Positions 1 through 64,000 of a stretch of DNA of 64,000 nucleotides are shown in pieces (within the stretch, counting starts at the first letter, position 1; each line of letters opens with the position of its first letter). Source of the stretch: Microbacterium sp. zg-Y1090 (GTDB lineage: Bacteria; Actinomycetota; Actinomycetes; Actinomycetales; Microbacteriaceae); NCBI RefSeq assembly GCF_030246945.1, contig NZ_CP126742.1, positions 372,001 through 436,000 of the forward strand. Direction: 5' to 3'. The notes beneath the pieces were generated by a model, which did not search any database, was not told where the DNA came from, and saw only the letters and a program-made list of their open reading frames with translations. The position numbers and the translations under genes are program-made.

Positions 1-1
1 G

Positions 2-487
2 CTGGACAAACTGCGCGCCCGGCTCCGTGCCGACCCCCGCGGGTGGATCGCTCAGCCCGTCGTGATGCTCTCGACCATCCCGACCCTCGTCGAGGACGGC
101 ATGCGACCGCGGCACGCGGACCTGCGGCCCTTCGCCGTCCACGACGGCGACGACGTGTGGGTGCTCCCCGGTGGGCTCACACGCGTGGCGCTTCCGGAGG
201 GACAGCTCGTGGTCAACTCCAGCCAGGGCGGCGGTTCCAAGGACACCTGGATCGTGGGAGGGGCGGCGCCCCGCGACGTCGAGTACGGACACGGCCGCGG
301 TGGCGGCATGGCCGACCTCGTCGCCGATCAGGCCACGACCGAGGCGATCCCGGTGGTCTACGACGAGCAGGCCGCGCCCGTGCACTCGCCGCAGGACGCG
401 CCGCGTGCGCGCGCCGAGCAGCAGGAACAGCAGCAACAGCAGCAGCAGACCGCGGTGCCGACGACCGGGGGGTGCCAGTCATGCTGA
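2..487 (+). CDS. Circularly permuted ATP-grasp protein, C-terminal part
   Basis: This is the 3' end of a gene that begins outside the window; about 161 residues are visible. The segment MLSTIPTLVEDG, followed by RPFAVHDGDDVWVLPGGLTRVA and then an NSSQGGGSKDTW motif, is characteristic of the circularly permuted ATP-grasp family (DUF404/DUF407 type). These enzymes are predicted to make ATP-dependent amide bonds in an uncharacterised peptide or tag pathway. The C-terminal tail is glutamine-rich, with nine Q in eleven residues from a CAG/CAA run at about 415-450, and has a C-terminal CxxC-like end. The stop overlaps the next gene's ATG, so it is co-translated with the alpha-E and transglutaminase genes that usually accompany it. 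Assignment rests on motif recall; the catalytic half is missing here. Confidence 0.85.
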   Translation: MDKLRARLRADPRGWIAQPVVMLSTIPTLVEDGMRPRHADLRPFAVHDGDDVWVLPGGLTRVALPEGQLVVNSSQGGGSKDTWIVGGAAPRDVEYGHGRGGGMADLVADQATTEAIPVVYDEQAAPVHSPQDAPRARAEQQEQQQQQQQTAVPTTGGCQSC

Positions 488-1416
488 GCCGCATCGCAGA
501 GAGCCTGTTCTGGATCGGGCGCTACATCGAGCGGGCGGACGGCACCGCTCGCATCCTCGACGTGCATCTGCAGCTGCTGCTGGAGGACCCCTGGATCGAC
601 GAGGACACCGCGTGCCGGTCGCTGCTCAGCGTCATGGGATCGATGCCGCCGGACGACGCCCTCGAGAAGGTCGAGCGGCAGGACGTCCTGGCGCGCCTGG
701 CGGTGGACCGCGGCAACTCCTCGAGCATCGCGTACTCGCTGCACGCCGCACGCGAGAACGCCCGGCGGGCGCGCGAGATCGTCTCCACGGAGCTCTGGGA
801 GACCCTCAACACGACCAATTCGCGGATGCCGCGTCGGCTGCAGTCCGAGAAGGTGCACGAGTTCTTCCAGTGGGTGCGCGAGCGCTCCGCGCTGGCCGTC
901 GGCATCGTCGACTCGTCGACCAGTCGCGACGAGGCGTGGCAGTTCTTCACGCTCGGTCGCAGCATCGAACGCGCCGACATGACGGCACGCATGCTGGCGA
1001 CACGGTCGCTGACAGAGGCATCCGGCCCGTCGTGGACGACCATCCTGCGGTCGTGCGGCGCCTACGAGGCGTATGTGCGCACCTACCGGGGCATGCCGAG
1101 CTCGCGCAACGCCGCCGAGTTCCTGCTGCTGGACCGGCTGTTCCCGCGGTCGATCATCTACTCGATCCAGCGCGCCGAGGAGTGCATGAGCGCCATCGAT
1201 CCGCGCGCCGACCGGGTCGGGCACTCCAACGCCGTGCTCCGCGCCCTCGGTCGCATCCGCAACGATCTCGAGTACAGCCCCATCACCGACATCCTCGGGG
1301 AGCTGCCCGAGCATATGGAACGGGTGCAGACGGTGACGCGCGAAGCGTCGGAGGCGATCCGGCAGCGCTTCTTCCCCACCCAGGCCGAGCCCAGCTGGAT
1401 CGGAGAGATCTCATGA
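481..1416 (+). CDS. Alpha-E domain protein (DUF403)
   Basis: This 311-residue soluble protein begins MLSRIAESLFWIGRYIERAD, the hallmark N-terminus of the alpha-E (DUF403) family. These proteins are almost entirely alpha-helical. They are of unknown activity and almost always encoded between a circularly permuted ATP-grasp protein and a transglutaminase-like protease. A second ERAD-type repeat (GRSIERADMTARML) lies about residue 160, as expected for the two-fold helical repeat. The ATG at 481 overlaps the end of the ATP-grasp gene, and the stop overlaps the transglutaminase start, so the three form one translationally coupled operon. Known for the family: a predicted role with the ATP-grasp enzyme in peptide ligation. 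No catalytic motif is visible in this protein. Confidence 0.9.
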   Translation: MLSRIAESLFWIGRYIERADGTARILDVHLQLLLEDPWIDEDTACRSLLSVMGSMPPDDALEKVERQDVLARLAVDRGNSSSIAYSLHAARENARRAREIVSTELWETLNTTNSRMPRRLQSEKVHEFFQWVRERSALAVGIVDSSTSRDEAWQFFTLGRSIERADMTARMLATRSLTEASGPSWTTILRSCGAYEAYVRTYRGMPSSRNAAEFLLLDRLFPRSIIYSIQRAEECMSAIDPRADRVGHSNAVLRALGRIRNDLEYSPITDILGELPEHMERVQTVTREASEAIRQRFFPTQAEPSWIGEIS

Positions 1417-2258
1417 TGCGGCTGCGCGTCGAGCACACCACCGGCTTCGTCTACCCCGGGGAGGTGTCCGCGTCGTACAACGAGGCACGCATGCTGCCGG
1501 TGTCGACCGAGAACCAGTTCGTGCTGAGCTCCTCGCTGGACATCGAGCCGTCGACGAGCGTCAACCAGTACGTCGACTACTTCGGCACCCGGGTGGCGTC
1601 GTTCGACGTGCTGTCGGCGCACACCGCCCTGAACATCACGGCGCGCTCGCTCGTGGAGGTGCGGCCGCGTCCGCTGGAGCATCCCGAGATCTCGTGGGAG
1701 GACCTGGCCCGCGAGGCGCAGGGCGCGATCAGCACGGTCGAGATGCTCGCGCAGACGCCGCACACCGCCCCGCACGAGGAGGTGGCCCGCCTGGCGCGTT
1801 CGATCGCCGCCGAGCACGACGGCCCCGGCCACGCCGCGCACGCGATCGCCGTCGCCGTGGGCGACGCCGTCGAGTACGTCTACGGCAGCACCGGCGTGCA
1901 CTCCACCGCCGCGGAGGCGTGGGAGAAGCGGTCGGGAGTCTGCCAGGACATGGCCCACATCACCCTCGGCGCCCTGCGCGAGGTGGGCATCCCCGCCCGG
2001 TACGTCTCGGGATACCTGCACCCCGACCCCGATGCCGAGGTGGGCGTGGCCGTCGTGGGCGAGTCGCACGCCTGGGTGGAGTGGTTCGCGGGCGACTGGC
2101 ACGGCTTCGACCCGACGAACAACGTCGAGATCGGCGAGCGGCACGTGCTGGTCGGGCGCGGGCGGGATTACAGCGACGTGCCGCCGCTGCGCGGCGTGTA
2201 CGGCGGCGCCACCAAGAGCGACCTGCACGTGCAGGTGACGATCACCCGCGAGGCCTGA
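1413..2258 (+). CDS. Transglutaminase-like cysteine protease family protein
   Basis: 281-282 residues; two adjacent ATG codons (1413, 1416) could start it, the first overlapping the upstream stop. The N-terminal about 90 residues (RLRVEHTTGFVYPGEV..SYNEARMLP) match the bacterial transglutaminase N-terminal domain. The core carries the papain-like triad: Cys in SGVCQDMAHI, His in ESHAWVEWF, Asp in HGFDPTNN. No signal peptide or membrane segment is seen, so it should act in the cytoplasm. Third gene of the ATP-grasp/alpha-E/transglutaminase operon. By family knowledge it is predicted to cleave or transfer the peptide product of the ATP-grasp enzyme. The substrate is unknown. Confidence 0.92.
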   Translation: MMRLRVEHTTGFVYPGEVSASYNEARMLPVSTENQFVLSSSLDIEPSTSVNQYVDYFGTRVASFDVLSAHTALNITARSLVEVRPRPLEHPEISWEDLAREAQGAISTVEMLAQTPHTAPHEEVARLARSIAAEHDGPGHAAHAIAVAVGDAVEYVYGSTGVHSTAAEAWEKRSGVCQDMAHITLGALREVGIPARYVSGYLHPDPDAEVGVAVVGESHAWVEWFAGDWHGFDPTNNVEIGERHVLVGRGRDYSDVPPLRGVYGGATKSDLHVQVTITREA

Positions 2259-2284
2259 CCGCGCCGACGGCGATTCCGGCCGCC

Positions 2285-2434
2285 TCAGGCGGGCGGGCTG
2301 TCGGGGTCGAGCGTCTTGAGCGTCTCCTCCTCAGCCGGGTTGTCGGCTTCGAGCTGGTCCTGTGTGCCCTCGTCACCACCGAGCGGGGCTTCCTCGTCGT
2401 CGGCGGCTGGAGCGTTGTCGCGGTCCTGGTCCAT
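2285..2434 (-). CDS. Small acidic hypothetical protein (49 aa)
   Basis: A 49-residue open frame starting MDQDRDNAPAADDEEAP and ending LKTLDPDSPPA. It is very acidic (about 15 D/E) and has no membrane segment. The block QDQLEADNPAEEETLKTLDPD resembles short acidic proteins of unknown function that I recall from Microbacteriaceae, often mis-named 'multidrug transporter'. That recollection could not be checked. It stands alone, convergent with the transglutaminase gene. No clear ribosome-binding site precedes the ATG. The remaining 285 bases up to the aldo/keto reductase hold no other convincing gene. Moderate confidence because of size. Confidence 0.55.
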   Translation of the reverse strand: MDQDRDNAPAADDEEAPLGGDEGTQDQLEADNPAEEETLKTLDPDSPPA

Positions 2435-2719
2435 GACGACACGGTAGGGGTCACCGCGCTCGGCCGCACCGGGCTTGCGCTGACCCCGGCGAGGTGCCAC
2501 GGCGGATACCGCTCGGCGCTGCTCCGGTGTCGCAAAGGAGCGTGGAACGAGCGCCGCACTGTGCGGACGCGACACTCGAGCGGCTCTTCGCGACACCGGC
2601 GATCGCGGCGGGCGCCCGTAGGATCGGCCGGGAGCGGGGCCCGAGGCGCGGAGCGCCGACGATCGTCGGCTGCGCCTCTCGGCTCCGTCCTGATCTTCTC
2701 CGCTCGAAAGGCGACTCGT

Positions 2720-3667
2720 ATGACCCGCACCCTCGGCACCACCGGCATTCCCGTCGGTGACATCACCCTCGGCACCTCGTCGCTCGGTGACGGCACCGCT
2801 CCCGGTTCGGCGGAAGAGGCCGCAGCCGTCGCGGCGGCGGTGGACCTGCTCACCGGTCCCTTCCCGCTCGTCGACACCTCGAACAACTACGGCGACGGCC
2901 GGTCCGAGGAGGTGCTCGGCCTCGCCCTCGCGCAGCTGGGGGGCCGCGCCGCCGCCCGCATCGCCACCAAGGTCGACCGTGACCCGGAGGCCGGCGCGTT
3001 CGACCGCGACCGGGTGCTGCGCTCCTACGAGGAGAGCCTCGCGCGGCTCGGCGTCGACCGCGTCGGCATCCTCCACTTCCACGACCCCTTCAGCGTCACC
3101 TTCGAGGAAGCCACCGCGCCCGGCGGGGGACTGGAGGGGATGCGTGAGCTGCGGGACTCGGGCGCCGTCGACGCGATCGGCATCGCGGCGGGGCCGATCC
3201 CGCTGATGACCCGGTACGTCGAGACCGGTCTGTTCGATCTGGTGCTGTCGCACAATCGCTTCACGCTCGTCGATCGCAGCGCCGAGGCGCTGTTCGCGGA
3301 CGCGCGCCGCCGCGGCATGGGGGTCTTCAACGCGGCGCCGTTCGGTGCCGGCATCCTCGCGAAGGGGTCGGCGTCGCGGGCATCGTACGGCTACACCGAG
3401 GCCTCGCCCGGACTCGTCACCTGGATCCAGCGCGCCGAGGCGGTGTGCGCCGACCACGGTGTGCCGCTGGCCGCGGCGGCGCTGCACTTCTCGCTGCGCT
3501 CGGACCTCGTCGACTCCACGATCGTCGGCATCTCCTCGACGCGGCGGCTGCAGCAGCTGATTGCGCTGCGCGACACCTCGGTGCCCGACGCGCTCTGGGG
3601 AGACCTCGACGCGCTCGGGCCGGCGCCGACCCCGCTGGCGGCGCAGGACGCGGCGGCCGCGCTGTGA
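2720..3667 (+). CDS. Aldo/keto reductase
   Basis: 315 residues, cytosolic NAD(P)H-dependent oxidoreductase of the aldo/keto reductase superfamily. The catalytic tetrad is recognisable: Asp-Thr in VDTSNNYGDG with the Tyr at its end, Lys in RIATKVDRD, and His in GILHFHDPF. The C-terminal part (TIVGISSTRRLQQ) is the phosphate-binding loop region. The sequence resembles the L-fucose/D-threo-aldose dehydrogenase branch (NNYGDGRSEEVLG), but the substrate cannot be fixed. GAAAGG at 2706-2711 is a well-placed ribosome-binding site for the ATG at 2720. The stop overlaps the GTG of the next gene (GTGA), so the two are translationally coupled. Confidence 0.9.
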   Translation: MTRTLGTTGIPVGDITLGTSSLGDGTAPGSAEEAAAVAAAVDLLTGPFPLVDTSNNYGDGRSEEVLGLALAQLGGRAAARIATKVDRDPEAGAFDRDRVLRSYEESLARLGVDRVGILHFHDPFSVTFEEATAPGGGLEGMRELRDSGAVDAIGIAAGPIPLMTRYVETGLFDLVLSHNRFTLVDRSAEALFADARRRGMGVFNAAPFGAGILAKGSASRASYGYTEASPGLVTWIQRAEAVCADHGVPLAAAALHFSLRSDLVDSTIVGISSTRRLQQLIALRDTSVPDALWGDLDALGPAPTPLAAQDAAAAL

Positions 3668-4596
3668 GCCGCCCCGCGATCGGCGTCATGCTGCCCCGCG
3701 ACCTCGACGCGCACCAGGTGCAGACGTTCGTCCGCCGCGCCGAGGAGCTCGGGTTCGATGACCTGTGGATCGTCGAGGACCTCGGATTCCGCGGCGGCAT
3801 CGCGCAGGCCGGTGCCGTGCTGGCGTGGACCGAGCGGATGCGCGTCGGGATCGGCATCCTCCCCGCCGGCGCCCGCAACGCCGCGTTCGCCGCGATGGAG
3901 CTGGCCACGCTCGCGCAGCTGTTCCCCGGGCGGATCGACGCCGGGATCGGGCACGGGATGCCGGACTGGATGCGCGCGGTCGGGGCATGGCCGTCCCGCC
4001 CGCTGGGGGCGCTCGAGGCCCACGTGACGGCGGTGCGGACCCTGCTCGCCGGGGGTGCGCTCGACAGCGACGTGCACCTGGACTCGACAGCGGTGCCGAG
4101 CGAGCGGCCCCCGCTGCTGCTGGGCGTGCGCGGCCCGAAGTCCCTCGCGCTGTCGGGGCGCATCGCCGACGGCACCGTGCTGGCCGAGCCGGTGACCCCG
4201 GAGTACGCGCGGGCGGCGGTGGCGCGGATCGACGCGGCATCCCCGCATCGGCTCGTCGCCTACAACGTCGGCGTCGTCGACGCGGATGCCGCGGCGGCCC
4301 TGGCGACGGCGCGCCCCGGGCTGGCCGCGATCGGCGAACCGGACTGGGCTCCGCACATCGAGCCGCTGCCGTTCGCGGCCGAGTTCGCAGCCCTGCGCGC
4401 ACGGTGCGCCGACGGGGCGGAGTTCGCGCGCACGATGCCGGACGAGTGGGTGCGGCAGCTGGCGCTCGTCGGGACAGCCGCGCAGGTGCGTGCGCGCATC
4501 GACGAGCTCGCCGGCGCCGGTGTGCACAGTTCGGTGTTCATCCCCGTCGGCGACAGCCTCGCCGCCCTGGAGTCCCTGGCCGCCGTCCTCGACTGA
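3664..4596 (+). CDS. Luciferase-like (LLM class) flavin-dependent oxidoreductase
   Basis: 310 residues. The start is a GTG whose last two bases begin the stop codon of the aldo/keto reductase. The fold signatures of the bacterial luciferase-like family are clear: an N-terminal strand IGVMLPRDLDAHQVQTFVRRAEELGFDDLWIVED, a middle MRVGIGILPAGARNA, and a C-terminal LVGTAAQVRARIDELAGAGVHSSVF. Such TIM-barrel enzymes use FMN or coenzyme F420. This member most resembles the F420/FMN reductase side rather than true luciferases. Substrate unknown; the coupling with the aldo/keto reductase suggests joint carbonyl or sugar-derivative chemistry (inference). Confidence 0.88.
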   Translation: MSRPAIGVMLPRDLDAHQVQTFVRRAEELGFDDLWIVEDLGFRGGIAQAGAVLAWTERMRVGIGILPAGARNAAFAAMELATLAQLFPGRIDAGIGHGMPDWMRAVGAWPSRPLGALEAHVTAVRTLLAGGALDSDVHLDSTAVPSERPPLLLGVRGPKSLALSGRIADGTVLAEPVTPEYARAAVARIDAASPHRLVAYNVGVVDADAAAALATARPGLAAIGEPDWAPHIEPLPFAAEFAALRARCADGAEFARTMPDEWVRQLALVGTAAQVRARIDELAGAGVHSSVFIPVGDSLAALESLAAVLD

Positions 4597-4622
4597 GGAT
4601 TCGTCCCGTCGAACCAGCGCGA

Positions 4623-4654
4623 GGCAGCACGTGGCAGCAGGTGGCAGCACGTGG
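4623..4654 (+). repeat. Three tandem 10-bp units
   Basis: Direct repeats GGCAGCACGT, GGCAGCAGGT and GGCAGCACGT follow one another, then GG. They lie between the luciferase-like gene and the alditol oxidase, about 80 bases upstream of the latter's start. The unit contains CACGTG/CAGGTG E-box-like cores. They may be binding sites for a regulator of the alditol oxidase or a slippage product. Confidence 0.7.
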
Positions 4655-4734
4655 GCGCGGATACTCGCCCAGACGACCACGGCTCACCCGGCTCGGGTTA
4701 TGTTGTGGGGAACGCGAAAAGGCGAGGGGGCGGC

Positions 4735-5988
4735 ATGCCGCAGCAGAACTGGGCAGGGAACTACACCTACCGGGCGCCGCGCATCGCGGTGGCCGAGACG
4801 ATCGACGACGTCCGCCGGGTCGTCGCGGCGGGCGGCCCGGTCCGCGCGCTCGGCACCCGGCACTCCTTCACCGACCTCCCCGACACCGACGGCACGCTCA
4901 TCGACGTCACCGGCATCGAGCCCGCCTTTGCGCTCGACGAGGCGGCGCAGACCATCACCGTCGGTGCGGGCACCCGCTACGGCGACCTCGCCCTCTGGCT
5001 CGAGGAGCGCGGCTGGGCCCTGGGCAACCTCGGCTCGCTGCCCCACATCAACGTCGGCGGCGCGATCGCGACCGGCACCCACGGATCCGGCAACGGCAAC
5101 CGCGTGCTCTCGGCTGCCGTGCGGTCGCTGCGCTATGTCGGCGCCGACGGTGACGTGCACGAGGTGCGCCGCGGCGACCCCGACTTCCCCGCGCTCGCGG
5201 TGGGGCTCGGCGCCGCCGGCATCACCGTCACGGTCACCCTCGACGTGCAGCCCACCTTCCGCGTGCGGCAGGACATCTACACCGGCGTCACCTGGGATGC
5301 CGCGCTCGCCCGCTACGACGAGCTCACCTCCGCCGGCTACAGCGTTTCGGTGTTCTCCCGCTGGGAGGGTGACACCCTCGGCCATGTGTGGGTGAAGACC
5401 CGGCTGGATGCCGACGACGACCCGATCGGCGACACCCTGCTCGACGGCGAGCGCGAGCTCACCGGGCTGTCCCCCCTCGAGGGCATGACGAACGTCACGG
5501 AGCTCGCCGGCGTGCCCGGTCCCTGGCTGCTGCGGCTGCCGCACTTCCGCCTGGACATGCAGCCGTCGTTCGGCAACGAGATCCAGACGGAGTACTTCGT
5601 CGACCGCGCCGACGCCCCCGGCGCGCTCGCTGCCGTGAGGGGCCTCGGCGACGGCATCCGCCCGCATCTCATCGTGACCGAGCTGCGCACCGCCGCCGCC
5701 GACGACCTCTGGCTGAGCCCCGCCTACGAGCGGGATGCCGCGATCATCCACTTCACGTGGGAGAACCACCCCGATGAGGTCGCCGCGCTGCTGCCCGGCA
5801 TCGAGGACGCGCTGGCCCCCTTCGCGGCGCGCCCGCACTGGGGCAAGGCGCACGCGTTCGACCGCGCCGCGATCGAGCGGGTGCACCCGCGCCTCGCCGA
5901 CGCCCGCGGCGTGTTCGAGCGACTCGACCCGGACGGTCGCTTCGTCAACGCGCACCTGGTGCGCGTGGGCGTGCGCGACCCGCGCTGA
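4735..5988 (+). CDS. FAD-binding alditol (xylitol/sorbitol) oxidase
   Basis: 417 residues, essentially the length of Streptomyces AldO (about 418). The N-terminal PCMH-type FAD domain contains GTRHSFTDLPDT. The His (residue 43) corresponds to the histidine that binds FAD covalently in AldO. HINVGGAIATGTHGSGNGN is the second flavin-binding loop. The C-terminal half is the D-arabinono-lactone oxidase (ALO) domain with HPRWxK-like HWGKAH near the end. The expected reaction is oxidation of a polyol at C1 with oxygen to an aldose plus hydrogen peroxide, in the cytoplasm. A GAGG-type ribosome-binding site precedes the ATG. Monocistronic; downstream it converges on the MFS gene. Confidence 0.9.
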   Translation: MPQQNWAGNYTYRAPRIAVAETIDDVRRVVAAGGPVRALGTRHSFTDLPDTDGTLIDVTGIEPAFALDEAAQTITVGAGTRYGDLALWLEERGWALGNLGSLPHINVGGAIATGTHGSGNGNRVLSAAVRSLRYVGADGDVHEVRRGDPDFPALAVGLGAAGITVTVTLDVQPTFRVRQDIYTGVTWDAALARYDELTSAGYSVSVFSRWEGDTLGHVWVKTRLDADDDPIGDTLLDGERELTGLSPLEGMTNVTELAGVPGPWLLRLPHFRLDMQPSFGNEIQTEYFVDRADAPGALAAVRGLGDGIRPHLIVTELRTAAADDLWLSPAYERDAAIIHFTWENHPDEVAALLPGIEDALAPFAARPHWGKAHAFDRAAIERVHPRLADARGVFERLDPDGRFVNAHLVRVGVRDPR

Positions 5989-6029
5989 CGCCCGCCTGCG
6001 ACGGTGTCAGCGCTGTTCGCAGAGACCGG

Positions 6030-7403
6030 TCAGCCCGCGAAGCGCTCCCGAGCCTCGCGCGCGGCCCGGGCGTCCCGCTCGCGGTCGTCCGGTAGCCGGA
6101 TCGGCGTGGTGCCCGCGATCTCGTCGGAGAACGCCTCAGGCGGCACGATGGCCACAGGACGGGTCTCGCCGAGCGTGACGCCGAACCGCCGTGTCTCAGA
6201 GCGGCGGACACGGCCGGACACGAGCATCCAGGTGGCGCCGATCGCGAACGCCACGAACGCCGCGACGGCACCGAGGAGGATCGCCGCGCGCGGGCCGAAC
6301 TCCGCTGCCACCCAGCCGACGATGGGGGCCCCGAGGGGAGTGCCGCCCATGAGGATCGCCATGTACAGCGCCAGCACGCGGCCGCGCAGGGCGGGGTCGG
6401 TCGTGGTCTGCACGTAGCCGTTCGCGGTGGTGAGGGTCGTCACGACGGCGAAGCCGGTGAGCATGAGGGTCAGCGCGTACAGCCAGTAGTTGGGCATGAA
6501 CGCCGAGACGGTGATGGCGACGGCGAACATCAGCGTGCCGAGGATGACCACGCGGATGCGGGCACGGTCGCGGCGGGCGGCCAAGAGCGCGCCGATGAGC
6601 GACCCGACGGCCAGGATCGAGCTGAGCAGGCCGTAGCCGTCGGCCTCCTGGCCGAACTCCAGGGCCATCGTCGAGGCGAAGATGGGGAAGTTCATGCCGA
6701 AGGCGCCGAGCAGGAACACCATCGCGAAGGCGACCATCAGATCGGGGCGCTTGCCGACGTAGCGGAACCCGTCGGCGAGCCGCGAGGCGCCCGGCGCCTT
6801 CACGCGCGGGATGAGCTCGTCCGTCCGGATCAGCATGAGGGCGCCGATCATCGCGAGGAAGGTCACCGCGTTGACGAAGAACACCCAGCCGGTTCCCACC
6901 GCGACGATGACGACGCCGGCGACGGCGGGGCCGATCATGCGGGCGCCGTTGAAGGATGCCGCGTTGAGCGCGACGGCGTTGGAGGCGTTCTCACGGGAGA
7001 CGAGGTCCGAGACGAACGCCTGGCGCGACGGGTTGTCGAACGCCGAGATGACGCCCAGCAGCAGCGCGAACCCGTACATCAGGCCGAGCGTCATGACGTC
7101 GGCCAGCAGCAGCGCGCCGATGACGAGCCCGACCAGCAGCAGCAGGCTCTGGGTGAGCATGAGCAGCTTGCGCCGGTCGAAGCGGTCTGCCACCCATCCG
7201 GTGACGCCCACCAGCAGCAGCGGCGGGGCGAACTGCAGCGCCATCGTGATGCCCATGGCGCCGGCGTCGTTGTCGGTGAGGGCGGTGAGCACGACCCAGC
7301 TGAGCGCGGTCGCCTGCATCCACGCGCCGATGTTCGACACGAGCGCGCCGATGAACCAGACGCGGTAGTTGAAGATGGAGAAGGAGCGGAACATCGCACT
7401 CAT
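6030..7403 (-). CDS. MFS transporter
   Basis: 457 residues with about 12 predicted membrane segments, from FNYRVWFIGALVSNIGAWMQ to AAFVAFAIGATWMLVSG, and a charged C-terminal tail. The loop WVADRFDRRKLLMLTQ is the MFS motif between segments 2 and 3. The N-terminus (FRNYRxWxxGxxxSNxGxWMQ type) places it with the enterobactin-exporter/tetracycline-like DHA3 group of proton antiporters. The ATG at 7403 overlaps the stop of the upstream MarR gene, so the two are one operon. This is the typical arrangement for a drug or metabolite efflux pump under MarR control. Substrate not predictable. Confidence 0.92.
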   Translation of the reverse strand: MSAMFRSFSIFNYRVWFIGALVSNIGAWMQATALSWVVLTALTDNDAGAMGITMALQFAPPLLLVGVTGWVADRFDRRKLLMLTQSLLLLVGLVIGALLLADVMTLGLMYGFALLLGVISAFDNPSRQAFVSDLVSRENASNAVALNAASFNGARMIGPAVAGVVIVAVGTGWVFFVNAVTFLAMIGALMLIRTDELIPRVKAPGASRLADGFRYVGKRPDLMVAFAMVFLLGAFGMNFPIFASTMALEFGQEADGYGLLSSILAVGSLIGALLAARRDRARIRVVILGTLMFAVAITVSAFMPNYWLYALTLMLTGFAVVTTLTTANGYVQTTTDPALRGRVLALYMAILMGGTPLGAPIVGWVAAEFGPRAAILLGAVAAFVAFAIGATWMLVSGRVRRSETRRFGVTLGETRPVAIVPPEAFSDEIAGTTPIRLPDDRERDARAAREARERFAG

Positions 7404-7858
7404 CGCGAGGCCACCTCCCGCATGATGTCGGCGGCCTGCGCGAGCACGTCGCGGTCGGCGTCGCTCAGCGACGCCAGGGCGGCCTCGAGCCACGAGTCCC
7501 GCCGGCGCGTGGTCTCCTCGACCACGGCGCGGCCGGCGTCGGTGAGCGAGATCGTGACCTTGCGGCGGTCCTGCTCGTCGGGGGTGCGCGCGACGTAGCC
7601 GGACTCCTCGAGGCAGTTGACGGTGCGGTTCATCGACGGCGCCGACACGCGCTCGCGGTCGGCCAGTTCACCGAGGGCATGCGGGCCGTGCACGGTGAGA
7701 GCGGCGAGCACCGCGAACTGGCCGTCGCTCATCTCGTCGACCGCGCGCTGGGCGCGCAGGCGTCGTGCGAGACGGAAGGTCGCCATGCGCAGGTCGGATG
7801 CCGCGGCGGCGAGATCGGCGGTGGGGGAGGGCGGAGCGGAGGCGTCTGTCGTTGTCAT
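7400..7858 (-). CDS. MarR family transcriptional regulator
   Basis: 152 residues from the ATG at 7858 (in-frame ATGs at 7867 and 7873 would add 3-5 residues). The winged helix-turn-helix is clear: SDGQFAVLAALTVHGPHALGELADRERVSAPSMNRTVNCLEESGYVARTPDEQDRRKVTISLTDAG, with the conserved DxRxxxxxLT wing. I chose 7858 because the -10 hexamer at 7869-7874 would put the transcription start about 3 bases before this codon. That makes the mRNA essentially leaderless and places the two upstream ATGs ahead of or at the transcription start. Expected to repress its own operon with the MFS pump until a small phenolic or drug-like ligand binds. Confidence 0.92.
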   Translation of the reverse strand: MTTTDASAPPSPTADLAAAASDLRMATFRLARRLRAQRAVDEMSDGQFAVLAALTVHGPHALGELADRERVSAPSMNRTVNCLEESGYVARTPDEQDRRKVTISLTDAGRAVVEETTRRRDSWLEAALASLSDADRDVLAQAADIMREVASR

Positions 7859-7866
7859 GCGGTTCA

Positions 7867-7897
7867 TTAGCATAGCTCATTAGTGTTGCTAAGTAAA
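7867..7897 (-). promoter_or_regulatory. marR-MFS promoter with inverted-repeat operator
   Basis: On the minus strand, TTTACT (plus 7892-7897) and TATGCT (plus 7869-7874) are separated by 17 bases. They form a sigma-70-like promoter with 4/6 matches in each box. TTAGCA (7867-7872) and TGCTAA (7887-7892) form an inverted repeat that brackets the spacer and touches both boxes, a good fit for a MarR autoregulatory operator. This is the only AT-rich island in the neighbourhood. Confidence 0.72.
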
Positions 7898-7932
7898 CCG
7901 GGGAGGCGGCCGTGCAGCGCCCGCGGGGCTTG

Positions 7933-8979
7933 TCAATCCGGTGTGGGGCGCCCTCTCATCGGCGCCGTGGAAGCGCGAACCACCAGGTGAGGCTGCACCG
8001 TGAGCTCTCCGGGCGGATCGTCGCGCCCTTCGAGTTGCGCGGTGACGTAACCCACGGCTGCGCGAGCCAGCTCTGCGAACGGCTGCGCGACGGTGGTCAG
8101 CGCAGGAGAGCAGAAGGCCGCGAGTCGGATGTTATCGACGCCGACAACGGAGACGTCCGCGGGAACGCGACGGCCGGCTTCGTTGAGCCCGCGGATGAGC
8201 CCGAATGCCATTTCATCGTTCGCCACGAACACTGCCGTGACGTCGGTACGGGCACCCAGGGAGCGCCCCGCCGCGTACCCCGATTCCGGGCTCCAGTCGC
8301 CATGGATGATGTCCGGTACCGGTCGCGCCGCCTCGTCCAGCGACGCGCGCCACCCGGCAGATCGCTCCGCGGCATCCACCCAGTCCTCCGGTCCGGACAC
8401 GTGCCACACCGTTTCGTGCCCCAGCGACAGCAGATGGTCGGTGGCCAGTTGTGCCAGCTCTCGCTGGTCAACGGCGAGCGAGCGCGCCCTGCGCACGGGA
8501 GACCCGCCGATCGTCGCCGTGGGCAGTCGGTCAGTGATCTCCTCGATCCGATTGTCGTGAGTGCGCAGAGGTACGGCGAGGATGATCGCTTCGGAACCGA
8601 GTCGCTCCAGTCGGCGCAGCGCCGCGCTGATCGCGCTCGCATCGAGCGAGGAGATTTGAGTGCCCACGACGCTGTATCCGAGTTCGTCGGCGGCACGCTC
8701 CAGACTCGCTTGAGTCATCGACCCGGCATACGACTCGGTTGCCATGGCAACGACGCCGATCGTCCGTGTGCGTCCGGAAGACAGTGCCTGGGCGGCGGTG
8801 TTCATCCGGTAACCCAGCCGTTCCACGGCAGCCAGCACTCGCCTGCGCTTGTCCGCGGTCACGTAGGGGTGGTCGCGCATGACGCGTGACACGGTCTGAG
8901 CAGAGACGCCGGCCTCGCGCGCGACATCGATCATGGCGGGAGGCTTGCTCTCGCGCCCCTCGCTCGGAGCCTTCCCCAC
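7933..8979 (-). CDS. LacI family regulator (hexosaminidase locus)
   Basis: About 348 residues from the GTG at 8979. The helix-turn-helix MIDVAREAGVSAQTVSRVMRD and hinge ERLGYRMNTAAQALSSGRT are followed by a periplasmic-binding-protein-like sensor (TIGVVAMATES to VSVVGVDNIRLAAFCSPALTTV). An ATG at 9054 would add 25 residues, but it lies within the divergent promoter. I prefer 8979, though the start is uncertain. The gene is divergent from the GH20 hexosaminidase, and a LacI-type palindrome overlaps that gene's promoter. It probably represses the hexosaminidase until an amino-sugar ligand appears (inference from position). Confidence 0.9.
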   Translation of the reverse strand: MGKAPSEGRESKPPAMIDVAREAGVSAQTVSRVMRDHPYVTADKRRRVLAAVERLGYRMNTAAQALSSGRTRTIGVVAMATESYAGSMTQASLERAADELGYSVVGTQISSLDASAISAALRRLERLGSEAIILAVPLRTHDNRIEEITDRLPTATIGGSPVRRARSLAVDQRELAQLATDHLLSLGHETVWHVSGPEDWVDAAERSAGWRASLDEAARPVPDIIHGDWSPESGYAAGRSLGARTDVTAVFVANDEMAFGLIRGLNEAGRRVPADVSVVGVDNIRLAAFCSPALTTVAQPFAELARAAVGYVTAQLEGRDDPPGELTVQPHLVVRASTAPMRGRPTPD

Positions 8980-9029
8980 TCGCGCCTCGCTTCGTCGTCC
9001 GGCAGGGCTGATGGCGCCCCGTTCCACCG

Positions 9030-9069
9030 TTGACAGAGCATAGCAACGTCCCATATGTTATCGATGCCA
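9030..9069 (+). promoter_or_regulatory. Hexosaminidase promoter with LacI operator
   Basis: A perfect -35 TTGACA (9030-9035), 18 bases, then TATGTT (9054-9059) form a promoter directed at the GH20 gene. The near-palindrome TGTTATCGATGCCA (9056-9069; arms TG..AT and AT..CA around a central CG, the usual LacI-family form) covers the -10 box and the start of transcription. Repression by steric block is the natural reading. The operator lies between the divergent regulator and enzyme genes. Confidence 0.8.
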
Positions 9070-9124
9070 TAGGTCGCACAGCATGGTGCGACCGGACAAT
9101 GACCGTCCGAGAAAGTAGGTCTCA

Positions 9125-12100
9125 GTGAAGTCACCGACCGAGCGCCGCAGTCGAAGGCTGCCCACCGTGCTCACGGCAACCATGACCGCCGTTGCATTCG
9201 CGTTGAGCTCGCTCGTCGCGACCGCCCCCGCTGTCGCTTCCGCCCTGGACCCCGGACCCGTGGAGCTTCCCTCCGTGATCCCGTCGATCGAGCAGTGGCA
9301 GCAATCGGGCGGCTCCTTCGGCGCCGCCGACGACCTCGCGGTCGTTGTCGCCACCGAGAGCGAGCGCCTCGAGTCGATCGCAGGCATCCTGCGCGAAGAA
9401 CTCGCCGTGGATTACGCCGGGGTGAGCGTGACGGCCGGGCCGGGTGCAGCGGGTGACATCGTGCTTCGGCTGGATGAGGGCCGCACGGACCTCGAGACCG
9501 AGGGGTACGAACTCAAGGTCGGCGATCGCATCGAGATCGTCGCGGCGGACCCGGCCGGCGTCTTCTACGGCACCCGCACCGTCGTGCAGATGCTCATGCA
9601 GCAGGACACCCTGCCGCAGGGCTCTCTCATCGACGTGCCGGAATACGAGGAGCGCGGCGTCACCGTCTGCGCCTGCGTGATCAACATCTCCACGGAATTC
9701 ATGGACCGTCTCATCGAGGAGATGGCCTTCCTCAAGCTCAACACGATGCTCGTGGAGTTGAAGGTCAAGGTCGACGCCTATCCAGAGACCAACACCTGGT
9801 CGTACTACACCAAGGACGACATCACCGCCCTCGTGGCGAAGGCCGGCGCCTACGGCATCGACGTCATCCCGGAGATCAACTCTCCCGGTCATATGGAAAT
9901 CTGGCTGGAGAACAAGCCGGAATTGCAGTTGACCAATGAGCGGACCGGGGCCAAGGACGAGGTCCGCATGGACATCACCAAGCCCGAGTCGTTCGAGTTC
10001 TACGCCGACTTGATCGATGAGTACTTCGACGTCTTCACGACCGAGTACTGGCACATGGGCGTCGACGAGTACATGCTCGGCAGCGGCTACGCCAACTTCC
10101 CCCAGGTCAAACGCTTCGCGGAGGCGGAGTTCGGTGCCGGTGCTACGGAGAACGACGTCGTCGCGTGGTACGTCAACAAGGTCAACGACTACGTCAAGTC
10201 CAAAGACAAGAAGCTGCGCATCTGGAATGACGGTGTCATCACCGACAACCAGTTCGTCGACTTCGACACCGACATCATCGTCGAGCATTGGAACCCGGCG
10301 GCATCCACCGTCAAGCCTCAGCAGTTCATCGATTGGGGGCACCAGGTCGCCAACATCTCCAACTCGCTCTACATGGTGCGTGGCGGCTACGGGGTCAACT
10401 CGCAGCGTCTCTACGAGCAGGGCTGGACCCCGGAGGTCTTCTACGACCAGACCGTCACCCGTGGTACCGATCAGATCCTGGGCGCGCGGATGAGTATCTG
10501 GCCCGACGGTGGTACGCCGAGCGAGGCGGAGAACACCACCGAGGCACGCATGTTCGAACCGTTGCGTTTCGTCGCGCAGGCGACCTGGTCCGCCTCGCGG
10601 CCTTGGGCGACCTTCGCGGAATTCCGTGCCGACATGGACACCATCGGCCGTGCGCCGCTCTGGGACGAGGTGCAGCGCCAGCCGCTGCCGGACGGCACGT
10701 TCACGCTGACGGGTGCAGCCGGTGAGGGTGCTCTTGCAGCGGGTGAGGACGGAGGGCTCGTTCTGTCGGATGCCGGTGCGCCGTTGGCCTTCACTCGCAC
10801 CGCCGACGGTTACTACACCATCCGCTCCACCGACGGTCTCTGCCTCGATCTGGCGCGCGACGGCACCATGCGCCTGGATGTGCCGGTCGAGATCGGTGCC
10901 GACATCCGCTTGAGCACCTGTGCGACCACGACTCTGCAGAAGTGGCAGCTGCGCAAGGTCGACGGTGGCTACACGATCGTCAACGCCGCGAGCCAGCAGT
11001 TCGTGTCCGTTTCCCGCAGCCTGGTCGACGTGCCGGTGGCCCGCGAGGGGTTCAAGACCGTCGCCGACGGTCGTGTCGTGCAGACGCCCGGCGACTGGGG
11101 TAAGACGGTGTGGAAGGTGGTGGGTGACGTCGCGATGACGGCGACGCCGACTGCGCTGTCCGCCGTTCCCGGCACCAGCGGTGACGTCGCCGTCACTGTG
11201 ACGAACATGGCCGGCTCCGTGCTGGAAGGCGCGACGGTGCGCGTCGCCTCGGCAGCCGCCGGATGGACAGCGCTGCCGGCATCGGTGCCGCTGGAGCCGC
11301 TGGCGCCCGGGGAGATGGGGGAAGCGGCCTTTGTCCTGCACAACGTCAACTCGGCCTCCGGAACGGGCACGTTCGTGTTCGAGCTGGTGGGGGCCGATGG
11401 GACCGTCCTCACGCAGACCGCGGTCTCGACCGTCGGGGTGTGCTCGGCGGAAACGGTACGCCCCTCGGCCGCTGTGGCATCCTCCGAGCAGAGCAGCGGG
11501 GAACCGAGGCCGAGTGGTCCCGCCAGCGCGGTGATCGACGGTGACCCGGCGACCTACTGGCACTCCCAGTACTCACCGGTCGAGCCGCGACATCCGCACT
11601 CGGTCGTCATCGACCTGGGCGCCGATGAGTCCGTGTGCGGTCTGTGGTACACGGCGCGGTCCGGCGGAGCCGGCACCGGTGCGGCGAACGGGCGCATCGA
11701 CGAGTACGACGTGTATGTGTCGAGCACTGTGGCAACGGTGAACGGTGACTGGGGGGAGCCTGTCGTCAGCGGTGCCTTCCAGAACACCGCAGACGCACAG
11801 CTGGCGGCCTTCCCTGCCCAGGAGGCGCGCTACATCAAGCTCGTCTCCCGGAGCGCGATCAACGGCCAGCCGTGGGCGACCATCGGCGAGTTGGCGGCCG
11901 CGGGTCCTGCCGCGGCGATCCCGGTGTTCGATGAGGCGGAGATCGATCTGAGCGCGGCGAGCGTTCAGGCCGGCGGTGAGGTCGCCGTCTCGGGCACCGG
12001 GTTCGCCCCCGGTGAAGCGGTGAGCTTCACGCTGGGGCAGCCGGTGGCCACGATGAGCCGTGCGGCCGCGGCGGCCAGCCTGCTGGAGTTGTCTGCGGAT

Positions 12101-12463
12101 GCCGGTGGTGCCTTCAGCGGCGTGGTGGTCATCCCGCCGGCCACGGCAGCGGGCACGTACGTGCTCGCGGCGGTCGGAGCGGTGTCAGCCGCCCAGGCAA
12201 GCGGGACCCTGGCGGTCACCGCGGCGCCAGCCCGACCTGGCGACGTCCCCGCGGCGCCGGTGCAGCCCGGCGACCTCCCGGCGGTGCCGGGTGCCGGGGG
12301 AGGTGGGGGTGCGGAAGCCACCGACCCCGAGTCGGCTGGCTCGCTGGCCAACACCGGTGGTGAGCTGGCGGTTGCCGGCGGTATCGCCACGGGCGTGCTG
12401 CTGCTGATCATCGGCATCGGGCTGGCGCTCCTGAGGCGCCGCAGGGCGGTTCAGGCGTCCTGA
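9125..12463 (+). CDS. Secreted, sortase-anchored GH20 beta-N-acetylhexosaminidase, multidomain
   Basis: 1112 residues from a GTG start. Order: signal peptide (about 1-39, cleavage after AVAS); GH20 N-terminal subdomain (about 60-155); GH20 barrel (about 160-470) with EINSPGHM and the catalytic Asp314-Glu315 in WHMGVDEYM; ricin-like region (about 515-640, LCLDLARDG, LQKWQLRK); NEW3-like beta domain (about 670-760); F5/8 type C carbohydrate-binding domain (about 780-905, VIDGDPATYWHS); Ig-like domain (about 930-1035); Pro/Gly linker; LANTG (1074-1078), a membrane helix and RRRR tail, a sortase signal. It should release terminal GlcNAc/GalNAc or a disaccharide such as lacto-N-biose from glycans at the cell wall. 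Exact specificity is not readable. Regulated by the adjacent LacI. Confidence 0.93.
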   Translation: MKSPTERRSRRLPTVLTATMTAVAFALSSLVATAPAVASALDPGPVELPSVIPSIEQWQQSGGSFGAADDLAVVVATESERLESIAGILREELAVDYAGVSVTAGPGAAGDIVLRLDEGRTDLETEGYELKVGDRIEIVAADPAGVFYGTRTVVQMLMQQDTLPQGSLIDVPEYEERGVTVCACVINISTEFMDRLIEEMAFLKLNTMLVELKVKVDAYPETNTWSYYTKDDITALVAKAGAYGIDVIPEINSPGHMEIWLENKPELQLTNERTGAKDEVRMDITKPESFEFYADLIDEYFDVFTTEYWHMGVDEYMLGSGYANFPQVKRFAEAEFGAGATENDVVAWYVNKVNDYVKSKDKKLRIWNDGVITDNQFVDFDTDIIVEHWNPAASTVKPQQFIDWGHQVANISNSLYMVRGGYGVNSQRLYEQGWTPEVFYDQTVTRGTDQILGARMSIWPDGGTPSEAENTTEARMFEPLRFVAQATWSASRPWATFAEFRADMDTIGRAPLWDEVQRQPLPDGTFTLTGAAGEGALAAGEDGGLVLSDAGAPLAFTRTADGYYTIRSTDGLCLDLARDGTMRLDVPVEIGADIRLSTCATTTLQKWQLRKVDGGYTIVNAASQQFVSVSRSLVDVPVAREGFKTVADGRVVQTPGDWGKTVWKVVGDVAMTATPTALSAVPGTSGDVAVTVTNMAGSVLEGATVRVASAAAGWTALPASVPLEPLAPGEMGEAAFVLHNVNSASGTGTFVFELVGADGTVLTQTAVSTVGVCSAETVRPSAAVASSEQSSGEPRPSGPASAVIDGDPATYWHSQYSPVEPRHPHSVVIDLGADESVCGLWYTARSGGAGTGAANGRIDEYDVYVSSTVATVNGDWGEPVVSGAFQNTADAQLAAFPAQEARYIKLVSRSAINGQPWATIGELAAAGPAAAIPVFDEAEIDLSAASVQAGGEVAVSGTGFAPGEAVSFTLGQPVATMSRAAAAASLLELSADAGGAFSGVVVIPPATAAGTYVLAAVGAVSAAQASGTLAVTAAPARPGDVPAAPVQPGDLPAVPGAGGGGGAEATDPESAGSLANTGGELAVAGGIATGVLLLIIGIGLALLRRRRAVQAS

Positions 12464-12471
12464 CCCGCCGC

Positions 12472-12509
12472 GCGCAGAGGGCTCCGCCTGTGGGCGGGGT
12501 CCTCTGCGC
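12472..12509 (+). terminator. Strong hairpin terminator after the hexosaminidase
   Basis: A 17-bp stem with two imperfect positions (12472-12488 pairing with 12493-12509) closes a TGTG loop 9 bases after the stop codon. There is no T-tract, as is common in actinobacteria. It separates the hexosaminidase from the next promoter, which begins only 12 bases later. Confidence 0.8.
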
Positions 12510-12520
12510 ACGGGTCACCC

Positions 12521-12533
12521 TAGACTCATCGGC
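12521..12533 (+). promoter_or_regulatory. Leaderless -10 element of the alpha/beta hydrolase
   Basis: TAGACT (12521-12526) sits 7 bases before the ATG at 12534, so transcription would begin at or next to the start codon. No ribosome-binding site is present. Confidence 0.6.
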
Positions 12534-13421
12534 ATGCCCGAGTTCATCGATGCGCACGGCATCGCGATCGTCTACGACGTCCACCCCGCCCGTACCGAGC
12601 CGCGCGGCATCGTGCAGGTGCTGCACGGCGTCGGCGAGCACGCCGGGCGCTATAACGCGCTCATCGAGACCCTCACTGACGCCGGGTACACCGTGTACGC
12701 CGACGACCACCGGGGCCACGGCCGCACCGGCATGCGCCAGCACGGCGGCGATGCGTCAAAGCTCGGCCGGCTCGGAAAAGGCGGGCTGCGGGCGGCGAAG
12801 GAAGCCATCTGGCAGCTGACCCGGATCATCCACGACGACGAGGACCCCGGCCTGCCCCTCATCCTCTTCGGGCACTCGTGGGGGTCGTTCCTCGCGCAGA
12901 TGCTGGTGGACGAGCATCCCTTCGCCTACGACGCGCTCGTGCTGTCGGGTTCGGCGCTGCGGTGGCCGGGGTCACTCAACCCCGGCGACCTCAACGCCCC
13001 CTGGAAGACCGAGGAGGCGACGGGCGCTGAGTGGCTGTCGTCCGACGCCGCGATCGGTCAGGCCTTCCTCGACGACCCGCTCACCACGAGCGTGCCCCTG
13101 CTGAAGCTCTTCGGCCCGCTCGACGCCCTGCGCCTGTACGGGCGCCCGCGGCGCAACCCCGGCGTGGATCTGCCGGTGCTGCTGCAAGTGGGCCGTGACG
13201 ACACGGTGGGCGGACCGCGCAGCGTGCATCGGCTGGCCGACGCGTACCGGCGCCGCAGCGGGTTCAGCGACGTCACGACGCTCGTCTATCCCGACGCGCG
13301 CCACGAGATCTACAACGAGGTGGAGCAGGCGCAGGTGCGCGCCGATCTCATCGCGTGGCTCGACGCGCGCTTCCCGCCGCGCCCCCACGTGACCGACCCC
13401 GAGGCCGTTCCCGCCCCGTGA
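12534..13421 (+). CDS. Alpha/beta hydrolase, monoacylglycerol-lipase-like
   Basis: 295 residues, no signal peptide. The N-terminus (RGIVQVLHGVGEHAGRYNALIETLTDAGYTVYADDHRGHGRT) is the HGxGEHxxRY signature of the serine aminopeptidase S33/monoacylglycerol lipase group. Ser115 in GHSWGS is the nucleophile. Asp in LLQVGRDDTVGG and His in YPDARHEIYNE complete the triad. Predicted to hydrolyse a lipid or small ester in the cytoplasm; substrate unknown. Transcribed alone from a leaderless promoter and convergent with the DEAD-box helicase gene, with a palindromic repeat element between the two 3' ends. Confidence 0.9.
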   Translation: MPEFIDAHGIAIVYDVHPARTEPRGIVQVLHGVGEHAGRYNALIETLTDAGYTVYADDHRGHGRTGMRQHGGDASKLGRLGKGGLRAAKEAIWQLTRIIHDDEDPGLPLILFGHSWGSFLAQMLVDEHPFAYDALVLSGSALRWPGSLNPGDLNAPWKTEEATGAEWLSSDAAIGQAFLDDPLTTSVPLLKLFGPLDALRLYGRPRRNPGVDLPVLLQVGRDDTVGGPRSVHRLADAYRRRSGFSDVTTLVYPDARHEIYNEVEQAQVRADLIAWLDARFPPRPHVTDPEAVPAP

Positions 13422-13447
13422 GCCCGCCCGCCGGCCGCCCCAGCCGG

Positions 13448-13518
13448 TGAAACGACAACTGACGGCCGAGACCATGGGTATCACCCACTGTCTCGGCCGT
13501 CAGATGCAGTCTCAGCGC
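13448..13518. repeat. 71-bp palindromic repeat, copy A
   Basis: The element begins TGAAACGA and ends GTCTCAGCGC. A perfect 14-bp inverted repeat CTGACGGCCGAGAC / GTCTCGGCCGTCAG (13459-13472 and 13490-13503) encloses an inner TGGGT/ACCCA stem, giving a long hairpin. It aligns without gaps to copy C at 43181-43251 (57 of 71 identical by eye) and, inverted, to copy B at 38808-38935. It lies between the convergent hydrolase and helicase genes and could double as their terminator. Confidence 0.85.
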
Positions 13519-13557
13519 CGGTTTGGCCTCAGCGCCGCGGTCAAGCGACCGCGCGGG

Positions 13558-15069
13558 TCAGCCGTGTGCGCGACGCGAGCCGCGACCGCGGCCGGTGCCG
13601 GCGTTGGCGCGGATGTCGGCGACGGTGGCGCCGGTGGTCGGGCGGGCCGGGCGTGACGACCGGCTGGATGCCGCGGCGGGCGCGCTCGCGGTGCGTGCGG
13701 CACCCGAGCCCTGACCGTCGCGTCCGCGACCGGTACCGGCACCGCGGCCGGAGCCACCGGAGCGACCACCCGAGGCGGAACCGCCCGAACGTCCACCGCC
13801 GTTGCCGGCGCCGCGGCCGGAGCCGCCGTTGCGGCCGCCGCCACCCGAGCGCTGCGGCGCTGCGGTGACGGGGGCGGGCGTGACGTGCGCGGCGGGCTCG
13901 CCGACCAGCACCGAAACGGCGGAGGCACCTGCGGCCACGGGCTCGAGAGCCGCGGAGACCTTCGCCTTGCGCAGCAGATCCTTGACCTCGCCGCGCTGCG
14001 CGTCGAGCGCAACGGTCACGACGACGCCCTCGGCGCCGGCACGGGCGGTGCGGCCCGAGCGGTGCAGGTATGCCTTGTGCTCGACGGGCGGGTCGACGTG
14101 GACGACGAGCTCGACGTCGTCGACGTGAACGCCGCGCGCGGCGACGTCGGTCGCCACGAGCACGCGCACGCCGCCCTTGGCGGTGTCGGCGCCGAACGAG
14201 GCGAGGTTGCGGTCACGGGCGCCCTGCGACAGGTTGCCGTGCAGATCGACGGCCGGGATGCCGGAAGCGGTCAGCTGCTTCGCAAGCTTCTTGGCCTGGT
14301 GCTTGGTGCGGGTGAAGAGGATGCGGCGCCCCTGGCCCGACGCGAGCTGGCGCACGAGCGCGGTCTTCTCATCGGCGCCGGGCACCACGAAGACGCGGTG
14401 GGTCATGACGCCCTGCGGGACGCTGGACTCGTCGACCTCGTGACGCACCTCGTCGCGCAGGAACTTGCGCACGAGGGTGTCGACGCCGCGGTCGAGCGTG
14501 GCGCTGAACAGCATGCGCTGGCCGCCCGCGGGGGTGGCGGAGAGGATGCGGGTGACGCCCGGCAGGAAGCCGAGGTCGGCCATGTGGTCGGCCTCGTCGA
14601 GCACGACGATCTCGACGAAGCTGAGGTCGACGACCTTCTGCTTCATCAGGTCCTCGAGGCGACCGGGGCACGCCACGACGATGTCCACGCCGCGGGCGAA
14701 CGCCTGCTCCTGCCCGCGCTGGCTCACGCCGCCGAAGACGGTGGTGACGTTGAGCCCGACGGCAGCAGCCAGAGGGGAGATGGTCGCAGCGATCTGCGTC
14801 GCGAGCTCGCGGGTCGGGGCGAGCACCAGGCCGCGGGGGCGGCCGGGACGCCGCGCGGCGGCTCCGGCGCCGGACAGACGCGCCACGAGCGGCAGCGAGA
14901 AGGCGATGGTCTTGCCGCTGCCGGTGCGGCCGCGGCCGAGCACGTCACGGCCGGCGAGGGAGTCGGGGAGCGTGTCGCGCTGAATGGCGAACGCGTCGGT
15001 CTTGCCCTCGGCGGCGAGGACGGCAGCGAGCTTCTCGGGCACGCCGAGGGAAAGGAAGGAAGAAGACAT
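13558..15069 (-). CDS. DEAD-box ATP-dependent RNA helicase
   Basis: 503 residues. All core motifs are visible: a Q-motif-like region (TDAFAIQRDTLPDSLAGRDVLG), Walker A GRTGSGKT, PTRELATQ, DEAD within VLDEADHMADLG, SAT, TRTKHQAKKLA, ATDVAARGVHVDDVELVVHVDPP and HRSGRTARAG. After about residue 370 the protein changes to a linker and then a roughly 100-residue Gly/Arg/Ser-rich tail (GGGGRNGGSGRGAGNGGGRSGGS). This RGG-like tail should bind RNA nonspecifically. It resembles RhlE/DbpA-type helicases active in ribosome assembly or cold adaptation. Convergent with the upstream hydrolase; about 190 bases separate its start from the divergent lipoate-ligase-like gene. Confidence 0.95.
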   Translation of the reverse strand: MSSSFLSLGVPEKLAAVLAAEGKTDAFAIQRDTLPDSLAGRDVLGRGRTGSGKTIAFSLPLVARLSGAGAAARRPGRPRGLVLAPTRELATQIAATISPLAAAVGLNVTTVFGGVSQRGQEQAFARGVDIVVACPGRLEDLMKQKVVDLSFVEIVVLDEADHMADLGFLPGVTRILSATPAGGQRMLFSATLDRGVDTLVRKFLRDEVRHEVDESSVPQGVMTHRVFVVPGADEKTALVRQLASGQGRRILFTRTKHQAKKLAKQLTASGIPAVDLHGNLSQGARDRNLASFGADTAKGGVRVLVATDVAARGVHVDDVELVVHVDPPVEHKAYLHRSGRTARAGAEGVVVTVALDAQRGEVKDLLRKAKVSAALEPVAAGASAVSVLVGEPAAHVTPAPVTAAPQRSGGGGRNGGSGRGAGNGGGRSGGSASGGRSGGSGRGAGTGRGRDGQGSGAARTASAPAAASSRSSRPARPTTGATVADIRANAGTGRGRGSRRAHG

Positions 15070-15245
15070 GTGTGCTTTCGGGCAGGCACACGCAGATCAT
15101 GGGAGGATCGCGGTGCGGAGGAGGCGACGGCGCGGATTCGCGCATCGGTTCGCCGTTCGAAAAGATGCCGCGATCGGGATCGGGGAGTCGTGACGACGAC
15201 GTAGTGGCACTGAGGCCACACGACCACCCTACCAGCGCAGCGCCG

Positions 15246-15257
15246 TAGGCTTGACCC
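15246..15257 (+). promoter_or_regulatory. Leaderless -10 element of the lipoate-ligase-like gene
   Basis: TAGGCT (15246-15251) followed by six bases and the ATG at 15258, so the transcript should begin at the start codon. Confidence 0.6.
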
Positions 15258-16307
15258 ATGCACGGTGAGTACAAGGTCCCTGGCGGCAAACTGGTCGTCG
15301 TCGACCTCGAGGTGGACGAGGGACTGATCACCGATTTCCACCTGGCCGGCGACTTCTTCCTGGAACCCGATGACGCCCTCGCGGACATCGACGCAGCGGT
15401 GACGGGGCTTCCCGTCGAGTCCGACGTCGCCACCATCGCCGCCGCCGTCCGCGCCGCGCTGCCGGAGGGCGCGCAGCTGCTGGGCTTCACCCCCGAGGCG
15501 GTCGGCACCGCGGTGCGCCGCGCGCTGGTGACCGCTCCCGGATGGCGCGACTTCGAGTGGGAGATCGTGCACGACCGGCCGCTCTCGCCGAACATGAACC
15601 TGGCCCTCGACGAGGTGCTGACCACCCGCGTCGGAGATGGCCGCCGCAAGCCCACCATGCGCATCTGGACGTGGGACGCCTCAGCCGTCGTCATCGGCTC
15701 GTTCCAGTCGTATCGCAACGAGGTCGATCCGGAAGGGGCCGCGCGGCACGGCTTCGAGGTGGTCCGGCGCATCTCCGGCGGCGGCGCCATGCTCATCTCC
15801 GCGGAATGGATCATCACGTACTCCCTGTACGTGCCGGCATCCCTCGTCGCCGGCATGACGTTCGCCGATTCGTATGCGTTCCTCGACGACTGGGCGCTGC
15901 AGGCGCTGCGCTCCCTCGGCATCGACGCCACCTACAAGCCCCTCAACGACATCTCCTCCCCGGAGGGCAAGATCGGCGGGGCTGCGCAGAAGCGCCTGGC
16001 CAACGGCGGCGTGCTGCACCACGCCAGCCTGAGCTACGACATGGACGGGCAGGTGCTCACCGAGGTGCTGCGCATCGGCCGCGAGAAGCTCAGCGACAAG
16101 GGCACGGCGTCGGCCGCCAAACGGGTGGATCCGCTGCGCAGCCAGACCGGGTTGCCGCGCGAGGAGATCATCGAGCGCTTCAAGACCACCTTCGCGACCC
16201 TCTACGGCGCGACGGAGGGGTCGATCAGCGACGAGGAGTACGCCGAGGCCGAGGCGCTCGTACAGTCGAAGTTCGCCACCGACGCGTGGCTGCACCGCGT
16301 TCCGTGA
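15258..16307 (+). CDS. Lipoate-protein ligase A family protein
   Basis: 349 residues. The first about 85 residues (GEYKVPGGKLVVVDLEVDEGLITDFHLAGDFFLEP) correspond to the accessory domain that is C-terminal in E. coli LplA; here it is N-terminal. The catalytic BPL/LplA domain follows: NLALDEVL, the RRISGGGAM ligand loop, and KIGGAAQKR, whose first lysine is the conserved adenylate-contacting residue. The usual His after the RRxSGGG loop is not evident (AMLISAEW). Expected role: adenylation of lipoate or another acyl group and transfer to a lysine of 2-oxoacid dehydrogenases or GcvH. Translationally coupled to a DNA methyltransferase gene by a GTGA overlap. Confidence 0.88.
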   Translation: MHGEYKVPGGKLVVVDLEVDEGLITDFHLAGDFFLEPDDALADIDAAVTGLPVESDVATIAAAVRAALPEGAQLLGFTPEAVGTAVRRALVTAPGWRDFEWEIVHDRPLSPNMNLALDEVLTTRVGDGRRKPTMRIWTWDASAVVIGSFQSYRNEVDPEGAARHGFEVVRRISGGGAMLISAEWIITYSLYVPASLVAGMTFADSYAFLDDWALQALRSLGIDATYKPLNDISSPEGKIGGAAQKRLANGGVLHHASLSYDMDGQVLTEVLRIGREKLSDKGTASAAKRVDPLRSQTGLPREEIIERFKTTFATLYGATEGSISDEEYAEAEALVQSKFATDAWLHRVP

Positions 16308-17266
16308 CCGGCGAACCCGGCGACCCCGGCGACCCCGGCGACGCACCCGGTCGCGTCGACATCCATGCCGGGGACAACCTGGCCGTCGCGCGCACCCTGC
16401 CCGACGGGGCATTCACCCTCATCTACCTCGATCCGCCGTTCAACACCGGCCGTCGCCGAGAACGCGCCGTCGAGTCCGTCGTCGACGTGACCGCCGCACC
16501 CGACGATGCGGTCGGACTCGGGCCGGCGTCGAAGACCACGGTGTCCGGCCCCGTGAAGGCCGGGTTCCGCGGGCGGGAGTACGCCCGGCTGCGCGGCGAC
16601 CTCAGCCGATACGACGACCGGTTCGAGGACTACTGGGACTTCCTCGAGCCGCGCCTGGCCGAGGCATGGCGCCTGCTCGCCGACGACGGCACCCTCTACC
16701 TGCACCTGGACTACCGCGAGGCGCACTACGCCAAGGTGCTGCTGGACGCCCTCGTCGGCCGTGAGCGCTTCCTCAACGAGCTGATCTGGGCGTACGACTA
16801 CGGCGCGAAGAGCCGTCGCCGCTGGCCCACCAAGCACGACACGATCCTGGTCTATGTGAAGGACCCGGCCGCGTACCACTTCGACTCCACGGCCGTGGAC
16901 CGCGAGCCCTACATGGCACCGGGCCTGGTCACCCCCGAGAAGGCGGCGCGCGGAAAGCTCCCCACCGACGTCTGGTGGCACACGATCGTGCCGACGTCGG
17001 GGCGGGAGAAGACCGGCTACCCGACGCAGAAGCCCGAGGGGATCCTGCGCCGCATCGTGCAGGCGTCCAGCCGTCCCGGCGACCGCGTGCTCGACCTCTT
17101 CGCGGGCAGCGGCACGACGGGCGCCGTCGCCTCGGCCCTGGGCCGGCACGCCGTGCTCGTCGATGCCAATCCCGAGGCCGTCGCGATCATGCATCAGCGG
17201 ATGCCGCACGCCACCGTGCACGGCGAAATCGAGGGGTGCCCCGGCGGCGCGGCATCCGTAGGCTGA
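16304..17266 (+). CDS. Site-specific DNA methyltransferase (N4/N6 type, beta class), orphan
   Basis: 320 residues from a GTG overlapping the upstream stop. Motif IV DPPFNTG lies at residue 43, before motif I DLFAGSGTTG at about residue 264. That order defines beta-class adenine-N6/cytosine-N4 methyltransferases. The middle has LHLDYREAHYAK and IWAYDYGAKSRRRWPTKHDTIL, and PTQKPEGILRRIV is the typical motif just before the SAM-binding loop. The first about 12 residues are a low-complexity GDPGDPGD stretch from a 9-bp DNA repeat. No restriction endonuclease is nearby, so it looks like an orphan (CcrM-like) methylase with a regulatory or replication role. The recognition sequence cannot be read. 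Confidence 0.92.
   Translation: MTGEPGDPGDPGDAPGRVDIHAGDNLAVARTLPDGAFTLIYLDPPFNTGRRRERAVESVVDVTAAPDDAVGLGPASKTTVSGPVKAGFRGREYARLRGDLSRYDDRFEDYWDFLEPRLAEAWRLLADDGTLYLHLDYREAHYAKVLLDALVGRERFLNELIWAYDYGAKSRRRWPTKHDTILVYVKDPAAYHFDSTAVDREPYMAPGLVTPEKAARGKLPTDVWWHTIVPTSGREKTGYPTQKPEGILRRIVQASSRPGDRVLDLFAGSGTTGAVASALGRHAVLVDANPEAVAIMHQRMPHATVHGEIEGCPGGAASVG
16311..16343 (+). repeat. 9-bp tandem repeat in methyltransferase 5' end
   Basis: Units of CGGCGACCC occur about three times and encode GDPGDPGD at the N-terminus of the methyltransferase. Nine-base units preserve frame, so copy-number change would only lengthen the peptide. Confidence 0.7.
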
Positions 17267-17270
17267 GCGC
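17259..17270 (+). promoter_or_regulatory. Leaderless -10 element of the F420-type oxidoreductase
   Basis: TAGGCT (17259-17264) overlaps the stop codon of the methyltransferase and is six bases from the ATG at 17271. The oxidoreductase could therefore be transcribed independently of the upstream operon. Confidence 0.58.
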
Positions 17271-18257
17271 ATGCGCTTCGGAACCTTCATCCCCCAGGGC
17301 TGGCGACACGATCTCGTCGACATCGCCCCCGCCGACCAGTGGACCCTCATGCGCGACCTCGCGCAGCGTGCCGACGCCGGCCCGTGGGAGTCGCTGTGGG
17401 TCTACGACCACTTCCACACCGTGCCCGTTCCGAGCCAGGAGGCCACGCACGAGGCGTGGACGCTGATGTCGGCGTTCGCCGCGTCGACGAGCCGCATCCG
17501 GCTCGGCCAGATGTGCACCTGCATGGGATACCGCAACCCCGCCTACCTGGCGAAGGTCGCCGCGACCGTCGACCACGTCTCGGCGGGCCGGGTCGAGATG
17601 GGGATCGGCGCCGGCTGGTACGAGCACGAGTGGCGGGCCTACGGCTACGGCTTCCCCCGCATCGGCGACCGTCTCGCGATGCTCGCCGAGGGCGTCGAGA
17701 TCATGCGGCAGGCCTGGGAGACCGGCCAGGCGACGCTCGACGGCGCGCACTACCAGGTGGACGGCGCCATCGTGCAGCCCCAGCCGGTGCAGCAGGGCGG
17801 CATCCCGATGTGGATCGCCGGCGGCGGCGAGAAGAAGACGCTGCGCATCGCCGCGCAGTACGCCTCGTACACCAACTGGTCGAGCGACCCCGAGGAGTTC
17901 AGCCACAAGAAGCAGGTCTTCGAGGCGCACTGCGCCGACCTCGGCCGCGACCCGGGCGAGGTCGTGCTGTCGACGAACTTCAACACCGTGGTGGGCGCGA
18001 CCGAGGCAGAGGTGGCCGACCGTCTCGACGCCATCGAGGTGCGCGTGCGCCCCCACCTGGGTGACGCGACCGACGGCTTCATGGCCGAGTACCGCGGCGG
18101 CCGCGGTCTGGTCGGAACACCGGCCCAGGTGATCGAGCGCCTGCAGGCCATGCGCGAGCGGGGCCTGGGGTACGCCATCCACTACTTCCCCGAGCTGGCC
18201 TACGACCGCTCCGGCGTCGAGCTGTTCGAGTCCGAGGTGATCCCCGCGCTCAGCTGA
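17271..18257 (+). CDS. LLM class F420-dependent oxidoreductase
   Basis: 328 residues beginning MRFGTFIPQGWRHDLVDI, a typical N-terminus of actinobacterial luciferase-like F420-dependent enzymes. The block RIRLGQMCTCMGYRNPAYLAKVAATVDHVSAGRVEMGIGAGWYEHEW is the family core, with AGWYExE lining the cofactor site. GGIPMWIAGGGEKKTLRIAAQYA and VGTPAQVIERLQAM complete the barrel. Substrate unknown. The start lies five bases after the methyltransferase stop, and a likely own promoter is visible. Its last eight bases overlap the 3' end of the opposing carboxylesterase gene. Confidence 0.92.
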   Translation: MRFGTFIPQGWRHDLVDIAPADQWTLMRDLAQRADAGPWESLWVYDHFHTVPVPSQEATHEAWTLMSAFAASTSRIRLGQMCTCMGYRNPAYLAKVAATVDHVSAGRVEMGIGAGWYEHEWRAYGYGFPRIGDRLAMLAEGVEIMRQAWETGQATLDGAHYQVDGAIVQPQPVQQGGIPMWIAGGGEKKTLRIAAQYASYTNWSSDPEEFSHKKQVFEAHCADLGRDPGEVVLSTNFNTVVGATEAEVADRLDAIEVRVRPHLGDATDGFMAEYRGGRGLVGTPAQVIERLQAMRERGLGYAIHYFPELAYDRSGVELFESEVIPALS

Positions 18258-19761
18258 GCAGAGGGCGGGCGTCGTCGTAGCCGTTGCCGATGACGTCCGG
18301 GGTGGCCGTCGTGCCGCCGAAGACGCGGGTCGTGCCGGGCCGGGCCGACCACGGCCGCCACCCCGGGTCGCCGTCGCGCACGAACGCCGTGGCCGCACCG
18401 TGCATCGCGGCGGCGAGCGAGCGCGGCGGGTCGTCGCCGGCGATCGAGGCCACCGCCGGAGCGTCCAGGCAGTCGAACCAGAACGGCACGTCCAGGCAGT
18501 GCAGCGCCCAGCGTCGCACGGGGGACTGCCACGCGAAGCGGTAGACCCACGTGGGGGCCGCCGCGTCGGTGCCCACCACGCCTGCCGCACGGGTGCGCGC
18601 CTCGGCGACCCTCACGACCAGCGTGCGGAACACCTGGTCGGTGGCGTAGCGGCCGAGGACGGCCGCCGTGCCGAGGCGTCGCTGGCGGCGGTTCGCGGCG
18701 AGCCAGCCGCGGATCGTCGCCCGCCGGCCGGGCATGACCACGCGCAGGGCGAGCGATGCCGGCAGCAGCCGGAGAGCCGCGGCCAGCTTGTCGGTGACCA
18801 TCGTGAACTCGTCGTCGGTCGCCCCGAGCAGCAGCGGCTTGTCGGCGCCGACGCCGGCGGCGATCGCGGCGACAGTCGGCTGCGGCACCAGGTCGCCGTC
18901 GACCACCGGCCCCCAGGGTGGTCCTTCGCCGAGCAGTTCCCGCAGCGGCTCCAGCCGGTCGCGGCTGCGGGGCAGCCCGGCGGTGTCCTGCAGGGCGATG
19001 ATGCGCTCCTCCGGGACGGTGCTGAACCCCTCGAGCGTCGGCGGGACGCCGAGGAGGACGCCCAGCCGCTGCGACGTCGCGGCGGCGCGTTCGGGGCGCA
19101 CCGCGGCGATCGCGCTGGAGAACGCCATCGCACGATGGAAGAGGTGCTGGGCCGCGGGCATGCCGAGCAGCGTCAGCACGGCGCCCCCGCCGGCGGACTG
19201 CCCCGCGATGGTGACGCGGCCCGGATCGCCGCCGAACGCCGCGATGTTCTCCTGCACCCATTCGAGGGCCGCCAGCCAGTCGTGCACGCCCCGGTTGGGC
19301 GGCACCCCTTCGATGAGACCGAAGCCGTCGAAGCCCAGCCGGTACGACACCGTGACCGTGACGACCCCGTCCCGGTTGAAGGCGCGGCCGTCGTACCACG
19401 GGCTGGCCGGAGAGCCCGTCGTGAAGCCGCCGCCGTGGATGTACACCAGCACCGGCAGCAGGTCGGAGCCGCCGGGGGACGGGGTGAAGACGTTGACGTT
19501 GAGGATGTCCTCGCCCGGGATCGATGGCTCGGGGATGAGGGTCATGCCTTCGTCGGAGCGGTGCGGCGTCGCGCCGTGGGCGGTGGCGTCCCGCACCCCC
19601 TCCCACGGGGTCGCGGGCACCGGCTCGGCGAAGCGCAGCGCGCCCACCGGCGGGGCGGCGAAGGGGATGCCGAGGAAAGCCGCCGACCGCGCCCCGTCGC
19701 TCTCGCGCCAGAACCCCCGCACCCGGCCGGCGGAGGTGGTGACGAGCGGATCTTCGGTCAT
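18250..19761 (-). CDS. Type-B carboxylesterase
   Basis: 503 residues, usual length for the carboxylesterase/para-nitrobenzyl esterase family. The N-terminus VTTSAGRVRGFW..AAFLGIPFAAPPVGALRFAEP is the family signature. PVLVYIHGGGFTTGS is the oxyanion-hole segment, and Ser189 in AGQSAGGGA is the nucleophile. Predicted Glu (about DDEFT) and His complete the triad. No secretion signal, so intracellular hydrolysis of small esters is expected. The C-terminus overlaps the oxidoreductase gene by eight bases tail to tail. The start codon is 57 bases from the divergent GH3 start, so the two share a very short regulatory interval. Confidence 0.92.
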   Translation of the reverse strand: MTEDPLVTTSAGRVRGFWRESDGARSAAFLGIPFAAPPVGALRFAEPVPATPWEGVRDATAHGATPHRSDEGMTLIPEPSIPGEDILNVNVFTPSPGGSDLLPVLVYIHGGGFTTGSPASPWYDGRAFNRDGVVTVTVSYRLGFDGFGLIEGVPPNRGVHDWLAALEWVQENIAAFGGDPGRVTIAGQSAGGGAVLTLLGMPAAQHLFHRAMAFSSAIAAVRPERAAATSQRLGVLLGVPPTLEGFSTVPEERIIALQDTAGLPRSRDRLEPLRELLGEGPPWGPVVDGDLVPQPTVAAIAAGVGADKPLLLGATDDEFTMVTDKLAAALRLLPASLALRVVMPGRRATIRGWLAANRRQRRLGTAAVLGRYATDQVFRTLVVRVAEARTRAAGVVGTDAAAPTWVYRFAWQSPVRRWALHCLDVPFWFDCLDAPAVASIAGDDPPRSLAAAMHGAATAFVRDGDPGWRPWSARPGTTRVFGGTTATPDVIGNGYDDARPLLS

Positions 19762-19805
19762 GGATGAAGCGTAATCCGCGGGTGTCCGACGCGGGGGTCC
19801 GCGGA

Positions 19806-19817
19806 TATCGTGAGGCC
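19806..19817 (+). promoter_or_regulatory. Leaderless -10 element of the GH3 gene
   Basis: TATCGT (19806-19811) then six bases and the ATG at 19818. This supports that codon as the start rather than the in-frame ATG 54 bases upstream, which would lie before the transcription start. Confidence 0.58.
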
Positions 19818-22082
19818 ATGACAGCGCAGCGCGTGCCGGCCGTGTCCGACCTCACCCTCGACGAGAAGACCGGCATCACCAGCGGCGCGGACTTCTGGAC
19901 AACCAAGGCGGTGCCGCGTGTCGGGTTGCCGGCGATCATGCTCACCGACGGTCCGCACGGCCTGCGCAAGCAGACCGGAGCCGCCGACCATCTGGGGCTC
20001 GCCGCCAGCGTGCCGGCCACCTGCTTTCCGCCTGCTGCCGGGCTCGGCACGTCGTGGGACGCCGAGCTCGTCCAGCGGGTGGGCGCGGCGATCGGGCGTG
20101 AGGCGGCGATCGAGGACGTGGCCGTGGTGCTGGGGCCCGGCGTCAACATCAAGCGCTCGCCGCTGTGCGGACGCAACTTCGAGTACTACTCGGAGGACCC
20201 GCTGCTCTCCGGGGTGCTGGGGGCGGCGGCGGTGCGCGGCATCCAGTCGCAGGGGGTCGGTGCGTCGCTGAAGCACTTCGCGGCGAACAACCAGGAGACC
20301 GACCGGCTGCGGGTCAGCGCCGATGTCGACCCGCGGCCCCTGCGGGAGATCTACCTGCGGGCGTTCCAGCGGGTCGTGACCGAGGCGCGACCGTGGACGG
20401 TGATGTGCGCGTACAACCGCATCAACGGCGTCTACGCCTCGCAGGACCCGTGGCTGCTCACCCGTGTGCTGCGCGAGGAGTGGGGGTTCGAAGGCCTCGT
20501 CGTGTCGGACTGGGGCGCCGTCGACGACCGTGTCGCCGCGCTCGCGGCGGGCCTCGACCTCGAGATGCCCTCCAGCGGCGGCCGCACCGATGCGCAACTG
20601 GTGGCGGCGGTCGAGGCCGGGACGCTCGGCGAAGGTGTCGTGGACACCGCCGCGCAGCGCGTCATCGACCTGGTGCGCCGGGCGGGGGACCGGCCCGCGG
20701 CATCCGCGCCCCTCGACGTCGAGGCCCATCACGCGCTGGCGCGCGAGGCGGCGGGCCGCTCGATCGTGCTGCTGAAGAACGACGGCGCCCTGCTGCCGCT
20801 GCCCCGCGGGGCGCGGATCGCGGTGATCGGCGCGTTCGCGGCCGAGCCGCGCTACCAGGGCGCCGGGTCGTCGCTGATCAACCCCACCCGGCTCGACACC
20901 GCGCTGGCCGAGATGCGGGCGCTCTGCGAGGGCGGCGTGGTCTCCGCGGTCGGATTCGACCTGGCGGGGGACGGCGGCCAGGGTGGGGAGCCGGATGCCG
21001 AGGCGCTCGTGGCAGAAGCGGTCGCCGCCGCGCGCGACGCCGAGACGGCCGTGGTGTTCCTCGGACTGCCGGCGGCAGCCGAATCCGAGGGCTTCGACCG
21101 CGAGCACATCGACCTTCCGGCCGACCAGCTCGTGCTGCTCGACGCGGTGATCGCCGCCAATCCCCGCACGGTCGTCGTGCTGTCGCACGGCGGCGTCGTG
21201 GCGCTGCCCTTCCGCGACCGCGTCCCCGCGATCGTCGACGGGTCACTGCTCGGGCAGGCCGGCGGCGGCGCCACCGCCGACGTGCTGTTCGGCGTGGTGA
21301 ACCCGTCGGCGAAGCTCACCGAGACCGTGCCGCTGCGCCTGGCCGACACCCCCTCGTTCGGGAACTTCCCCGGGGAGGCCGGGCACGTCCGCTACGGCGA
21401 GGGCGTGCTCGTGGGCTACCGCGGCTACGACGCCCGCGCGCTGGATGTGGCCTACCCGTTCGGCCACGGGCTGTCGTACACGACGTTCGCCTACGGCGAG
21501 CCGTCGGCATCCGTCACCGCGGACGGCGACCTGCGGGTGCACGTCCGCATCGCCAACACCGGTTCCCGCGCCGGTCGTGAGGTCGTACAGGTCTACGCGG
21601 CGCCGACGTCGTCCGCCGTTGCCCGCCCGCCACGGGAGCTGAAGGGGTTCGCGGGAGTGACGCTGGATGCCGGGGAGGAGCGGACCGTCGAGATCGTCGT
21701 GCCGCGGGCGGAGCTGGCCTACTGGGACGTGCGGGTCGACCGGTGGGTCGTCGAGGGCGGGGCGTACCGGCTGGAGGTCGGCGCGTCCAGCCGTGACGTC
21801 CGCGGTGCGGCGACGGTCGATGTCGCCGGTGACGACGTGGCGCTGCCGCTGACCATGTCGTCGTCGGTGGGGGAGCTGCTGGCGCATCCCGTGGCCGGGC
21901 CGCTCGTGCAGCAGGCGATGGCGGCGATGCTCGGGGGCGCAGCGCCGGACGAAGGGATGCAGAAGATGATGGCATCCTTCCCGCTCGGGCGCCTGGCCGG
22001 GTTCCCGGGGGTGCCGGTGAGCTACGAGCAGGTGGAGCAGCTCGTGGCGATGGCCAACGCGACCGCCCCCGTGCGGGGCTGA
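19818..22082 (+). CDS. GH3 beta-glucosidase/beta-xylosidase with C-terminal helical domain
   Basis: 754 residues, no signal peptide, so cytoplasmic. GH3 landmarks: IMLTDGPHGLRKQ, GPGVNIKRSPLCGRNFEYYSEDP, KHFAANNQE, MCAYNRING, and the nucleophile Asp231 in VVSDWGAVDD. A GH3 C-terminal domain carries the acid/base region, and a fibronectin III-like domain follows (NTGSRAGREVVQVYAAP). After it, about residues 681-750 form an extra helical domain (SVGELLAHPVAG..LVQQ..FPLGRLAGFPG..VEQLVAMA). That domain is strikingly like the N-terminus of the SDR encoded next door. The enzyme should hydrolyse imported beta-glucosides or xylosides; GH3 specificity cannot be separated by eye. Confidence 0.93.
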   Translation: MTAQRVPAVSDLTLDEKTGITSGADFWTTKAVPRVGLPAIMLTDGPHGLRKQTGAADHLGLAASVPATCFPPAAGLGTSWDAELVQRVGAAIGREAAIEDVAVVLGPGVNIKRSPLCGRNFEYYSEDPLLSGVLGAAAVRGIQSQGVGASLKHFAANNQETDRLRVSADVDPRPLREIYLRAFQRVVTEARPWTVMCAYNRINGVYASQDPWLLTRVLREEWGFEGLVVSDWGAVDDRVAALAAGLDLEMPSSGGRTDAQLVAAVEAGTLGEGVVDTAAQRVIDLVRRAGDRPAASAPLDVEAHHALAREAAGRSIVLLKNDGALLPLPRGARIAVIGAFAAEPRYQGAGSSLINPTRLDTALAEMRALCEGGVVSAVGFDLAGDGGQGGEPDAEALVAEAVAAARDAETAVVFLGLPAAAESEGFDREHIDLPADQLVLLDAVIAANPRTVVVLSHGGVVALPFRDRVPAIVDGSLLGQAGGGATADVLFGVVNPSAKLTETVPLRLADTPSFGNFPGEAGHVRYGEGVLVGYRGYDARALDVAYPFGHGLSYTTFAYGEPSASVTADGDLRVHVRIANTGSRAGREVVQVYAAPTSSAVARPPRELKGFAGVTLDAGEERTVEIVVPRAELAYWDVRVDRWVVEGGAYRLEVGASSRDVRGAATVDVAGDDVALPLTMSSSVGELLAHPVAGPLVQQAMAAMLGGAAPDEGMQKMMASFPLGRLAGFPGVPVSYEQVEQLVAMANATAPVRG

Positions 22083-22097
22083 GTCGCACGGATATGA

Positions 22098-22136
22098 CAG
22101 AGGCCCCGGGGCGCGATGCGCTCCCGGGGTCTTCTG
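22098..22136. terminator. Bidirectional hairpin between GH3 and SDR genes
   Basis: A stem of about 14-15 bp (CAGAGGCCCCGGG pairing with CCCGGGGTCTTCTG, one or two imperfect positions) closes a loop around GCGATGCG. It lies 16 bases after the GH3 stop and 18 bases before the SDR stop on the other strand, so it probably ends both transcripts. Confidence 0.78.
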
Positions 22137-22153
22137 CCCGCAGCCCGTTCGGG

Positions 22154-23215
22154 TCAGGCTGCCGACCAGCCTCCGTCGCTGGCGAGGGTGACACCGTTGA
22201 TGTTCACGCCGTCGTCGCTGAGGAGGAAGGTGATGGATGCCGCCAGGGCGTCGGCCTCGACGGGGTCGGGGAGAATCGCCATCGCGCCGCGCACGCGCTC
22301 GGCGCCCAGCGGCGAGGCGAACTTCGCCTCGATGTTGGTGATCGTGGCGCCCGGCGCGACGGCGTTGCAGCGGATCCCGCTCGGGCCGTACATGAACGCC
22401 GTCGACTTCGTCAGGCCCACGACCGCGTGCTTCGACGCGGTGTAGGCCGCACCCGCGGCCGATCCGCGCAGCGCCGCCTCGGAGGCGGTGTTGACGATGG
22501 AGCCCCCGCCCTGGGCGAGCATGGCGGGGATCACCGCCCGGGTGAGCTTCATGGTGCCGGTGACGTTGATGGCCATGACACGGTCCCAGACGGCGTCGGT
22601 CACCTCGCCGATCGGCGTCATGTCGTCCATGATCCCGGCCACGTTGGCCAAGGCGTCGATGGTGTCGCCGGCGGCTGCGACGATGCGGGCGATGCCGGCG
22701 TCGTCGGTGATGTCGGCGACGATCGTGACGATGTCCGACTGGGGGTGCTCCGCGGCGAATTCGGCCAGGCGCTCCTCGCTGACGTCGACGGCCACGACAC
22801 GGCCGCCTTCACGGGCGACGCGCGACGCCGTGGCGCGTCCGATGCCGGAGCCCGCCCCCGTCACGATGACGGTCTTGCCGGTGAACCGGCCCTGGTCGAT
22901 GCGCTCGGTCCATTCGCGCAACGGCACTGCCGGGGCCCCCGCGTCTTCGGCTTCGGGAGCCTGCGCGGGCGCGGCGGGGGCGCCGGCGGGCACCTCTCCC
23001 GCAGCGGCGCGGCGCACGAGGTCATCGAGCATGTCCTGGGTGAAAGAGCCGCGGCTCAATTTGACGAGTCGTTTGATGGCGAGGCGACGCACGGGCTTGA
23101 AGACCTCGGGGGTCTGTCCGCCGGCGGCCAGCATCTCGGTGAGGATGGCGTTGCCGGCCGGGTCGGCCAGCCAGTCGGCGATGGCGGAGTCGCCGGAGAG
23201 AGCGGTGGTGCCCAT
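22154..23215 (-). CDS. SDR family oxidoreductase with N-terminal helical domain
   Basis: 353 residues from the ATG at 23215, preceded by GAAGGG. The Rossmann SDR domain starts at about residue 110: TGAGSGIG cofactor loop, NVAG, catalytic Ser, YTASK (Tyr and Lys), PGAT. The preference for NAD over NADP is suggested by an acidic residue (AVDVS) after the second strand. The first about 75 residues are not SDR. They form a helical segment (ADWLADPAGNAILTEM..LAIKRLVKLSRG..LDDLV) similar to the C-terminal domain of the neighbouring GH3 enzyme, followed by an Ala/Pro linker. Divergent from a TetR gene, with a palindromic operator in between. Confidence 0.9.
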   Translation of the reverse strand: MGTTALSGDSAIADWLADPAGNAILTEMLAAGGQTPEVFKPVRRLAIKRLVKLSRGSFTQDMLDDLVRRAAAGEVPAGAPAAPAQAPEAEDAGAPAVPLREWTERIDQGRFTGKTVIVTGAGSGIGRATASRVAREGGRVVAVDVSEERLAEFAAEHPQSDIVTIVADITDDAGIARIVAAAGDTIDALANVAGIMDDMTPIGEVTDAVWDRVMAINVTGTMKLTRAVIPAMLAQGGGSIVNTASEAALRGSAAGAAYTASKHAVVGLTKSTAFMYGPSGIRCNAVAPGATITNIEAKFASPLGAERVRGAMAILPDPVEADALAASITFLLSDDGVNINGVTLASDGGWSAA

Positions 23216-23230
23216 GGTGTGATCCCTTCT

Positions 23231-23250
23231 ACCGGACACGATTGTCCGGT
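23231..23250. promoter_or_regulatory. Palindromic TetR operator with promoters
   Basis: ACCGGACA-CGAT-TGTCCGGT is a perfect 8-bp inverted repeat. Reading towards the SDR gene, TATAAC (plus 23256-23261, 5/6 match to consensus) puts the transcription start inside the palindrome. Reading towards the tetR gene, TAGGTT (23253-23258) is six bases from its GTG. One bound dimer could therefore shut both genes. Confidence 0.82.
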
Positions 23251-23264
23251 ACTAGGTTATACCC

Positions 23265-23831
23265 GTGGGATCTGACGTGGAAGACCGGCGAAAGGCCAAC
23301 CGGGGACCGGCAGCCGGCCCGGGCAACAGGCAGGCGCTGCTGCGTGCCGCGCGCGAGGTGTTCGCCGAGTCGGGCGTCGCCGCGCCCTTCTCCGCGGTGG
23401 CCAGGCGCGCCGGGGTCGGGCAGGGCAGTCTCTACCGCCACTTCCCCGATCGCACCGCGCTCGCCGCGGCCCTGTTCGAGGAGAACGTCGAGCGTATCGA
23501 GGAGCACACCGCCGGCGACGACCGCACGCTCGACGACCTGTTCGACATCGTGATCAGCCAGGCCGTCGTCTCCACGGCCCTGATCGACCTCACGTCCGGC
23601 CACCGCGACGACCCGCACGTGCAGGCGCTGGGGCAGCGCTTCCGCAGTGTGGTCGACCGGGTGCTCTCACGCGAGCGCGCGGCCGGGCACGTGGGTGCGC
23701 ACGTCGACACCGATGATGTGGCGCTGGCCGCCGGCATGCTCGCGGGAGAACTCGCCCGTACCGCCGACGCCGACCGTGCCGCCGCCGCCGACCGTGCACG
23801 GCGGATGCTGCATCGGGCGTTCGCGCCCTGA
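23265..23831 (+). CDS. TetR family transcriptional regulator
   Basis: 188 residues from a GTG; the -10 TAGGTT lies six bases upstream, so the message looks leaderless. The DNA-binding domain RQALLRAAREVFAESGVAAPFSAVARRAGVGQGSLYRHFPDRTAL is canonical TetR, followed by an all-helical ligand domain of normal length (VVSTALIDLTSGHRDDP..). Divergent from the SDR gene across a perfect palindrome. The simplest model is repression of the SDR and of itself, relieved by the SDR's substrate. Its 3' end is 12 bases from the convergent hydrolase gene. Confidence 0.93.
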   Translation: MGSDVEDRRKANRGPAAGPGNRQALLRAAREVFAESGVAAPFSAVARRAGVGQGSLYRHFPDRTALAAALFEENVERIEEHTAGDDRTLDDLFDIVISQAVVSTALIDLTSGHRDDPHVQALGQRFRSVVDRVLSRERAAGHVGAHVDTDDVALAAGMLAGELARTADADRAAAADRARRMLHRAFAP

Positions 23832-23843
23832 CCCGGGTGCGAT

Positions 23844-24692
<849 letters not shown>

Positions 24693-24773
24693 TCACGTCG
24701 AGGGGGACGGATGCCTCGACATCGTCTCGACGCTAGGGCCTTCGCGGCGGTCGCCGCCAGGGGTTGCCGGGGG

Positions 24774-25978
<1,205 letters not shown>

Positions 25979-25982
<4 letters not shown>

Positions 25983-27163
25983 AGGGTCACTCCTTCGACG
26001 GCGGCGCGCAGCCGTTCGGCGGCGGCCTCGGGGGTCACATCGCCGATCCAGGCGCCCATGGCGGCCTCGCTGCCGGCGAGGAACTTGAGCTTGTCGGCGG
26101 CGCGGCGGGGGCTGGTGAGCTGCAGGTTCAGGCGCACGGTGTCGCGCCCGTGGCGCACCGGAGCCTGGTGCCAGGCGGCGATGTAGGGGGTGGGCGAGTC
26201 GTAGAGCGCGTCGACGCCGCGCAGCAGGCGCAGGTAGAGGGGTGCGAGCTCGTCGCGCTCGGCATCGGTCGTCTCGGCGAAGTCGGCGACCTGGCGGTGG
26301 GGGAGCAGGTGCACCTCGATCGGCCAGCGCGCCGCGAAGGGCACGAAGGCCGTCCAGTGCTCGCCGGAGAGGATGACGCGCGGGCCGGAGCGCTCGAAGT
26401 CGAGGATGCGCTCGAACAGGTCGGGGGCGGTGCGATCGATCGAGTCCAGCAGGCGGGTCGTGCGGGGTGTGATGTACGGGTAGGCGTAGATCTGGCCGTG
26501 CGGATGCGGCAGGGTGACGCCGATGGCCTCGCCCCGGTTCTCGAACGGGAAGACCTGCTCCACGCCCGGCAGCGCCGAGAGAGCGGCGGTGCGGTCGGCC
26601 CACGCCTCGATGACGGTGCGGGCGCGGGTGACGCTCAGCGTGCCGAACGACCCGGCGTGCTCGGGGCTGAAGCAGACCACCTCGCAGCGGCCGACCGAGG
26701 TGCGTGTGCGGCCGAGGCCCAGGTGCTCGAGGTCTTCGACGCCGCGGGGCGGGTCGCCGGCGGCAGGCGCATCACCGAAGGCCTCGGCGAGGGCGGGACC
26801 GAACGAGGGCGACTTGTTCTCGAAGACCGCGACGTCGTAGCGCGACGGGATCTCCGACGGGTTGGTGGGCGTCTGCGGCGCGAGCGGGTCGAGCTCCGCC
26901 GGCGGCAGGAAGGCGCGGTTCTGCCGCGCTGCCGCGATGGAGATCCAGTCGCCGGTCAGCACGTCCTGCCGCATCGTGGCCGTCGCGGGGCGAGGGTCGA
27001 GCGTGCGCGCGTCGACGGCGCGCTCCGCGCCGAGCGTCGTGTCGGGGTCGTCGAAGTAGAACAGCTCGCGGCCGTCGGCCAGGCGTGTGGAGCGCTTCAC
27101 GACGCCGGCGCCGAGGGTGACGGGTTCGGGGGTTTCGGGTGTACCGAACTCAGCAATGTTCAC
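25979..27163 (-). CDS. galT: Galactose-1-phosphate uridylyltransferase
   Basis: 394 residues from a GTG at 27163; the preceding -10 TACCAT leaves six bases, so the mRNA is probably leaderless. The nucleophilic histidine motif is in GVTLPHPHGQIYAYPYI (HPHGQ). Substrate and zinc regions are recognisable (EVVCFSPEHAGSFGTLS, WPIEVHLLPHRQV). Transfers UMP from UDP-glucose to galactose-1-phosphate. First gene of galTK, divergent from a LacI regulator with a pair of operators in the 63-base interval. The length is slightly longer than E. coli GalT and fits the actinobacterial form. Confidence 0.96.
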
Positions 27164-27200
27164 GTCAACATGGTACGGCCGTGCTGTGTTATCGTCAACA
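27157..27200 (-). promoter_or_regulatory. galTK promoter with two LacI-type operators
   Basis: On the minus strand TTGACG (plus 27193-27198), a 17-base spacer and TACCAT (plus 27170-27175) are followed by six bases and the galT GTG. Two matching sites, TGTTCACGTCAACA (27157-27170) and TGTTATCGTCAACA (27187-27200), lie exactly 30 bp apart. One covers the start of transcription, the other the -35 box. The same-face spacing (three helical turns) favours cooperative binding by the divergent LacI protein. Confidence 0.82.
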
Positions 27201-27226
27201 CGGCCGCCGGGATGAGGAGGAAGCGG

Positions 27227-28339
27227 ATGGCTCGCGACCCCATGAACCACCTCGACCGGCTCGAGCGCGGCGGCGCCTCCGACTCCCCCGCCGAGGCGGA
27301 CGCTCGCGCTGCCCCGGCCCCTGCCCCTGCCCCTGCCCCGGCCCCTGCCCCTGGGGCGAAGCGTGTGTCGATGCTCGACGTCGCCGCCCGCGCCGGGGTC
27401 TCCGGGCAGACGGTGTCGCGCGTGGTCAACGGCAGCCCGCGGGTCGACCCGGTCACGCGCGCACGGGTCGAAGAGGCGATGGCGCAGCTCGGCTATCGCC
27501 CCCACCGCGCGGCCCGCGCGTTGCGCACCGGACGCACCCACACGATCGGACTCGTCGCCACGACGCTGGCCACCATCGGCAACTCCCGCATGCTGCAGGC
27601 CGTCGTCGATGCGGCCACCGTCCGCGGCTACGCCGTGGTGGTGGTGACGCTGGATGCGGCATCCGGCATCGCCGACGCCTTCGCCCGGCTGCGCGACCAG
27701 GGGGTGGACGGCGCCATCGTGCTGAACGAGGCGACGGCGGTGGTGCGTGACGCCGTCGCGCCGGCCGGTCTCGCGCTCGTCGTGGTGGACTCGCCCCCCG
27801 ACGAGCGCTTCGCCGTCGTGCAGACCGACCACGCCGCGGGTGCCCGCGCGGCGACCGAGCACCTGCTGGGCCTCGGTCACGCCGCCGTCTGGCACCTCGC
27901 CGGTCCCGAGGGCTCGTTCGCCGCCGCAGAGCGTGAGCGTGGGTGGCGCGCCGCGCTGGTCGAGGCGGGGCGGCAGGTGCCGGCACCCGTGCGCGGCGAC
28001 TGGACCGCGGCATCCGGTCACGCGCTCGCCGGTGCCCTGCCGAGCGAGGCGACGGCCGTGTTCGCCGCGAACGACCAGATGGCCCTGGGCGCTCTGCGCG
28101 CCCTCGCCGACGCCGGTCGGCGGGTGCCCGAGGACGTCAGCGTGGTCGGCTTCGACGACGTGACGGATGCCGCCGACTACCGGCCTCCGCTGACCACCGT
28201 GCGGCAGGACTTCGATGCGCTGGGAGCCGCGGCCCTCGCCGCGCTCGTCGCCGCGATCGAGGGTGATGACCAGCGGCCCGTGCTGCTGCCGGCGCCGCTG
28301 GTCATGCGCGCCAGCACCGGGCCTGCCCCGCGCGCGTAG
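27227..28339 (+). CDS. LacI family regulator of galTK
   Basis: 370 residues from an ATG with a strong GAGGAGGA-type ribosome-binding site. The helix-turn-helix KRVSMLDVAARAGVSGQTVSRVVNGSPRVDPVTRARVEEAM begins only at about residue 44. It is preceded by an acidic N-terminus and a seven-fold Ala-Pro repeat from tandem DNA. The hinge and sensor domain are standard (IGLVATTLATIGNSRMLQAVVD to VSVVGFDDVTDAADYRPPLTTVRQDFDALG). Divergent from galT and next to two operators, so it very probably represses galTK; the inducer is likely galactose or a galactoside (inference). It separates galTK from galE, which faces the same way as galTK. Confidence 0.94.
   Translation: MARDPMNHLDRLERGGASDSPAEADARAAPAPAPAPAPAPAPGAKRVSMLDVAARAGVSGQTVSRVVNGSPRVDPVTRARVEEAMAQLGYRPHRAARALRTGRTHTIGLVATTLATIGNSRMLQAVVDAATVRGYAVVVVTLDAASGIADAFARLRDQGVDGAIVLNEATAVVRDAVAPAGLALVVVDSPPDERFAVVQTDHAAGARAATEHLLGLGHAAVWHLAGPEGSFAAAERERGWRAALVEAGRQVPAPVRGDWTAASGHALAGALPSEATAVFAANDQMALGALRALADAGRRVPEDVSVVGFDDVTDAADYRPPLTTVRQDFDALGAAALAALVAAIEGDDQRPVLLPAPLVMRASTGPAPRA
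27309..27357 (+). repeat. GCCCCTGCC tandem repeat encoding Ala-Pro run
   Basis: Six-base units GCCCCT / GCCCCG repeat about seven times and encode APAPAP in the N-terminal extension of the gal LacI regulator. The six-base period allows in-frame slippage and length variation of the linker ahead of the DNA-binding domain. Confidence 0.75.
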
Positions 28340-28410
28340 CCCGACGGCGGAGCACCCCCGCCGTCCGTTGCGCGCTGCCCGTTGCGTGCTGCCCTTGCCC
28401 GCTGCGCGGG

Positions 28411-29388
28411 TCAGCCCGCGGCGCGGCGGGCCTCCCACCCGGTGCGCACCATCTCGTCGACGCTGTAGCGGTTCTCCCACTGCAGGTCGCGGGCGGCGAG
28501 TTCGCCGGTCGCCACGATGCGGTCGGGGTCGCCGGCGCGGCGCGGTCCGATCTCGGGCGTGAAGTCGACGCCGGTGACGCGGGCCATGGCATCCATGATC
28601 TGCCGCACCGACAGGCCGTTCTGGGAACCGAGGTTGTATGCCGGCTCCACGGGCTCGCCGGCGGTCAGCCGCTGCGCGGCCACGACGTGGGCCGCGGCGA
28701 TGTCCGCCACGTGCACGTAGTCGCGCACGTTGGTGCCGTCGGGGGTGGCGTAGTCGTCGCCGTTGATGCGGGGCGTCCGGCCCTCGATGAGCGCCTCGAA
28801 CACCAGCGGGAACAGGTTGTGCGGGCTGCTGTCGTACACGGCGAGGTCGCCCGACCCCACGACGTTGAAGTACCGCAGCGACGTGTGGCGCAGCGGCGCC
28901 GCGGCGTCGGCCGTCGCGACCGCCTGGTCGCGGATCAGCCACTCGCCGATCAGCTTGGACTCGCCATAGGGCGACGCCGGGCGCTTGGGGAGATCCTCGG
29001 TGACGAGCTCGACGTCGGGGGTGCCGTACACGGCGGCCGACGAGGAGAAGACCAGCTTGTCCACACCGGCATCCGCCATCGCCTGCAGCACCACGCGGGT
29101 GCCCTCGACGTTCTGCTCGTACGTGTGCAGGGGCCGCGTCACCGACACCCCGGCGTACTTGAAGCCGGCGACGTGGATGACGCCCTCCACGGCGTGCTCG
29201 CGCAGCGTCTGCTCCACCAGTGCGCGGTCCAGGATCGTCCCCTGCACGAAGGGCACCCCCTCGGGCACGAACGACGCATGGCCGCTGGAGAGGTCGTCGA
29301 TCACGACGGGGCTGAGCCCCGCGGAGCCGAGTGCGCGGACGATGTGGGCGCCGATGTAGCCGGCGCCGCCGGTGACAAGCCAGGACAT
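28411..29388 (-). CDS. galE: UDP-glucose 4-epimerase
   Basis: 325 residues, extended SDR fold. N-terminal NAD loop VTGGAGYIGAHIV, DLSSGH, VIHVAGFKYAGVSV, SSSAAVYG, and the catalytic Tyr/Lys in SPYGESK are all present. C-terminal substrate regions RYFNVVGSG and NLGSQNGLSVRQIMDA also fit. Interconverts UDP-galactose and UDP-glucose, closing the Leloir pathway with galT and galK and supplying UDP-galactose for wall glycans. It is on the same strand as galTK but separated from it by the divergent regulator gene, so it has its own promoter, not located. Confidence 0.95.
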   Translation of the reverse strand: MSWLVTGGAGYIGAHIVRALGSAGLSPVVIDDLSSGHASFVPEGVPFVQGTILDRALVEQTLREHAVEGVIHVAGFKYAGVSVTRPLHTYEQNVEGTRVVLQAMADAGVDKLVFSSSAAVYGTPDVELVTEDLPKRPASPYGESKLIGEWLIRDQAVATADAAAPLRHTSLRYFNVVGSGDLAVYDSSPHNLFPLVFEALIEGRTPRINGDDYATPDGTNVRDYVHVADIAAAHVVAAQRLTAGEPVEPAYNLGSQNGLSVRQIMDAMARVTGVDFTPEIGPRRAGDPDRIVATGELAARDLQWENRYSVDEMVRTGWEARRAAG

Positions 29389-29478
29389 GTCTCCATCCTG
29401 CCTGATGCGCGATGGTGAGCCGACGGGGGCAGGCCTCGTGCCCGCATCCTCAGGGCAGGCGGTCGCCTGACGGAGCGG

Positions 29479-30321
29479 TCAGGCGCGACGGGGCGCCGCC
29501 GTGCGCCGCGGCGGCAGCGGCACGAGCATGGACGTGCGCCGCTGGTAGTCGGCGTAGGCGGGATACTTCGACGAGCTGATCGACTCGGTGAAGATCGTGG
29601 AGCCGATGAACAGCACCGTCAGCAGCACGGCGCCCACGATCGTCGGGTTGATCAGGCCGCCCCAGAAGCCGAGACCCGCCGAGACCGCGGCGACGGCGCC
29701 GATGAAGTAGAACACCCACCACTGGGCTTGCTCGAAGAAGAAGTTCGGATGCCGGCTGAGGCGGAACAGCCCCGTCATGGCGAAGCCCGGCTCGAGCGTG
29801 CCGCCGGCACGCTTCTTGGCCTGGTGGAAGTCCCACTGCTCCTGGTCGGCGACGGTCTCCCCGACGAGGAACGCCAGGAACAGGGCGGCCAGAGCGATGT
29901 CCCAGCCGGTGAGCGGTGTGGGGTGCTCCCACGCCATGAGGGCAGGCAGGCTGATGAGCACGAGCAGGGCGTTCTGGTACAGCACGATGAAGAACAGGTT
30001 GAATAGCTGGAACTGCACGGGACTCATCCGCCTGCGCAGGATCGCCCAGCGGTAGTCCTCCATGCCCGAGTAGCCGCCCTTGCGGGCGAAGTTGAAGGTC
30101 AGACGCGCGCCCCAGAGCGTGACGAGCGCCGCCATCAGTACGGAGCGCGCGGCGTCACCGCCGGAGGTGATCACGGCGATCGCGAAGATCCAGGTGTAGG
30201 CGATGGGCACGATCGACCAGATCCGGTCGACCCACGAGGTGTCCTTCGTGACGAGCGAGAGGATCCAGCAGGCCGCGGATGTCACGGCCGCCAGCAGCAG
30301 GACGAGCAGCACGGGGTCCAT
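29479..30321 (-). CDS. DUF1295 domain membrane protein
   Basis: 280 residues with about seven predicted membrane helices (MDPVLLVLLLAAVTSAACWILSL; IVPIAYTWIFAIAVI; LFFIVLYQNALLVLISLPAL; IALAALFLAFLVGETVADQEQ; FYFIGAVAAVSAGLGFW; VGAVLLTVLFIGSTIF). The C-terminal block GLFRLSRHPNFFFEQAQWWVFY and YPAYADYQRRTSMLVPLPP is the DUF1295/isoprenylcysteine-methyltransferase-like signature, related to steroid 5-alpha-reductase-type enzymes. Function unknown; a membrane reductase or methyltransferase on lipids is a family-level guess. ATG at 30321. Divergent from the glycerate kinase with a 100-base gap. Confidence 0.87.
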   Translation of the reverse strand: MDPVLLVLLLAAVTSAACWILSLVTKDTSWVDRIWSIVPIAYTWIFAIAVITSGGDAARSVLMAALVTLWGARLTFNFARKGGYSGMEDYRWAILRRRMSPVQFQLFNLFFIVLYQNALLVLISLPALMAWEHPTPLTGWDIALAALFLAFLVGETVADQEQWDFHQAKKRAGGTLEPGFAMTGLFRLSRHPNFFFEQAQWWVFYFIGAVAAVSAGLGFWGGLINPTIVGAVLLTVLFIGSTIFTESISSSKYPAYADYQRRTSMLVPLPPRRTAAPRRA

Positions 30322-30408
30322 GGGGCTCAGGTTAGCGAGGTGACAGCCGCTGTCCAGGGGGTGATCGGCGTGCCCGGCGCCGACGGCGGGTCGAACGGCC
30401 GGCCCGCC

Positions 30409-30421
30409 TAGACTCTGGATC
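30409..30421 (+). promoter_or_regulatory. Leaderless -10 element of glycerate kinase
   Basis: TAGACT (30409-30414), seven bases, then GTG at 30422. This supports the GTG start over the internal ATG at 30491. Confidence 0.58.
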
Positions 30422-31603
30422 GTGACCGGAGCCAACGAAGGCCGGCTGTCCCTCGCGGGTGCACCCGCGAGTGCGCACGCCGCCGGCGACATGACCGTCG
30501 TCGTCGCGCTCGACAGCTTCAAAGGCTCGATCGGCGCCGCCGACGCCGCACGGGCGCTCGCCGCGGGGTGGCGCGACGCCGACCCGGGGGCTGCGGTCGA
30601 GCTTCGCCCCATGGCCGATGGCGGGGAAGGCACCCTCGAGGCGTTCGCCGCCGCGGTCGCGGGAGCCGCGAGGATGCCGGTGCAGGTGACCGGGCCCGAC
30701 GGCGCCGCGGTCGATGCGTCGTGGCTGCTGCTGCCGCCGACCTCCGACGCGCCCGACGGCACGGGGGTGGTCGAGCTGGCCTCCACCTCGGGGATCGAGC
30801 TGCTCGGCGACCGCCGGCTGCCGTGGGACGCCGACACCACGGGGTTCGGCCAGGCCATCGCCGCGGCGCTCGATCACGGCGTCTCGCGCCTCGTGCTCGG
30901 CATCGGATCCAGCGCCTCCACCGACGGCGGGGTGGGGATGCTCCGCGCGCTCGGCGCGGTGGTCACCGATATCGCCGGGCTGCCGATCGCCGCGGGGGCC
31001 CGGGGGCTGGCCGCGGCCGTTGGTATCGACCTCTCGCGGCTTCGGCCGCCGCCGCCGGCGGGCGCCCTCGTGCTGACCGATGTCACGAATCCGCTTCTCG
31101 GCCCCACCGGGGCCGCAGCCGTCTTCGGCCCGCAGAAGGGGTTGGATGCCGCCGGCGTCGTGAGCGCCGATGCCGGACTTGCGTGCCTGGCCGCGCTGGT
31201 CGACGCCGATCCCACCACGTCGGGCACGGGGGCTGCGGGCGGCACCGGCTTCGGTCTCGTCGTCTGGGGCGCGCACCTCGTGCCCGGGGCGCCGGAGGTG
31301 GCCGAGCTGATCGGGCTGCGCGAAGCGATCGCCGCCGCCGATCTCGTCGTGACCGGGGAGGGCTCGTTCGACGGGCAGTCCGCCGCCGGCAAGGTGCCCA
31401 CGTTCGTCTCGGCGGTCGCCGCGGAGGCGGGCGTGCCGGTGGCGCTGGTCGCCGGCCGGATCGCTGCCGACGCCGACGCCGGCGCGTTCGCGGCATCCGT
31501 CTCGCTCACCGATCTCGCGGGGAGCCCGGAGGCCTCCTTTGCCGAGCCTGCCCGCTGGCTGCGTGCTGCCGGCGCTGCGCTCGCCCGCCGCAGCGCGCCC
31601 TAG
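30422..31603 (+). CDS. Glycerate kinase
   Basis: 393 residues from the GTG at 30422. The conserved protein proper begins at residue 24 (MTVVVALDSFKGSIGAADAARALAAGW), so an ATG start at 30491 is the alternative; the promoter position favours the GTG. Family motifs: SFKGS, PMADGGEGTLEA, ELASTSGIELL, GIGSSASTDGGVGMLRALGA, VLTDVTNPLLGPTGAAAVFGPQKG, and VVTGEGSFDGQSAAGKVP. Glycerate kinase of the GlxK/GarK type, phosphorylating D-glycerate to a phosphoglycerate with ATP in the cytosol. No glyoxylate or glycerate genes adjoin, so its pathway context is not visible. 13 bases separate it from the convergent corA-like gene. Confidence 0.93.
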   Translation: MTGANEGRLSLAGAPASAHAAGDMTVVVALDSFKGSIGAADAARALAAGWRDADPGAAVELRPMADGGEGTLEAFAAAVAGAARMPVQVTGPDGAAVDASWLLLPPTSDAPDGTGVVELASTSGIELLGDRRLPWDADTTGFGQAIAAALDHGVSRLVLGIGSSASTDGGVGMLRALGAVVTDIAGLPIAAGARGLAAAVGIDLSRLRPPPPAGALVLTDVTNPLLGPTGAAAVFGPQKGLDAAGVVSADAGLACLAALVDADPTTSGTGAAGGTGFGLVVWGAHLVPGAPEVAELIGLREAIAAADLVVTGEGSFDGQSAAGKVPTFVSAVAAEAGVPVALVAGRIAADADAGAFAASVSLTDLAGSPEASFAEPARWLRAAGAALARRSAP

Positions 31604-31616
31604 GGGCGCGCGGTGG

Positions 31617-32615
31617 TCACATCCAGCGCCGGGATTTGAAGACGAGGTACAGCACGCCGGAGGTCGCCGCCATCGCGAGCAGTGCGAGCGGGTAGCCCCA
31701 CTGCCATTCCAGTTCCGGCATATAGCGGAAGTTCATTCCATAGATGGTGCCGACCAGGGTCGGCCCGAACAGGATCGCCGCCCAGCCGGAGATCTTCTTG
31801 ACCTGCTCGCTCTGCTCGAGCGCGGCGTCGGTCTGGCGGTGGGTGACGAGGGTGGCGTTGACGGTGAGTGCGTTCTCGAGGATGGCGCGCAGCGCCGCGA
31901 TCTTCTCCGTCATGCGGATGACGTGGTCCTGCACATTGCGCAGCTCGCGCTGCAGCTCGATGTCCACGCCGTACTTCCCGGCGCCCCGCAGCACGGCGTC
32001 GAGCATCTCGGTCAACGGCTCCGTGGCCCGCTGGAAGAGGATGACCTCGCGGGAAAGCTCGTAGATGCGGCGGGACAGTTCAGAGCCGCTCTCGCTGAAC
32101 AGCGCGTCCTCGATCTCGTCCACGTCGTTCTGCAGGCCGGCGGTGACGGGCGCGTAGTCGTCCACGACCTCATCGAGGATGGCGGCGAGCACGACGTGGG
32201 GACCCTTCGCCAGCGTGGCCGGCTGCTGCTCGAGGCGGCGACGGACCACCGCGAGGTCGGGGACGTCGGCGTGGCGGATCGTGACGACGAAGTCGGGTCC
32301 GACGAACACGTGCAGTTCGCCGAACTCCACCGTCTCGGTCCCGTCGTTGTAGCGGGCCGGGCGCAGCACGGTGAACAGGATCTCGCCGTAGCGTTCGATC
32401 TTCGGCCGCTGGTGCCCGGTGAAGGCGTCTTCGACGGCCAGCGGATGCAGCGAGAACTCGGCCGCCACCTGCTGCAACTCCTCGGGGGTCGGCCGCAGCA
32501 GCCCGATCCAGGCCATCCCGTGGTTGTCCTTCATGTGCTCGAAGGTCTGCTGAAGGGTGGCGGGGTCGCGGATCCGCTCCCCCTCCACGTACACGGCGTT
32601 GTCGATGATCGGCAT
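31617..32615 (-). CDS. CorA family magnesium/cobalt transporter
   Basis: 332 residues. A large cytoplasmic N-terminal domain (PIIDNAVYVEGERI .. GHQRPKIERYGEILFTVLRPARYND) and long helices lead to two C-terminal membrane segments. The signature YGMNF at about residue 292 ends the first segment, with the periplasmic loop RYMPELEW and a final KSRRWM tail. The usual function is a pentameric channel for Mg2+ or other divalent ions. The signature, length and topology are complete. It stands alone, convergent with glycerate kinase. Confidence 0.94.
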   Translation of the reverse strand: MPIIDNAVYVEGERIRDPATLQQTFEHMKDNHGMAWIGLLRPTPEELQQVAAEFSLHPLAVEDAFTGHQRPKIERYGEILFTVLRPARYNDGTETVEFGELHVFVGPDFVVTIRHADVPDLAVVRRRLEQQPATLAKGPHVVLAAILDEVVDDYAPVTAGLQNDVDEIEDALFSESGSELSRRIYELSREVILFQRATEPLTEMLDAVLRGAGKYGVDIELQRELRNVQDHVIRMTEKIAALRAILENALTVNATLVTHRQTDAALEQSEQVKKISGWAAILFGPTLVGTIYGMNFRYMPELEWQWGYPLALLAMAATSGVLYLVFKSRRWM

Positions 32616-32663
32616 CCCGCCAGTCTGCCCGTCCGCTCCGCCCGCCGCGCCGCCGCGCCGCCG

Positions 32664-32683
32664 CGCCGCCGAAACCGGCGGCG
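32664..32683 (-). terminator. Hairpin after the arabinofuranosidase operon
   Basis: CGCCGCCG (32664-32671), loop AAAC, CGGCGGCG (32676-32683): a perfect 8-bp stem 24 bases beyond the GH51 stop. It sits in a microsatellite-like run of CGCCGCGC units (32641-32671) that separates this operon from the corA-like gene. Confidence 0.65.
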
Positions 32684-32706
32684 TCAGCGGCGGGCGTGCG
32701 CAAACG

Positions 32707-34218
32707 TCAGCGCAGCGAGAGCGCGGTCCAGGACACCGGCGGCAGTGTCACCGAGAGGATGCCGTCGGCGATCGTCGCCGAGTCGTTCGGACGCACCCCC
32801 ACCCGCTCCGGGTTCTCGAGCGTGTTCGCGGCGTGCATGTCCTCGTCGTGCAGGAGGTGCGATTCCGCCACGACGACTGCGCCGAGGTGGGCGACATCGA
32901 TCTCTACCGAGATCGGCTCGGTGAGGCTGCGATTGACCAGGAACACCGCGGTGCCGCCGGTGGCCGCGTCGTGCGTCGCGACGGCGTCGACGACGGGCAC
33001 CGCGCCGAAGCGCTCGGTGTCGTACGTGGGCGACTCGACGGCGACCTCCAGGGCGACACCCTGCGCCAGGCGCGAGGTGATCGAGAACGGGAAGAACGTC
33101 GTCTGCCGCCAGGCGATGCCGCCGGGCTCGGTCATGATCGGCGCGATGACGTTGACCAGCTGGGCCAGGCTCGCGGCGGTCACCCGGTCGGCGTGGCGCA
33201 GCAGCGAGATCATGAGGCTGCCGAAGACGACGGCATCCACCACCGTGTATGCGTCCTCCAGCAGGCGCGGCGCGACCGGCCACACCTCGGGGTCGGTGAT
33301 CTTGTCCACCTCGTTGTAGCGGGTCTGGTACCAGACGTTCCACTCGTCGAACGAGATCATCATCGTCTTGTCGCTGCGTCGCAGCGCCTTGACGTGGTCG
33401 GCCGTCGCGGCGACCGAATCGATGAACCGGTCCATGTCCACCGCCGAGGCGAGGAACCCGGCGTAGTCGTCGCCGTCGGGCTCGTAGTACGCATGGCACG
33501 AGATGAAGTCGACGTGGTCGTACGTCTCCGAGAGCACGACCCGCTCCCACTCGCCGAAGGTGGGCATGCCTGCCCCCGAGCTGCCGCAGACCACCAGCTC
33601 CAGGTCGGGGTCGACCTGCCGCATCGCGCTGGCGGTCTTGCGGGCCAGGCGGGCGTACTCGTCGGCGGTGCCGTGCCCGAGCTGCCAGGGGCCGTCCATC
33701 TCGTTGCCCAGGCACCACATGCGGATGCCGTGGGGCTCGGGGCTGCCGTTGGCCACGCGTGCGTCGGACAGTGCGGTGCCCGAGCGGTGGTTGGCGTACT
33801 CCAGCACGTCGAGCGCCTCCAGCACGCCGCGCGTGCCGAGGTTGACCGCGTACATCAGCTCTGCGCCCACCTCGCGCGACCAGTGGGCGAACTCGTCCAG
33901 TCCCACCTCGTTGGTCTCGGTGGAGTGCCAGGCCAGATCCAGCCGCCGCGGACGCTCCTCCCGCGGCCCGACGCCGTCTTCCCACCGATAGCCGGAGACG
34001 AAGTTGCCCCCGGGGTAGCGGATCGTGCTGACCCCGAGCTCGGTCACCAGGGCGGCGACGTCGCGACGGAACCCGTGCTCGTCGGCATCCGCGTGCGAGG
34101 GCTCGTAGATGCCGTCGTACACGCACCGGCCGAGGTGCTCCACGAAGGAGCCGAACAGGCGGCGGTGAACCGGGCCGATGGCCAGGCGGGGGTCGATGGT
34201 CAAGCGTGCGTTACTCAT
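32707..34218 (-). CDS. Alpha-N-arabinofuranosidase, GH51
   Basis: 503 residues, no signal peptide: intracellular. The N-terminus VHRRLFGSFVEHLGRCVYDGIYEP and RYPGGNFVSGYRWEDGVGP are typical GH51. The acid/base is Glu173 in CLGNEMDGPW and the nucleophile Glu292 in SFDEWNVWY. The C-terminal beta-sandwich ends in SVTLPPVSWTALSLR. It removes alpha-L-arabinofuranose from imported arabino-oligosaccharides. Last gene of an operon with two ABC permeases and a binding protein upstream (52-base gap), under a divergent LacI gene. The transporter therefore probably imports arabinan or arabinoxylan oligosaccharides. Confidence 0.95.
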   Translation of the reverse strand: MSNARLTIDPRLAIGPVHRRLFGSFVEHLGRCVYDGIYEPSHADADEHGFRRDVAALVTELGVSTIRYPGGNFVSGYRWEDGVGPREERPRRLDLAWHSTETNEVGLDEFAHWSREVGAELMYAVNLGTRGVLEALDVLEYANHRSGTALSDARVANGSPEPHGIRMWCLGNEMDGPWQLGHGTADEYARLARKTASAMRQVDPDLELVVCGSSGAGMPTFGEWERVVLSETYDHVDFISCHAYYEPDGDDYAGFLASAVDMDRFIDSVAATADHVKALRRSDKTMMISFDEWNVWYQTRYNEVDKITDPEVWPVAPRLLEDAYTVVDAVVFGSLMISLLRHADRVTAASLAQLVNVIAPIMTEPGGIAWRQTTFFPFSITSRLAQGVALEVAVESPTYDTERFGAVPVVDAVATHDAATGGTAVFLVNRSLTEPISVEIDVAHLGAVVVAESHLLHDEDMHAANTLENPERVGVRPNDSATIADGILSVTLPPVSWTALSLR

Positions 34219-34270
34219 GGTCCTTCTCGGGTAGGCGTGCGGGTGGGGGAGGGGGCGGATGAGGGTCAGG

Positions 34271-35155
34271 TCACTTCAGGCTTCCGATCGAGAGTCCACC
34301 CTGCCAGTACCGCTGCAGGGTGAGGAAGGCGATCACCAGCGGGATCACGGAGACCAGGGAGCCGAGGATGATGATGCTCCACAGTGACGTGCCGCCGGCG
34401 TTGTTGGCCGATGCGATGCCCTGCCACAGGCCGATCCCCACCGTCACGGGGAAGAGCCGGTTGTCGGAGAGCATCGCCAGGGGCAGGAAGTAGTTGTTCC
34501 ACGACGCGACGATCGACAGCAACAGCACCGTGACGATCGCCGGACGCAGCATCGGCAGCGCCACCTGCACGAAGATGCGGAACTCGCTCGCCCCGTCCAC
34601 GCGCCCCGCGTCGAGCAGCTCGTCCGGAACGGCGTCCCGCGCGTACACGTGCATGAGGTACACGCCGAAGGGGTTGAGCAGTGTGGGGAGGATGACCGCC
34701 CAGATCGTGTTCGTGATGCCGAGCTCGGCGAACAGGATGAAGGTCGGGATCACCAGCGCCGTGGTGGGCACCATGACCGAGCCGAGCAGGATCGCGAAGC
34801 TCAGCTGGCGCCCGGCGAAGCGGTACTTCGCGAACCCGTAGCCGGCGGCGACGGCGAGGACGGTGGCGCCGAGCCCGCCGACGAAGGCGTACAGCGCGGA
34901 GTTGCCCAGCCACCGCAGGTAGATGCCGTCCTGGAACGTGAACAGCTGTGAGAAGTTGCCCACGTAGTCGACGACGTCGGCGAACCACAGTGCGCTGCCG
35001 CCGCCGAACAGTCCCGCAGCGGTCTTCGAGCTGTTGACGATGACCCACCAGAACGGGATGAGGAAGTAGACGACGAGGAAGCCGAGCAGGATCTGCATCG
35101 GCAGATACCGGCGCCGTGCGGCCGCGCGACGGGACCGGTCGAGGGCGACGGTCAT
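34271..35155 (-). CDS. Sugar ABC transporter permease, MalG type
   Basis: 294 residues with six membrane segments (ILLGFLVVYFLIPFWWVIV to LVSVIPLVIAFLTLQRYW). The inner-loop EAA motif appears as ELLDAGRVDGASEFRIFVQVALPMLRP, the ATPase contact. C-terminal GGLSIGSLK is the usual ending of the MalG group. ATG overlaps the upstream permease stop (ATGA), so both permeases are made together. No ATPase gene is in the operon; such systems use a shared MsiK-type ATPase encoded elsewhere. Confidence 0.95.
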   Translation of the reverse strand: MTVALDRSRRAAARRRYLPMQILLGFLVVYFLIPFWWVIVNSSKTAAGLFGGGSALWFADVVDYVGNFSQLFTFQDGIYLRWLGNSALYAFVGGLGATVLAVAAGYGFAKYRFAGRQLSFAILLGSVMVPTTALVIPTFILFAELGITNTIWAVILPTLLNPFGVYLMHVYARDAVPDELLDAGRVDGASEFRIFVQVALPMLRPAIVTVLLLSIVASWNNYFLPLAMLSDNRLFPVTVGIGLWQGIASANNAGGTSLWSIIILGSLVSVIPLVIAFLTLQRYWQGGLSIGSLK

Positions 35156-36096
35156 GACAGGAAGCTCCCTCGCTTGCGCGTGATGAACAGGAAGATGTAG
35201 ACGCACACGAAGACCACCGCGCCGAGGGCGAACGAGATCGCGCTGCCGTAGTTGTAGTTGGCCAGCGCGAAAGCCTGCTGATACGCGTACATGTTCGGTG
35301 TGAAGTCCGCCGGGATGGCGCCCGCGGCGAGATATCGCAGGATCTGGGGTTCGTTGAAGAACTGCAGGGTGCCGATCAGGGCGAACACGAGGATCAGCAC
35401 GAGGGCCGGGGCGATGAGGGGGATCTTGATGCGCAGCACGATCTGCCACTGGCTCGCACCGTCGATGCGCGCCGCTTCGTACAGCGTCGGATCGATGCCC
35501 TGCAGCGCCGCGTACAGGATGATCATGTAGTACCCGGCCCACTGCCACGTCACGATGTTGAGCAGGCCGAAGAAGATCAGGTTGCGGCTGAGGAAGTCGG
35601 GCCCGACCAACCCGAACATCCCGAACAGCTCGGCGACGGGGCCGAAGCTCTTGCTGTACAGGAACCCCCACATGAGCGCCCCGATGACGGCGGGGATCGC
35701 ATAGGGCAGGAAGATCATCAGCCGGGAGAAGCGCGCGAAGGCGCCGGTGACGACGTCGAGGATGAGCGCCACGGTGAGCGAGACGGCCATCTGCAGCGGG
35801 ATCAGCACCAGCGAGAACCGCAGGACGAACCAGATTCCATCGAGGAAGTTGGGGTCGGTGAACGCCTTGGCGTAGTTGGCGATGCCGACGAAGCGGGTGC
35901 CGCCGATCAGCTGGTTCTGGAACAGGCTCAGGTACAGCGCGAACAGCAGCGGCGCGACGAGGAACGCCAGGAAGACGACGGCGAACGGGGCGACGAACCC
36001 CCAGCCCACGAGGCTCTGGCGGCGAGGGCTGCGGCGACGGCGGGGCGGGGGCGCGGCGGCGACGGCCGGGGCGCTCTGGGCGAGGTCAACGGTCAT
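35152..36096 (-). CDS. Sugar ABC transporter permease, MalF type
   Basis: 314 residues; ATG at 36096 chosen because the conserved part begins shortly after and a GAGGA site precedes it. Arg-rich cytoplasmic N-terminus, then six membrane segments (WGFVAPFAVVFLAFLVAPLLFALYLSLF to FVCVYIFLFITR). The EAA loop is LYEAARIDGASQWQIVLRIKIPLIAP. Inner-membrane half of the arabino-oligosaccharide importer, paired with the MalG-type permease downstream and the lipoprotein receptor upstream. Confidence 0.95.
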   Translation of the reverse strand: MTVDLAQSAPAVAAAPPPRRRRSPRRQSLVGWGFVAPFAVVFLAFLVAPLLFALYLSLFQNQLIGGTRFVGIANYAKAFTDPNFLDGIWFVLRFSLVLIPLQMAVSLTVALILDVVTGAFARFSRLMIFLPYAIPAVIGALMWGFLYSKSFGPVAELFGMFGLVGPDFLSRNLIFFGLLNIVTWQWAGYYMIILYAALQGIDPTLYEAARIDGASQWQIVLRIKIPLIAPALVLILVFALIGTLQFFNEPQILRYLAAGAIPADFTPNMYAYQQAFALANYNYGSAISFALGAVVFVCVYIFLFITRKRGSFLS

Positions 36097-36172
36097 GGAA
36101 TCCTCCGAGGAACGGGCGACGGATGCCGGGGAGCGTGGGCCGGTCCCCCCGGACCGGCCCACGCGGCGGGAT

Positions 36173-37528
36173 TCACTCGACGGTGAAGCCCTGCTCCTCG
36201 GCGTAGGCGACCACGTCCGCCTGCAGTCGCTCGGCCGCCTCGGAGCCCGTGACCGAGCCCTCGTTGATGGCCGCCAGCTGCTCGGTGAAGGCATCGAAGT
36301 AGTACTGCCCGAACGGGGTGTAGGTCATGCCGGTGTAGGCGTTGGCCGCCGGGACGTACACCTCTTTGTTGGCCTGCTGCCCACCGAAGAACGGCACCTC
36401 GTAGTCGACGAAGTCCGTCGAGTTCAAGGCGGTGAGGTTCAGCGGGAAGATGACCTGGTTCTGCCAGCCGTCCAGCAGCGACGCGTCATCGGCGTACACG
36501 CCGAATGCGACCTTCGCGGCCAGCTCGGGATCGCTCGCCTGGCTCGTGACCGAGAACGCCGAGCCGCCCCAGTTGACCGACACGGGGTTCGCGGCATCCC
36601 ACTGCGGCAGCGGGGCGACCTTCCACACTCCCGCGTCATCACCCTCGCCCACGCCGGCGCCGGTCAGATATCCCGGTGCCCACGCGGCGGAGATGTAGGT
36701 GGCGTAGTCGCCGCCGATGACGCCGGAGATGTACTCGGGGGTGAACTGGTCCTGCGTGCCCACGAGGCCCTTCTCCACCAGGCCCGCCCAGTAGTCGAGC
36801 ACCTCCTTCGAAGCATTGTCGTCGAGCGCGATGCCGATCGACTCGGGGGTCGCCGAGTCGTAGGTGAAGGGCTGTGCGCCGTTCTGGTACTGCAGCGCCA
36901 TCATGACCGCCGGCACGTTGGCGCCGAGGTCGCCGAACAGCGGCCCGCCCGCATCCTTCACCGTCTGGGCGGCCGTCTCGTACTCCGCCCAGGTGGTGGG
37001 CGGGGTGATCCCGTACTGCTCGAAGACGTCCGCGCGGTAGATCATGCCCATCGGGCCGCCGTCGACGGGAGCGCCGTACACGCCGTCTCCGACCGAGACG
37101 TCCTTCCACGCGCCCTCGCTGTAGTCGTCCTTGACGTCCTCGTAGCCGTAGTCGCTGATGTCGACGATCGCCTCCTGGATCTGGAAGGTCGGGATGCGGT
37201 CGGCCTCGATCATGATGACGTCGGGGGCGCCGGTGCCCGCGGTGATCGCCGTCTGGAACTTGTCGTACTCGTCGCCGCCCTGACCGACGTTGGTCCAGCA
37301 CACCTGCACGTCGTCGCTCTGCTCGTTGAAGTTGTCGACGACCAGCTCCATGTTCGGGTACCAGGCCCACATGGTCACCACGGGCAGATCGGTCTTGGGG
37401 ATGGTGTTGGTGCAGTTGGTGGCGTCGTTGCCTCCGGAGGCGGTGCCTCCCTGCTGCTCCGAGCACGACACGAGGGTGCCGGCCAGGACGATGGTCGCTG
37501 CCGCGGCCAAGACTTTCGTGGTCTTCAC
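36173..37528 (-). CDS. Extracellular sugar-binding lipoprotein
   Basis: 451 residues from a GTG with a strong GAAAGGAAG ribosome-binding site. The lipobox VLAGTLVSC places the lipid-modified Cys at residue 22, so it is tethered outside the membrane. The mature part is a family 1 solute-binding protein (VTMWAWYPNMELVVDNFNE..DDVQVCW; IYRADVFEQYGITPPTTWAEYETAAQTVKDAG; PVSVNWGGSAFSV). Aromatic-rich ligand regions fit an oligosaccharide. First gene of the permease-permease-GH51 operon; an operator for the divergent LacI lies about 110 bases upstream of its start. Confidence 0.95.
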   Translation of the reverse strand: MKTTKVLAAAATIVLAGTLVSCSEQQGGTASGGNDATNCTNTIPKTDLPVVTMWAWYPNMELVVDNFNEQSDDVQVCWTNVGQGGDEYDKFQTAITAGTGAPDVIMIEADRIPTFQIQEAIVDISDYGYEDVKDDYSEGAWKDVSVGDGVYGAPVDGGPMGMIYRADVFEQYGITPPTTWAEYETAAQTVKDAGGPLFGDLGANVPAVMMALQYQNGAQPFTYDSATPESIGIALDDNASKEVLDYWAGLVEKGLVGTQDQFTPEYISGVIGGDYATYISAAWAPGYLTGAGVGEGDDAGVWKVAPLPQWDAANPVSVNWGGSAFSVTSQASDPELAAKVAFGVYADDASLLDGWQNQVIFPLNLTALNSTDFVDYEVPFFGGQQANKEVYVPAANAYTGMTYTPFGQYYFDAFTEQLAAINEGSVTGSEAAERLQADVVAYAEEQGFTVE

Positions 37529-37627
37529 GGGGGTCTTCCTTTCGGTGCGGGACGGCTGTGTCGAATCGGCACCGCGGCGGGATTCCGCCGCACGATCCGC
37601 TGCTCATCATTGAGTCGTCGGGATGGG

Positions 37628-37643
37628 TGTACAACGTTGTATA
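37628..37643. promoter_or_regulatory. LacI operator over binding-protein promoter
   Basis: The 12-bp perfect palindrome TACAACGTTGTA (37630-37641) overlaps a minus-strand extended -10 (TGATATACA, hexamer at plus 37638-37643) aimed at the binding-protein operon. The 16-bp window matches the operator-like site at 43067-43082 at 13 of 16 positions. For the LacI gene itself, TCAACA (37685-37690) and TAGAGT (37708-37713), 17 bases apart, form a separate plus-strand promoter. Confidence 0.8.
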
Positions 37644-37746
37644 TCAACGTGTGGAAAGTAGCTTCCCAGCGCACTCCGGTGATGTCAACAGTCGGTTGGC
37701 CCGGCGCTAGAGTTGCGTGGCGGGCGGTGCGAGAACGGGGCAGGCG

Positions 37747-38760
37747 ATGGGTTCGACGATGCACGACGTTGCCCGGCTCGCGGGGGTGTCGATCAAGACC
37801 GTCTCCAACGTCATCAACGATTATCCGCACGTGCGACCCGAGACCCGATCCCGCGTGCAGGCGGCGATCGACGAGCTCGACTATCACCCGAACCTGTCGG
37901 CGCGTGGACTGCGGTCGGGCAAGACCGGGGTCATCGGACTGGCGGTGCCGGCGCTGCGAGAGAACTACTTCGCCGAGCTCGCCGACGCCATCATCCGCGC
38001 GGCGGAGAAGCGCGGCCTGGGGGTCGTCGTGGAGCAGACCAGCGGCGACCGCGACACCGAGCTCGCCGCCGTTTCCGGTCGCCGCCAGCGGTTCATGGAC
38101 GGGCTGTTGTTCAGCCCCGTCGCCCTCGGCCAGCAGGACGCGCACGTGCTCGACGCACCATTCCCGCTCGTGCTGCTGGGCGAGCGCATCTTCGGCGGTC
38201 CCACCGACCACGTCGCGATGCACAACGTCTCGGCAGCCGAGGCTGCGGTTGCGCATCTCATCGACACCGGGCGGCGCCGCATCGCCGTGGTGGGCGCGGC
38301 GGCCGAGGACGAGGACGGCGAGGCGAGTTCAGCGAGCCTGCGGCTGCGCGGCTACCGCCGGGCGCTCGAGGCGGCCGGCATCCCGTTCGACCGTCGGCTC
38401 GTGCGCCCGGCCGAGGGGTGGAACCGGCAGTCCGGAGCGGCGGCGCTGCACGGTCTCGTGGCCGACGGGGTGGCGTTCGACGCCGTGTTCGCGCTGAACG
38501 ACACGCTCGGGCTGGGGGTGTTGCGGGCGCTCGGTGAGGAGCACATCGCCGTACCCGAGCACGTCGCCGTCATCGGATTCGACGACATCGACGAGGCGCG
38601 GTTCTCGGTGCCGTCGCTGTCGAGCGTCGAGACGGGCCGCGAGCAGATCGCCGAGATCGCGGTGCGGCTGCTCGTCGAGCGGATCGCCGAGAAGGACGAC
38701 CGCCTGCCGCCCCGCACGATCAAGCCCGACTTCACGGTCGTTCGTCGCGAGTCGTCCTGA
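37747..38760 (+). CDS. LacI family regulator (arabinoside locus)
   Basis: 337 residues from the ATG at 37747. A GTG at 37717 lies too close to the -10 TAGAGT to be transcribed. Helix-turn-helix STMHDVARLAGVSIKTVSNVINDYPHVRPETRSRVQAAI, hinge DYHPNLSARGLRSGKT, and a sensor domain ending VAVIGFDDIDEARFSVPSLSSVETGREQIAE. Divergent from the arabino-oligosaccharide transporter/GH51 operon and next to a perfect palindrome, so it is its likely repressor. A similar palindrome upstream of the esterase gene at 42938 suggests a second target. Followed by repeat copy B. Confidence 0.94.
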   Translation: MGSTMHDVARLAGVSIKTVSNVINDYPHVRPETRSRVQAAIDELDYHPNLSARGLRSGKTGVIGLAVPALRENYFAELADAIIRAAEKRGLGVVVEQTSGDRDTELAAVSGRRQRFMDGLLFSPVALGQQDAHVLDAPFPLVLLGERIFGGPTDHVAMHNVSAAEAAVAHLIDTGRRRIAVVGAAAEDEDGEASSASLRLRGYRRALEAAGIPFDRRLVRPAEGWNRQSGAAALHGLVADGVAFDAVFALNDTLGLGVLRALGEEHIAVPEHVAVIGFDDIDEARFSVPSLSSVETGREQIAEIAVRLLVERIAEKDDRLPPRTIKPDFTVVRRESS

Positions 38761-38807
38761 CGCGGGTCGCGCGTCCCGTCGGTGTCCTTCCGCTGCAACC
38801 GCACCTG

Positions 38808-38935
38808 ACCGCTGCGACCTCACCTCACGGCCGAGACCGCAGCTGACGGCCGAGACCGCAGCTGACGGTGAGACCTCATCTGAGGGCCGAGACCGTGGGT
38901 GAAATCCGCTGTCTCGGCCGCCGGCTGTCGTCTCA
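38808..38935. repeat. Palindromic repeat, copy B, with tandem 19-bp expansion
   Basis: Inverted relative to copies A and C. Positions 38883-38935 hold the hairpin (GGCCGAGAC at 38885-38893, GTCTCGGCC at 38911-38919, TGGGT inside). Ahead of it four 18-19 bp units follow one another: 38808-38826 (degenerate), 38827-38845 and 38846-38864 (identical, ACGGCCGAGACCGCAGCTG), 38865-38882. It lies between two convergent genes and its end overlaps the stop of the WxLIP-like gene by three bases. Confidence 0.85.
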
Positions 38936-40150
38936 CGGGCGGGGCGGGGCGGCGGCGGGCTCGGTGTCGGCAGCGACGTGCGCGGTGTCGGTGGCGGCGG
39001 CCGGCGCCGCATCGGCGTCCGCAGCCGGTGGGGCCGGCGTGCCCTCGGTGGCCTTCGCCGCGGCGACGGCGGCGTCGATGCGGGCCTGCACGCGCGCGGC
39101 AGACCGGGCCCGCAATGCGCGGATGGCGAAGAAACCGCCCACCAGCAGGGCGAGGAGCGCGAGCTGCGACCACGGGATGGTCCAGACGGTGAACTCCGCG
39201 GTGGTCGCGGCCAGCGCGGCATCCACCTCGTCTTCTCCGACGACCAGCGGGGTGGCCGTGACGGTGCCCCAGCTGAAGAACGTCGGCCACACCGGCACCT
39301 CCACCGTGGTGGACTGGGCCTGGCCGGGGAGGATCTCGCGGCTCTCGGTCGCAGCAGACGCGGCCAGGATGCCGAAGGGGCCGCTCACCGCGGTGTCGGT
39401 CTCGGCACCCAGCCGCACGTTGCCGTCGTTGGACAGCGCATAGGTCACCGTCACGGTGCCCGGAGCGAAGGGGTTCCAGGAGGGCGTGTAGGTGGCTGTC
39501 GTTCCGTCGGGAACGACGGATGCCACGATGTCGCCGCTGACCCGGAGGTGAGCGCGCACCCCCACCCGGGAGGCCAGCTGCACCGCGTCGGAGTCGGCGG
39601 GGACGAGTTCGGCCACGATACCGGCCGGGTGGTCGCCCGGGGTGGCGTTGGCGGGCACCTCGACGCGCACCGGGATCGTCACGGTGGTCTCGGCGGGGAC
39701 CTCGAGCACGATGCCGCCACCGTCGCGCGCTGTCGCGCCGTCGACGCTTCCCACGGTGATCCAGGCGCCTCCGCCGGTCGCCGGCTCGTCGGCGGGAGCG
39801 AGGTCGAAATTGCCGTCGGCGCTGACGGTGCCGTCGCCTGGGTAGACGGCGTAGGTTGCCGGCTGCGGGCCGAAGTTGGTCAGCGCGACGAGGTCGTCCA
39901 CGGCCGCCCCGCCGTCGATGGTGTGCCGCAGCGACACCCGGCCGTCGGGGCCTTCCGCGCCGGCGGGCTGCAGCGCCCACGTCGTGCCGGTCTCGCCGGT
40001 GGTGTCGTCTGCGGCCGCCGTGGCGACGGCGGCGGCGACCCCGGCCGTGCCAGTCGTCCCGGCGGATGTCACGGCGGTCGCCGCAGCCGCAGTGGGGGCG
40101 GCGACGAGGGCAGCGGCCACGGCGAGGGCGAGGGGCAGTCGGGAGGTCAT
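38933..40150 (-). CDS. WxLIP/DUF916-like cell-surface membrane protein
   Basis: 405 residues from an ATG with a GGAG site. Signal peptide (about 1-25, Ala-rich), then two beta-rich domains. The first, about 55-170 (TTWALQPAG..RVSLRHTIDGGAAVDDLVALTNFGPQPATYAVYPGDGTV), resembles the DUF916 peptidoglycan-binding domain of WxL-interacting proteins. The second, about 175-310 (LEVPAETTVTIPVRVEVPANATPGDHPAGIVAELV), is the following Ig-like domain. A membrane helix (WSQLALLALLVGGFFAI, about 322-340) and a roughly 60-residue basic, then Ala/Pro-rich, cytoplasmic tail end the protein. In Firmicutes such proteins hold WxL-domain proteins at the wall. Here it is encoded 67 bases after an esterase with a WxL-like C-terminus, so it is the likely anchor. 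Family assignment is by pattern, not search. Confidence 0.78.
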   Translation of the reverse strand: MTSRLPLALAVAAALVAAPTAAAATAVTSAGTTGTAGVAAAVATAAADDTTGETGTTWALQPAGAEGPDGRVSLRHTIDGGAAVDDLVALTNFGPQPATYAVYPGDGTVSADGNFDLAPADEPATGGGAWITVGSVDGATARDGGGIVLEVPAETTVTIPVRVEVPANATPGDHPAGIVAELVPADSDAVQLASRVGVRAHLRVSGDIVASVVPDGTTATYTPSWNPFAPGTVTVTYALSNDGNVRLGAETDTAVSGPFGILAASAATESREILPGQAQSTTVEVPVWPTFFSWGTVTATPLVVGEDEVDAALAATTAEFTVWTIPWSQLALLALLVGGFFAIRALRARSAARVQARIDAAVAAAKATEGTPAPPAADADAAPAAATDTAHVAADTEPAAAPPRP

Positions 40151-40217
40151 GTGTCTCCTGAGGGTGGCGCGGCCGGCCGGTGTGTGTCGGCCGGCCGCGC
40201 CCGGGTCGGTCCTCGTC

Positions 40218-42938
40218 TCAGTCGACGGGGAACAGCGAGATGGTGAGTGTTCCGGTGTAGGTGCCGGGCTGGGTGTCCACGGGGACTTCCAGCACGAGTC
40301 CTGCGCCGAGTATGGCCGAACCGAACCGTCCTTCGGCAGTGGCCGAGGCCAGTTCACCGGGAGTGTCCAGGCCCGGGCCGCCGGCGAGCACGGTGGCGAC
40401 GGGGTCGCCGGCGCTGAGCCCGGGGCGGGGGGTGAGCACGCGGGGTGTCCATCCGAAGTGGTCGGCGGTGACCGTTTGGCCGGCGGAGGTGAACGCGTCG
40501 GCGTGGCCGGAGACGGCCCAGCCTCCGACGCCTGCCTGCTGCGCGGTGCGGGAGTCGGTGACGGTCACCTCGGGCAGTTCGCCGGTGAACCGCAGGCGGT
40601 TTCCGGCGTTGTCCGGGCCGGCCAAGGCGATGCCGTCGCCGTAGTCGGCGACCGTCAGGGCCAGGGAGCCGTTCTCGCCTTCCGGGACGACAGCGGTGAC
40701 GGGGATGCCATCACTGGTGTCCGCAGCGAACAGACGCGGCAGGAAATCGATCAGCGACTTCTGCCATACATCCCAGCTGTGCGGGCCAGGAATCAGGGGC
40801 GCGAACTCGTGCGCGATTCCCCGATCCTCCAGCGCGGCGATGAGGCCCAACGTCGGCTGGTAGGTGAAGTCCTGGATGTCGCCGCTGTAGATGCGCAGCA
40901 GCTTGGTCCCCGCGTTGATGGCTTCGACATCCGCGCTGGCGGGCGGCGCGCTGAACGCCGAGAACGCTCCGATATAGCCGAACTCGCCGGGGTGGGCGTA
41001 GAGCGTGCTCAACGCGTGCCCCGAACCCATCGAGAGACCTGCCAGTGCCCGCTGGTCGGGCTCGGCGCTGACGTTGTACTGCTCCTCGGCCGTCGGCGCG
41101 ATGCGCTGGAGCATCTCGTTGGGGAAGTTCACCCCGTTGCCGTTGGCCATCACCACCACCATCGGCACGATCGTCCCGCGCAGGTAATGGTTGTCGAGGA
41201 TCTGCGCGGCCCGACCGACCTCGATCCAGTCCGACCAGGTCTGCCCGCCGCCGTGCTGCAGATACAGCACGGGGTAGGCCTCCGCGCGCTCGGCGTCGAA
41301 CCCCGGCGGGGTCCACACGTACGCGGAGCGGTCGGCTTCGCCGGCCGTGCTGCGGTAGGTCATCGTCGTGACGGCACCGCGATCCGCCTCGGGGACATCG
41401 CCGGTGTACTCGGCGCGCAGCCCCTCGCCGGCCACGTAGAACGTGCTCCAGTTCGGTTCGATCGTCACCTTCGTGGGGTTGCTGAGGTCCTTGTGGTCCA
41501 CGCCGTCGACGACGAACTTGTAGTAGTACGAGCCGCCGTCGAGGGGCCCGACCGTCACCCGCCAGCGATCGCCCACCTTCGTCATCGGAAGGCGCGGCCA
41601 ACTGCCGCCGGCGCCCCAGTTGCCCCAGACCGTCACGTTCTTCGCGTCGGCGAACTGGGTGCCGGTCTCGAAGGTGATGATGCCGTTGTCGTCGATCCAG
41701 GGGGTGGGGGTGGTGCCGGGTGCGGGCAGGGAGTGCGGTCCCTCGACGGGGAGGTGCCCGTTGCTCGGCCCGCCGTCGGTGGTGTCTTGGAACACGCGGG
41801 AGGCGAAGTCGCGCAGGTTCTCCTGCCAGCTCTCCCAGGTGCCGCCGCTGTCGGGGTTGGCGCCGTCCATCTCGTATTCGACGCCGGCCGCGCTCAACTT
41901 GTCCGCGAGGCTCACGGTCTGGTTGTACGCGCGGTCGGTGGTGTTGCCGACGTACAGGCGCACCAGGTCGGTGCCCGCGTTGATCTGCGCCGCCTTCGCG
42001 GCGCTGACCGATGCGGTCAGGCGCCCGGAGAACGACCCGACCTGGGAGAACTCCCCGGGGTCGGTGACCATGAGGGTCAGCGCCTGCGACGCGCCGCGGC
42101 CGATGCCGGCGATGGCCTGGTCGGCGGGGTCGGACGACACGTTGAAGCCGTCCCGGGCGGCGGGCAGGAGGTTGTCGAGTACCTCGGTGCGCGCTTCGGA
42201 CGAGTCGCCATCACCCATGACGACCACCATCGGCTCCAGGTCGCCTTCGACGGCGAGGTTGTCGAGGATCTGCGCGGCGCGCCCAAGTTCGCTCCACTCG
42301 GCAGGGCTCTGCCCGGCATCCTGCAGCAGGTAGAGCACCGGGTACGGCTCGGCGCGGTCGGCGTCGTAGCCGGGCGGCGTCCACACGTACGCGGAGCGTT
42401 CCTCCTCGGCGACCGTGCTGTCGTAGGTCAGGGTCTCGATCTGCCCACCTGCGGGCACATCGGCCATCCAGGCGACCTCGTCACCGGGGACGAAGAACGT
42501 GTTCCACGCCGGCTTGGACGTCACCGCCTGCGGGCTGTCGGGGTTGCGGAACCCGACCTTTTCGCCGGAGGCCAGCGTCGCCGTGTACTGGTAGTAGTAC
42601 AGACCGGGCTCCAGCGGGCCGATCGTCGAGGTCCAGCTGCCGCCGGAGAGTCCGGAGTTCAGCTGCGCCCACTGCTTGTTCTGCGCGAGGTTCCCCTCCA
42701 CCGCGATCGCGGCGGGGGTGGCGCCCACGGCGGCATCCGCTGCGGCCGCCGGAACCGTGAAGCGATGCACGCCGTCCGCGGGCATCGAGAGCCACGGGTC
42801 TTCGCCCGGGGCGGCCATCGCGGGCTGCGCCACCAGCGCGCCGCCCAGTCCCACGGCCGCAGCGGTGCCGAGTGCGATCCACCTGCGGTGGCTTCGCTCG
42901 GCACCTCCCCGGCCTCTGATCGTCTTGCCTGACATCAT
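40218..42938 (-). CDS. Secreted tandem CE1-type esterase with C-terminal WxL-like domain
   Basis: 906 residues from an ATG preceded by GGAG. Signal peptide ends near AQPAMAAP. Two homologous halves follow, each an Ig/CBM48-like domain plus a Fes/CE1 esterase domain (YVWTPPGYDADRAEPYPVLYLLQDAG and YVWTPPGFDAERAEAYPVLYLQHGGG). The second half has nucleophile Ser636 (AGLSMGS) and His in PGPHSW. In the first, the Ser position is Gly280 (AGIGRGAS) and the His is absent, so that half should be inactive. The last about 125 residues (TVTDSRTAQQ..GGWAVSGHADAF .. GTYTGTLTISLF; W807) read as a WxL-like beta domain. Likely a feruloyl or acetyl xylan esterase held at the wall by the next gene's product. 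The substrate is inferred from the neighbouring arabinofuranosidase locus. Confidence 0.85.
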   Translation of the reverse strand: MMSGKTIRGRGGAERSHRRWIALGTAAAVGLGGALVAQPAMAAPGEDPWLSMPADGVHRFTVPAAAADAAVGATPAAIAVEGNLAQNKQWAQLNSGLSGGSWTSTIGPLEPGLYYYQYTATLASGEKVGFRNPDSPQAVTSKPAWNTFFVPGDEVAWMADVPAGGQIETLTYDSTVAEEERSAYVWTPPGYDADRAEPYPVLYLLQDAGQSPAEWSELGRAAQILDNLAVEGDLEPMVVVMGDGDSSEARTEVLDNLLPAARDGFNVSSDPADQAIAGIGRGASQALTLMVTDPGEFSQVGSFSGRLTASVSAAKAAQINAGTDLVRLYVGNTTDRAYNQTVSLADKLSAAGVEYEMDGANPDSGGTWESWQENLRDFASRVFQDTTDGGPSNGHLPVEGPHSLPAPGTTPTPWIDDNGIITFETGTQFADAKNVTVWGNWGAGGSWPRLPMTKVGDRWRVTVGPLDGGSYYYKFVVDGVDHKDLSNPTKVTIEPNWSTFYVAGEGLRAEYTGDVPEADRGAVTTMTYRSTAGEADRSAYVWTPPGFDAERAEAYPVLYLQHGGGQTWSDWIEVGRAAQILDNHYLRGTIVPMVVVMANGNGVNFPNEMLQRIAPTAEEQYNVSAEPDQRALAGLSMGSGHALSTLYAHPGEFGYIGAFSAFSAPPASADVEAINAGTKLLRIYSGDIQDFTYQPTLGLIAALEDRGIAHEFAPLIPGPHSWDVWQKSLIDFLPRLFAADTSDGIPVTAVVPEGENGSLALTVADYGDGIALAGPDNAGNRLRFTGELPEVTVTDSRTAQQAGVGGWAVSGHADAFTSAGQTVTADHFGWTPRVLTPRPGLSAGDPVATVLAGGPGLDTPGELASATAEGRFGSAILGAGLVLEVPVDTQPGTYTGTLTISLFPVD

Positions 42939-43066
42939 CGTCGTCTCCGATCGCCGAGCGCACGGCAGCGTGCGCGGATGAGGCTCGAGGAACCAGCTGT
43001 CCAGCAGTGATCGGGGCGAGCCGTCGCGGAGCCCGATCACCCGTACGCCGCGCGCCCGGATGGGGT

Positions 43067-43125
43067 TTTACAACGTAGTAAAGCCTCCGCACGGATATGT
43101 TGTCGATCCCCCCAAGCCCTGTCAA
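43067..43125 (-). promoter_or_regulatory. Esterase promoter and LacI-type operator
   Basis: Minus strand: TTGACA (plus 43120-43125), 17 bases, CAACAT (plus 43097-43102, a weak -10). Just downstream of the predicted start is the near-palindrome TTTACAACGTAGTAAA (43067-43082), 13/16 identical to the site at 37628-37643. The 385-base gap between the esterase and pgm genes otherwise holds only repeat copy C. Confidence 0.68.
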
Positions 43126-43180
43126 TACCCCGCGTGTTCCCGCGCCCCACTCGCCGCGGCATCCGCCGCTCCCTCGACGC

Positions 43181-43251
43181 TGAAACGAATGCCGACAGCC
43201 GAGACCATGGGGAATACCCACTGTCTCGGCGGTCAGGATTCGTCTCAGCGC
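43181..43251. repeat. 71-bp palindromic repeat, copy C
   Basis: Same orientation and length as copy A; ungapped alignment, 57 of 71 identical by eye. Core stem GCCGAGAC (43198-43205) / GTCTCGGC (43223-43230) with a TGGG..CCCA inner stem. It lies 73 bases beyond the pgm stop codon and upstream of the esterase promoter, again at a 3' end. Confidence 0.85.
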
Positions 43252-43323
43252 TGACGCGGCGCCGACGCGGCGGCGCGGCGCGCGCCGGCGGCGGCGCCGG
43301 CGGCGGGCAGCGGCGCGCGCCGG

Positions 43324-44964
43324 TCAGTCGCCGAGAGCGGCGGCGACCACGGCGCGGGCCTCGGCCTGCACCTCGCGCAAGTGGTCCGGGCCGCGCAAAG
43401 ACTCGGCGTAGAGCTTGTACACGTCTTCGGTGCCGGAGGGGCGGGCGGCGAACCACGCGTGCTCGGTCTGCACCTTCAGCCCGCCGATGGCGGCGCCGTT
43501 GCCCGGCGCATGCGACAGCTTCGCGGTGATGGGTTCGCCGGCCAGCTCGGTGGCCGTGACGGCCTCGGGCGACAGCTTGGCCAGCGTCGCCTTCTGCGCG
43601 GGCGTCGCGGGGGCGTCGACGCGCTCGTACGCCGACGCGCCGAACTCGGCCTCGAGCTCCGCATAGCGCTGCGACGGCGTCTTGCCCGTGACGGCCAGGA
43701 TCTCGGCGGCCAGCAGGCACAGCAGGATGCCGTCCTTGTCGGTGGTCCAGACGGTGCCGTCCTTGCGCAGGAACGACGCCCCGGCCGACTCCTCGCCGCC
43801 GAAGGCGACCGACCCGTCGAGCAGCCCGGGGACGAACCACTTGAATCCGACCGGCACCTCCAGCAGACGCCGGCCCAGGGACTCGGCGACGCGGTCGATG
43901 ATCATCGACGACACCAGCGTCTTGCCCACGGCGGCATCCGCCGGCCACCCCTCACGGTTGCGGAAGAGGTAGTCGATCGCGACGGCGAGGTAGTGGTTGG
44001 GGTTCATCAGCCCGGCGTCGGGGGTGACGATGCCGTGGCGGTCGGCGTCGGCGTCGTTGCCGGTGAGGATGTCGTACTGGTCGCGCCGGGCCACGAGCGA
44101 AGCCATCGCCGACGGCGACGACGGGTCCATGCGGATCTTCTCGTCCCAGTCGAGCGTCATGAAGCGCCAGGTCGGGTCGACGTCGGGGTTCACGACGGTG
44201 AGGTCGAGACCGTACACCTCGGCGATGAGCGCCCAGTATTCCACCGAGGCCCCGCCGAGCGGGTCGGCGCCGATGCGCACACCGGCGGAGCGGATCGCGT
44301 CGATGTCGATGATGCTCGCGAGGTCGCGCACATACGCGTCGCGGAAGTCGTAGCTGCCCAGCGCGTCGGCGTCGATGTCGGCGAACCGGGTGCGGCGCAC
44401 CCCGTCGAGGCCCGCGGCGATGAGGGCGTTGGCGCGCTCGGCGATCCACCCGGTCGCATCGGTGTCGGCGGGTCCGCCGTGGGGCGGGTTGTACTTGAAG
44501 CCGCCGTCGCGCGGCGGGTTGTGCGAGGGCGTGACGACGATGCCGTCGGCGCGGCCGGGGTCACCGGCATCCCTGCCCCGGTTGTGGGTGAGGATCGCCA
44601 GGCTCAGCGCCGGCGTCGGCACCCAGGCGTCACGGGAGTCCACCCGCACGTCCACGCCGTTGCCGACGAGCACCTCGATGGCGCTGCGTTCGGCCGGGCG
44701 CGAGAGGCCGTGGGTGTCGCGGCCGAGGAAGAGCGGACCGGTGATGCCCTGCGCGGCGCGGTAATCGACGATCGCCTGCGTGGTGGCGAGGATGTGGTCT
44801 TCGTTGAAGCTCGTCGACAGCGACGAGCCTCGATGGCCGCTCGTGCCGAACGCGACGCGCTGCTCGGGGATCGAGGCGTCGGGCTTGCGGTCGTAGTAGG
44901 CGTTGACCAGTTCGTCGATGTCGACGAGGTCGGAGGCTTCGGCGGGCTGTCCTGCGCGGCTCAT
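43324..44964 (-). CDS. pgm: Phosphoglucomutase
   Basis: 546 residues, the normal length of alpha-D-glucose-phosphate-specific Pgm. [12 protein letters not shown] opens domain 1. The phosphoserine loop is [23 protein letters not shown]. The metal loop is [17 protein letters not shown], the sugar-binding loop [15 protein letters not shown], and the phosphate-contact loop [16 protein letters not shown]. Interconverts glucose-1-phosphate and glucose-6-phosphate, the exit of the Leloir pathway into glycolysis and the entry to UDP-glucose. Divergent from pheA with a 78-base gap. Confidence 0.96.
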
Positions 44965-45028
44965 TCGCTCAGTCTGTCACTTGATCCGCCCGCGTGCCCA
45001 GGCATCGGGACGCGGCGGGACACGCGAC

Positions 45029-45042
45029 TAGGCTTGCTCCCC
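45029..45042 (+). promoter_or_regulatory. Leaderless -10 element of pheA
   Basis: TAGGCT (45029-45034) and eight bases before the GTG at 45043; no ribosome-binding site is seen. Confidence 0.55.
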
Positions 45043-45999
45043 GTGACCACCGATCCGTCCACCACCCGCCGCACCTACAGCTATCTGGGTCCGGCAGGCA
45101 CCTTCACCGAGGCGGCGCTGGCGCAGGTGCCCGAGGCCCGTGACCAGGTGTGGCGCCCGGTGCGCAACGTCGGCGAGGCGCTCTCCGACGTCGTCGACGG
45201 GCGCTCGGATGCCGCGATGATCGCGATCGAGAACTCCGTCGACGGCGGTGTCTCCACCGCGCAGGACGCCCTGGCCACCATGCCGGGCCTGCGCATCGTG
45301 GGCGAATACCTCGTGCCGGTGAACTTCGTGCTCGTCGGCCGCCCCGGCACCCGGATCGAGGACGTCTCCCTGGTCGCCGCCCACCCCGTCGCCTACGCCC
45401 AGTGCCTGCGGTGGCTCTCGGGGGCGCTCCCGGCGCACGCGCACCTGCCGGCCGCCAGCAACGTCGCCGCGGCGGTGGACATGCTCGACGGCACCAGTCG
45501 AGCCGATGCCGCCATCGCCCCTCCCGGCATCCTGGAGCACCACGATCTCGAGCTGCTCGCCGAGTCGATCGGAGACAACCCCAACGCCGTGACGCGGTTC
45601 GTGCTGGTGAGCCGGCCGGGCACGCCGCCCACCCCGACCGGCGCCGACAAGACTTCGCTGGTCGCCGAGCTGCCCGAGGACCACCCCGGGGCGCTGCTGG
45701 AGCTGCTGGAGCAGTTCTCGACCCGGGGGATCAATCTGTCGCTCATCGAATCGCGCCCGATCGGCGACGCGCTGGGCCGCTACCGTTTCGTCATCGACGC
45801 CGACGGCCACATCCAGGACGAGCGCATGGCCGACGCCCTCATGGGGCTGCGCCGCTTCAGCCCGCGCGTCATCTTCCTCGGCTCGTACCCCCGGGCCGAT
45901 CGCGCCATCGTGCGCTACCCCGACCGCTACTCCGACGAGGTGTTCGTCGAGGCGCGCGACTGGCTGCGGGGGCTGCTGTCGGGCGAGCCCGCCGACTGA
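45043..45999 (+). CDS. pheA: Prephenate dehydratase
   Basis: 318 residues from a GTG. The N-terminal catalytic domain begins RTYSYLGPAGTFTEAAL. AMIAIENSVDGGVSTAQDAL and the active-site TRF motif in NAVTRFVLVS are present. An ACT regulatory domain follows (KTSLVAELPEDHPGALLELLEQFSTRGINLSLIESRP), where phenylalanine binds to inhibit the enzyme. Monofunctional actinobacterial type, with no chorismate mutase domain. Converts prephenate to phenylpyruvate in phenylalanine biosynthesis. In many actinobacteria pheA lies near serS; here they are about 10 kb apart. Confidence 0.96.
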   Translation: MTTDPSTTRRTYSYLGPAGTFTEAALAQVPEARDQVWRPVRNVGEALSDVVDGRSDAAMIAIENSVDGGVSTAQDALATMPGLRIVGEYLVPVNFVLVGRPGTRIEDVSLVAAHPVAYAQCLRWLSGALPAHAHLPAASNVAAAVDMLDGTSRADAAIAPPGILEHHDLELLAESIGDNPNAVTRFVLVSRPGTPPTPTGADKTSLVAELPEDHPGALLELLEQFSTRGINLSLIESRPIGDALGRYRFVIDADGHIQDERMADALMGLRRFSPRVIFLGSYPRADRAIVRYPDRYSDEVFVEARDWLRGLLSGEPAD

Positions 46000-46026
46000 C
46001 CGCCGCCTCCCCGCGGGCGCGGCCGG

Positions 46027-47085
46027 TCAGCCGGCGATGGCGGCGGCCAGCAGCTCCAGCGTGCGGTCGCGACCGGTGGGGGCATCCATCGGCTCGTCCT
46101 CGCGGGCGGCCGCGATGGGGGAGACCATGATCTCGTCGACGTCGTGGGTGCGTGCGAGGGTGCGCAGGTCGGATGCCGCCTGCTCGCCCGTGCCGATGAT
46201 CCAGCGTTCCCGCATCGCCTGGATGAGCGGCGTCATCGCGTCATCGGGCGCGGCCGCGAGTGCCGCCTCGACCGTCTCCATCGGTCCCATCGGGCGGTTC
46301 AGCCGAAGGCGGGCCATCGCCCGCAGCTGGGGGAGTGCGCGCGCCTCGGCCTCGTCGGCGGTGTCGGCGGCGACGACGTTGGCGGTGAGGAATGTCACCG
46401 GCTCCGGGTGCGCCTCGCTCGGGCGGTACTGCCCGCGGTACAGCCCCAGCGCCCGCTCGAGCCCTTCGCCGGAGAAGTGGTTCGCGAAGACGTAGGGCAG
46501 GCCGAGGGATGCCGCCAGCTGCGCCGAGTAGTCGCTCGACCCCAGCAGCCACACCTGCGGCGTGCCGGTGGCCGCGGGCGTCGCGTGCACGTCGTAGGTG
46601 CCGCCCGAGGTGAACTGCAGCGTCGCCCCCTCGGGGGAGACGAGCGCGAGGATGTCCTGCACGTGCTGCGGGAAGCGCTCGACGTCGCTGGAGGTGCCCG
46701 ACATGCGCAGCAGCTGCGTGATGACGGGGTCGCTGCCGGGCGCACGGCCAATGCCCAGGTCGACGCGGCCCGGTGCCAGCGCTTCGAGCGCGGCGAACTG
46801 CTCGGCCACGACGAGCGGGGAGTGGTTGGGGAGCATCACGCCGCCGGAGCCGACGCGGATGCGGGACGTGCGTGCTGCGGCGGCGGCGATGAGCACGGGG
46901 GGAGTGGTCGAGCCCACCGACGGCATGTTGTGGTGCTCGGCGAACCAGTACCGCCGCAGTCCCAGTCGGTCGGCGGTCTCGGCCAGCGACAGCGCTGCTG
47001 CGACGGCTTGGGCGCTGCTCTGCCCGGTGCGGACCGGGACGAGGTCGAGGACGGAGAGGGCCGGGGCGGGGGTGGGGGTGCTCAT
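46027..47085 (-). CDS. Luciferase-like (LLM class) oxidoreductase, MsnO8 type
   Basis: 352 residues from the ATG at 47085. LSVLDLVPVRTGQSSAQAVAAALSLAETADRLGLRRYWFAEHHNMPSVGSTTPPVLIAAAAARTSRIRVGSGGVMLPNHSPL is the conserved first half of the group usually annotated MsnO8-type LLM oxidoreductases. FMN-dependent monooxygenation is the family activity; substrate unknown. The gene stands between convergent pheA and the LacI gene on the same strand (45-base gap). Cotranscription with the LacI regulator is possible but unproven. Confidence 0.9.
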   Translation of the reverse strand: MSTPTPAPALSVLDLVPVRTGQSSAQAVAAALSLAETADRLGLRRYWFAEHHNMPSVGSTTPPVLIAAAAARTSRIRVGSGGVMLPNHSPLVVAEQFAALEALAPGRVDLGIGRAPGSDPVITQLLRMSGTSSDVERFPQHVQDILALVSPEGATLQFTSGGTYDVHATPAATGTPQVWLLGSSDYSAQLAASLGLPYVFANHFSGEGLERALGLYRGQYRPSEAHPEPVTFLTANVVAADTADEAEARALPQLRAMARLRLNRPMGPMETVEAALAAAPDDAMTPLIQAMRERWIIGTGEQAASDLRTLARTHDVDEIMVSPIAAAREDEPMDAPTGRDRTLELLAAAIAG

Positions 47086-47130
47086 CACTTCGTGCAACCG
47101 GACGCGGGCTCCAGGCATTCCAGCCGACGG

Positions 47131-48147
47131 CTACGCCGAATCGCGCCAGACGATCGGGCACTCCAGCAGCTGCCGACCGCCATCGCCCTCGCCGCGCAGC
47201 TGGCGCAGCACGGCCTCGGCGGCGGCGCGGCCGAGTTCCGTGGCGGGCTGGTGCACGGTCGACAGCGGCGGGTCGCACCGCAGCGCCCACGAGCTGTCGT
47301 CGAAGCCGACGACCCCGACGTCGCCGGGAACGGAGCGTCCGGCCGCCTGCAGAACGTCGAGGGCGCCGGCGGCGACGGCGTCGCTCGAGGCGAACACACC
47401 GTCGATGTCGGGGTGGCGCTCCAGCAGGGCCCGCATGCCGTCCTGGCCGCACGAGAACGAGTAGAGCGGGACGCTCTGCACGAGCTGCGGGTCGAACCGG
47501 TGCCCGAGTGCGTCGACGAAGCCCGCGAGGCGGTCCGATCCGGAGTCGCGGTCCAGCGCCGCCGCGATCATCCCGATGCGACGGCGCCCCGTCGCGGCCA
47601 GCCGAGTGGTGATCTCGCGGGCAGCGGCCCGGTTGTCGATCGCGACGTAGGCGGCATCGCCGATGTCGCGCGGGTGCCCCACGAACGCCGCCGGCAGCTG
47701 CAATTGCGCCACGGCGCGCGTGATGGGGTCGCCGACCCGCGCGGAGACGATGATGACGCCGTCGATGAGTCCGGCGCCCAGGTAGTGCGACAGGCGCTCG
47801 ATGTCGCGGGGGGAGTCGGCGATGAGGCAGGCCATCTGGTAGTCCGCCTCGGAGAGGGCGGCATTGGCGCCCAGCAGGATCGACCCGATGTTGGGGTCCT
47901 CCACGAACAGTGAATGCGGCTCGTGCACGATGAGCCCGATCGCCTGGGAGCTCTGGACCACGAGGCTGCGCGCGGCTCGATTCGGCACGAATCCGACTTT
48001 CGTGATGGCGGCGTCGATCGCCGCACGCGCCTCGGCGGAGACGTAGGGCTGACCGTTGAGCACGCGGCTGACCGTGCCGCGGGACACCCCGGCCTCGAGT
48101 GCCACGTCCTTGACCGTTGCCCGGCGTCGTCGCCCCGTCGCTTCCAC
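47131..48147 (-). CDS. LacI family regulator of the GH42 operon
   Basis: 338 residues from the GTG at 48147. The -10 TACGAT (plus 48154-48159) is exactly six bases upstream, making a leaderless start; another GTG at 48153 would precede the transcription start. Helix-turn-helix RRATVKDVALEAGVSRGTVSRVLNGQPYVSAEARAAIDAAI, then a full sensor domain (QAIGLIVHEPHSLF to VGVVGFDDSSWALRCDPPLSTVHQPATELG). Divergent from the GH42 gene, with at least three similar half-palindromic sites between them. Expected to repress the GH42/ABC operon and itself until galactose or a galactoside is present. Confidence 0.94.
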   Translation of the reverse strand: MEATGRRRRATVKDVALEAGVSRGTVSRVLNGQPYVSAEARAAIDAAITKVGFVPNRAARSLVVQSSQAIGLIVHEPHSLFVEDPNIGSILLGANAALSEADYQMACLIADSPRDIERLSHYLGAGLIDGVIIVSARVGDPITRAVAQLQLPAAFVGHPRDIGDAAYVAIDNRAAAREITTRLAATGRRRIGMIAAALDRDSGSDRLAGFVDALGHRFDPQLVQSVPLYSFSCGQDGMRALLERHPDIDGVFASSDAVAAGALDVLQAAGRSVPGDVGVVGFDDSSWALRCDPPLSTVHQPATELGRAAAEAVLRQLRGEGDGGRQLLECPIVWRDSA

Positions 48148-48153
48148 GCTCAC

Positions 48154-48278
48154 ATCGTATGTGCACGCGCACACCCCGGGGTGCACGTGTTGACAGCGAT
48201 GGGTGCCGCTCATAATGTGTTCACGTTCACAGGTTCTCAATGCGGAGAAAAGTCGCATCGGGCTGTGCACGTTCACAG
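48154..48278. promoter_or_regulatory. Divergent GH42/lacI control region with three operators
   Basis: Towards GH42: TTGACA (48190-48195), 17 bases, TAATGT (48213-48218). Towards lacI: TACGAT (plus 48154-48159). TGTTCACGTTCACA (48218-48231) lies at the GH42 transcription start, and TGTGCACGTTCACA (48264-48277) lies in its leader, 46 bp away. TGTGCACGCGCACA (48160-48173), a perfect palindrome in its arms, abuts the lacI -10. A fourth partial site, TGCACGTG, precedes the TTGACA. Confidence 0.8.
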
Positions 48279-48291
48279 ATCCGAGGAGACA

Positions 48292-50310
48292 ATGACGCCC
48301 CCCGCCCGCCGACCCTTCGCGCACGACGGCATCGCGTTCGGCTGCGATTACAACCCCGAGCAATGGACGCCCGACGTCTGGGACGAGGACATCGCCCTCA
48401 TGGCCGAGGCGAAGGTCGATCTCGTCGCGATCAACATCTTCGGCTGGTCGCACATCGAGCCGCGCGCGGGGGAGTACGACTTCACCCGCCTCGACGACAT
48501 CGTCGCGCGGCTGCACGCCGCCGGCATCCGCATCAACCTCGGCACCGGCACCGCGTCGCCGCCCGCCTGGCTCACCCGCAGCCACCCCGAGATGCTGCCG
48601 ATGGCCGCGGACGGCACGCGCCGGTACCCGGGCGGCCGGCAGGCGTTCTGCCCGAGCTCGCCTGTCTTCCGCGAGGCCGCCGTGCGCCTGACGACCGAGG
48701 TCGCGCGCCGCTACGGCGACCACCCCGCGGTGGCCCTGTGGCACGTGTCGAACGAGCTGGGATGCCACAACGCGCTGTGCTACTGCGACGTCAGCGCCGG
48801 CGCCTTCCGCCGCTGGCTGCGCGAGCGCTACGCCACGATCGACGCGCTCAACACCGCGTGGGGCACCGCGTTCTGGAGCCAGAGCTACCGCGACTGGGAC
48901 GAGATCCTGCCGCCGCGCACGACCCTCTCGACGGGCAACCCGTCGCAGATGCTCGATTTCCACCGCTTCAGCTCCGACGAGCTGCGCGGGCTGTACCGGG
49001 CCGAGGCCGATGCCATCCGGGCCCTCAGCGACCGGTCCGTCACCACGAACTTCATGGTCACGGCCCACATCGAGAACATGGACTACTGGTCGTGGGCCGC
49101 CGACATGGACGTGATCGCGAACGACCACTACCTGGACGGACGGCTGGCCGACCCGGTCTCGGAGCTCGCCTTCGCCGCCGACCTCTCACGGGGCCTCGGC
49201 GACGGGGCGCCGTGGCTGCTGATGGAGCACTCCACCGGCGCGGTCAACTGGCAGCCGCTGAACACCCCGAAGGCGCCCGGCCAGATCATCCGCAATTCGC
49301 TCACCCATGTCGCCCGCGGCGCGGACGGCGTGTGCTTCTTCCAGTGGCGCGCCTCAGTGCAGGGCAGCGAGAAGTTCCACTCCGCGATGCTGCCGCACGC
49401 GGGCACCGACTCCGCGCTGTGGCGCGAGGTGACCGAGCTGGGCGGGATCGTCGAGCGCATCTCCGAGGTCGCCGGATCCCGCGTGGTCGCCGATGTCGCG
49501 GTGGTGTTCTCGTGGGAGGCGTGGTGGGCGACGCAGACGGAGTCCCGACCCAGCCAGGCGCTCGGCTACCTCGACCAGGTGCACGCCGCCTACGGGGCGG
49601 CCCATGCCCTCGGCCTCACCGTCGACGTCGTGCGGCCGGGGGCCGACCTATCGGGTCACCGGCTGGTCATCGTGCCCGGTCTGCACCTCGTGCGTGCCGA
49701 CGAGGCCGCCGCGATCACCGACTGGGTGGCGGCGGGCGGCACTGCGCTGGTCACGTTCAACAGCGGCATCGTCGACGCCGAGGACCGGGTGTGGACGGGC
49801 GGCTACACCGGCCCCTTCCGTGAGGCGCTGGGCGTGCGCATCGAGGAGTTCGCTCCTGTCGCCGCCGACGACGTCATGCATCTCACCGACGGCACGACGG
49901 CACGGCTGTGGAGCGAGCGGGGACAGGCCGACACGGCCGAGGTCGTGGCATCCTTCGCCGCCGGGCCCGCCGCCGGGCACCCCGCGCTCACCCGCAACGC
50001 CTGGGGCGACGGTGTCGCCTGGTATCTGGCGACGCTGCCCGACGAGGCCGCCTACCGGGACCTCATCGCGCGCCTCGCCGCCGACGCGGGCGTGCGCCCG
50101 CCCGCGCACGTGCACGGCGATCTCGCCCAGCTCGAACTGGTGCGCCGCCGGGGGCCGCAGGCGTCGTATCTGTTCATCGTCAACCACGCGACGGATGCCG
50201 CGAGCGTCGAGGCCGACGGCGTCGAACTCATCACGGGCGACCCGGTGCGCGGTCGCGTCGACGTTCCCGGCGGTGCGGTGCGCATCGTCAGAGAGGAGGC
50301 GGCAGCATGA
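48292..50310 (+). CDS. Beta-galactosidase, GH42
   Basis: 672 residues, cytoplasmic, GAGGAG ribosome-binding site. GIAFGCDYNPEQWTPDVWDEDIALMAEA is the GH42 opening. The acid/base is Glu155 in WHVSNELGCHN, followed by the zinc-cluster cysteines CHNALCYCD. The nucleophile is Glu312 in WLLMEHSTGAVNW. A trimerisation domain and a C-terminal beta domain complete the usual length. Hydrolyses beta-galactosides, often from galactan or arabinogalactan oligosaccharides rather than lactose. First gene of an operon with two permeases (ATGA overlaps) and a binding protein; the released galactose feeds galKTE. Confidence 0.95.
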   Translation: MTPPARRPFAHDGIAFGCDYNPEQWTPDVWDEDIALMAEAKVDLVAINIFGWSHIEPRAGEYDFTRLDDIVARLHAAGIRINLGTGTASPPAWLTRSHPEMLPMAADGTRRYPGGRQAFCPSSPVFREAAVRLTTEVARRYGDHPAVALWHVSNELGCHNALCYCDVSAGAFRRWLRERYATIDALNTAWGTAFWSQSYRDWDEILPPRTTLSTGNPSQMLDFHRFSSDELRGLYRAEADAIRALSDRSVTTNFMVTAHIENMDYWSWAADMDVIANDHYLDGRLADPVSELAFAADLSRGLGDGAPWLLMEHSTGAVNWQPLNTPKAPGQIIRNSLTHVARGADGVCFFQWRASVQGSEKFHSAMLPHAGTDSALWREVTELGGIVERISEVAGSRVVADVAVVFSWEAWWATQTESRPSQALGYLDQVHAAYGAAHALGLTVDVVRPGADLSGHRLVIVPGLHLVRADEAAAITDWVAAGGTALVTFNSGIVDAEDRVWTGGYTGPFREALGVRIEEFAPVAADDVMHLTDGTTARLWSERGQADTAEVVASFAAGPAAGHPALTRNAWGDGVAWYLATLPDEAAYRDLIARLAADAGVRPPAHVHGDLAQLELVRRRGPQASYLFIVNHATDAASVEADGVELITGDPVRGRVDVPGGAVRIVREEAAA

Positions 50311-51245
50311 CCGCCACAGAGGCCATCACCCGCGCCCCCGACGCCGCACGCCGCTCCCGGCCGCGTCGCGGCGAGCGCCGCAAGGTGCAGCACAAGGGCG
50401 CGATCGCGATCTTCACCGGCCCGTTCGGGGTGCTGTTCCTGCTGTTCTACCTGATCCCCATCGGCTACGCGGTGTGGAAGTCGCTCCAGGTGGTCCAGCG
50501 CGAGGGCACGTACGGGGCGCCGCAGGAGGTCTTCGGAGGGCTGACGCAGTATGCGCTGGTGTTCCAGAACGGCCCTTTCTGGGAGTCCGTCGGCCGCGTG
50601 CTGCTGTTCGGCGTGGTGCAGGTGCCGATCATGCTCGGGCTGGCGCTGCTGTTCGCGCTGCTGCTGGATTCGCCCGCGTTGAAGGGCAAGCGGTTCTTCC
50701 GCCTCGCCTTCTTCGCCCCCTATGCCGTCCCCGGTGTCATCGCTGCGATCATGTGGGGCTTCCTCTACTCCCCGAACCTGTCGCCGTTCACCGATGTGAC
50801 GCGCACGATCAACTTCCTCTCGCCCGAGATGGTGCTGTGGTCCATCGCGAACGTCGTGACCTGGGTGTTCGTCGGCTACAACATGCTCATCATCTACTCG
50901 GCCCTGCTGGCGATCCCGTCGGAGGTGTACGAGGCGGCGCGCCTGGACGGCGCCGGGCAGATCCGCATCGCGTGGTCGATCAAGATCCCGATGGTCGCCC
51001 CGGCGATCGTGCTCACGGCGGTCTTCTCCATCATCGGCACGCTGCAGCTGCTGGCAGAGCCTCAGGTGTTCCGCTCCTTCAGCTCCGCGGTCTCGTCCGG
51101 GTTCACCCCGAACATGCTCATCTACGCCACCAGCTCCGTCCCCAACACCCAGCTGGCGGCGGCGTTCTCGGTCGTGCTCGCGCTGGCGACGTTCGCCCTG
51201 TCGTTCACGTTCCTCAAGTCCACCCAGCGGAAGGCAGCGCAATGA
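50307..51245 (+). CDS. Sugar ABC transporter permease, MalF type
   Basis: 312 residues; ATG overlaps the GH42 stop. Basic N-terminus, six membrane segments (GPFGVLFLLFYLIPIGYAVWKSL onwards), and the EAA loop VYEAARLDGAGQIRIAWSIKIPMVAP. Inner-membrane subunit of a galacto-oligosaccharide importer by operon context. Ends KSTQRKAAQ with the stop overlapping the next permease start. No ATPase is encoded in the operon. Confidence 0.95.
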   Translation: MTATEAITRAPDAARRSRPRRGERRKVQHKGAIAIFTGPFGVLFLLFYLIPIGYAVWKSLQVVQREGTYGAPQEVFGGLTQYALVFQNGPFWESVGRVLLFGVVQVPIMLGLALLFALLLDSPALKGKRFFRLAFFAPYAVPGVIAAIMWGFLYSPNLSPFTDVTRTINFLSPEMVLWSIANVVTWVFVGYNMLIIYSALLAIPSEVYEAARLDGAGQIRIAWSIKIPMVAPAIVLTAVFSIIGTLQLLAEPQVFRSFSSAVSSGFTPNMLIYATSSVPNTQLAAAFSVVLALATFALSFTFLKSTQRKAAQ

Positions 51246-52147
51246 GCATGCTCACCCGTACCCGCGGAGCCACCGCGGACGATCTCGCCCCCGCCCGTTC
51301 GCGCGGTGCGCGCGAGAGCATCTTCTCCCGGGGCGCGGCACTGCTGGTGATGGGGGTCTTCACCCTCTACTTCCTGGTGCCCATCTGGTGGCTGTTCATC
51401 GCATCCACCAAGGACCGCGGCGACCTGCTCACCACGCCCGCCCTCTGGTTCGCGGAGTGGAACTTCTTCACCAACGTCGGCGACCTCATCTCCTACGGCG
51501 ACGGGATCTACTTCCGCTGGCTGCTCAACAGCATCGGCTACGCCGTCGTCGGCGCGCTGCTGGCGACCGTGTTCGCGGGCATGTGCGGCTACGCGCTGGC
51601 CAAGTACCGCTTCCCCGGCAGGGAGCTGTTCTTCAACGTGGTGCTCGGCGGCGTGCTGGTGCCGGCGACCGCGCTCGCGCTGCCGCTGTTCCTGCTGTTC
51701 AGCCAGGTGAACCTGACCAACACCTACTGGGCCGTGCTGCTGCCGAGCATCGTGAGCCCGTTCGGCGTCTACCTGAGTCGCATCTACGCCGCGTCGTCGG
51801 TGCCCGACGAGCTCATCGAAGCCGGGCGCATCGACGGGGCCGGCGAGGTGCGCACTTTCTTCACCGTGTCGGTGCGACTGATGACCCCGGCGCTGGTGAC
51901 GGTGTTCCTGTTCCAGTTCGTGTCGATCTGGAACAACTTCTTCCTGCCGCTGATCATGCTGCGCAGCGCGGAGCTGTTCCCGATCACGTACGGGCTCTAC
52001 TCCTGGAACACCCAGCTCAATCAGATCCCCGAACTGCGCACCTACGTGCTCACCGGCTCGTTCCTGTCGATCGTGCCGCTCATCGTCGCTTTCCTGCTGC
52101 TCCAGCGGTTCTGGCGCAACGGACTGGGCAGCGGCTCGGTCAAATGA
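51242..52147 (+). CDS. Sugar ABC transporter permease, MalG type
   Basis: 301 residues, six membrane segments (LLVMGVFTLYFLVPIWWLFIAS to FLSIVPLIVAFLLLQRFW). EAA loop ELIEAGRIDGAGEVRTFFTVSVRLMTP; C-terminus GLGSGSVK. Coupled to the preceding permease by ATGA overlap. Closely parallels the permease at 34271-35155, indicating that the two importers are paralogous. A stable hairpin follows the stop, before the binding-protein gene. Confidence 0.95.
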   Translation: MSMLTRTRGATADDLAPARSRGARESIFSRGAALLVMGVFTLYFLVPIWWLFIASTKDRGDLLTTPALWFAEWNFFTNVGDLISYGDGIYFRWLLNSIGYAVVGALLATVFAGMCGYALAKYRFPGRELFFNVVLGGVLVPATALALPLFLLFSQVNLTNTYWAVLLPSIVSPFGVYLSRIYAASSVPDELIEAGRIDGAGEVRTFFTVSVRLMTPALVTVFLFQFVSIWNNFFLPLIMLRSAELFPITYGLYSWNTQLNQIPELRTYVLTGSFLSIVPLIVAFLLLQRFWRNGLGSGSVK

Positions 52148-52150
52148 CCT

Positions 52151-52172
52151 CCGGAGGGCTGCGGCCCTCCGG
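52151..52172 (+). terminator. Intra-operon hairpin with TGCG loop
   Basis: A perfect 9-bp stem CCGGAGGGC / GCCCTCCGG closed by TGCG lies 3 bases after the permease stop and 35 bases before the binding-protein ATG. A UNCG-type tetraloop hairpin here may stabilise or partially terminate the transcript and so set the binding protein's level relative to the permeases. Confidence 0.68.
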
Positions 52173-52206
52173 TTCCCTGTAACACCACCACCGAGTAAGG
52201 AAGATC

Positions 52207-53538
52207 ATGCAGCACAACAAGAGGGCAGTCGCCACCGGCGTCGCACTGCTCAGCGCGATCGCGCTGGCCGGATGCTCCGCGGGAGGCACCACTGACAGCG
52301 GCACGGATGCCGCCGCCTGCGCGCCGTCGGAGGGTGACGTCACGCTGGAGTTCACGTCGTGGATCCCGGGCATCGAAGACGTCGTCGACATGTGGAACGA
52401 GGAGAACCCCGACATCCAGGTCGCGGTGCAGACCGGGCCCAACGGCAACTCCGGCACGTACAAGAGCTTCTTCAGCCAGCTCGAGGCGGGCAACGCCCCC
52501 GACCTCGGTCAGATCGAGTACGACGCGCTGTCGAGCTTCCGCGTGCAGGACGGCCTCGAGAACCTCGCCGCGTGCGAGGACGTCGTCGCCGCCGAGGCCG
52601 ACTTCATCCCGTGGACCTGGGGTCAGGTGACGCTGGGCACGTCCGACGGCGTCTTCGGCATTCCGCAGGACTCCGGGCCCATGGCGCTGTTCTACCGCTC
52701 CGACCTGTTCGAGCAGAACGGCATCGAGGTTCCGACCACGTGGGAGGAGTTCAAGGAGGCCGCGGTGAAGGTGCGCGAGGCCGGCGGCTACATCACCAAC
52801 TTCTCCACCGGTGACATCAACCAGTTCGCGGGCTTCGTGTGGCAGGCCAACGGCGACTGGTTCACCAATGACGGCGATGCCTGGACGGTCGACCTCACCG
52901 CAGGCCCGTCGACGCAGGTCGCCGACTACTGGCAGGAGCTGCTCGACGAGGATCTCGTCTCGACCTACCCGGCGTGGACCGAGGAGTGGAACAACGCCTA
53001 CAACTCCGGCGCGGTGTGGGGATGGAACTCCGCGGTCTGGGGTGCCAACTCCATCTCGAGCGGCGCCCCTGACACGGCCGGCAAGTGGTCGGTCGCGCCC
53101 GCCCCGCAGTGGGAGGCCGGCGGGCAGAGCTCGGGCAACTGGGGCGGCTCGTCGATCGCGGTGTTCAAGGGCACCGACCACCTCTACGAGGCGACGAAGT
53201 TCGCCCTGTGGCTGAACACCTCGGAAGAGGCGCTGACGGCGCTGAACACGTCGGCGAACATCTACCCGGCCACGACCGAGGGGCTGTCGCTGCCGTCGCT
53301 GCAGGAGGGCGTGGAGTTCTACGGCGGGCAGAAGATCTACGACGTGTTCGCCGAGGCGGCCGAGCAGGTCAACCCCGACTTCGTGTGGGGGCCGACCATG
53401 ACGCAGACCTACGCCGACGTCTCCGACGGCTTCCAGAAAGCCGTGACCGGTCAGGGCACCCTGCTCGAGGCGCTCGAGAAGGCGCAGGCGTCGACCATCT
53501 CCACGCTCGAGGCTCAGGGCATCCCCGTCGCCGAATGA
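52207..53538 (+). CDS. Extracellular sugar-binding lipoprotein
   Basis: 443 residues with AAGGAAG before the ATG. Lipobox IALAGC puts the lipidated Cys at residue 23. Family 1 solute-binding protein: VTLEFTSWIPGIEDVVDMWNEENPDIQVAV, MALFYRSDLFEQNGIEVPTTWEEFKEAAVKV, SGNWGGSSIAVFKGTDH. Aromatic residues are abundant, as expected for an oligosaccharide receptor. It is the last gene of the GH42 operon, an unusual position since receptors are normally first, and has an intercistronic hairpin just upstream. Similar in layout to the receptor at 36173-37528. Confidence 0.95.
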   Translation: MQHNKRAVATGVALLSAIALAGCSAGGTTDSGTDAAACAPSEGDVTLEFTSWIPGIEDVVDMWNEENPDIQVAVQTGPNGNSGTYKSFFSQLEAGNAPDLGQIEYDALSSFRVQDGLENLAACEDVVAAEADFIPWTWGQVTLGTSDGVFGIPQDSGPMALFYRSDLFEQNGIEVPTTWEEFKEAAVKVREAGGYITNFSTGDINQFAGFVWQANGDWFTNDGDAWTVDLTAGPSTQVADYWQELLDEDLVSTYPAWTEEWNNAYNSGAVWGWNSAVWGANSISSGAPDTAGKWSVAPAPQWEAGGQSSGNWGGSSIAVFKGTDHLYEATKFALWLNTSEEALTALNTSANIYPATTEGLSLPSLQEGVEFYGGQKIYDVFAEAAEQVNPDFVWGPTMTQTYADVSDGFQKAVTGQGTLLEALEKAQASTISTLEAQGIPVAE

Positions 53539-53557
53539 TGACCGCGGCGTGAGCCGC

Positions 53558-53592
53558 CGTGACCCCGTGCGCTGCGTGCGCGCGGGGTCACG
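53558..53592. terminator. Bidirectional hairpin after the GH42 operon
   Basis: CGTGACCCCG (53558-53567) pairs perfectly with CGGGGTCACG (53583-53592), with additional GCGC pairing inside. The distal arm overlaps the stop codon of the opposing photolyase gene, so it can end both convergent transcripts. Confidence 0.78.
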
Positions 53593-54925
53593 CGCGTTTC
53601 ACGGACTCGAAGGCGTCGAGCGCCGCCTGGCGCGACAGCTTGAGATCGACCAGCGGCTCGCGGGCACCGGCATCCGGCGCCCATCGGCCGGAGTAGGTGC
53701 CGTCGGGGTCGAACTTCTCGCGCTGCAGCTCGGGGTTGAAGATGCGGAAGTACGGCGCCGCGTCGGCGCCGGAGCCGGCGACCCACTGCCAGTTGAACGG
53801 ATTGCTGGCGTCGTCGGCGTCGACGAGGGTGTCCCAGAACCACTGCTCGCCGTGCCGCCAGTCGATGAGCAGGTTCTTCACCAGGAACGACGCCGTCACC
53901 ATGCGCACGCGGTTGTGCATGTACCCGGTGCGCCACAGTTCCATCATTCCGGCGTCGACGAGGGGGATGCCGGTGCGCCCGCGCTGCCACGCCTGCAGGT
54001 GCGCCCCGTTCAGCCGGGGCCAGGGGAAGGCGTCGAACTGGGGGCGCAGGTTCTTCGTGGCGAGGTCGGGGAAGTGGAACAGGGTGTGCCAGGCGAACTC
54101 GCGCCAGCCCAGCTCGGAGAGGAATCTGCCGGCGCCGGACGTCTGCGTGGCCGCGTGCCACACCATGAACGGGCTGATCTCACCCCACCGCAGCCGCGGC
54201 GACAGTCGAGAGGTCGCCCCCGCCGCGGGGGAGTCGCGGGCGCGGTCGTAGCGCCCGAGATCGTCGGCGAGGAACTCCCGCAGCCGCGCGCGGGCTCCCG
54301 GCTCGCCCGGCTCCCACGTCTCGCGCAGACCGCCCGCCCAGTCCGGCCGGGTGGGCAGCAGGTCCCAGTCGCCGAGCGCGTCGGATGCCGCGGCGCGCTT
54401 GGCGGCGGTGAGCCTGCGCGGTTCGGGGAGCGGCGCGCGGGGAGCGGGGAGCGAGAGGCACGCCCGCCAGAACGGTGAGAACACCGAGAACGGGGTGCCG
54501 CCGCCGGTCCGCACCGTCCACGGCTCGAACAGCAGCGACCCCGCGAACGAGGCCACCTCCACGCCGTCGGCGCGCAGCGCGGTCTTCAGCTGCGCATCCA
54601 CCTCCCGCGCCGCGCCACCGTAGCGGCGGTTCCAGAACACCGCCCCGGCGCCGACATCGCTCACCGCCTCGCGCACGACACGGTCTGCCGGTCCTCGGCG
54701 CAGCAGCAGGGTGCCGCCGCGCTCGGCGAGGCGTTCGGACAGCGAGGCGAGGCTGTGATGCAGCCACCAGCGGGCGGCGCCGCCGTGGGGGCGCAGCCCC
54801 GGCGACTCCTCGTCGAGCACGTACAGCGCGATGACCGGCTCGTCGCGGTCCACCGCCGCGCGCAGCGCCGGATTGTCCGCCAGACGGAGGTCGTCGCGCA
54901 ACCAGACCAGCGAGGGTGAGCCCAT
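53588..54925 (-). CDS. Deoxyribodipyrimidine photolyase (class I CPD family)
   Basis: 445 residues. The N-terminal antenna domain starts [32 protein letters not shown]. The FAD domain contains [130 protein letters not shown]. These are the full photolyase signature with the tryptophans needed for electron transfer. Repairs cyclobutane pyrimidine dimers using blue light. A cryptochrome cannot be excluded by eye, but the motifs fit a repair enzyme. Start ATG 54925; the lipid kinase gene lies 65 bases upstream on the same strand. Confidence 0.95.
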
Positions 54926-54990
54926 CACCCCATGCTGAAGGCGCGGTCGCCGCCCCGCGCGGGCTTGACAGCAGGCATCCGCCGCCGGCG

Positions 54991-56007
54991 TCAGCCCCGC
55001 GTCCGCCGCCGCGGCGGCGGCGGGGTGAGGGTGTGGCCCGTCGGCACCGCCACCAGCAGCGACCCCTTCTCGACGCGGGCGCGCACGTGCACCGCCTCGC
55101 CGAACTCGTCGCCGTCCAGCTGCACCGGCTGCGGGCCGGCCGGGGCCAGCTCCAGTGCAGGGCCGCGGGCGTAGCGCACCGCGGTGTCCGGGGTGCGCAG
55201 GGCCAGCACGTCGCGGCCGGCGCGGAACCGGCGCAGCACGCTGTTGTCCCACGCGACCCGCCGCCACACGAACAGCCACCCGAACGGTCCCTTGGGCTGG
55301 AAGACGACGATGTCCAGCAGCCCGTCGGCCACCGACGCCTCGGGGATCAGCTCCAACCCGGCCGGCAGCGAGCCGCAGTTGGCGAACAGCACGCTGTGCG
55401 CCCGAGCCGAATGCATGCGGTGTCCGGCCACCTGGTAGACCACGCGGTACGGCTTGGCGCCCACGAGGGAGCGTGCGGCCCCGTCGACGTAGGCGATCCA
55501 GCCCACCGATCGCTTCAGCTGGGGGCTGGTCCGCGCGATCATCGCAGCATCCAGCCCCATGCCGCCCATCACGACGAACGCGTGCTCATCGACGTCGCCC
55601 TCCGGGCGGCGCAGCTGCACGAAGCCGACGTCGATTGCGTGCCGCTCGCCGGTGAAGGTGGCGCGGATCATGGCCTCGGGGTCGGTCAGCGGCAGGCGCA
55701 GATTGCGCGCCAGCAGGTTGCCCGTGCCGACGGGGACGATCGTCAGCGGCACGCCGCTGCCGCTGACCGCGCCGGCGACGGCGCGCACGGTGCCGTCGCC
55801 GCCGGCCACGAGCACGGCGTCGACCCCCAGTCCCAGCGCCTCGCGGGCGGCCACGTCGCCCAGGTCGTCGAGGGTGGTGCCGAACAGCAGCGGCTCGTCC
55901 CACCCCGCCTCCGCCGACAGTCGCTGCACGGCCGTGCGCAGCGCGGCGGCATCGGTCTTGATGGGGTTGTAGACCAGGGCGGCGCGCGGCGCGGCGGACG
56001 AGGTCAT
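54991..56007 (-). CDS. Diacylglycerol kinase family lipid kinase
   Basis: 338 residues. [20 protein letters not shown] is the N-terminal strand, [17 protein letters not shown] the nucleotide-binding GGDGT loop, and [17 protein letters not shown] the second conserved loop. The C-terminal beta domain ([26 protein letters not shown]) completes the DAGK/YegS fold. Phosphorylates a lipid (diacylglycerol or a related lipid) at the inner membrane face. The proline/arginine C-terminus is unremarkable. The -10 TATCGT six bases before the ATG indicates a leaderless mRNA. Divergent from serS with a 51-base gap. Confidence 0.92.
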
Positions 56008-56019
56008 GCCCTCACGATA
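56008..56019 (-). promoter_or_regulatory. Leaderless -10 element of the lipid kinase
   Basis: Minus-strand TATCGT (plus 56014-56019), six bases, then the ATG at 56007. Confidence 0.58.
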
Positions 56020-56058
56020 GCCGGGGCCCGGTGGTGGCTCCTGTGCGAGGATTGTGGG

Positions 56059-57324
56059 GTGATCGATCCCTCCCTCCTTCGCGACCAGCCCGACCTGGTG
56101 AAGCGCTCGCAGCAGGCCCGCGGCGAGTCGCCCGAGACGGTCGACGCCGCCGTCGCGGCCGACCGCGATCGGCGCGCCGCGATCACCGCGTTCGAGGAGC
56201 TGCGCGCCGCGCAGAACGCCCACGGAAAGCGGGTCGCGCAGGCGCCCAAGGAGGAGAAGGCCGAGCTCGTCGCGCAGGCCAAGCAGCTCAGCGAGCAGGT
56301 CAAGGCCGCCCAGCGCGCCGTCGTCGAGTCCGAAGCCGCCGCCGAGGCCGCGTTCGCCCGGCTCGAGAACATCGTGCTCGACGGTGTGCCCGCCGGCGGC
56401 GAGGAGAACTTCGTCACCCTGCGCACGAACGGCGAGATCCCGACCTTCGATTTCGAGCCCCGCGACCACCTCGCCCTCGGCGAGATGCTCGGAGCCATCG
56501 ACATGGAGCGCGGCACCAAGGTGTCCGGTGCCCGGTTCTACTTCCTCACCGGCATCGGCGCCCGGCTCGAGCTGGCGCTCATGACGCTGGGACTCGACCG
56601 CGCGCTGCAGGCCGGGTTCACCCCGATCATCCCCCCGACCCTCGTGCGTCCCGAGGTCATGCGCGGCACCGGATTCCTCGGCCAGCACGCCGACGAGGTC
56701 TACCACCTCGCCGAGGAGGACCTCTACCTCGTCGGCACCAGCGAGGTGCCGCTGGCCGGCTACCACATGGACGAGATCCTCGATCTCTCCGCCGGCCCCA
56801 AGCGCTACGCCGGCTGGTCCACGTGCTACCGCAGCGAGGCGGGCTCGCACGGCAAGGACACCCGCGGCATCATCCGCGTGCACCAGTTCAACAAGCTGGA
56901 GATGTTCGTCTACACGACCCCCGAGGACTCCGAGCGCGAGCACGAGCGGCTCGTGGAGATGCAGGAGGGGATGCTGCGCGAACTGGGCCTGAGCTATCGC
57001 GTCATCGACGTCGCCGCCGGCGACCTGGGATCCTCCGCCGCGCGCAAGTACGACATCGAGGCGTGGGTGCCCACGCAGGACGCCTATCGCGAGCTCACCA
57101 GCACGAGCAACTGCACGACCTATCAGGCGCGGCGACTGAACATCCGTCACCGCCCGGACGGCGGCAAGACCACACCCGTGGCGACCCTCAACGGCACGCT
57201 GGCGACCACCCGCTGGATCGTCGCGCTGCTGGAGACCCACCAGCGCGCCGACGGTTCGGTGGCGGTGCCCGAGGTGCTGCGGCCGTACCTCGGCGGGCTC
57301 GAGATCCTGGAGCCGATCGCGTGA
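56059..57324 (+). CDS. serS: Seryl-tRNA synthetase
   Basis: 421 residues from a GTG. The N-terminal [23 protein letters not shown] and the following long coiled-coil arm ([25 protein letters not shown]..) bind the long variable arm of tRNA-Ser. The class II catalytic core has motif 2 in [30 protein letters not shown] and motif 3 near [21 protein letters not shown]. Charges tRNA-Ser. Two tRNA-Ser genes, TGA and GCT, lie 1.0 and 3.9 kb downstream. Coupled by GTGA overlap to a HAD hydrolase, a common actinobacterial arrangement. Confidence 0.97.
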
Positions 57325-58229
57325 GCCGTGCCCATCTGCCCCCCGCCGGAGAGGTGGAGGTCACCGACCCCGCCGACGCCGCCGAGATCGTCGAGGACAT
57401 CGCAGCGGATGCCGAGAACCCCGCGGTCCGCACTGAACGTCTGCTGATCGTGCTCGACATCGACGGCACCATCCTGCTCGAGGACGAATCGCTCAGCCCC
57501 GGCGTGGTCGAGGCCGTCGCCCACGCGCAGCAGGCCGGGCATGAGGTCATGCTCGCGACCGGACGCAGCTGGGAGAGCACGAGGGGCATCCTGCGCGTGC
57601 TGGAGATCTCCCCGACGTATGTGGTGTGCTCCAACGGCGCCGTCATCATGAAGCGGGTCAAGGGCGATGAGGTGCGCTACGAGCGCTTCCACACCGAGAC
57701 GTTCGACCCCGCCGAGGTGCTGACGCTGCTGCGCGAGCACCTGCCGAACGCCCGCTACATGGTCGAGCTTCCCGACGGCCGACGGCTGTACACCGAGGAG
57801 CTCGACGACTGGAACCTGCAGGGTGCCCGCCGGGTGTCGTTCGAGGAGCTCTCGGCCCAGCCGGCCTCCCGCGTCGTCGTGGTCTCCCCCGACGAGACCG
57901 AGCAGGACTTCGTCGACCTCGTCGCGCGCATCGGCCTGAATGAGGTGTCGTACGCGGTCGGATGGACCGCCTGGCTCGACATCGCCCCCCGCGGCGTCGA
58001 CAAGTCCAGTGCGCTGGCGCTGGTCTGCGACTGGCTCGGCGTCGAGCCGTCGCATGTGATCGTCATCGGCGACGGACGCAATGACATCGGAATGTTCCGG
58101 TGGGCGCGGGAGAACGGCGGTCGCGCGGTCGCGATGGCACAGGGCGTCGACGAAGTGCGCTCGGTGGCCGGCGAGACCACGGGCTCGGTGCAGGCCGGCG
58201 GTGTCGCCGAGGTGCTGCGGGCCCTCTGA
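57321..58229 (+). CDS. HAD family hydrolase (Cof type)
   Basis: 302 residues from a GTG overlapping the serS stop. An acidic about 35-residue N-terminus precedes the HAD core: nucleophile [11 protein letters not shown], motif II in [11 protein letters not shown], Lys in [11 protein letters not shown], and [13 protein letters not shown] as motif IV. The large cap between motifs is the Cof/IIB type that hydrolyses sugar phosphates, FMN or PLP. Co-occurrence after serS is widespread in actinobacteria, but its substrate there is not established. Confidence 0.93.
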
Positions 58230-58319
58230 CACACCCGCCGTCGCCGGTCATCACGGTGCTGCGCGCCGTACAGCGGCTGCCCAGCCGTCCCGGCGAGAAT
58301 GGGCACTGGCGCCGTCGAC

Positions 58320-58325
58320 TAGACT
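58320..58325 (+). promoter_or_regulatory. -10 box of tRNA-Ser(TGA)
   Basis: TAGACT, 37 bases before the mature tRNA end; no convincing -35 is seen. Confidence 0.5.
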
Positions 58326-58362
58326 CGGGGCCTGTTCGACGGATGCCGTGAGGCGTTCGCCG

Positions 58363-58447
58363 GGAGGGTTGTCCGAGCGGCCGATGGACCTGGTCTTGAA
58401 AACCAGTGGGCAGCAATGTCCCGTGGGTTCGAATCCCACACCCTCCG
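58363..58447 (+). tRNA. tRNA-Ser (anticodon TGA)
   Basis: 85 bases. The acceptor arms GGAGGGT / ACCCTCC pair fully, with discriminator G. The anticodon stem CTGGT/ACCAG holds loop CTTGAAA (anticodon TGA). The long variable arm GGGCAGCAATGTCCC and the T arm GTGGGTTCGAATCCCAC are those of a type II serine tRNA. Reads UCA/UCG codons. CCA is not encoded. Confidence 0.97.
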
Positions 58448-58498
58448 CAGACGCGTCCCGGGTGTGGCGGCACGGCCCGCCCCACCGAGAGGACACCC

Positions 58499-59809
58499 GT
58501 GACCGACGCACCCGAACCCGGCCGCGCGCCCACCGCGCGCTCCGGTCGGCGTCCGCTGGCGCGCCACGGCGTGCAATCATCGCCCGGTCCCGTCGCGCAG
58601 CTGATGAAGGCGGTCGCGATCGTGCTGGCCGTCGTGCTCGTGTCGGGGGTCGGTGTCGCGGCCTACACCTGGTTCACGCTGGCGTCCACGTTCGCCGACG
58701 GCTCGGTCGATCTCGATGGGCAGGAATCGGTGCCGCCGGACATCGGCGCGATCGAGGGCGGAGTGAACCTGCTGCTGGCGGGCACCGACGCCTGCGAGCC
58801 CGAGTACGCGCAGTATTTCGGCGACCGGTGCACCGGAGCGGATGCCGAGGCCGAGCTCAACGACGTCAACATGCTCGTGCACATCTCGGATGAGCCCCGG
58901 CGCGTCACCGTCATCTCCTTCCCGCGCGACCTGATGGTCCCGATCCCGTCGTGCACGCACTCCGACGGCACGGTGACCTCCGCGATGAGCAAGCGCCCGC
59001 TGAACTCCGCCTACACGAACGGCGGCGACGCCGGCCTGGCCTGCGTCGTCTCGACGATCGCCGCGCTCACCGGCCAGGACATCCCGTTCGCCGCCAAAGT
59101 GACGTGGGGCGGGGTGATCGAGGTGACCAACGCCGTGGGCGGCGTGGAGGTGTGCATCGCCAACGGCATCCGCGACCACCACACCGGAATCGACTGGGAG
59201 GCGGGCAACCGCACCATCGCCGGGCTCGAGGCCTTGCAGTTCCTGCGCACCCGCCACGGCGTCGGCAACGGCGGCGACCTCGGGCGTATCTCCAACCAGC
59301 AGCAGTACATGTCGCGGCTGGCCCGCAAGCTCATCAGCGACGAGGTGCTGACCAACCCGGCGACCCTGTACTCGCTGGCGTCGACCGCGGTCGAGAACGT
59401 CACGCCCAGCAAGAGCCTCACGAACCCCCTGACGCTCATGCAGATCGCTCTGGCGGTGAAGGACGTTCCCTTCGAGGAGATCGTGTTCCTGCAGTACCCC
59501 GTGGTGGAGGACCCCGACGACCCGAACAAGGTCGTCCCCGACGAGGCGGCCGCGGCGGCGCTGTGGGCGGCTCTCGAGGCGAACCAGCCGATCATGCTGA
59601 GCGGCGAGGCCAGCCAGGGCGACGGCGTGGTCGTTGTCGAGCCGGAGACCCCGCAGGAGGCCACGCCCGAGGAGCCGGCGACCCCGGCGGACCCCGGCGA
59701 GACCGCCGCGCCGGGGGAGACCCCGGGCACCGTGACGACGCTGCCGGAATCGATCACCGGGCAGACCGCTGCGCAGGAGACCTGCTCGAACGGTAACCTC
59801 GGAGGATGA
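58499..59809 (+). CDS. LytR-CpsA-Psr (LCP) family protein, first copy
   Basis: 436 residues from a GTG with a GAGAGGA site. Basic N-terminus, one membrane helix (KAVAIVLAVVLVSGVGVAAYTWF), then an extracellular LCP domain: NLLLAGTD, LNDVNMLVHISDEPRRVTVISFPRDLMVPIP, NSAYTNGGDAGLACVVSTI, and GGVEVCIANGIRDHHTG..ALQFLRTRHGVGNGGDLGRISNQQQYM. Conserved Arg/Asp residues for polyprenyl-pyrophosphate substrates are present. The Pro/Glu/Thr-rich tail ends TAAQETCSNGN. LCP enzymes attach wall glycopolymers to peptidoglycan. Followed immediately (ATGA overlap) by a close paralogue. Confidence 0.94.
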   Translation: MTDAPEPGRAPTARSGRRPLARHGVQSSPGPVAQLMKAVAIVLAVVLVSGVGVAAYTWFTLASTFADGSVDLDGQESVPPDIGAIEGGVNLLLAGTDACEPEYAQYFGDRCTGADAEAELNDVNMLVHISDEPRRVTVISFPRDLMVPIPSCTHSDGTVTSAMSKRPLNSAYTNGGDAGLACVVSTIAALTGQDIPFAAKVTWGGVIEVTNAVGGVEVCIANGIRDHHTGIDWEAGNRTIAGLEALQFLRTRHGVGNGGDLGRISNQQQYMSRLARKLISDEVLTNPATLYSLASTAVENVTPSKSLTNPLTLMQIALAVKDVPFEEIVFLQYPVVEDPDDPNKVVPDEAAAAALWAALEANQPIMLSGEASQGDGVVVVEPETPQEATPEEPATPADPGETAAPGETPGTVTTLPESITGQTAAQETCSNGNLGG

Positions 59810-61119
59810 CCTCGCGCGGCACCCGGACGCACGGGCGACGCCTTCCGGTGGCACGCCACGGAAAACTGCGTTCCCCGCACCCCCTCACCCAGGCCCTGAC
59901 CGTCCTCGGCGTCATCGTGGCGGTCGTCGCGGTGTCGGGCGCGACGGTCGCCGGCTACGCCGCCGTCGGCCTCGTCTCGGACTTCGCCCAGAACTCGGTC
60001 GCACTCGATGACGCCCCGGCGCAGCCGCCCAGCCTCGGCCCGCTCGACGGTCCGATCACGATGGTGGTGACGGGCACCGACGAGTGCGAGGCAGAGATCG
60101 CGGAGTGGTTCGGCGATCGTTGCACGGGCAAGGATGCCGGTGGCCAGCTGAACGACGTCAACATGCTGCTGCACATCTCCGACGCCCCCCGTCGGGTCAC
60201 GGTCGTGTCGTTCCCGCGCGACCTGATGGTGCCGATCCCTTCGTGCACGGGCGAGGACGGCCGCCAGACGTGGGCCATGAGCAAGCAGCCCCTGAACTCG
60301 GCGTACTCCTACGGGGGCCTCGGCTGCGTCGTGAACACGCTGTCGGATCTCAGCGGCATGAGCGTGCCCTACGCCGCGAAGGTCAGCTTCGGCAACGTCA
60401 TCAACATCACCGACGCGATCGGCGGCGTGGAGGTCTGCATCGCCGGCGGCATCCGCGACCCCTACACCGGCATCGACTGGCCGGCCGGCACGCGCACCGT
60501 CGCGGGCTACGACGCGCTGCAGTTCCTGCGCACCCGGCACGGCGTCGGCGACGGCTCGGACCTCGGGCGCATCAGCAACCAGCAGCAGTACATGTCGCGT
60601 CTCGTGAAGAAGCTCGTCAGCGAAGAGGTGCTCACCGACGTCGGCACGCTGGGCTCGCTCGCGGGCACCGCGGTGAAGAACGTCACGCCCAGCGAGTCGC
60701 TCACCAACCCGATGCGCATGGTGCAGATCGCCCTCGCGGCCAAGGATGTCGCGTTCGAGGACATCACCTTCCTGCAGTACCCGACCCTCACCGACCCGTA
60801 CGACGTCAACAAGGTCGTCCCCGACCACGCTGCAGCCGACCTGATGTGGGACGCGCTGCGCGCGAACCAGCCGCTCGAGCTGAGCGGCGAGGCCGGCAAG
60901 AACGACGCCGTCGTCGTTGTCGAGCCGCCGGCGGATGCCGCGCCGGCCGATCCCGCGGCGCCGGCCGCGCCGCCCGTGGGCGAGGGGGAGGGCCCTGCGG
61001 AGACCGAGGCCCCGGTCGAAGACGCCACCGTCTCCGACGGCACCGTGGTGCTGCCGCGGTCGATCACGGGCTCCACCGCCGCCCAGGAGACCTGCTCGGT
61101 CGGCAACGTCCGCGGGTGA
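59806..61119 (+). CDS. LytR-CpsA-Psr (LCP) family protein, second copy
   Basis: 437 residues, ATG overlapping the first copy's stop. Same order: membrane helix (ALTVLGVIVAVVAVSGATVAGYAAV), LCP domain (LNDVNMLLHISDAPRRVTVVSFPRDLMVPIP; ALQFLRTRHGVGDGSDLGRISNQQQYM), acidic Pro/Ala-rich tail ending TAAQETCSVGN. By eye well over half of the LCP domain is identical to copy one, and the C-terminal motif is also conserved, so this is a tandem duplication. The two may act on different glycopolymers or be partly redundant. Confidence 0.94.
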   Translation: MTSRGTRTHGRRLPVARHGKLRSPHPLTQALTVLGVIVAVVAVSGATVAGYAAVGLVSDFAQNSVALDDAPAQPPSLGPLDGPITMVVTGTDECEAEIAEWFGDRCTGKDAGGQLNDVNMLLHISDAPRRVTVVSFPRDLMVPIPSCTGEDGRQTWAMSKQPLNSAYSYGGLGCVVNTLSDLSGMSVPYAAKVSFGNVINITDAIGGVEVCIAGGIRDPYTGIDWPAGTRTVAGYDALQFLRTRHGVGDGSDLGRISNQQQYMSRLVKKLVSEEVLTDVGTLGSLAGTAVKNVTPSESLTNPMRMVQIALAAKDVAFEDITFLQYPTLTDPYDVNKVVPDHAAADLMWDALRANQPLELSGEAGKNDAVVVVEPPADAAPADPAAPAAPPVGEGEGPAETEAPVEDATVSDGTVVLPRSITGSTAAQETCSVGNVRG

Positions 61120-61149
61120 GCGTGTTCTTCGGAGGGCCCGCGACCAGGT

Positions 61150-61155
61150 TATGAT
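61150..61155 (+). promoter_or_regulatory. -10 box of tRNA-Ser(GCT)
   Basis: TATGAT (5/6 consensus), 35 bases before the tRNA; no clear -35. Confidence 0.5.
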
Positions 61156-61190
61156 GGCTGAGCGCATCCGTCGCTCGTCGTCGGATGCCT

Positions 61191-61279
61191 GGAGACGTCG
61201 CATAGTCAGGCCTAGTGCACCACCCTGCTAAGGTGGAGTCCCCTTATGGGGACCGAGGGTTCAAATCCCTCCGTCTCCG
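61191..61279 (+). tRNA. tRNA-Ser (anticodon GCT)
   Basis: 89 bases. The acceptor GGAGACG / CGTCTCC pairs fully, with discriminator G. The anticodon stem CCACC/GGTGG has loop CTGCTAA (anticodon GCT, reading AGC/AGU). The long variable arm and the T arm GAGGGTTCAAATCCCTC are typical of type II serine tRNA. CCA is not encoded. Confidence 0.97.
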
Positions 61280-61375
61280 CTCCAATAATGACTCGATCAG
61301 ACGTGCAGTCGGGTCTTCAATCCGCAGATCTGCGTCCGACCACGCGTGCGCATGGAGCATTGCCGGAACGCACGG

Positions 61376-62836
61376 TCAGAGGAGACCGCGCACGTGGGCT
61401 TCGCTGAGGAAGTCGTCGCGGCTGGTCGCACGGAACTTGCGGTAGATGCTCGAGATCTGCGTCTTGACGGTGTTCTCCGAGACGAACAGGCGCTGCGCGA
61501 TGTCGCGGCGGGGCAGGCCCTCCAAGAGCAGCGGGAGCAGCTCGCGTTCGCGCGCGGTCAGCGCGCCGGCCTGCGCGAGGACAGGCCAATCGGCGACCAT
61601 CGCGCCCGCGGATGCGGCGGGGCCGACAGGCGCGGCTACCGCGAGGTCGAACGCCGGAAGGCCGTGCGCGAGCGCATGGGCGCGGTCTCCGGCGCGCTGC
61701 GCGGCCTCGGGTTCGTCGAGCGCGCGGTGCGCGAGGGCGAGGAGCGTGAGGCGCCACATCTCCGCTTGACGCAGCCCCGCAGTGTGCGGTGCGAGGCGCA
61801 GCGCGATCGTGCGGGCGCGTCCGGGCTCGCCTGCGGCGAGCGCGAGCGCAACCGCGAGGAGGCGGTTGAGCGGTGCCTGGGCGTCCGCGGTCGGCAGGGT
61901 GTCGCGCGGGACCGCGACGTGTCCGCGCGAGAGCGCGAGGGCGGCCTCGGCCAGATCGAACACCGCGCCGGGCAGGCCGTCGCCGTCCGCGCCGGGTGGG
62001 TCGGCCGCGCGCAGGTTCGCGAGGAGGCCGTCGATCCCCGCCGACGGGTCGGCGAGCGCGATGCGCGTGAGCGCGAGGACGTAGAACGGCCACATCTCGC
62101 CGATGTCCGGCCGTGGGATCGCGCGCACGCGCTCGAGGCGTGTGGTGGCATCGGTGTCGTCGACGAGCGCCGCGGCGATGCCCGCGGACGCGTCGACGAC
62201 GTGCTCGGCCCAGCTCGCGGTGCGCTCGACGGCTGCGGCATCCGCGAGTTCGCGGCGTGCGTCTTCGGGATCTCCCAGGACGGCATGGATGATGGCCGAC
62301 TTCACGTGCGCGTCACGCACGAGGAAGCGCAGCTCGGCGGGCGGGCGGGTCCACTTGGCGCGCTCGAAGTCGGCGAGCGCGGCGCGGTACCGGCCCGCGA
62401 GCATGCGCGTGATGCCGGCCTGCACGGCCAGGAAGATCCCGGAGACGGAGGCCGCGTCCGCGAAGAGGTTGCGCGCACCCGCCCGGGAGCCGCCGCCGGA
62501 CAGCAGTGCGAGCGCGGTGCGGTGCTGCCCCGTGACGCGCGCGCCGAGCACCGCGAGCGCGAGCGTGGCGGGGTCGCGGCGCAGTGCCTCGGCGCCTGCG
62601 CTCGCGCGATCGACGTCATCCATGAGCGGGACGTGCTCGCCGCGCAAGAACGCGAGCACGTGCGTCGACACGACCGATGAGCGCAGCGCGTCGTCGGGCG
62701 CGGCCTCGAGGATCTCGCGGACCTCGGCGGGGGGCAGCCCGAACCACGCTTCGATCGCGGAGTCAGCGAACACCGCGGGGATCTGCTCGCGCGGACCGGC
62801 GCTCCGCAACGTCCGCAGCCGATCGACGACACTCAT
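61376..62836 (-). CDS. LuxR-type transcriptional regulator with long helical sensor region
   Basis: 486 residues from the ATG at 62836 (GGAAG upstream). The C-terminal about 60 residues, ALTARERELLPLLLEGLPRRDIAQRLFVSENTVKTQISSIYRKFRATSRDDFLSEA, are a LuxR/GerE helix-turn-helix. The preceding about 410 residues are Ala-rich and helical with TPR-like periodicity (LLALAHRALDEPEAAQRAGDRAHALA). There is no N-terminal Walker A, so it lacks the AAA/NACHT part of full MalT/LAL regulators. It is divergent from the secreted DUF11-type protein and plausibly controls that surface locus (inference). Confidence 0.88.
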   Translation of the reverse strand: MSVVDRLRTLRSAGPREQIPAVFADSAIEAWFGLPPAEVREILEAAPDDALRSSVVSTHVLAFLRGEHVPLMDDVDRASAGAEALRRDPATLALAVLGARVTGQHRTALALLSGGGSRAGARNLFADAASVSGIFLAVQAGITRMLAGRYRAALADFERAKWTRPPAELRFLVRDAHVKSAIIHAVLGDPEDARRELADAAAVERTASWAEHVVDASAGIAAALVDDTDATTRLERVRAIPRPDIGEMWPFYVLALTRIALADPSAGIDGLLANLRAADPPGADGDGLPGAVFDLAEAALALSRGHVAVPRDTLPTADAQAPLNRLLAVALALAAGEPGRARTIALRLAPHTAGLRQAEMWRLTLLALAHRALDEPEAAQRAGDRAHALAHGLPAFDLAVAAPVGPAASAGAMVADWPVLAQAGALTARERELLPLLLEGLPRRDIAQRLFVSENTVKTQISSIYRKFRATSRDDFLSEAHVRGLL

Positions 62837-63150
62837 GGCGCGCGCACTTCCGATCTGGCGAAGGCGTTGCACTCGGGTGGGTGCGCGGGGTCGCGTCGCC
62901 AGTCCCAGCCCCGCGGATCACTGTCCAGGATACCCGCGGCCCGCCCCGATCCCCGCCGCGGAGGCGGCACGGGTGAACCGGCGGGTGAAATCGCCCGCAA
63001 ACAGCCGGGCGCGCCGAGTCGCGTGAAGAAGAGTGGTGCATGCGGCGCGAGCCGCCCCGCAGCTGTGCTTGCACTGCGTCCCCTCAGCGTCCACCCGAAG
63101 GACCGACGGGCGCGCGTGCGCACGCGCGTCCGTGGAACCAGGGGGGAACC
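62837..63150. other. 314-base intergenic control region
   Basis: No open frame with coding character is seen. The region contains a GC-rich stretch with an imperfect CCGCGG-type stem (62937-62966), and a 28-base palindrome close to the start of the surface-protein gene (listed separately). No consensus -35/-10 pair was found, in contrast to most divergent intervals in this window. Confidence 0.5.
63106..63133. repeat. 28-bp near-perfect palindrome before the surface-protein gene
   Basis: ACGGGCGCGCGTGC (63106-63119) is followed directly by GCACGCGCGTCCGT (63120-63133). It pairs at 13 of 14 positions, the exception being a G-T wobble. It ends 17 bases before the ATG at 63151, next to the GGGGGG ribosome-binding site. 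It could be a regulator site or an RNA hairpin affecting translation. Confidence 0.75.
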
Positions 63151-64000
63151 ATGCCCGAAACCCGTGTCGCCGATACGCGCCGATCCCGGCGCGTCGCCCG
63201 TCGCCGCATCCGTTCGCGCGTGGTCGCGTTCGTCCTGGCTCCCGCGCTCGCGCTCGGCGCCGTCGGCGCGGGTGCGCTGACCGTGACCAGCGCGTCGGCG
63301 GCCGCCCTGCCGGCCCCCACAGCCGGCATCGCGCTGCGCGACACGGGCGGCGCGCACGGCGACGCCGACGCCAAGCCGTTCATCCTCGCGGGTGAGGACG
63401 CCGTGCTCGACGTGTCGCTGACCAACAGCGCGCCCGCCGACGGATTCAACATCGCGTTCTCGCTCGCGCTGCCCGAGGGCATCGCTTTCGTCTCGAGCGG
63501 TCTGGGGACCCCCGTGCGCTACGGGCCGGGGGAGACGCTGCCCAACAGCGCCAAGACCCCGCCCGCAGCGGCCGTCCCGGCGGGCATGCAGCTGTGGGTG
63601 TTCGAGGACGTCGCCGACCTCCCCGGTGGCGCGACGTACGACGCGAGCATCATCGTGCGGCCCGACGCCGCCGTGTTCCCCGTGGGTGCATCCCCCGACT
63701 TCGCCGTCGCCGGGCACGTGTCGTCGGCTGCCCCGTTGCGCCCGATGTTCGACGGGTCGACCGGTGTGGGCGGCGCCGAGGCGCTGCGGCACTCCTCTTC
63801 GGGCACGGACGTGCAGAGCGTGCCGGTGCAGGCACTGCGCCTCACGAAGCACGAGCCGAGCCCCGAGGAAGAACTCCTGCGCGGCGTGCACGACAACCAC
63901 ACGACGTACACCGTCACGATCGAGAACACGCCGCAGGGCACGACCGACGACGTCGTCGTCGTCGACTACCTGCCGGCGGGCCTGGAGTTCCTCGCGTGCG
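63151..64000 (+). CDS. Secreted surface protein with DUF11-type repeats, 5' part
   Basis: 283 residues are visible and the frame runs off the window. The basic N-terminus (DTRRSRRVARRRIRSR) and hydrophobic segment VVAFVLAPALALGAVGAGALTVTSASAAA form a signal peptide, cleaved near residue 50. An Ig-like domain follows (DVSLTNSAPADGFNIAFSLALPEGIAFVSSG .. DASIIVRPDAAVF). A second domain begins at about 250 (HTTYTVTIENTPQGTTDDVVVVDYLPAGLEFLAC), a DUF11/isopeptide-type fimbrial repeat start. Such proteins are large wall-anchored adhesins with a C-terminal anchor. The AGGGGGGAACC before the ATG serves as ribosome-binding site. Confidence 0.85.
   Translation, partial: MPETRVADTRRSRRVARRRIRSRVVAFVLAPALALGAVGAGALTVTSASAAALPAPTAGIALRDTGGAHGDADAKPFILAGEDAVLDVSLTNSAPADGFNIAFSLALPEGIAFVSSGLGTPVRYGPGETLPNSAKTPPAAAVPAGMQLWVFEDVADLPGGATYDASIIVRPDAAVFPVGASPDFAVAGHVSSAAPLRPMFDGSTGVGGAEALRHSSSGTDVQSVPVQALRLTKHEPSPEEELLRGVHDNHTTYTVTIENTPQGTTDDVVVVDYLPAGLEFLAC

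Follow-up and report, generated by a model that had tools for sequence, protein, structure and literature searches.

WxL systems are known mainly from Firmicutes, which supply more than 91% of 938 sequences; in print they are linked with commensals of the gut and with adhesion to the host (PMC9772566 and PMC10599100, in the portions available). In the csc clusters of Lactobacillales and Bacillales, a large secreted protein carries a C-terminal WxL-type domain and is adjoined by a membrane protein of the DUF916 family with two Ig domains, the WxL-interacting protein (WxLIP); small stand-alone WxL proteins occur as well (Siezen 2006; Hassan 2022, 2023). Use of plant polysaccharides was proposed for these clusters by Siezen et al. 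(PMC1534035, in the part available). The words ‘actinobacteri’ and ‘actinomycet’ do not occur in the main text of PMC9772566 or PMC10599100, supplements apart, and our literature search, which was partial, found no paper on actinobacterial WxL/WxLIP enzyme display. A 2025 study does mention genes for DUF916 proteins and metallophosphatases in the vicinity of Ang-2, a metal-binding family of actinobacteria (PMC12537917, in the part available), and these may be the same kind of pair as the one described here.

A csc-like layout is seen in the 64,000-nucleotide stretch of Microbacterium sp. zg-Y1090 DNA that we analyzed (the window). A first-pass annotation had proposed that a secreted 906-residue esterase with a beta-domain tail and the next gene, encoding a single-pass membrane protein with a signal peptide, form an actinobacterial WxL/WxLIP pair. 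Both open reading frames were recovered, with the following parts.

40218..42938, minus strand: secreted tandem CBM48/CE1 esterase, 906 aa, with a C-terminal WxL-like domain (PF00756, E 2.9e-29)
41787..42644, minus strand: first CE1 repeat, aa 99-384, predicted to be without catalytic activity (aligned with PDB 6rzo and 14 full-length homologues)
40728..41726, minus strand: second CBM48+CE1 repeat, aa 405-737, motifs intact (same alignments)
40221..40727, minus strand: WxL-like domain, aa 738-906, with an invariant D-x-R, W at aa 807 and TYTGTLTISLFPVD at the C-terminus (A1/A3/A8 alignments, hhalign, AF2 pLDDT 92)
38933..40150, minus strand: WxLIP-like membrane protein, 405 aa, P0001 (family profile against EfmWxLIP1 in the PDB, E 7.2e-9; fold matches)
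39530..39985, minus strand: first Ig-like domain, aa 56-207, PGBD/DUF916 equivalent (predicted structure; the paralogue and relatives match PF06030 here)
39176..39523, minus strand: second Ig-like domain, aa 210-325, corresponding to DUF3324/HBD in position and fold only (predicted structure)
39122..39181, minus strand: transmembrane segment, aa 324-343 (five K/R in the following 15 residues, none in the preceding 15)

The esterase opens with a signal-peptide-like stretch, contains VTDSRTAQQAGVGGWAV and ends in GTYTGTLTISLFPVD, while its partner begins with a signal-peptide-like stretch and continues with two predicted Ig domains and a single hydrophobic segment that basic residues follow. The two genes run in the same direction with a gap of 67 nt, and by eye a Shine-Dalgarno-like GGAG/AGGAG stands ahead of each ATG. 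What sequence provides is the domain architecture, this operon-like adjacency, a conserved pairing and, for both families, a connection with WxL and WxLIP. On these grounds it is likely, with a probability of about 0.7, that the esterase docks via its C-terminal WxL-like domain on the partner and would thereby be held at the surface without a sortase or lipid anchor.

Membership of the partner in the WxLIP (DUF916) family is supported by profiles and predicted fold. PF06030 matches 41 of the 43 aligned partner-family sequences and the family profile finds EfmWxLIP1, but P0001 alone has no PF06030 match at E<=1, nor does it appear among the own-genome PF06030 matches. The WxL/WxLIP proposal of the first-pass annotation is largely borne out, with the qualification that neither of the two proteins hits the Pfam models by itself. 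PF11797 (DUF3324) is not listed for P0001, nor is it among the 25 of 63 families listed for its relatives. Its fold search ranks the solved WxLIPs of Enterococcus best (9i1y_A and 9i25_C). P0001 aligns with the E. faecium WxLIP (PDB 9i1y; 9i25 with a long WxL) over both domains, at 12–13% identity and an rmsd of 5.2–5.5. It has one paralogue in its own genome (35% identical, E 4.2e-34), which is above the Pfam WxLIP_PGBD cut-off at 29.8 bits and sits directly downstream of a stand-alone copy of the WxL-like domain. PF06030 (WxLIP_PGBD) also scored above cut-off in Thermotoga maritima, among the control genomes.

Besides the esterase, the 3.07 Mb genome holds three paralogues of the C-terminal domain (E 2.3e-59, 3.9e-53 and 1.4e-14, a count that leaves out a fifth match at E 0.06), two of which form the tails of a GH10 protein (C1:2817290) and a GH30 protein (C1:2810855), while one is the small stand-alone secreted protein (C1:522246). 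A profile built from the four copies gave at least 108 hits in 45 of 246 genomes of an evenly drawn class sample. The partner family is present in 43 of these 45 domain genomes vs 20 of the 201 others (Fisher 5e-30), a co-occurrence that supports the pairing put forward in the first-pass annotation. Within the sample, 73 of the 114 partner hits scored have the domain upstream on the same strand within 5 kb, and 73 of the 108 domain hits scored have the partner downstream; with at most 14 and at most 7 candidates scored per genome, these counts are lower bounds and include fragments.

The same order is seen around relatives of the partner: the WxL-like domain lies directly before the WxLIP gene in 75 of 80 partner genes from 79 loci, the remaining five beginning within 100 nt of a contig start. 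The loci represent the best 80 of 359 relatives picked up with a single short peptide pattern taken from WxLIP alignment A6. Several A6 members had themselves been obtained by way of the domain and many of the loci are closely related, so the figure of 75 in 80 does not describe an even sample. In this set the domain profile match stops 1–4 residues short of the C-terminus in 76 of 76 hits. All 80 partners keep the hydrophobic segment and basic tail, although mean segment hydropathy falls below 1.6 in one. The window's pair and the genome's second cluster have one WxL-like gene each, and the GH10 and GH30 carriers have no adjoining WxLIP.

That half of the genome's carriers stand apart from a WxLIP is what one would expect if the domain bound peptidoglycan alone and the WxLIP were an accessory, a helper in stability or secretion, rather than the anchor. 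Cell-wall binding has indeed been published for Firmicutes WxL domains (review PMC5817068, in the part available). Against this reading, the partner family accompanies the domain in nearly every genome that has it, and the membrane segment with its basic tail is retained throughout the partners. We consider peptidoglycan binding alone unlikely, though still a serious competitor; it overlaps with docking on the WxLIP, as both contacts could occur.

The nearest named relative is locus L112 (record JASDDH010000003.1), with 66% partner identity and 75% esterase identity, which is labelled Planococcus sp. Planococcus is a Firmicutes name, and the record is likely misnamed. Another locus, L191 on a plasmid of Cellulosimicrobium protaetiae (NZ_CP052758.1), has a stand-alone WxL-like gene and a WxLIP with LamG and GH43 genes next to them; the WxL-like domain is absent from the two neighbouring LamG proteins that were tested. 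Because the two genes lie together on a plasmid, the module may be mobile between strains. A tblastn search of plasmids with an actinobacterial Pfam-WxL protein gave no match. Among 11 plasmid records found, seven already annotate the partner as ‘DUF916 domain-containing protein’. Two carriers beside DUF916 genes were inspected and are annotated ‘hypothetical protein’ and ‘RICIN domain-containing protein’, so the WxL-like half goes unnamed in those records. Neither domain nor partner has a match in PHROGs at E<=0.01, by which a phage origin was ruled out.

The fusion of the domain to an esterase was correctly seen at first pass, but it is not specific to esterases, since the domain tails several enzyme families and three other proteins of the same genome. 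Among 72 of 75 upstream proteins scanned (those of L115, L164 and L178 were not in the scan), matches at E<=1e-5 are to alkaline phosphatase in 34, CE1 esterase in 17, ThuA in four, GH30 in four and LPMO in one; 11 of the 72 are open frames shorter than 280 aa with little space beyond the domain. A second scan covered 34 proteins, namely 31 taken, after removal of three fragments, from the best loci of the class sample, the window esterase and the own-genome GH30 and GH10 proteins. It returned HtaA (three), GDPD (one) and metallophosphatase (one) in addition to GH10, GH30 and esterase; the own-genome GH10 is counted twice in it, and the class-sample loci end 1.5 kb from the domain, so that cargo is under-counted there.

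Such breadth, from phosphatases to stand-alone proteins, argues against a substrate-binding role for the domain. If it were a carbohydrate-binding module aiming the enzyme at its substrate, with the membrane protein an unrelated neighbour, one could understand its presence on glycan-active enzymes (GH10, GH30, CE1, LPMO) and the appearance, among its fold matches, of N-terminal domains from GH123 and related hexosaminidases. The same domain, however, ends alkaline phosphatases in 34 of the 72 scanned proteins, as well as ThuA, GDPD, HtaA and stand-alone secreted proteins, and it immediately precedes the WxLIP gene at 75 of the 80 partner genes. A carbohydrate-binding module was ruled out as the main reading on this cargo range, and we hold it to be improbable. 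Since the same pairing recurs with many different enzymes across many actinobacteria, docking on a WxLIP is likely a general way of holding secreted enzymes on the actinobacterial surface without sortase.

The assignment of the domain to WxL needs more qualification. PF13731 has no match at E<=1 to the window's domain or to the whole esterase. It matches 25 of 42 aligned domain sequences at E<=1, the window's included in the alignment (best 2.2e-7); alignments A3 and A5 both contain the window's own sequence, itself lacking a Pfam WxL or WxLIP match, and A3 was chosen by the window-derived profile, with some of its loci coming in through the PF13731 search. In the same 246 genomes the Pfam WxL model has 37 hits in 21 genomes, 13 of which are above cut-off, and 12 of the 37 hits coincide with hits of the window-derived profile. 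A link also comes from HMM-HMM comparison at family level: hhalign aligned the window's clade (A8, 39 sequences) with 12 Pfam-WxL hits not picked up by the window-derived profile, at a probability of 96.9% (E 1.8e-10, 129 columns), vs 2.1% and 0.2% in controls with the partner family. The value is 98.0% with the 13-sequence set A11, which includes L051, a sequence also found by the window-derived profile.

At residue level, D58 and R60, which form a D-x-R ahead of the first tryptophan, are invariant in 42 of 42 aligned domains; D-x-R before the tryptophan is a feature of the first WxL motif named by Siezen et al. 2006 (PMC1534035, in the part available). The first motif has W in 40 of 42, with V two residues on in 22 and L in 11, whereas the second has W in none, all 42 carrying Leu, Phe, Val or Ile instead. 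We therefore call the domain WxL-like, not strict WxL; the evidence supports a distant WxL relative forming a branch of its own. Sequence-profile searches did not recover the WxL chain of PDB 9i25, and it is absent among the 50 matches listed in fold searches with the domain, which are pilins and others. Convergence, whereby an independent incomplete-Ig domain would share with WxL only its fold class and a membrane Ig partner, could explain the missing direct PF13731 match, the missing second W and these fold lists, but is most improbable given the series of matches that leads from the window profile to the Pfam-WxL hits and a partner that is WxLIP by both family profile and fold.

The first-pass statement that the esterase is retained without sortase or lipidation fits its sequence. 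The whole protein has neither a Cys nor an LPxTG/LAxTG motif, by which lipoprotein and sortase anchoring were ruled out, and its most hydrophobic 20-residue stretch past residue 60 averages just 1.33. The window does encode a GH20 (9125-12460, plus strand) with LANTGG, a hydrophobic segment and RRRR at its C-terminal end, a LAxTG-type sortase signal. The sortase attributed earlier to another glycosidase is thus seen as a motif but not as a Gram_pos_anchor match: PF00746 has only two matches in the genome (C1:443779-443874 and 2120740-2120862, both above cut-off), and the GH20 is neither. A DNA pattern of LPxTG codons, blind to the LANTG of the GH20, had no match in the window vs 3.07 expected by chance. 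From the GH20 signal, two anchoring routes likely coexist in the window, both predicted to retain a glycan-active enzyme at the surface, and the esterase differs in lacking the sortase signal.

By homology, the esterase is predicted to be of the feruloyl type and to act on plant polysaccharides. Its best PDB relatives are the ferulic acid esterases 8bbp and 6rzn (E about 1e-40) and the CE1 protein 7b5v, with which it shares the CBM48-like plus CE1 layout and, in its second repeat, the Ser and His motifs. Unlike them, it has two repeats, the first predicted inactive, and a WxL-like tail. In the first repeat AGIGRG replaces GxSxG, and Gly takes the position of the His of relatives with both motifs; only the second repeat keeps the GxSxG nucleophile (AGLSMG, Ser636) and catalytic His (GPHSW, His720). 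The first-repeat Ser is absent in 10 of 14 full-length homologues among the named loci and kept in four. This distribution suggests that a twin esterase has seemingly become an enzyme and a pseudo-enzyme, a direction read from the motifs and not from a tree. Ser and His motifs occur in both CE1 repeats of four of the 14 homologues (L132, L135, L137 and L145).

Upstream of the esterase and beyond the partner lie elements that suggest joint regulation with sugar uptake.

43069..43080, no strand: operator-like palindrome TACTACGTTGTA, upstream of the esterase (genome pattern search)
37717..38760, plus strand: LacI-family regulator, predicted to bind both palindromes (PF00356, E 4e-20)
37630..37641, no strand: palindrome TACAACGTTGTA, in the stretch separating the LacI gene from the ABC-transporter operon (genome pattern search)
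32707..37528, minus strand: sugar ABC transporter and arabinofuranosidase operon (PF01547, PF00528, PF06964)
36173-37528, minus strand: sugar-binding protein, part of this operon
35152-36294, minus strand: second permease (ORF list only)
32707-34218, minus strand: arabinofuranosidase, part of this operon

Across the 3.07 Mb genome, TACNACGTTNTA is matched exactly only at window positions 37630 and 43069, once as a perfect and once as a near palindrome; no exact match lies near the GH10 and GH30 loci or the second WxLIP cluster. With the palindrome shared between the esterase and the LacI/ABC-transporter operon, and with a transporter and an arabinofuranosidase in that operon, these genes may form a dedicated regulon for arabinoxylan-type side chains, the esterase working outside and import and trimming taking place inside. 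Allowing two mismatches, L010 has 8 palindrome matches vs 1.6 in shuffles, with 0 of 200 shuffles reaching 8; several of the eight are one site read on both strands, and we draw no inference from them. Right past the WxLIP stop, 38850-38935 (minus strand) is a strong hairpin-forming stretch (−42.2 kcal/mol, z −3.4) with GCCGAGAC/GGTCTCGGC inverted units, and by eye similar units occur near 43200, upstream of the esterase.

Docking on the WxLIP could then work as follows. The partner would sit in the bacterium's cytoplasmic membrane as a type I protein, with both Ig domains outside. The Ig fold of the WxL-like domain is predicted to be incomplete, its last strand running to the C-terminus, and a strand of the partner would complete it; such strand completion of the WxL Ig fold has been predicted in print for Enterococcus. 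The LacI regulator would turn on the esterase pair along with the sugar importer and arabinofuranosidase. At the surface, the intact second CE1 unit would remove ferulate or similar esters from arabinoxylan, while the dead first unit would have a binding role at most. In trans, the same WxLIP or the second one would also receive the GH10 and GH30 carriers, so that a few xylan enzymes would be gathered at the surface.

A wider proposal, which we advance tentatively and at somewhat less than even odds, is that across Actinomycetota the WxL-like/WxLIP pair serves as general sortase-free enzyme display, with a pilin-like incomplete Ig domain clipped by a strand onto a chaperone-like protein of the cell's own membrane. 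It has been proposed in the literature that the WxLIP helix inserts in the host membrane; the conserved basic C-terminal tail of the partners would contradict this. If the proposal is true, WxLIP would be the true membrane root of the WxL system. If the reading of the pair as a WxL-like domain docking on a WxLIP is right, actinobacteria widely possess a second, enzyme-carrying WxL branch. Actinobacterial laboratory organisms could then be used to test whether WxLIP holds WxL, where the helix lies and how strands pair, and the pair would offer a portable enzyme display on the actinobacterial surface.

Among the closest known systems are the pilins and chaperones of the chaperone-usher pathway, for example the CfaE/CfaA complex (6k73). 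Compared with the csc clusters, the window's family lacks the second WxL tryptophan, DUF3324 is not seen by sequence and the hosts are actinobacterial. The WxLIP lies directly downstream, usually of a single carrier. Finally, the cargo here is often catalytic, including phosphatases, CE1 esterases, GH10, GH30 and an LPMO, in contrast to the mostly adhesin-like or binding domains described in the available parts of the csc papers.
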